Source: Treponema sp. UBA4319 (GTDB taxonomy: Bacteria > Spirochaetota > Spirochaetia > Treponematales > Treponemataceae). Taken from it: a stretch of DNA of 17,068 nucleotides. The stretch's first letter is position 1, and every line of letters begins with the position of its first letter. The notes beneath the pieces are model-generated. The model saw nothing but the letters and a program-made list of their open reading frames with translations. It ran no database searches and was not told where the DNA came from. Position numbers and translations under genes: made by a program. Of the stretch, positions 1 through 17,068 are shown in pieces. The stretch covers positions 1-17,068 of the forward strand of contig DGUD01000093.1 in NCBI GenBank assembly GCA_002393865.1, in the 5' to 3' direction.

Positions 1-3
1 TAC

Positions 4-22
4 ATCTCATGCTGAAGCCCTG
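4..22 (+). repeat. Left copy of a 19-bp inverted repeat at the window edges
   Basis: The 19 bases here (ATCTCATGCTGAAGCCCTG) are the exact reverse complement of 17050-17068 at the other end. The match stops at position 23 on the inner side and may continue outward beyond the window. No transposase lies beside it. It could be the edge of a dispersed repeat or insertion element, or a point where assembly stopped at a repeat. The identity is seen directly; its nature is not known. Confidence 0.75.
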
Positions 23-50
23 ATGGAAATCGGTTTTTGGGCATACTGCG

Positions 51-124
51 GGCGGGAGTGGTATCTGATTCCGGCGGGAGTGGTATCTGATTCCGGCGGG
101 AGTGGTATCTGATTCCGGCGGGAG
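51..124 (+). repeat. 22-bp tandem repeat, 3 full copies plus 8 bp
   Basis: Three identical 22-bp units sit head to tail at 51-72, 73-94 and 95-116, followed by the first 8 bases of a fourth at 117-124. Each unit begins GGCGGGAGTGG and ends CTGATTCC. The units are identical, which suggests recent or ongoing copy-number change. A single diverged copy occurs at 15311-15339, and the flanking GCATAC is also shared (41-46 and 15302-15307). This makes it part of a dispersed family rather than a purely local duplication. Confidence 0.9.
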
Positions 125-137
125 AGCCTGCCGGAAT
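112..137 (+). other. Strong hairpin at the end of the tandem repeat
   Basis: ATTCCGGCGGG (112-122) and CCTGCCGGAAT (127-137) form an 11-bp stem with one G-T wobble and a 4-base AGAG loop. The left arm is made from the last tandem-repeat unit. No T-run follows on either strand, so it is not a standard terminator. It may be a folding element of the repeat family. Confidence 0.55.
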
Positions 138-373
138 GAGCTTAAAGCAAGAAAAATACACATAAACTGCTGCTTTCGACACGCTCAGGCACCGGATAAC
201 GACAAATATGTATGTGTATTTCAATAAACTGAATTCCATGCGGGCAGAGTGCCTCCTCGTGCTCCATCGCGGGGGGAATTTCTTGGAAATAGCGGAAAAC
301 TGGCGCCGGATATGCTGCAGCCGGCCTTGCCGGGGGTATTTTTTGGCGTCTTGTCGATTTTTTTAAGTATATA

Positions 374-1333
374 TCAATTTTTATCTGCGTCTGCATCTGC
401 AGCAGCTGCCGTTTCTGCCAGCAGCCTGCGGAATGTCGCTTGGTCGGCAAGTTCCCCGGATGCAGCGCTTGCGGTGCCGGCACAGATGCCGTAGCGGAGC
501 GCCTGCGCGTAGTCCTGCGTCTCCAGCCAGCCCGCAAGGAAGCCCGCGACCATGGAGTCTCCGGCACCGACGGAATTGACGGGGGTGCAGGCGGGCGCTT
601 CCCTGCGGTGTACCGAGCCGTCTTCCGCGACGAGCACGGCGCCCTTTTCCGCCAGCGACACAAGGACATTCCGGGCGCCGCGCTCCCGCAGCGTGCGGGC
701 ATAGGGAATGGCGTCCTCCTGCGTGCGGATATGCGTGCCGAACAGCTCCCCAAGCTCGTGCATGTTCGGCTTGATAAGGAATGGCCTGCATGCCAGCGCC
801 TGCTCCAGCACGGTGCCGGTGCTATCGACGACAAAATTGATGCCTTTGCCGCACAGTGGCTCCATGATGTCGCGGTAGCTTGTCTTCGGCATGGATGCGG
901 GAATGCTCCCCGCAAGGACAAGGAAATCCCCGGCCACAATGGAGCCGAGCTTTGCGGCCAGCGCCGTGTGGTCTGCCGCGGTGATGGCAGGGCCGCTGCC
1001 GTTCAGCTCCGTCTCTTCCTGCACCGCGGCGCCTGCCGCTTTCCTTGAGCGGATTTTCATGTTTATGCGGGACTGCCCGCCCTGCACGCGGATAAAATCA
1101 GTTTTGATGCCCAGCGCCTGTACCTGCCGCTCTATTTCCTGCCCGGTAAAGCCGGCGATAAAGCCGAGCGCCCGGCTGGGGATGCCGAGCCGGTGCAGCG
1201 CGATGGAGACGTTTATGCCTTTGCCTCCGGCACGGAGCGTCTCTGCCATCGTGCGGTTCGTGGCTCCGGGCGCGAAATCCTGCACATCCGTTATGTAGTC
1301 GAGGGATGGGTTTGCGGTGACGGTGTATATCAT
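374..1333 (-). CDS. fruK: PfkB-family sugar-phosphate kinase, 1-phosphofructokinase/tagatose-6-phosphate kinase type
   Basis: This 319-residue cytoplasmic kinase belongs to the FruK/LacC branch of the PfkB (ribokinase-like) family. These enzymes phosphorylate fructose-1-phosphate or tagatose-6-phosphate with ATP. Visible motifs are the N-terminal IYTVTANPSLDY, the glycine-rich GGKGIN at 36-41, IKPNMHEL in the middle, and the ATP and anion-hole motif NSVGAGDS with catalytic Asp at about 259. Length is normal for the family. The start is placed at the ATG giving MIYTVT, the usual family N-terminus. A TTG twelve codons upstream and an ATG four codons upstream are in frame but less likely. No Shine-Dalgarno sequence precedes the start. 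No PTS fructose transporter or aldolase is adjacent, so the substrate cannot be decided. The C-terminus ends in an unusual Ala/Asp-rich tail. It is divergent from the phosphatase at 1498. Confidence 0.88.
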   Translation of the reverse strand: MIYTVTANPSLDYITDVQDFAPGATNRTMAETLRAGGKGINVSIALHRLGIPSRALGFIAGFTGQEIERQVQALGIKTDFIRVQGGQSRINMKIRSRKAAGAAVQEETELNGSGPAITAADHTALAAKLGSIVAGDFLVLAGSIPASMPKTSYRDIMEPLCGKGINFVVDSTGTVLEQALACRPFLIKPNMHELGELFGTHIRTQEDAIPYARTLRERGARNVLVSLAEKGAVLVAEDGSVHRREAPACTPVNSVGAGDSMVAGFLAGWLETQDYAQALRYGICAGTASAASGELADQATFRRLLAETAAAADADADKN

Positions 1334-1340
1334 TGGGGCA

Positions 1341-1369
1341 AGCATAGCATTGAAGCGTCGTGCCGTCAA
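1341..1369 (-). promoter_or_regulatory. Putative promoter of the kinase gene, nearly leaderless
   Basis: On the minus strand, TTGACG (1364-1369) and TATGCT (1341-1346) are 17 bases apart. Transcription would start near 1334, right at the ATG (1333). This would make the mRNA leaderless or nearly so and fits the absence of a ribosome binding site. The boxes interleave with those of the opposite promoter at 1350-1378. This is a reading by eye, not proven. Confidence 0.4.
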
Positions 1370-1378
1370 TGCTATAAT
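1350..1378 (+). promoter_or_regulatory. Putative promoter of the HAD phosphatase gene
   Basis: TTGAAG (1350-1355) and a perfect TATAAT (1373-1378) are separated by 17 bases, a good sigma-70-type match. The start site would be near 1385, leaving a leader of about 113 bases before the GTG start at 1498. The imperfect dyad ATTGA...TCAAT at 1349-1370 lies across this promoter and the opposing one and could be an operator. Confidence 0.55.
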
Positions 1379-1383
1379 AGAAA

Positions 1384-1413
1384 GGCTGTTTCAAAAAGTC
1401 AGCCGTTTTTTTT
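1384..1413 (+). terminator. Terminator-like hairpin in the phosphatase leader
   Basis: GGCTG (1384-1388) pairs with CAGCC (1400-1404) across an 11-base loop, and T8 follows at 1406-1413. A second hairpin, GCTTCC (1419-1424) with GGAAGC (1433-1438), comes next. No plus-strand gene lies upstream in the window. It may therefore act on leader transcripts or on transcription entering from the left. If RNA starts near 1385, the hairpin is at its very 5' end, an odd place for a terminator, and it may instead protect the RNA. Confidence 0.4.
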
Positions 1414-1497
1414 GATTTGCTTCCTGGCGCCCGGAAGCTGCTGCTTTCCGCGCAGGACGTGCATTTTTCGGGCTGAATCTTCTGCAAGGAGGCCGCT

Positions 1498-2160
1498 GTG
1501 GGGCGTCCGTATGGTTTTATCCTCTTTGATTTTGACGGTACGATAATGGACACGTCGGAAGGCATCCGGCATTCCTTTGATCGCGTGGTGGACGTCTACC
1601 ATCCGGATATTCCCGGAAGGGAGGTCTATGAGCGCATGATTGGCCCGCCGCTCCCGGAAAGTCTTGCCTCTGTGTTCCGGCTGAAGGAGGAGGACATCCG
1701 GCCTGCCATGAAGGTCTACCGCAGCTATTACGCCGAAAAGGGCATGTTTGAGTCGCGGCCCTACGACGGCATCGTGGAGCTGCTCCGCGCGCTGCGGCAG
1801 GCAGGAAAAAAAGTCTTTACCGCCACGAGCAAGCCTGAGCCCTATACCCGCCGCATTCTGGAGGCAAAGGGCATGCTGGGGCTTTTTGACTTTGTCGGCG
1901 GGAGCGACCTTGAGGAGAAGCGGCGCGCGGGCAAGGCGGACGTCATCCGCTATGTGCTCGCGGAGAACGGCCTTGCCGGGCGCACGGAGGACTGCGTGAT
2001 GGTGGGTGATACCCGCTTTGACATCCTTGGCGCGCAGGAGACCGGCCTGGATTCCGTGGGCGTGCTTTACGGCTTCGGCTCGGAGGCCGAGCTGCGTGCC
2101 GCGGGTGCCGGCCGCATCGTGGCTTCCGTGGAGGAGCTCGGCCGCCTGCTGCTCTCATGA
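1498..2160 (+). CDS. HAD-superfamily phosphatase, phosphoglycolate phosphatase-like
   Basis: This 220-residue soluble hydrolase has all four HAD motifs. Motif I is DFDGT at 11-15, with nucleophile Asp11 and acid/base Asp13. Motif II is T110-S111. Motif III is Lys146. Motif IV is GDTRFD at 170-175, with the Mg-binding aspartates. The helical cap between motifs I and II marks subfamily IA, which includes phosphoglycolate phosphatase (Gph), pyrophosphatase PpaX and related enzymes. The exact substrate cannot be told from sequence. The GTG start is supported by a strong AAGGAGG at 1486-1492, five bases upstream. It is transcribed away from the kinase at 374. The opp promoter lies just after its stop, so it is probably a single-gene unit. 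Confidence 0.88.
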   Translation: MGRPYGFILFDFDGTIMDTSEGIRHSFDRVVDVYHPDIPGREVYERMIGPPLPESLASVFRLKEEDIRPAMKVYRSYYAEKGMFESRPYDGIVELLRALRQAGKKVFTATSKPEPYTRRILEAKGMLGLFDFVGGSDLEEKRRAGKADVIRYVLAENGLAGRTEDCVMVGDTRFDILGAQETGLDSVGVLYGFGSEAELRAAGAGRIVASVEELGRLLLS

Positions 2161-2216
2161 TGAGGAAAAGCTGCGGCTCCGCTTCGGAAGAAGATACGCT
2201 GAGGCCGTGTACGAAT

Positions 2217-2245
2217 TTGCAGAAACGTGCGCATTGTGCTATACT
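2217..2245 (+). promoter_or_regulatory. Putative promoter of the opp operon
   Basis: TTGCAG (2217-2222) and TATACT (2240-2245) are 17 bases apart, in the gap between the phosphatase stop and oppA. The start site would be near 2252, giving a leader of about 44 bases. A small GGGC/GCCC hairpin (2265-2276) sits just before the ribosome binding site GGGAGGA (2284-2290). Confidence 0.5.
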
Positions 2246-2295
2246 TGCGTACTGTGGGGATAAAGGGCGTTTGCCCGTCCTTTGGGAGGAATTGT

Positions 2296-4275
2296 ATGAA
2301 TACATCTGTCCGGAAGCCGGCATTGCTTGCGCTCTGCTCGGCTGCATTGCTGGTGTCGTTTGCGGCATGCGGGAAAAAGCCTTCCGCTTCTGCCGAAAAG
2401 ACGTACACGTACCGTATCGTGACCGCCGCGCCGCATTCTTGGAGCCCGACGGACGTGCAGACGAACGAGGACGCCGAGGTGATTAACCGTACCAGCGCCG
2501 GATTGTATGAATTTGCGCTCAACGATGCCCGCGATAATTTTATCGTCACCTGCGAGATGGCGGCGGATTTCCCGCAGGACGTGACCGCGGAATTTGCCGG
2601 GAACCCCCTGTACGGTGTGCCTGCCGGTGCCACTGAGGGCTGGGCGTGGCGTATTCCCCTGAACAAGGACGCAAAGTGGGAGGACGGCACGCCGATAAAC
2701 GCGGACACCTATCTTTATAGCGCCCAGCAGTACCTGAACCCGGAGATGAAGAACTACCGCGCGGGCACGTTCTATGTGGACAGCCTGCCGCTCGCCAACG
2801 GTGAGGCGTATTACGAGGGCACGGGCAGCTGGTCTGACGTGGGCATCATCAAGAACGACGACTACACGATAACGCTGGTGCTCACGATGCCCTTGAGCCC
2901 TTTTACCTTCTTCTATAATTCAAGCAATTTCCTGCTGCTGTACAAGGATTTGTACGAGGCAAACAAAAAAGCTGCCGGAGACCTTATCAAGAGTTCCTAC
3001 GGGACGAGCCCTGAAAGCTACATGTCGTACGGCCCGTACCGCATAGCGAGCTACCAGCCGGACAAAATCATGCTGATGGAGAGGAACCCGCAGTGGTACG
3101 GCTGGACGGACGGAAAGCACGAGGGGCAGTACCAGACGACGCACATCGAGTACAATTACATAAAGGAGCATGCCACGGAGCTGAACCTGTTCCTGCAGGG
3201 CAAGCTTGACGCCGTGAGTCTGACCGCCGCAGATCTGCAGAAATACGGCAACAGCGAGTACCGGCTCATCACCCCTACCTCATATACGTATAAATTCAGC
3301 TTTAACATCGATCGGGATGCGCTCAAAAAGCTTGACGGCGACGGCGTGAACCATTCGGTTATCTCCTACATCGACTTCCGCCACGGATTTTCGCTCGCGA
3401 TTGACCGCCAGAAATACGTCGATACCATCAGCCCTGCCTCCACGCCGGGCTACGGCCTGATGACGACCCTGTATGTGGCCAACCCTGATTCCGGGGAAAG
3501 CTACCGCGATACGCCGCAGGCAAAGCAGGCGCTCTGCGAATTCTACGGGGTGCAGGACGAGGATGATATCACCGGCTACAACCCGGAGCAGGCCCGCGTC
3601 TATCTGCAGAAGGCCTATGAGGCTGCCGTCGCCGCCGGGGACTTAAAGCCGACCGACACGGTGCAGATTGACTTCCACATGTACGCGGCCGACACGGTGT
3701 ACAAGCAGACCTGCGACTTTGTGCAGCAGGCCATGGACGAAGCGGCCGCCGGCACGGGCTTTGAGGGCAAGATTACGGTCAAGCTGGTGCAGGACGAGGA
3801 CTACTACAACCACATGCGTCAGGGGCTCGTTGACCTTGCCATGACGGCATGGGGCGGCGCATCCTATGACCCCTACGGCGTGCTGTGGGATTACTGCGAT
3901 ATGGATGCCCTGAACGAGTACGGCTTTAAGCCGATGGAGGAGACGCTGACCATAACGGTTGACGGCCGCCCGCTGACAAAGACCTATAACGGCTGGTACC
4001 TTGCGCTCTGCCAGGGAGAATACGCCACCGCCGCCTACGAAACGCGGAACACAATCCTTGCCGCCGTGGAGAAGGCGCTGCTGGAGCATTACAACATGAT
4101 TCCGTTCCGCTATGCGAATTCTTCTTCTATGATTTCCCAGCGCGTGGTGGAAGGCGCCGACCACTTTGTGAACGACATCGTGAAGCGGGGAAGCTTTCAG
4201 TTCCGCACCTACACGATGGATGATGCCGAGTGGGAGGAATACTGCCGCAAGAGCAATTACCAGCTGACGTACTAG
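2296..4275 (+). CDS. oppA: Oligopeptide-binding lipoprotein (substrate-binding protein, family 5)
   Basis: This 659-residue substrate-binding lipoprotein captures peptides in the periplasm and delivers them to the OppBCDF transporter. The N-terminus MNTSVRKPALL, a hydrophobic stretch and the lipobox FAAC with Cys25 show a type II signal peptide. Family-5 hallmarks are WEDGTPINADTYL at 128-140, SYGPYRI at 244-250 and FRHGFSLAIDRQKYV at 361-375. The start is the ATG at 2296, because GGGAGGA lies five bases upstream and the signal peptide begins there. An in-frame GTG-type extension to 2227 would overlap the promoter and spoil the signal peptide. The protein is longer than enterobacterial OppA and closer to the size of large Gram-positive peptide-binding lipoproteins. 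It is the first gene of a five-gene operon, with oppB starting 22 bases later. The peptide specificity is unknown. Confidence 0.93.
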   Translation: MNTSVRKPALLALCSAALLVSFAACGKKPSASAEKTYTYRIVTAAPHSWSPTDVQTNEDAEVINRTSAGLYEFALNDARDNFIVTCEMAADFPQDVTAEFAGNPLYGVPAGATEGWAWRIPLNKDAKWEDGTPINADTYLYSAQQYLNPEMKNYRAGTFYVDSLPLANGEAYYEGTGSWSDVGIIKNDDYTITLVLTMPLSPFTFFYNSSNFLLLYKDLYEANKKAAGDLIKSSYGTSPESYMSYGPYRIASYQPDKIMLMERNPQWYGWTDGKHEGQYQTTHIEYNYIKEHATELNLFLQGKLDAVSLTAADLQKYGNSEYRLITPTSYTYKFSFNIDRDALKKLDGDGVNHSVISYIDFRHGFSLAIDRQKYVDTISPASTPGYGLMTTLYVANPDSGESYRDTPQAKQALCEFYGVQDEDDITGYNPEQARVYLQKAYEAAVAAGDLKPTDTVQIDFHMYAADTVYKQTCDFVQQAMDEAAAGTGFEGKITVKLVQDEDYYNHMRQGLVDLAMTAWGGASYDPYGVLWDYCDMDALNEYGFKPMEETLTITVDGRPLTKTYNGWYLALCQGEYATAAYETRNTILAAVEKALLEHYNMIPFRYANSSSMISQRVVEGADHFVNDIVKRGSFQFRTYTMDDAEWEEYCRKSNYQLTY

Positions 4276-4297
4276 GCCTGCGGGGCGGAGGTAAAGC

Positions 4298-5266
4298 ATG
4301 CTGAAATATGTGCTGAAACGGATAGCCCTGATGATACTGAGCCTGTTCATCATCATGACCATGCTCTTTGTGCTGATACGCTTGCTGCCCAACCCGGTGG
4401 AAGCCGTGCAGGGCGGCTATGACCGCGCGCTCCGCGATATGCGCGAGGCATGGGGCTACAACAAGCCGGTGATGGTGCAGTATGCCATCTTCCTCAGGAA
4501 CGTGTTCACGCGCTGGGACTGGGGCTTCTGCACCACCATGGGGACGTTCCTGCAGCCGGTGACGACGTACATCGTGGGCAAGCTGCCCGCGACGGTGTAC
4601 ATAAATGTCTTCTCCGTGCTCTTCTCGCTCCCGGTGGGTATCACATTCGGTATCATTGCCGCCGTGAACAAGAACAAATGGCCTGACCATGTCATCCAGT
4701 TCTTTATCATGCTGTTCATATCCGTGCCTTCGTTTGTGTATGCGTTCTTCCTCCAGTATTTTGTGGGCTACCGGCTCAACCTGTGCCCGCTCATATTCAA
4801 AGACGGCACGGACTGGTTCACGTGGCCGATGTTCCACAGCGCGATTATGCCGGTGCTGGCGCTGTCCTTCGGACCGGTCGCGGGCAACATGCGGCTTATC
4901 CGCGCGGAGCTGACGGAGCAGCTGACCAGCGAATATATGCTGCTTGCCCGCGCAAAGGGGCTTACCCGCATGCAGGCTACCGTGCGCCACGCCTTCCGCA
5001 ATTCTATGGTTCCGCTCATGCCGTCGTTCCTAGGGGATTTTATCGGCATACTCGGCGGCTCCATGATTATCGAGCAGATTTTTGCGGTGCCGGGCATCGG
5101 CAAGACCTATGTCATGTCCATCGCGCTCAAGGATTACAGCGTGTTCATGGCAATCAGCATGTTCTATGTGGCTATCGGTCTTGCCGCAGGAATCGTGAGC
5201 GATCTGAGCTACGGCTTTATCGATCCGAGAATCCGCATGGGAGGAGACAGGAAGAATGAGCTTTGA
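4298..5266 (+). CDS. oppB: Oligopeptide ABC transporter inner-membrane permease OppB
   Basis: This 322-residue permease forms half of the membrane channel together with OppC. About six membrane helices are visible, near residues 9-30, 101-121, 133-155, 182-199, 236-258 and 282-304. The cytoplasmic EAA coupling loop that contacts the ATPases is EYMLLARAKGL at 212-222, followed by the basic segment leading to RNSMVPLM. Length and topology are normal for OppB/DppB. The ATG is preceded by GGAGG (4287-4291). It overlaps oppC by 11 bases, which suggests translational coupling. Confidence 0.93.
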   Translation: MLKYVLKRIALMILSLFIIMTMLFVLIRLLPNPVEAVQGGYDRALRDMREAWGYNKPVMVQYAIFLRNVFTRWDWGFCTTMGTFLQPVTTYIVGKLPATVYINVFSVLFSLPVGITFGIIAAVNKNKWPDHVIQFFIMLFISVPSFVYAFFLQYFVGYRLNLCPLIFKDGTDWFTWPMFHSAIMPVLALSFGPVAGNMRLIRAELTEQLTSEYMLLARAKGLTRMQATVRHAFRNSMVPLMPSFLGDFIGILGGSMIIEQIFAVPGIGKTYVMSIALKDYSVFMAISMFYVAIGLAAGIVSDLSYGFIDPRIRMGGDRKNEL

Positions 5267-6755
5267 CGAATGCAGAGCCGCCGCCGCGACGCAGAATGAA
5301 TTTGAGGCTCTGGCGCCGGAGCAGTTTGCCTTTGTGCGGCGTAGCGCGGAGGATGCGGAACCGCGCTTCCATACAAAGCCGGCCGGATACATGCATGACG
5401 TGCTGTACCGCTTTGCGACGAACAGGGGTTCCGTCATCTGCTTCTTCATCATCGTCGCGCTGTTCCTGTATGCCTTTATCGGGCCGCTGATTTCCCCGTA
5501 CAAAATTTCGGACAGGGACGGCTACTATGCCTATGTGTCCCCGCGGCATGCGCTCTTTGAGGGGCGCGGCTGGTGGGACGGCGGGCACAAGATGGAGCTG
5601 AACCTGCAGACCTACCAGTATTACCGGAACATCCCCGGCGCAATCATACGGGATTACGGCGTCCATGAGCGGCTTGTCGCGAACAGGCGGCAGCAGTGGC
5701 ATTCCGTCCGCATCGACACCTACGCTAAGGTCGGCTGGGTAAAGATGCTGCTTTCGGAGCGCGAGTATGAGGCCGCAAAGGCGTGGGAAAGCGGGGAGCA
5801 CCGCTTGTTCTGGCCGGTGATTGACCAGAAAAAAGTGCGCAATCCCGCCTATCAGAACGACATGAACGCCTGGTTCGCCACGGACGAGCGCGGCATTGCC
5901 CAGCTGGACGCCGCCGGGAACGCAATGGATATCTTTGTGCGGGACGACGCTTCCCCCGACGGCTATGCCTACTATACGCTCCGCATGAACGGCACCCAGT
6001 ATGAGGTGCGCGTGCTCTACCGCGAATGGTACTATTATACGCATGGTGCATACCCGTGCTTCTGGTTCGGGGCGGATGCGTCCGGCTGCGACATATTCAC
6101 ACGGCTGGCGCACGGTGCGCGGCTCTCGCTGTGCCTGAGCCTCATCGTCTCCGCCATAAACCTGTGCCTTGGTACCGTCATCGGTGCGCTGGAAGGCTAT
6201 TACGGCGGGCTCTTCGACCTGCTCTTTGAGCGGGTCAAGGATATTATCTACGAGGTTCCCACGCAGGTGACGATGACGCTCTTCCAGCTCTATCTCGCCC
6301 AGAAGCTCGGCCCGCTCGTGGCGCTTTTCTTTGCCTTCGTATTCTACGGGTGGATAAGCATGTCGTCCGTGGTGCGCGCCCAGTTCTACCGCTTTAAGGG
6401 GCAGGACTACGTGAACGCGAGCCGCACGCTGGGCGCAAAGGATTCGCGTCTCATATTCCGCCACATACTTCCGAATGCCATCGGCTTTATCATAACGGTG
6501 TCGGTGCTCTCGATTCCCGGCGTCATATTCAGCGAGGCAAGCCTGTCCTACCTGGGGATTGTGGATCTGGATTCCCCCACGATGGCGAGCGTCGGCACTA
6601 TGCTGAATGCGGCGAAAGATGCGCTTTCCTCCTATCCCCACGCGGTGTTCTTTCCGGCGCTGTTCATCTCCATACTGCTTGTCTGCTTCAATGAATTCGG
6701 CAACGGTCTGCGGGATGCCTTTAATCCTACGTTGCGGGGGGTGACCGATGAGTGA
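5256..6755 (+). CDS. oppC: Oligopeptide ABC transporter permease OppC with a large periplasmic insertion
   Basis: This 499-residue permease partners OppB. A cytoplasmic N-terminal stretch leads to membrane helix 1 (about 58-80). Normal OppC then soon reaches the motif seen here as FGADASGCDIFTRLAHGAR (271-289). Here about 190 residues lie between, rich in Tyr, Trp and charged residues and without a membrane helix, so they form an extra periplasmic domain. The remaining helices and the EAA loop YVNASRTLGAKD (385-396) followed by ILPNAIGF are intact. OppC/DppC is usually about 300 residues, so this protein is long by roughly 150-200. The ATG overlaps oppB by 11 bases, and the 3' end overlaps oppD by 8 (ATGAGTGA). 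Confidence 0.92.
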   Translation: MSFDECRAAAATQNEFEALAPEQFAFVRRSAEDAEPRFHTKPAGYMHDVLYRFATNRGSVICFFIIVALFLYAFIGPLISPYKISDRDGYYAYVSPRHALFEGRGWWDGGHKMELNLQTYQYYRNIPGAIIRDYGVHERLVANRRQQWHSVRIDTYAKVGWVKMLLSEREYEAAKAWESGEHRLFWPVIDQKKVRNPAYQNDMNAWFATDERGIAQLDAAGNAMDIFVRDDASPDGYAYYTLRMNGTQYEVRVLYREWYYYTHGAYPCFWFGADASGCDIFTRLAHGARLSLCLSLIVSAINLCLGTVIGALEGYYGGLFDLLFERVKDIIYEVPTQVTMTLFQLYLAQKLGPLVALFFAFVFYGWISMSSVVRAQFYRFKGQDYVNASRTLGAKDSRLIFRHILPNAIGFIITVSVLSIPGVIFSEASLSYLGIVDLDSPTMASVGTMLNAAKDALSSYPHAVFFPALFISILLVCFNEFGNGLRDAFNPTLRGVTDE

Positions 6756-8046
6756 GCGTGCTGAGCAGGAGCTTGAGATCCGGCACCTGACGGTTTCGTT
6801 CAGGGCAGGGAAGAACATGGTGCATGCCGTCCGCGACGTGAGCCTGACGGTGGGGCGCGGCGAGACGCTTGCGATTGTGGGCGAGTCCGGTTCCGGCAAA
6901 TCGGTGTCCGCAAAGGCGGTGCTCGGCATAGAGGCGCCGAACGCGGTCATTGAGGGCGGGGAAATCCTCTATGGGGGCGACGACCTGCTGAAGTACAGCG
7001 AGAAGCAGTTTGAGCGCATCCGCGGCAACCGCATATCCATGATTTTTCAGGATCCGATGTCGTCCCTTGACCCCATCATGAAAATCGGCCGCCAGCTGAC
7101 GGAAGCGATGATTCTGAACGGCAGGACTGAACAGCGCCTTGCCCGCAAGGAGGCGAAGCAGCTGCAGGCTGACCTGCTGTCTGCCCTGAAGCAGGCGGGC
7201 ATGGATGGCGCGGAGATACGGGCTGGATTGCGGGCGTATGTGGCCGCGCGCGGCGGTGGGGAGCATGCGGCTGCGGGGCAGGACGCTTTTATTGCGGCCG
7301 TTGCCCGTGCCGGCGCACAGGATACGCTCGGCAGGCTGGAGGCTGCGCTCACTGCGGCCGGAAAGCGCGTGACGGCAAAGGCTGCACGCGAGCGCGCGCT
7401 TGAGCTTTTGCGGGAAGTGGGAATCCGCGACCCGGAGAAGCGCTTTGACCAGTATCCCTTTGAATTCTCCGGCGGTATGCGGCAGCGCATCGTGATAGCG
7501 ATTGCCATTGCCGCGAACCCCGATCTGCTTATCTGCGACGAGCCGACGACCGCGCTTGACGTGACTATCCAGGCGCAGATTCTTGAGCTTATAAACAGGC
7601 TGAAAAAGAGCCGCGGCATGAGCGTCATATTCATCACGCACGATCTGGGCGTTGTGGCGAACGTCGCTGACCGCGTTGCCGTTATGTATGCGGGGAAAGT
7701 CGTTGAGGTGGGTACGGTGCGCGACATTTTTTACCGGCCGGCGCATCCGTATACCTGGGCGCTGCTTGCCTCCATGCCCGACCTTGATACCGGCGAGCGG
7801 CTTGTGTCGATTCCGGGCATTCCCCCTGATATGCGCTACCCGCCGCAGGGAGATGCCTTTGCGCTCCGCAGCGCGTATGCCATGCAGATTGACTTTGAGA
7901 AGGAGCCGCCGCTGTTCCGGATAAGCGAGAGCCACTATGCCGCCACCTGGCTGCTGCATCCTTCCGCGCCGCACGTGGAGCTGCCCAAGGCTGTGACGGA
8001 GCGGATACGGCGTATGCGGGAGCGCGAGGAGGCTGGAAATGAGTGA
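6748..8046 (+). CDS. oppD: Oligopeptide ABC transporter ATPase OppD with insertion and without C-terminal cysteines
   Basis: This 432-residue ATPase energises peptide import from the cytoplasmic face. Walker A is GESGSGKS (45-52), the Q-loop is FQDPMSSLDP with Gln101, the signature is FSGGMRQR (240-247), Walker B is LLICDE (260-265) and the H-loop is His298. The OppD/DppD C-terminal extension begins around HPYT (333-336). Two oddities are visible. About 70 extra residues (roughly 135-205), rich in Ala and charged helix-formers, lie between the Q-loop and the signature. The C-terminal segment that in many homologues reads GCPFxPRCPYAxxxC is GDAFALRSAYAMQID here (368-382), so the cysteines that hold an iron-sulfur cluster in some DppD/OppD proteins are absent. 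All ATPase motifs are intact, so it should be active. Confidence 0.93.
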   Translation: MSERAEQELEIRHLTVSFRAGKNMVHAVRDVSLTVGRGETLAIVGESGSGKSVSAKAVLGIEAPNAVIEGGEILYGGDDLLKYSEKQFERIRGNRISMIFQDPMSSLDPIMKIGRQLTEAMILNGRTEQRLARKEAKQLQADLLSALKQAGMDGAEIRAGLRAYVAARGGGEHAAAGQDAFIAAVARAGAQDTLGRLEAALTAAGKRVTAKAARERALELLREVGIRDPEKRFDQYPFEFSGGMRQRIVIAIAIAANPDLLICDEPTTALDVTIQAQILELINRLKKSRGMSVIFITHDLGVVANVADRVAVMYAGKVVEVGTVRDIFYRPAHPYTWALLASMPDLDTGERLVSIPGIPPDMRYPPQGDAFALRSAYAMQIDFEKEPPLFRISESHYAATWLLHPSAPHVELPKAVTERIRRMREREEAGNE

Positions 8047-9088
8047 GACGAGGAAGGAGCCGCTCTTAAAGGTGGAGCACCTGCGCCAGTATTTCAACAA
8101 AGGGAATTCCCGCGCGGTTGACGACATCAGTTTTAATGTCTGGCGGGGCGAGGTCTTTTCTCTTGTGGGGGAATCCGGTTGCGGCAAGACGACGACGGGC
8201 CGGTCGGTTATCGGCCTGCACAACATAACGGGCGGGCAGGTGTATTTTGACGGACAGCTGGTGAATGCGGGGCTGTACGACTGTGAGTCCGCCCTGCAGC
8301 AGGCGGCCCGCGATGTCAAGGATAAAAAAATCAGTCCTGAGGATTACCGCCAGATAGTGCGGCAGCAGCGGCAGGAGGAGCGGCGCATCCGCCAGTTCCT
8401 CCGTAAGCGGGACTTTGAGACGAAAATCCAGATGATTTACCAGGATCCGGCCACCTCCCTTGACCCCCGCATGACCGTGCGGGAAATCATCGCGGAAGGG
8501 CTGCGCATCCAGGGCATCAAATCTGAGGAAGAGATTTCACGCCGCGTGTCAGACGTGCTTGTGCGTGTCGGCCTGCTGCCGGAATATGCCGGGCGCTATC
8601 CCCACGAGTTTTCCGGCGGTCAGCGGCAGCGGATCGGGATTGCCCGTGCCATCATCATGGAGCCCAAGCTGCTTATCGCCGACGAGCCGGTCAGCGCGCT
8701 GGACGTGAGCATAAAGGCGCAGGTCGTGAACCTGCTTGACGACCTGCGCAAGGAGATGGGGCTTGCGGTTCTGTTCATATCCCATGATCTTTCGGTGGTA
8801 AAGTATTTCTCTGACCGCATTGCGGTTATGTATTACGGAAAGATTGTGGAGCTTGCTGATTCCGCCGAGCTCTTTGCCCGACCGCTGCATCCCTACACGA
8901 AGTCCCTGCTGAGCGCGATTCCGCTGCCGGATCCCGATTACGAGCAGCGGCGTGTCCGCACCGTCTATGAGCCTGACTCTGCCCACGACTATGCGCAGGA
9001 TGCCCCGTCGTTCCGGGAGGTCTTTCCCGGCCACTGGGTGCATTGCAACGGCGCGGAATACGAGCGCTATAAGGCGGCGCGTCTGTAG
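8039..9088 (+). CDS. oppF: Oligopeptide ABC transporter ATPase OppF
   Basis: This 349-residue ATPase is the second nucleotide-binding subunit and pairs with OppD. Walker A is GESGCGKT (44-51), the Q-loop is YQDPATSLDP with Gln135, the signature is FSGGQRQR (191-198), Walker B is LLIADE (211-216), the H-loop is His249 and HPYT is at 284-287. About 50 residues (75-128), highly charged and likely helical, are inserted between Walker A and the Q-loop. The C-terminus, with PGHWVHCNGAEYERYK, resembles Gram-positive OppF/AmiF-type proteins, by recollection of that family. The start overlaps oppD by 8 bases (ATGAGTGA). After the stop there are 117 bases before the convergent regulator. There GCCTG (9089-9093) and CAGGC could form a weak stem, but no convincing terminator is present. 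Confidence 0.93.
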   Translation: MSETRKEPLLKVEHLRQYFNKGNSRAVDDISFNVWRGEVFSLVGESGCGKTTTGRSVIGLHNITGGQVYFDGQLVNAGLYDCESALQQAARDVKDKKISPEDYRQIVRQQRQEERRIRQFLRKRDFETKIQMIYQDPATSLDPRMTVREIIAEGLRIQGIKSEEEISRRVSDVLVRVGLLPEYAGRYPHEFSGGQRQRIGIARAIIMEPKLLIADEPVSALDVSIKAQVVNLLDDLRKEMGLAVLFISHDLSVVKYFSDRIAVMYYGKIVELADSAELFARPLHPYTKSLLSAIPLPDPDYEQRRVRTVYEPDSAHDYAQDAPSFREVFPGHWVHCNGAEYERYKAARL

Positions 9089-9205
9089 GCCTGGCTCGTG
9101 CGGAATGCTTGCATAGCGTGTTGCGCGCAGGCTTCCCCTTGGGCGGAGCAGGGGGGCGCCTCTGTTTGCGGCGGGCTGCGTTGATTCAGCCGGGAGCGCC
9201 CTTGC

Positions 9206-10228
9206 TCAGCAGGAGCGCCGCCGGACAATATTTGTGGGCAGGAGGATGTTCGTCGCGTTCTCTCCTTGCCCGGCAAAACCGTCGATAATCATCTCCACCG
9301 CCTTCTGGCCCATGCTGCTTTTCTGCACGTTCATCGTTGTCAGTGGCGGCATGGTGTAGGCGGAATCCTCGATATTGTCTATGCTGATGATGGCGACATC
9401 GTCCGGAACCGCTATCTGGTGCTCGTTCAGGTAGCTGAGCGCGCCGATTGCGACCTCGTCCGAGCCGCACACGAGCGCGCGGGGCAGTTTGTTTTCCCCG
9501 TGGATTTTCTCCATGGCCATGTAGCCGCCCTGCATGTTGAAGGCGCTTCCGATGGTGATGGCTCCGTCGTCAAGCTGGTGCTCCCTAAAGGCCTGCCGCA
9601 TGCCGGCAATCCGCTCGTCCTGCTGCCCGATATATGCGATGTCCGTGTAGCCTTGCGCAAAGAGGAATTCGGCATCCTGCGCGGCGGCGGCGCTGCGGTC
9701 GAACATGACGCTGCTGAGCCCCTCGTGCTTCCATCCTACGCAGACGATTTTCTTGATGCGCTCCCGCATTTTTTGTATGAGCTCGTGGTCGCTGCGTTCT
9801 TTCAGGCATTCCCCCACCGAGAGCAGGATGAGCCCGCCGATTTCCTCTTCGTGAATCAGCTCGTTAAAGAGGACGGGATCTTTGAGCTCCCCAAAAAAGC
9901 GGATAAAGTCAATCTGATGCTTGTGCTCGTGGGCGGCGATATGAATTCCTTCTATTATTTCCGCGTAGTAAGGGCGGCGGAACATGTCCGGCGCCCGCAG
10001 CACGATGCCGATGCGGTTTGCCGCGATGCCGACGGCTCCCTGCTGCAGCGTCCGTGCGGCTTTGTTCGGGTGGTAGCCGAGCCGCTCGATGGCGTCCAGT
10101 ATCTTTTTACGGGTCTCAGGCGCGACGGAGCGGCCGGAATTTCCGCTGATGACGTAGCTCACCATGCTGCGGGTAACTCCCGCCTCCCGCGCGACATCAT
10201 ATTGCGTTATATTTTTTTTTGTTCCCAT
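9206..10228 (-). CDS. LacI-family transcriptional regulator with an A9 tract in codons 3-6
   Basis: This 340-residue DNA-binding regulator has a classic LacI N-terminal helix-turn-helix, ITQYDVAREAGVTRSMVSYVISG at about 7-29 (key residues DVA, AGV, VSYV). The hinge motif YHPNKAARTL follows, then a periplasmic-binding-protein-like effector domain ending near NIVRRRSC. Such proteins usually repress sugar or nucleoside genes until a ligand binds, but the ligand here is unknown. The ATG at 10228 is chosen because AGGGGA lies about six bases upstream. A TTG two codons earlier is too close to that site. Codons 3-6 contain nine consecutive A bases. The gene converges on oppF and lies downstream of the barrel operon in the same direction. 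Neither neighbour is a proven target. Confidence 0.9.
   Translation of the reverse strand: MGTKKNITQYDVAREAGVTRSMVSYVISGNSGRSVAPETRKKILDAIERLGYHPNKAARTLQQGAVGIAANRIGIVLRAPDMFRRPYYAEIIEGIHIAAHEHKHQIDFIRFFGELKDPVLFNELIHEEEIGGLILLSVGECLKERSDHELIQKMRERIKKIVCVGWKHEGLSSVMFDRSAAAAQDAEFLFAQGYTDIAYIGQQDERIAGMRQAFREHQLDDGAITIGSAFNMQGGYMAMEKIHGENKLPRALVCGSDEVAIGALSYLNEHQIAVPDDVAIISIDNIEDSAYTMPPLTTMNVQKSSMGQKAVEMIIDGFAGQGENATNILLPTNIVRRRSC
10212..10220 (-). repeat. A9 homopolymer inside the regulator's start
   Basis: Nine T on the plus strand are nine A on the coding strand, covering codons 3-6 of the LacI-type gene (reading M-G-T-K-K-N). A gain of one A gives a stop at codon 11, and a loss of one gives a stop at codon 7. 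Slippage during replication or transcription would therefore switch the protein off. Confidence 0.9.
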
Positions 10229-10254
10229 ACTCAATCCCCTGATATATAGCAGAG

Positions 10255-10286
10255 CTGGCCGGAAACTCCCGCTTCCGGCCGGCCAG
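10255..10286 (-). terminator. GC-rich dyad between the barrel gene and the regulator
   Basis: GGCCGGAA (10257-10264) and TTCCGGCC (10273-10280) form a perfect 8-bp stem with an 8-base loop. CTGGCC (10255-10260) can alternatively pair with GGCCAG (10281-10286). It lies downstream of the barrel gene and just upstream of the regulator's start. On the minus strand it is followed only by a moderately T-rich stretch, and on the plus strand by GATTCTTTT. It may be a terminator for the upstream operon, for antisense reading from opp, or a LacI-type operator for autoregulation. Confidence 0.4.
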
Positions 10287-10318
10287 ATTCTTTTGCCGCC
10301 GCTGTCCGGAATGTGCCG

Positions 10319-11548
10319 TTAATAATCCACTGAAAGGGTGAATATGAGACCGAGCAGCGCCGTTACCGAATTTGCCGATGATGTGTATGTCACGGAGTCA
10401 TAGGAATAGGAGCCGCCGTTGTAGAGAACCGGCGCGACAAGCGTCACGGTCAGATATTTGAATGGCGTGTACGAAATGCTCGGTATGACGTAGCCGGACA
10501 TGTTGTCTATGTTCAGGTACCACTGGACGGAAGGAGAGACATCCGAGCGGAACATGTGCGACCATGCCGCGGTAAAGGCGAGCTCCGAGCTTGTCGTTGA
10601 GCCGCCGCCTGTGTGCGAGTCGTAGATAAACTGGTATTCCGCGGCAAAGCCCATCTTGCCGATATCGTCGAGATCCCACAGGCGGCTTATGCCGCCGACG
10701 AATTTTGCGTAGGAGATATCCTCCTGCACCTTGCCGCGCGGGGCGTGCACTTTGCCCCACAGCGTTATATGGTTGCCAAGGAGATCCGTCGTCACGGACA
10801 GGCCGAATGCAGGCTGCATGCGCTGGGTGTCGCGCTTTGCCCACGTCCTGGCGAACAGGCTGACCGCAAAGGGCCCGATGGGGTATTCCACCTCCGCCGC
10901 ATAGGCGATATTCTCTTTGCTGACTTCCGGGATGTCGCTTCCCTTGTACATGGCGAGCGCCTCAATCTGCCCGTAGCCGATGGGAATGGTGATGCTGGTG
11001 TCAAAGCGGCGCGTCGGCGTGAAGGAAAGGTCGAAAATCTTGGGCTCGCTGTAGTCCTCGTCGTCGAGTATGTTCGTGTCAAAAATGCGGGAATTCCCCC
11101 AGCTTTTTGCCGTGGCGCCCACGGAGATATAGACTTTTTCCGCCAGAATGTAATCAAAGTACAGGTGGCTGAGCGATATGTCGAAGTCGGGGAATTCCGT
11201 CCTGACCGCCCCTTGTATGGTGAATTCCGGCGCCGGATGCGCAGTAAAACCGAGCGTGTTGTTGAACGTCATGCCCATGTTTGTGTTTGTGTCCGGACGG
11301 ATTTTTTCGACGAGACCCGCAGCGGCATTGAAATGCCCATAAAACGAGATAACCGGGCTTCCCGTGGAGAAGCTCGGTTCCATGCTCTGCTTGTCCTCTA
11401 CCTGCTCTTCAGATAGCTCGCTGTCCCCTACATCGTTGAAAATATCGTCCACGCTGCTTTCGTAGTCTTCGTAATCCTGAGGAAAGCAGACGGGCGGACA
11501 AAGAAGTATCAGCAATGCCGAGGCAAGCAGGAGACAGCGGATTTTCAT
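10319..11548 (-). CDS. Putative outer-membrane beta-barrel protein
   Basis: This 409-residue protein has a signal peptide (MKIRCLLLASALLILLC, with cleavage near residue 24) and an acidic N-terminal stretch at 25-57 containing DDIFNDVGDS (34-43). The rest alternates polar and hydrophobic residues in many short strands. The last strand, ending LLGLIFTLSVDY, closes with an aromatic residue, as barrel-assembly substrates usually do. I do not recognise a named family. The ATG at 11548 shares one base with the stop of the preceding gene (TGATG), so translation is probably coupled. A GTG one codon earlier is an alternative start. It is the last gene of the permease/LolA-like operon, which suggests it is the outer-membrane part or a client of that system. 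Confidence 0.75.
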   Translation of the reverse strand: MKIRCLLLASALLILLCPPVCFPQDYEDYESSVDDIFNDVGDSELSEEQVEDKQSMEPSFSTGSPVISFYGHFNAAAGLVEKIRPDTNTNMGMTFNNTLGFTAHPAPEFTIQGAVRTEFPDFDISLSHLYFDYILAEKVYISVGATAKSWGNSRIFDTNILDDEDYSEPKIFDLSFTPTRRFDTSITIPIGYGQIEALAMYKGSDIPEVSKENIAYAAEVEYPIGPFAVSLFARTWAKRDTQRMQPAFGLSVTTDLLGNHITLWGKVHAPRGKVQEDISYAKFVGGISRLWDLDDIGKMGFAAEYQFIYDSHTGGGSTTSSELAFTAAWSHMFRSDVSPSVQWYLNIDNMSGYVIPSISYTPFKYLTVTLVAPVLYNGGSYSYDSVTYTSSANSVTALLGLIFTLSVDY

Positions 11549-12363
11549 CACTTGCTCATCATCTCAACGTATTTCTTTGTGTATACGGCATCGCTCTGCT
11601 TTTCGAAGGAATCCTTCGTGAGGGTGATGGTTATCACGGTCTGCTCGTACTGCATCTTGTTGTTGATTTTCTTTCCGCGCAGATTGTCTATAATCGTCAT
11701 TGATTCCGGCACCGAATACTCCTTGTATTTCTGGAGCGACTGGTACTTGGGGATGAGCGTCGTGCGGAGCAGCTGCCCGGAAAGGCTGTAGTCCTCGCGC
11801 TTGCGGATAAGCCCGTCGTCTTCGGTTACCCAGAGCTTTATGGTAGGATAGCTGACATCCTCTACCGCCGCGTTCAGCTCGAAGAGCACGCATGAAAGCT
11901 TGCCGAGCGTTACCCGCGTGGCCTTTGCGATTGTATAGTCCCTGCTGTAATGCTGGGGGGTAAAGTCGCTGTTGTTGGCGTTTGAGCCCTGGAATTTGTC
12001 CTGTGCGCTCGTAAAGACAAACTGCTTGTCGGCCGGGTCGTAGTACCAGATGTTGTTGTCAAACTGGACATAGCCCTTGCCCTTGTCTTTCTTTGCGGGG
12101 CCGGTGATAAGGATGGTGTAGGAAGACGCCCTGTCGCGGCGGTACATGACGGCGTCAAGGACGGATTTTCCCTGACCCGGCTTGTCCTGCACGATAGAGT
12201 ACTTTGCGGAAAAGTCCGTCTTTGTGAATGCGGTAGTCTCGTCTGTCTTCTTCAGAAGCGCGGCTGCATCGGCAGCAGAAAGCTTTGTGTCAGCGAAAGC
12301 CGCGTTTGCTGCAAGAAGCAGCCCCGAAAGTATAGAAACAAATGCGATTCCTGTCTTTTTCAT
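11548..12363 (-). CDS. LolA-like periplasmic outer-membrane lipoprotein-sorting protein
   Basis: This 271-residue exported protein has a signal peptide (MKKTGIAFVSILSGLLLAAN, cleaved after AFA at residue 24). The mature part resembles LolA/LolB-like proteins of the outer-membrane lipoprotein-sorting family. It begins with an Ala-rich helix and a KTDF stretch, then has strands with YVQFDNNIWYYDP, a short basic loop, and LPxL-type segments such as VEDVSYPTIKLWVTEDDGL. Such proteins carry lipids or lipoproteins across the periplasm in a hydrophobic cup. The ATG is preceded by AAGGGAG eight bases upstream. It follows two FtsX-type permeases with a 31-base gap and overlaps the barrel gene by one base. 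Assignment to the fold is moderately sure; the cargo is not known. Confidence 0.78.
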   Translation of the reverse strand: MKKTGIAFVSILSGLLLAANAAFADTKLSAADAAALLKKTDETTAFTKTDFSAKYSIVQDKPGQGKSVLDAVMYRRDRASSYTILITGPAKKDKGKGYVQFDNNIWYYDPADKQFVFTSAQDKFQGSNANNSDFTPQHYSRDYTIAKATRVTLGKLSCVLFELNAAVEDVSYPTIKLWVTEDDGLIRKREDYSLSGQLLRTTLIPKYQSLQKYKEYSVPESMTIIDNLRGKKINNKMQYEQTVITITLTKDSFEKQSDAVYTKKYVEMMSK

Positions 12364-12394
12364 ACGTTCAACTCCCTTAAAATAAGGATAATAA

Positions 12395-13684
12395 TTATGT
12401 TGTCGTGGCGAGTGCTCCCACTGGGCTGATGCTCACGACGTTTCGAATAGTAAACAACATAGAGGAAATGGTCGTTACAGCAATTACAAAAAATAGTAAT
12501 ACTGATTTTACCACGCTGACGGACGGCCTGAGGCGCCCGTTCTCAAGGAAAATGTCCATTGCCGGGATGAATGAGAAGCTGAACTGAGTCAGCACCGCCA
12601 TGACGATGCCGGTCAGCAGCACTCCCGCAAGGAATCCTGCCGTCAGCAGGTAGAAGGATTCCGTAAGGAAGAGGAATTTGACGCTGCCGGGCTTCATGCC
12701 GATTGCCCGGTACGTGCCGATTTCCGTGATGCGCTTCATGATGATGATTTTATAGGTGCTGCCGATGCCCACGGAGATGATGGCCATGAGCACGATGATG
12801 ATGAGCAGCACCACGGCCTTGATGGCGTCTATGAGCAGCTGGAGATCCTGTATGTTCGCGTCGAGGGAGATGAGCGCGTAGCTGATGTCGTCCCGCGGCA
12901 TGTCGTAGTCGATATAATGGTAGAATTCTTTCTTGCAGTCGTAGCGCGGGTACATGGGGAGCACCTTCGCGAGCTGGTTCTGCAGCAGCGCGACGGTATC
13001 CGCGCCGGGCTCCTCTTCGTTGAAGTACATGCAGATTCTGTTCACGTAGTCGTCCGGGCGGGCGGTCACCTTCCTGAGCGCCCGGATATCGATGTACAGC
13101 GTGTACATGCCAAAGAGGCTGTTGTTGTTGAATATGCCGGAGATGACGAGGTTTATCGTGTTCTTGTAGCCCTTGTCGGTGTAGACCTGATAGGTTACGG
13201 TATCGCCCGCACGCACGCCGAGCCGGGCCGCGATTGATTTTGATATGAGGATATTGTTGTGGTCTTCGGATGGCTCCGCGTTTCCTTCCACAAAGTCGAA
13301 GGCAGAGAACAAGTCCCGTTCCGCCTCAAAATCGACGCCTTTTGCCATACGCTGCCGCACGGTCATTCCCTCAAAGAAGATGTATGACTTGCGGGCGTCG
13401 TAGTCTATGCGCGAATAATACGTGACGTCTTCTGGCAGGAATCCTTTGAGCGTCTGGATGAGCGAGTCGGTATCGCCCAAGGAATAGGAGATGTCCCCGC
13501 CCATCAGCGTGATGTCCCCGCCGTAATACTGCTTGGATTTGTTGTGCACCGCCTTGAGCATGCCGTCCGTGACCCAGAGGGCGGAAAGCATGATGGTGAT
13601 GCCTGCGAGGCAGACCGAAAAGAGCGAGACGTACTGGCGCCGGTTGTTTACCAGCGTGTGCAAGGCTATGCGGGAAAAGAACAT
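12395..13684 (-). CDS. ABC transporter permease, FtsX/LolE/MacB type (second permease)
   Basis: This 429-residue membrane protein has the four-helix layout of LolC/LolE and MacB. One helix is near 18-38, followed by a large periplasmic domain to about 285, then three C-terminal helices near 288-308, 335-365 and 391-412. The FtsX core motif RITEIGTYRAIGM (318-330) and the C-terminal NVVSISPVGALA are clear. These permeases extract lipoproteins or other substrates from the inner membrane using the force of a LolD/MacB-like ATPase; they do not form a channel. Its ATG follows directly after the TAA stop of the first permease with no gap. No ATPase gene is present in the window, so the partner must lie elsewhere. 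Confidence 0.85.
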   Translation of the reverse strand: MFFSRIALHTLVNNRRQYVSLFSVCLAGITIMLSALWVTDGMLKAVHNKSKQYYGGDITLMGGDISYSLGDTDSLIQTLKGFLPEDVTYYSRIDYDARKSYIFFEGMTVRQRMAKGVDFEAERDLFSAFDFVEGNAEPSEDHNNILISKSIAARLGVRAGDTVTYQVYTDKGYKNTINLVISGIFNNNSLFGMYTLYIDIRALRKVTARPDDYVNRICMYFNEEEPGADTVALLQNQLAKVLPMYPRYDCKKEFYHYIDYDMPRDDISYALISLDANIQDLQLLIDAIKAVVLLIIIVLMAIISVGIGSTYKIIIMKRITEIGTYRAIGMKPGSVKFLFLTESFYLLTAGFLAGVLLTGIVMAVLTQFSFSFIPAMDIFLENGRLRPSVSVVKSVLLFFVIAVTTISSMLFTIRNVVSISPVGALATTT

Positions 13685-15142
13685 TTATACCTGCCCCCTC
13701 ATTGCTACAATCGGATTACTTTCCATGGCGACATGTACCGGGTATATCCAGCCGAGGAAGGCGAGTACGACGGAAATCCCCATGCAGCGCAGGATATTCC
13801 GTGCGGTAAGCACCGCGTTTATGCTGTTGCCGCCGAAAAGCTGTACCAGCAGCGAGTTGTTGAGCTGGATGCCCGCCCTGTTTATCAGCGTGCTTATGGC
13901 GCAGCCTATGAGGCAGCCCAGCGCCCCCGCGCTGATGGTGAGCAGGGAGGTCTCGCTCAGGAACTGGAGGGCGATGAAACGCTGCGTCGCGCCGATAGCC
14001 CTCAGTGTGCCGGTCTCGCAGACCCTGCCCAGCGCGGAAATGGTCAGCGTGTTGTTTATGACGATAAAGCCCGTCAGCAGGATGAGTATGATGCCGACCG
14101 TCATGATGATGCGCAGGTAAAAGACGTAGACCACGGAGCCTCCGGCAGCCGTGCGCCAGTTGATTGCCTGTACCGGCCAGTCCCTTTTCTTGAATTCGGC
14201 GTTGAGCGCCTTTATCATTTTTTTTGCGGAGAGCCTTTTGTCCGTGCGGCAGATAAGGTACGACCACGTGTTGTTCTGCGCCGCATCGAGCTCCTGCCCG
14301 TCATCGTCCTGCTGCAGGAGCGCCGGGATATCCAGCTCCTCGCCTTCCGTCACGACGGAATCCTCCGCGTCTGCGAAGATGTCATCGAAGTTGCCCTCGT
14401 TGCTGCGTTCCAGCAGGTTTTTTACCTCTTCGTCAAGCTCTATGTCGTCAGTGGTGTCCTGCACGCCCATGAGCCCGCGGAGCGTCTCCGGGTCGATGAG
14501 CGCAATCTTGTCAAGTGTATAGTTCCTGACTTCGTAGCGGTAGATGCCGGTAATCGGAATCGCCCTGATGGTAAAGGATGCGCCGTCCGTCATGACGAGC
14601 TTTACCGTATCGCCCACGTGCAGCTCGGTCTCGGCATCCTCTTCGATGAGCGCGAGCGAGGTCTCGCTCAGCATCAGCCCGCGCTCCCCGGCCGTATAGG
14701 GTCTGCCGGAGACCATCTGGATTCCGCTCATGTCCGCCATGTATTCGTCCCCGATGACCCCGAAAAGCGAGAGCGGTATGTTCTCTTCATTTATATCCAT
14801 CACCGCCACGCCGGTAATCTGCGGGATGACCGATGTGATGCCCTCCGTACCCCTGACGAGCTCGTTGACCTCGGCGAAGGGGATGAGCAGGGGGATTTCG
14901 GAAAGCTCGCCGGTTACCGGGGTCTCATCCCCGAAAAGGCTGAGGGGGAATTCCGATTTCGGGCAGACGACGATGTTGCCGGTAAAGCTGTTCACGTATG
15001 TGTGCTCCATGCCGCTGTCCGTGCCGTCAAAGATGGCATTTGAGACAACAAGCAGCGCGAGCGTGAACGCTATGAACAATATGATGACTGCGGAGCTCCT
15101 GCGGGAAAGCACGTTCCGCAACGCAAAACGAAATGCAAACAT
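13685..15142 (-). CDS. ABC transporter permease, FtsX/LolC type with an acidic periplasmic loop (first permease)
   Basis: This is a 485-residue permease if it starts at the ATG giving MFAFRFALRNVLSRRSS, a usual opening for this family. An ATG six codons upstream (15160) is also possible, and further extension runs into the palindrome. It has one helix near 17-38, a long periplasmic domain, then helices near 338-365, 391-422 and 452-472. The FtsX motif is GRVCETGTLRAIGA (372-385), and the end is ESNPIVAMRG. The periplasmic domain includes an unusually acidic, probably disordered stretch at about 228-292 containing DDIFADAEDS (253-262). That stretch resembles the N-terminus of the barrel protein in the same operon. 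No good ribosome binding site was seen. It is the first gene of the minus-strand operon and is divergent from the lipoprotein gene. Confidence 0.83.
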   Translation of the reverse strand: MFAFRFALRNVLSRRSSAVIILFIAFTLALLVVSNAIFDGTDSGMEHTYVNSFTGNIVVCPKSEFPLSLFGDETPVTGELSEIPLLIPFAEVNELVRGTEGITSVIPQITGVAVMDINEENIPLSLFGVIGDEYMADMSGIQMVSGRPYTAGERGLMLSETSLALIEEDAETELHVGDTVKLVMTDGASFTIRAIPITGIYRYEVRNYTLDKIALIDPETLRGLMGVQDTTDDIELDEEVKNLLERSNEGNFDDIFADAEDSVVTEGEELDIPALLQQDDDGQELDAAQNNTWSYLICRTDKRLSAKKMIKALNAEFKKRDWPVQAINWRTAAGGSVVYVFYLRIIMTVGIILILLTGFIVINNTLTISALGRVCETGTLRAIGATQRFIALQFLSETSLLTISAGALGCLIGCAISTLINRAGIQLNNSLLVQLFGGNSINAVLTARNILRCMGISVVLAFLGWIYPVHVAMESNPIVAMRGQV

Positions 15143-15150
15143 GTACCGCC

Positions 15151-15179
15151 ATACTATCATAGTAAGGGCAAAAACGCAA
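15151..15179 (-). promoter_or_regulatory. Possible promoter of the permease operon
   Basis: On the minus strand, TTGCGT (15174-15179) and TAGTAT (15151-15156) are 17 bases apart. The start site would fall near 15144, only about two bases before the ATG at 15142. If correct, this is a second nearly leaderless gene in the window. The boxes are imperfect, and the call rests on spacing alone. Confidence 0.3.
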
Positions 15180-15191
15180 GTTGAGCAGGAG

Positions 15192-15300
15192 GCCGGAAAA
15201 ATGCGCGGAGGCGGGGTTCCAAGAGCCACCGCCATTTGCAACGCGAAGCTTGCAACAGGCGGAGGCTCTTGGGTTCCCGCCGGGAGCGCATTTTTCCGGC
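15192..15300. repeat. 109-bp imperfect palindrome (MITE-like or REP-like element)
   Basis: The left arm, 15192-15233, and right arm, 15258-15300, are reverse complements. The outer 15 bases, starting GCCGGAAAAATGCGC, match perfectly. The inner 13 (AAGAGCC then CCGCC) match at 12 positions, and the middle is a diverged GGCGGG-rich part. At the centre, TTGCAA (15236-15241) and TTGCAA (15250-15255) form a further small hairpin around an 8-base loop. The whole could fold into a long hairpin or cruciform. It contains no gene and lies between two divergent genes. The 15-bp outer arms could be terminal repeats of a non-autonomous element. Confidence 0.8.
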
Positions 15301-15310
15301 TGCATACATA

Positions 15311-15339
15311 TCCGGCGGGAGTGGTACGGATTCCGGCGG
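15311..15339 (+). repeat. Single diverged copy of the left-end 22-bp repeat
   Basis: TCCGGCGGGAGTGGTA (15311-15326) then CGGATTCCGGCGG matches the repeat unit of 51-124 with one gap and one or two changes. Upstream, GCATAC (15302-15307) is shared too, as is a run of T just before it. It follows the large palindrome directly, so the two may belong to one element. Confidence 0.75.
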
Positions 15340-15406
15340 AAAAGCGTGGGGCGCTGCTGCTTGTGCCGCCCGTTTTCGCGTGGAAGCAAAATCAAGAAAT
15401 TTGGTA

Positions 15407-15414
15407 CCCCCCCC
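15407..15414 (+). repeat. C8 tract just upstream of the lipoprotein promoter
   Basis: Eight consecutive C lie nine bases before the putative -35 box at 15424. Homopolymer G/C tracts at such positions change promoter strength in some spirochaete surface-protein genes. Together with GTA before it, this forms GTACCCCCCCC, the inverse of the G-tract context at 15698-15708. Confidence 0.85.
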
Positions 15415-15423
15415 TTCCGGGTG

Positions 15424-15453
15424 ATGACAAGGGGCTTGCCGACGTGGTATCAT
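15424..15453 (+). promoter_or_regulatory. Putative promoter of the lipoprotein gene
   Basis: ATGACA (15424-15429) and TATCAT (15448-15453) are 18 bases apart, each differing at one base from the consensus. The start site would be near 15460, about 45 bases before the ATG at 15505. The preceding region, with the palindrome and C8, is gene-free, so the whole 15143-15504 gap is regulatory or repeat DNA. Confidence 0.45.
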
Positions 15454-15504
15454 ATACCCATGCGTGGGGTGCCCAAGGCTCATTCATATAGTAAGGAATT
15501 GTTT

Positions 15505-17046
15505 ATGGCGGCATGTTTCGCTGGAAGTCTCGGTCTGTTCGGAAAACAGAAGTTCGCGGGCAAGGCTCCGCTTTCCCGCAACCCGGCGTTGGGGGCTTTC
15601 TTCTGCGGGTGCATCCTGCTTGCTTCCTGCGCAAACGAAGTGAACCTCCGTGGGGGCGCAGTCGGTTCCGGGAATGATACTATACAAGAGTATGGTGGGG
15701 GGGGGTACGGGCGCGCCCATAACTTCCAGTCCAGTACGCCGGACATCGTGCTGGGGGACGACGGCTTTTCTGTCATAAGCGTGAAGGAGCACATAAGCTA
15801 CACGGAAGTGGTGTCCGCCAGCACGGAAGACGAGGGAAAGACCGGCTACCTGAAGATACTGCCGCTGCCGTCGGTCTTGTTCAACCAGACGCAGGACGGT
15901 ACGCCCGTCACGTGGACGGGCTACACGGTGAGCGTCACCGTGAACGGCCGGAGCATGCCCGCCGTCACGTTCCAGCAAGGCGACACGGAGGCCGTCGTCA
16001 TAGAATTCATCCCAATCGGCTCCACCATATCCGGGACGGCAGTAATCCAAGTGCAGGGTGCCGGTGGGCAGGACATCGGCTACACGCAGCTGACGGCGGA
16101 GTCCGCGCCGGCGACAACAGGGGAGGGCGACAACTCCATCCTCATGTATATCCAGGACTACCCCGTGGAATTCAGCATGGATGGGCACGAAGGCGCTGCC
16201 CCTGCGGCTGCGGAGTATGCAAAAAGCGGTACGAACGGGGTGCTTGAGCCGCCCACGGACTGCCTGTACATGGATGAGTCCGGCGCAATGGTCTTCTGCG
16301 GCTGGTCGCTGTCGGCTGGCGGGGCGGCGGAATTCCCTGCCGGGACTGCAATTCCTTCAGCTTCTGCCTACAAGGGAAGGCTGGTGCTGCACCCGGCGTA
16401 CCGCAGGGTGGCGGAGTTCACGGCGGTGTACGACAGCGGCACCTACCGCTACAGCGCCATGACGTACAGGGATGCCGGCATGCCGGTGACGGTTCTGGCG
16501 GGAGGGCTTTCCGTAACAGTGGAAGGTTCTTCCGCAGCATCGGTGCAGGTGCCGGTGGGCAGCAGCCGCAGCATCTCCGTTTCCGGGGCGGGCATTGCGG
16601 CTTCCTCGGAAACCTTCACGGTGGCGATAAAGCCGGTGCATGCGCAGATGCAGGAGCTGTGGCACTGCATGCACCGCGGCGAGACTGACAACGACATGGG
16701 CTTGGTCAGCACCTACACGTTTGGGGGCACCCAGGTCTTCCACAGCAGCGGGGGATGGGTCAGCAGCGACAATTCGTGGACAGACCTTACCAGCGGGCTG
16801 AACAAGATAATCAAAACGTACTCGAACCTGGGGGATTCGATTGCGTGTGCGGCGAACGGATTGGAGGAATGGGACGGCAGTTCCGAGAACGACGGCTTGG
16901 GCTCAGGCAGCGCCTCCATCACGCTCCTGGACGCCATCAATCAGGTTGACGGCAGCTCCAGCACCAATTGCGGCGTAGGGGTGAGGACGTATGGCAGCAA
17001 GGGCAACACGGAGAACTCCTTCTATTTCAAGCTGTACGAGGACTGA
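15505..17046 (+). CDS. Putative surface lipoprotein with a G9 tract, possibly phase variable
   Basis: This is a 513-residue secreted lipoprotein of unknown function. The N-terminus is long and basic. A hydrophobic stretch then leads to the lipobox LASC with Cys42, so the mature protein is anchored by lipid. The chain after that is Gly/Ser/Thr-rich and predicted to be mostly strand. It includes a segment ending FCGWSLSAGG (264-273) that resembles a degenerate InlB/Listeria-Bacteroides-type repeat, which is seen in treponemal surface lipoproteins. The C-terminal part (about 385-513) has the motifs GGTQVFH and LTSGLNKIIKTYS. Start choice: ATG at 15505 with AAGGA eight bases upstream. Longer in-frame readings to 15181 would cross the promoter and palindrome and lose the signal peptide. 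Nine G at 15697-15705 encode three of the four glycines at 64-67. The gene ends 22 bases before the window edge. Confidence 0.75.
   Translation: MAACFAGSLGLFGKQKFAGKAPLSRNPALGAFFCGCILLASCANEVNLRGGAVGSGNDTIQEYGGGGYGRAHNFQSSTPDIVLGDDGFSVISVKEHISYTEVVSASTEDEGKTGYLKILPLPSVLFNQTQDGTPVTWTGYTVSVTVNGRSMPAVTFQQGDTEAVVIEFIPIGSTISGTAVIQVQGAGGQDIGYTQLTAESAPATTGEGDNSILMYIQDYPVEFSMDGHEGAAPAAAEYAKSGTNGVLEPPTDCLYMDESGAMVFCGWSLSAGGAAEFPAGTAIPSASAYKGRLVLHPAYRRVAEFTAVYDSGTYRYSAMTYRDAGMPVTVLAGGLSVTVEGSSAASVQVPVGSSRSISVSGAGIAASSETFTVAIKPVHAQMQELWHCMHRGETDNDMGLVSTYTFGGTQVFHSSGGWVSSDNSWTDLTSGLNKIIKTYSNLGDSIACAANGLEEWDGSSENDGLGSGSASITLLDAINQVDGSSSTNCGVGVRTYGSKGNTENSFYFKLYED
15697..15705 (+). repeat. G9 homopolymer in the lipoprotein coding sequence
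   Basis: Nine consecutive G form three glycine codons (residues 65-67), shortly after the lipidated cysteine. With ten G the frame meets TAA after five further non-glycine codons. With eight G it meets TAA about 24 codons on. Either change would cut the protein to a short lipidated stub, so tract length decides whether full-length protein is made. Confidence 0.92.
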
Positions 17047-17049
17047 GCG

Positions 17050-17068
17050 CAGGGCTTCAGCATGAGAT
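17050..17068 (-). repeat. Right copy of the 19-bp inverted repeat at the window edges
   Basis: CAGGGCTTCAGCATGAGAT is the exact reverse complement of 4-22 and lies three bases after the lipoprotein stop. It runs to the last base of the window, so its outer end is not seen. See the left copy for possible meanings. Confidence 0.75.

Follow-up and report, generated by a model that had tools for sequence, protein, structure and literature searches.

A poly-G tract inside a modular lipoprotein gene family of treponeme-like spirochaetes, a candidate translational phase switch

The lipoprotein gene and its poly-G tract

The window, by which we mean the whole 17,068-nucleotide stretch of DNA analysed here, is the entire contig C148 of genome G000, a draft assembly in 225 contigs that is 84% complete. 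Near its right end is a rightwards-transcribed lipoprotein gene whose open reading frame runs from an ATG at 15505 to a stop codon ending at 17046. The features of this region are as follows, in window coordinates.

15407–15414, + strand: run of eight C (G8 on the - strand), 5' of the promoter-like site; a second homopolymer
15424–15453, + strand: sigma-70-like promoter match, ATGACA-18-TATCAT, with TG preceding the second hexamer; a consensus match only
15493–15498, + strand: Shine-Dalgarno-like AAGGAA, 6 nt 5' of the ATG
15505–17046, + strand: lipoprotein gene encoding 513 aa, then a stop; in frame as assembled here; homologues found
15505–15630, + strand: signal peptide with lipobox LLASC, the Cys42 codon at 15628–15630; read from the translation
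15631–15732, + strand: linker, residues 43–76, containing the tract; low model confidence
15697–15705, + strand: G9 tract, codons 65–67 of 513; proposed slippage switch
15720–15722, + strand: TAA ending one alternative frame 3' of the tract
15776–15778, + strand: TAA ending the other alternative frame; the relative P0026 terminates with identical residues
15733–16419, + strand: shared all-beta region, residues 77–305, FN3/Ig-like at about 112–208 and InlB-repeat-like at about 216–302; weak matches
16420–17043, + strand: C-terminal region, residues 306–513; no Pfam match, low model confidence

The G9 tract starts 192 nt inside the ORF and not in the promoter, unlike Tpr-type control. The first-pass annotation had described nine Gs in frame just after the lipidated cysteine of a lipoprotein; the in-frame position is confirmed, and the signal peptide and lipobox (residues 38–42) bear out the lipoprotein assignment. 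The tract does lie downstream of Cys42, but 22 codons intervene, and 'just after' was too close. The accompanying claim that both frame changes produce early stops also holds, with the alternative frames open after the tract for 7 codons (to the TAA at 15720–15722) and 26 codons (to the TAA at 15776–15778).

Upstream, the promoter-like site agrees with the consensus at 10 of 12 positions (mean 0.4 in shuffles). The C8 run 5' of it could be a second, transcriptional, tract; it is altered in the related assembly that carries P0026, as read from the upstream sequence. No such run of seven or more is present just upstream of the family copies on contigs C116 or C122, and a role of C8 as a conserved promoter switch was dropped for this reason. 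The neighbouring genes, divergent from the lipoprotein gene (11551–15241, - strand), encode a LolA-like protein and two FtsX/MacB-type permeases. The interval that separates the lipoprotein gene from the permease gene contains a long imperfect inverted repeat (15190–15300, found by eye), within which lies a terminator-like hairpin (15265–15287) of a kind that shuffles also give (mean 0.8).

The segment following the lipobox cysteine is conserved in relatives, the linker is rich in Gly and Ser, and the C-termini vary among family members, some of which bear BspA/DUF285, Lcl_C or Ig-like modules. BspA/DUF285 repeats (PF03382 or PF13306) are present in five of eight scanned relatives (P0003, P0004, P0005, P0014 and the C122 body). 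A Pfam scan of the window protein returns no family at E<=1 and neither of these repeats, and it is hence without the BspA/DUF285 module; Foldseek gives no match in the PDB at E<=0.001, and weak resemblances to adhesion or fimbrial proteins of Bacteroides were not used. A tblastn search of 50,697 phage records gave no match, and a phage origin was discarded.

A protein search with the window protein, in which 7993 candidates were scored, found only its own cluster (9 member sequences) among the matches listed, and a scan of named genomes found three loci, all in RUG14872. Of 200 genomes in the genus, 10 have a match to the alignment, a strong one in G000 and G109 only; in the taxonomic family the figure is 13 of 274, the three more being from one other genus. 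Two of that rank (G266 and G269, in another genus) have no G run of seven or more at their loci L087, L088 and L090, and are tract-free yet too distant to be counted; weak or partial matches in G099, G013, G022, G039, G060, G075, G112, G134, G176 and G270 were also left out of the counts. A survey of the literature on phase variation in treponemes, rumen Treponema and BspA proteins, by titles and the opening of abstracts and with subscription journals mostly outside it, did not find this lipoprotein family. The family thus appears to be modular, multi-copy and previously undescribed, while the kind of switch proposed below is itself known.

Copies of the family and their reading frames

Besides the window gene, G000 has three further copies with an N-terminus, C116a, C116b and C122, with tracts of G9, G8 and G11, respectively, in the same linker (the C2 match lacks an N-terminus and is excluded). 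C116a is in frame across 204 codons up to the contig end. In C116b and C122 the leader and body are in different frames with the junction at the tract, and the body frames stay free of stops over 519 and 1212 codons, respectively; two of the four N-terminus-bearing copies, including the window gene, are therefore in frame and two are out. We note that C116b and C116a (L006) are near-identical tandem copies on the same strand with unlike tract lengths.

The second genome, G109, is RUG14872, an 'uncultured Spirochaetaceae bacterium' of the same genus as G000 but a second species; we take the RUG genomes to originate from the rumen. It has nine places with an N-terminus. Three have readable tracts (C145, G9; C255, G7; C261, G8) and all of these are out of frame, four are tract-free (C26, C158, C318 and C245) and unbroken to the contig limits in every case, and the contigs of the other two (C98 and C3) break off within the tract or shortly before it. 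Taking both genomes together there are seven readable tract-bearing copies (G7–G11), two in frame and five out. The difference between tract-bearing copies (5/7 out of frame) and tract-free copies (4/4 unbroken) has a one-sided Fisher P of 0.045, and it is more telling that all five frame breaks coincide with the tract. The phase variation that the first-pass annotation proposed from one tract thus gains support from a site that is G7–G11 in seven copies of two species, with differing frames.

In all seven readable tract-bearing copies exactly one frame leads on into the body, and the remaining two meet a stop within 2–51 codons. This bears on the idea that transcriptional slippage or programmed frameshifting yields some full-length protein at every length, such that the tract tunes expression and does not switch it. 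Homopolymers are slippery for both polymerases and ribosomes, which favours such an explanation, but the early closure of the alternative frames in 7/7 copies argues indirectly against it, and we regard it as unlikely.

The length of the tract is unremarkable. Shuffles of the window reach a count of G8 words at least as high as the observed 3 in 23 of 200 cases, and there are 23 runs of nine or more G in 2.76 Mb genome-wide where a first-order model predicts 22.8, the model itself being trained on 79 kb that were partly selected for containing tracts; exact G8 runs number 25 in G000. Tract length alone was accordingly rejected as evidence. The position of the tract, however, is not chance. All four N-terminus-bearing copies in G000 have at least eight Gs in the same linker against a rough expectation of 0.004, which is not a clean P value, since the copies share ancestry and Gly is abundant in the linker. 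These genome-wide counts and the Gly/Ser-rich linker are what one would expect of a chance G run with no regulatory role, but the site is common to the four G000 copies and three readable G109 copies while lengths and frames vary. Moreover, L087, from the other genus, has nine Gly after the cysteine in mixed codons with no G run of six or more there, and poly-Gly therefore does not require poly-G. A chance run is accordingly the explanation to which we give the least credence, and we consider it extremely improbable.

Public proteins reveal further frame states. A search with one tract-free relative found at least 16 proteins; among the matches listed, six begin with the leader (P0002, P0003, P0004, P0015, P0016 and P0017), six start just before the tract site and have no signal peptide (P0005–P0009 and P0014), and four start further inside (P0010–P0013), where starts without a leader may also come from partial contigs. 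With the natural truncated leaders (A3) as query at least 21 short proteins were found (P0018–P0038), a count that is no proof alone since the length limit of the search favours short proteins.

Individual comparisons are more informative, for they show the same gene, or almost the same, with differing frame states across assemblies (assemblies, not reads). The leader of P0026 agrees with that of the window gene in all but 2 of 64 residues, and its last 26 residues are read in the window's other frame; as a near version of the window gene truncated in another frame, P0026 also supports the phase variation proposed at first. P0004 is a continuous, lipobox-bearing form of the G109 C145 gene, identical at 77/77 and 744/746 positions to the halves of C145, which are in different frames, and P0023 and P0024 have their first 79 residues in common and then follow different frames. 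C116a, C116b and their relative P0018 (75/86 identities) display three frames, as copies or relatives and not as proven alleles of one locus. Frames therefore differ not only between the window gene and P0026 but also within C145/P0004, P0023/P0024, and C116a/C116b with P0018. P0020 corresponds to the C122 gene but is one codon shorter at the tract, a difference in length within one frame class. Other proteins repeat a state already seen: P0022 shares the C255 frame and P0019 the C261 frame (two genes, in two assemblies each), and P0021 has the off frame of C145 (152/159). In P0026 and P0021 letters beside the tract differ too, and the tract alone does not account for the change in length.

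Selection, decay and assembly error

Pairwise Nei-Gojobori comparisons of six pairs gave dN/dS values of 0.30–0.48 in five and 0.66 in the sixth, bearing in mind that these values take in the time preceding loss of frame. The five are C145 versus C255 (0.30 over 137 codons), C122 versus the tract-free G109 C158 (0.36 over 1078 codons), C116b versus C145 (0.38 over 495 codons), C116b versus C116a (0.40 over 128 codons, with only 15 differences) and C145 versus C26 (0.48 over 653 codons); the sixth is C116b versus the window gene (0.66 over 426 codons). Purifying selection is indicated by these ratios, and it may be older than the frame break.

It could be argued that the out-of-frame copies are pseudogenes, or a silent reservoir of donor cassettes for recombination, with the tract merely the site at which they broke. 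The C255 copy has two more TAG stops downstream and on that account may be decaying, and the near-identical tandem genes C116a and C116b could exchange sequence. Against this, three out-of-frame copies have bodies open for 519, 746 and 1212 codons, dN/dS is 0.30–0.48 in 5/6 pairs, and P0004 provides a continuous version of one such gene in another assembly. We therefore think decay or a silent reservoir very improbable as a general account of the out-of-frame copies.

A different concern is that homopolymer lengths in the drafts are wrong and all of the genes are intact. Both of the compared genomes are drafts, the G109 contigs C98 and C3 end in or just before the tract, and an N gap in G000 C30 is flanked by two G10 tracts. 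As a control we read every exact G8 run lying elsewhere than in the family or the window (23 runs) and scanned eight ORFs at such runs against Pfam. Five Pfam-recognised G000 ORFs (MutS, SRP54-type GTPase, Abhydrolase_3, YfhO and Acyl_transf_3) contain G8 in frame, and because these recognised genes stay in frame, assembly error is not general in this assembly, yet it is possible at any single tract. A case in point is L098 (G000 C6:1200–3700), an ABC exporter ORF outside the family that is cut at a G8 (1254–1261), its ATPase domain match ending at profile position 41 of 137 with the G8 shortly after; this break is either another switch or an assembly error. Truncated family proteins are encoded on long contigs too (P0021, 90 kb; P0036, 116 kb; P0032, 120 kb), and the breaks are located at the tract, with none in the four tract-free copies. 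Erroneous lengths throughout are in our view quite improbable.

Two other G8-bearing ORFs in the control are a GT6 gene with the run near its end (L099) and one without a Pfam family (L110). The in-frame G8 in mutS of G000 (L118, C217) is at 1261–1268. A switch borne by mutS was considered and dropped, as a run of seven or more is present in 1 of 30 mutS loci, G000 itself; mutS is present in 59/59 genomes.

The proposed switch and related systems

We propose that the G9 tract is most probably a site of ORF-internal translational phase variation, through changes in poly-G length in the linker of a modular lipoprotein. Slipped-strand mispairing during replication would add Gs to the tract or remove them. 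One length class would link the lipoprotein leader to the folded body (ON), and the other two would stop translation 2–51 codons on (OFF), leaving a short lipidated stub. The plan of the family is a common leader, a tract-bearing linker, a shared beta-rich region and variable C-terminal parts, and the tract-bearing copies could each switch independently, giving a mixture of lipoproteins across a population. We infer slippage as the cause from the differing tract lengths and frames, and switching is presumably reversible within one strain; a surface location of the lipoprotein is likewise presumed, and an adhesin-like role is suggested. The family is easily mis-annotated, because predicted-protein sets hold OFF alleles as short or signal-peptide-less proteins.

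The closest likeness is to T. pallidum, where spirochaete envelope genes also have G tracts of varying length. The portions of one study to which we refer report that 76% of 17 poly-G targets (>=8) are clearly length-variable and 4 little or not, and that the tracts of TprE/G/J, TprL and Tp0126 act in promoters on transcription; its primer table also makes provision for ORF-internal tracts (PMC7864442). The comparison with Tpr proteins drawn in the first-pass annotation is consequently apt in part: treponemal poly-G lengths do vary in that account, but the Tpr and Tp0126 tracts it describes are in promoters and affect transcription, whereas the window tract is inside the ORF and would affect translation. 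Comparison of the window protein with the Tpr family itself was through Pfam alone, with no family at E<=1.

Several other systems share elements of the proposed switch. In Candidatus Mycoplasma girerdii, BspA-like genes are described as phase-variable on the strength of metagenome reads, the length variants comprising truncated and intact forms (PMC5476646, in part); the repeat given there is the dinucleotide CA, in contrast to poly-G in the spirochaete family, and the window protein is without the LRR module. A sortase-pilus of the gut commensal Bifidobacterium breve has an intragenic G tract switched ON and OFF by replication slippage, according to the sections of PMC9187656 used here; the proteins are different ones, and lengths were measured by deep sequencing, whereas ours are known from assemblies alone. 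Coding homopolymers are put forward as a general regulatory device in the available text of PMC2831843.

Surface genes of Campylobacter and Neisseria are switched on and off by G/C tracts, and these poly-G contingency genes belong to other lineages and other protein families. If the proposed switch is correct, gut or rumen spirochaetes, with this multi-copy lipoprotein family, become a further case of ORF-internal poly-G phase variation; the role of a varying surface there may lie in attachment niches or in escape from phages and protozoa, not in disease. Conceivably, though we would not yet call it probable, treponeme-like spirochaetes including a rumen species use a common leader and poly-G linker as a switch unit before varied C-terminal modules (LRR/DUF285, InlB-like, Lcl_C or Ig-like), with the copies flipping independently to give a combinatorial surface coat in organisms that are not known as pathogens, possibly beside tract-bearing glycosylation genes of the same genome. 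Bovine treponeme genomes are described as having homopolymer-linked pseudogenes, and the rumen commensal T. ruminis as having few G/C tracts of seven or more (9 G and 6 C), in the passages of PMC8049484 that concern them; tract-rich genomes are therefore, on that source's figures, not general among rumen treponemes.

Other tracts were observed in these genomes. L093 (G000 C30, 1427–4952) has four G9–G10 tracts in 3.5 kb, two of them flanking the N gap and the other two close to the 3' termini of a radical SAM and an MptE-like ORF; it adjoins glycosyltransferase and capsule-type genes, and these are possibly further phase-variable glycan genes. L120 (G000 C162:5500–12500) has a G11 at 7463 in a glyoxalase-like ORF and a G9 at 10921 near the end of a glycosyltransferase ORF, with FkbH-like and GT2 genes adjoining. 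In another species of the genus, L064 (G075 C3) has a G9 at 334–342, shortly 5' of a different lipoprotein-like gene.
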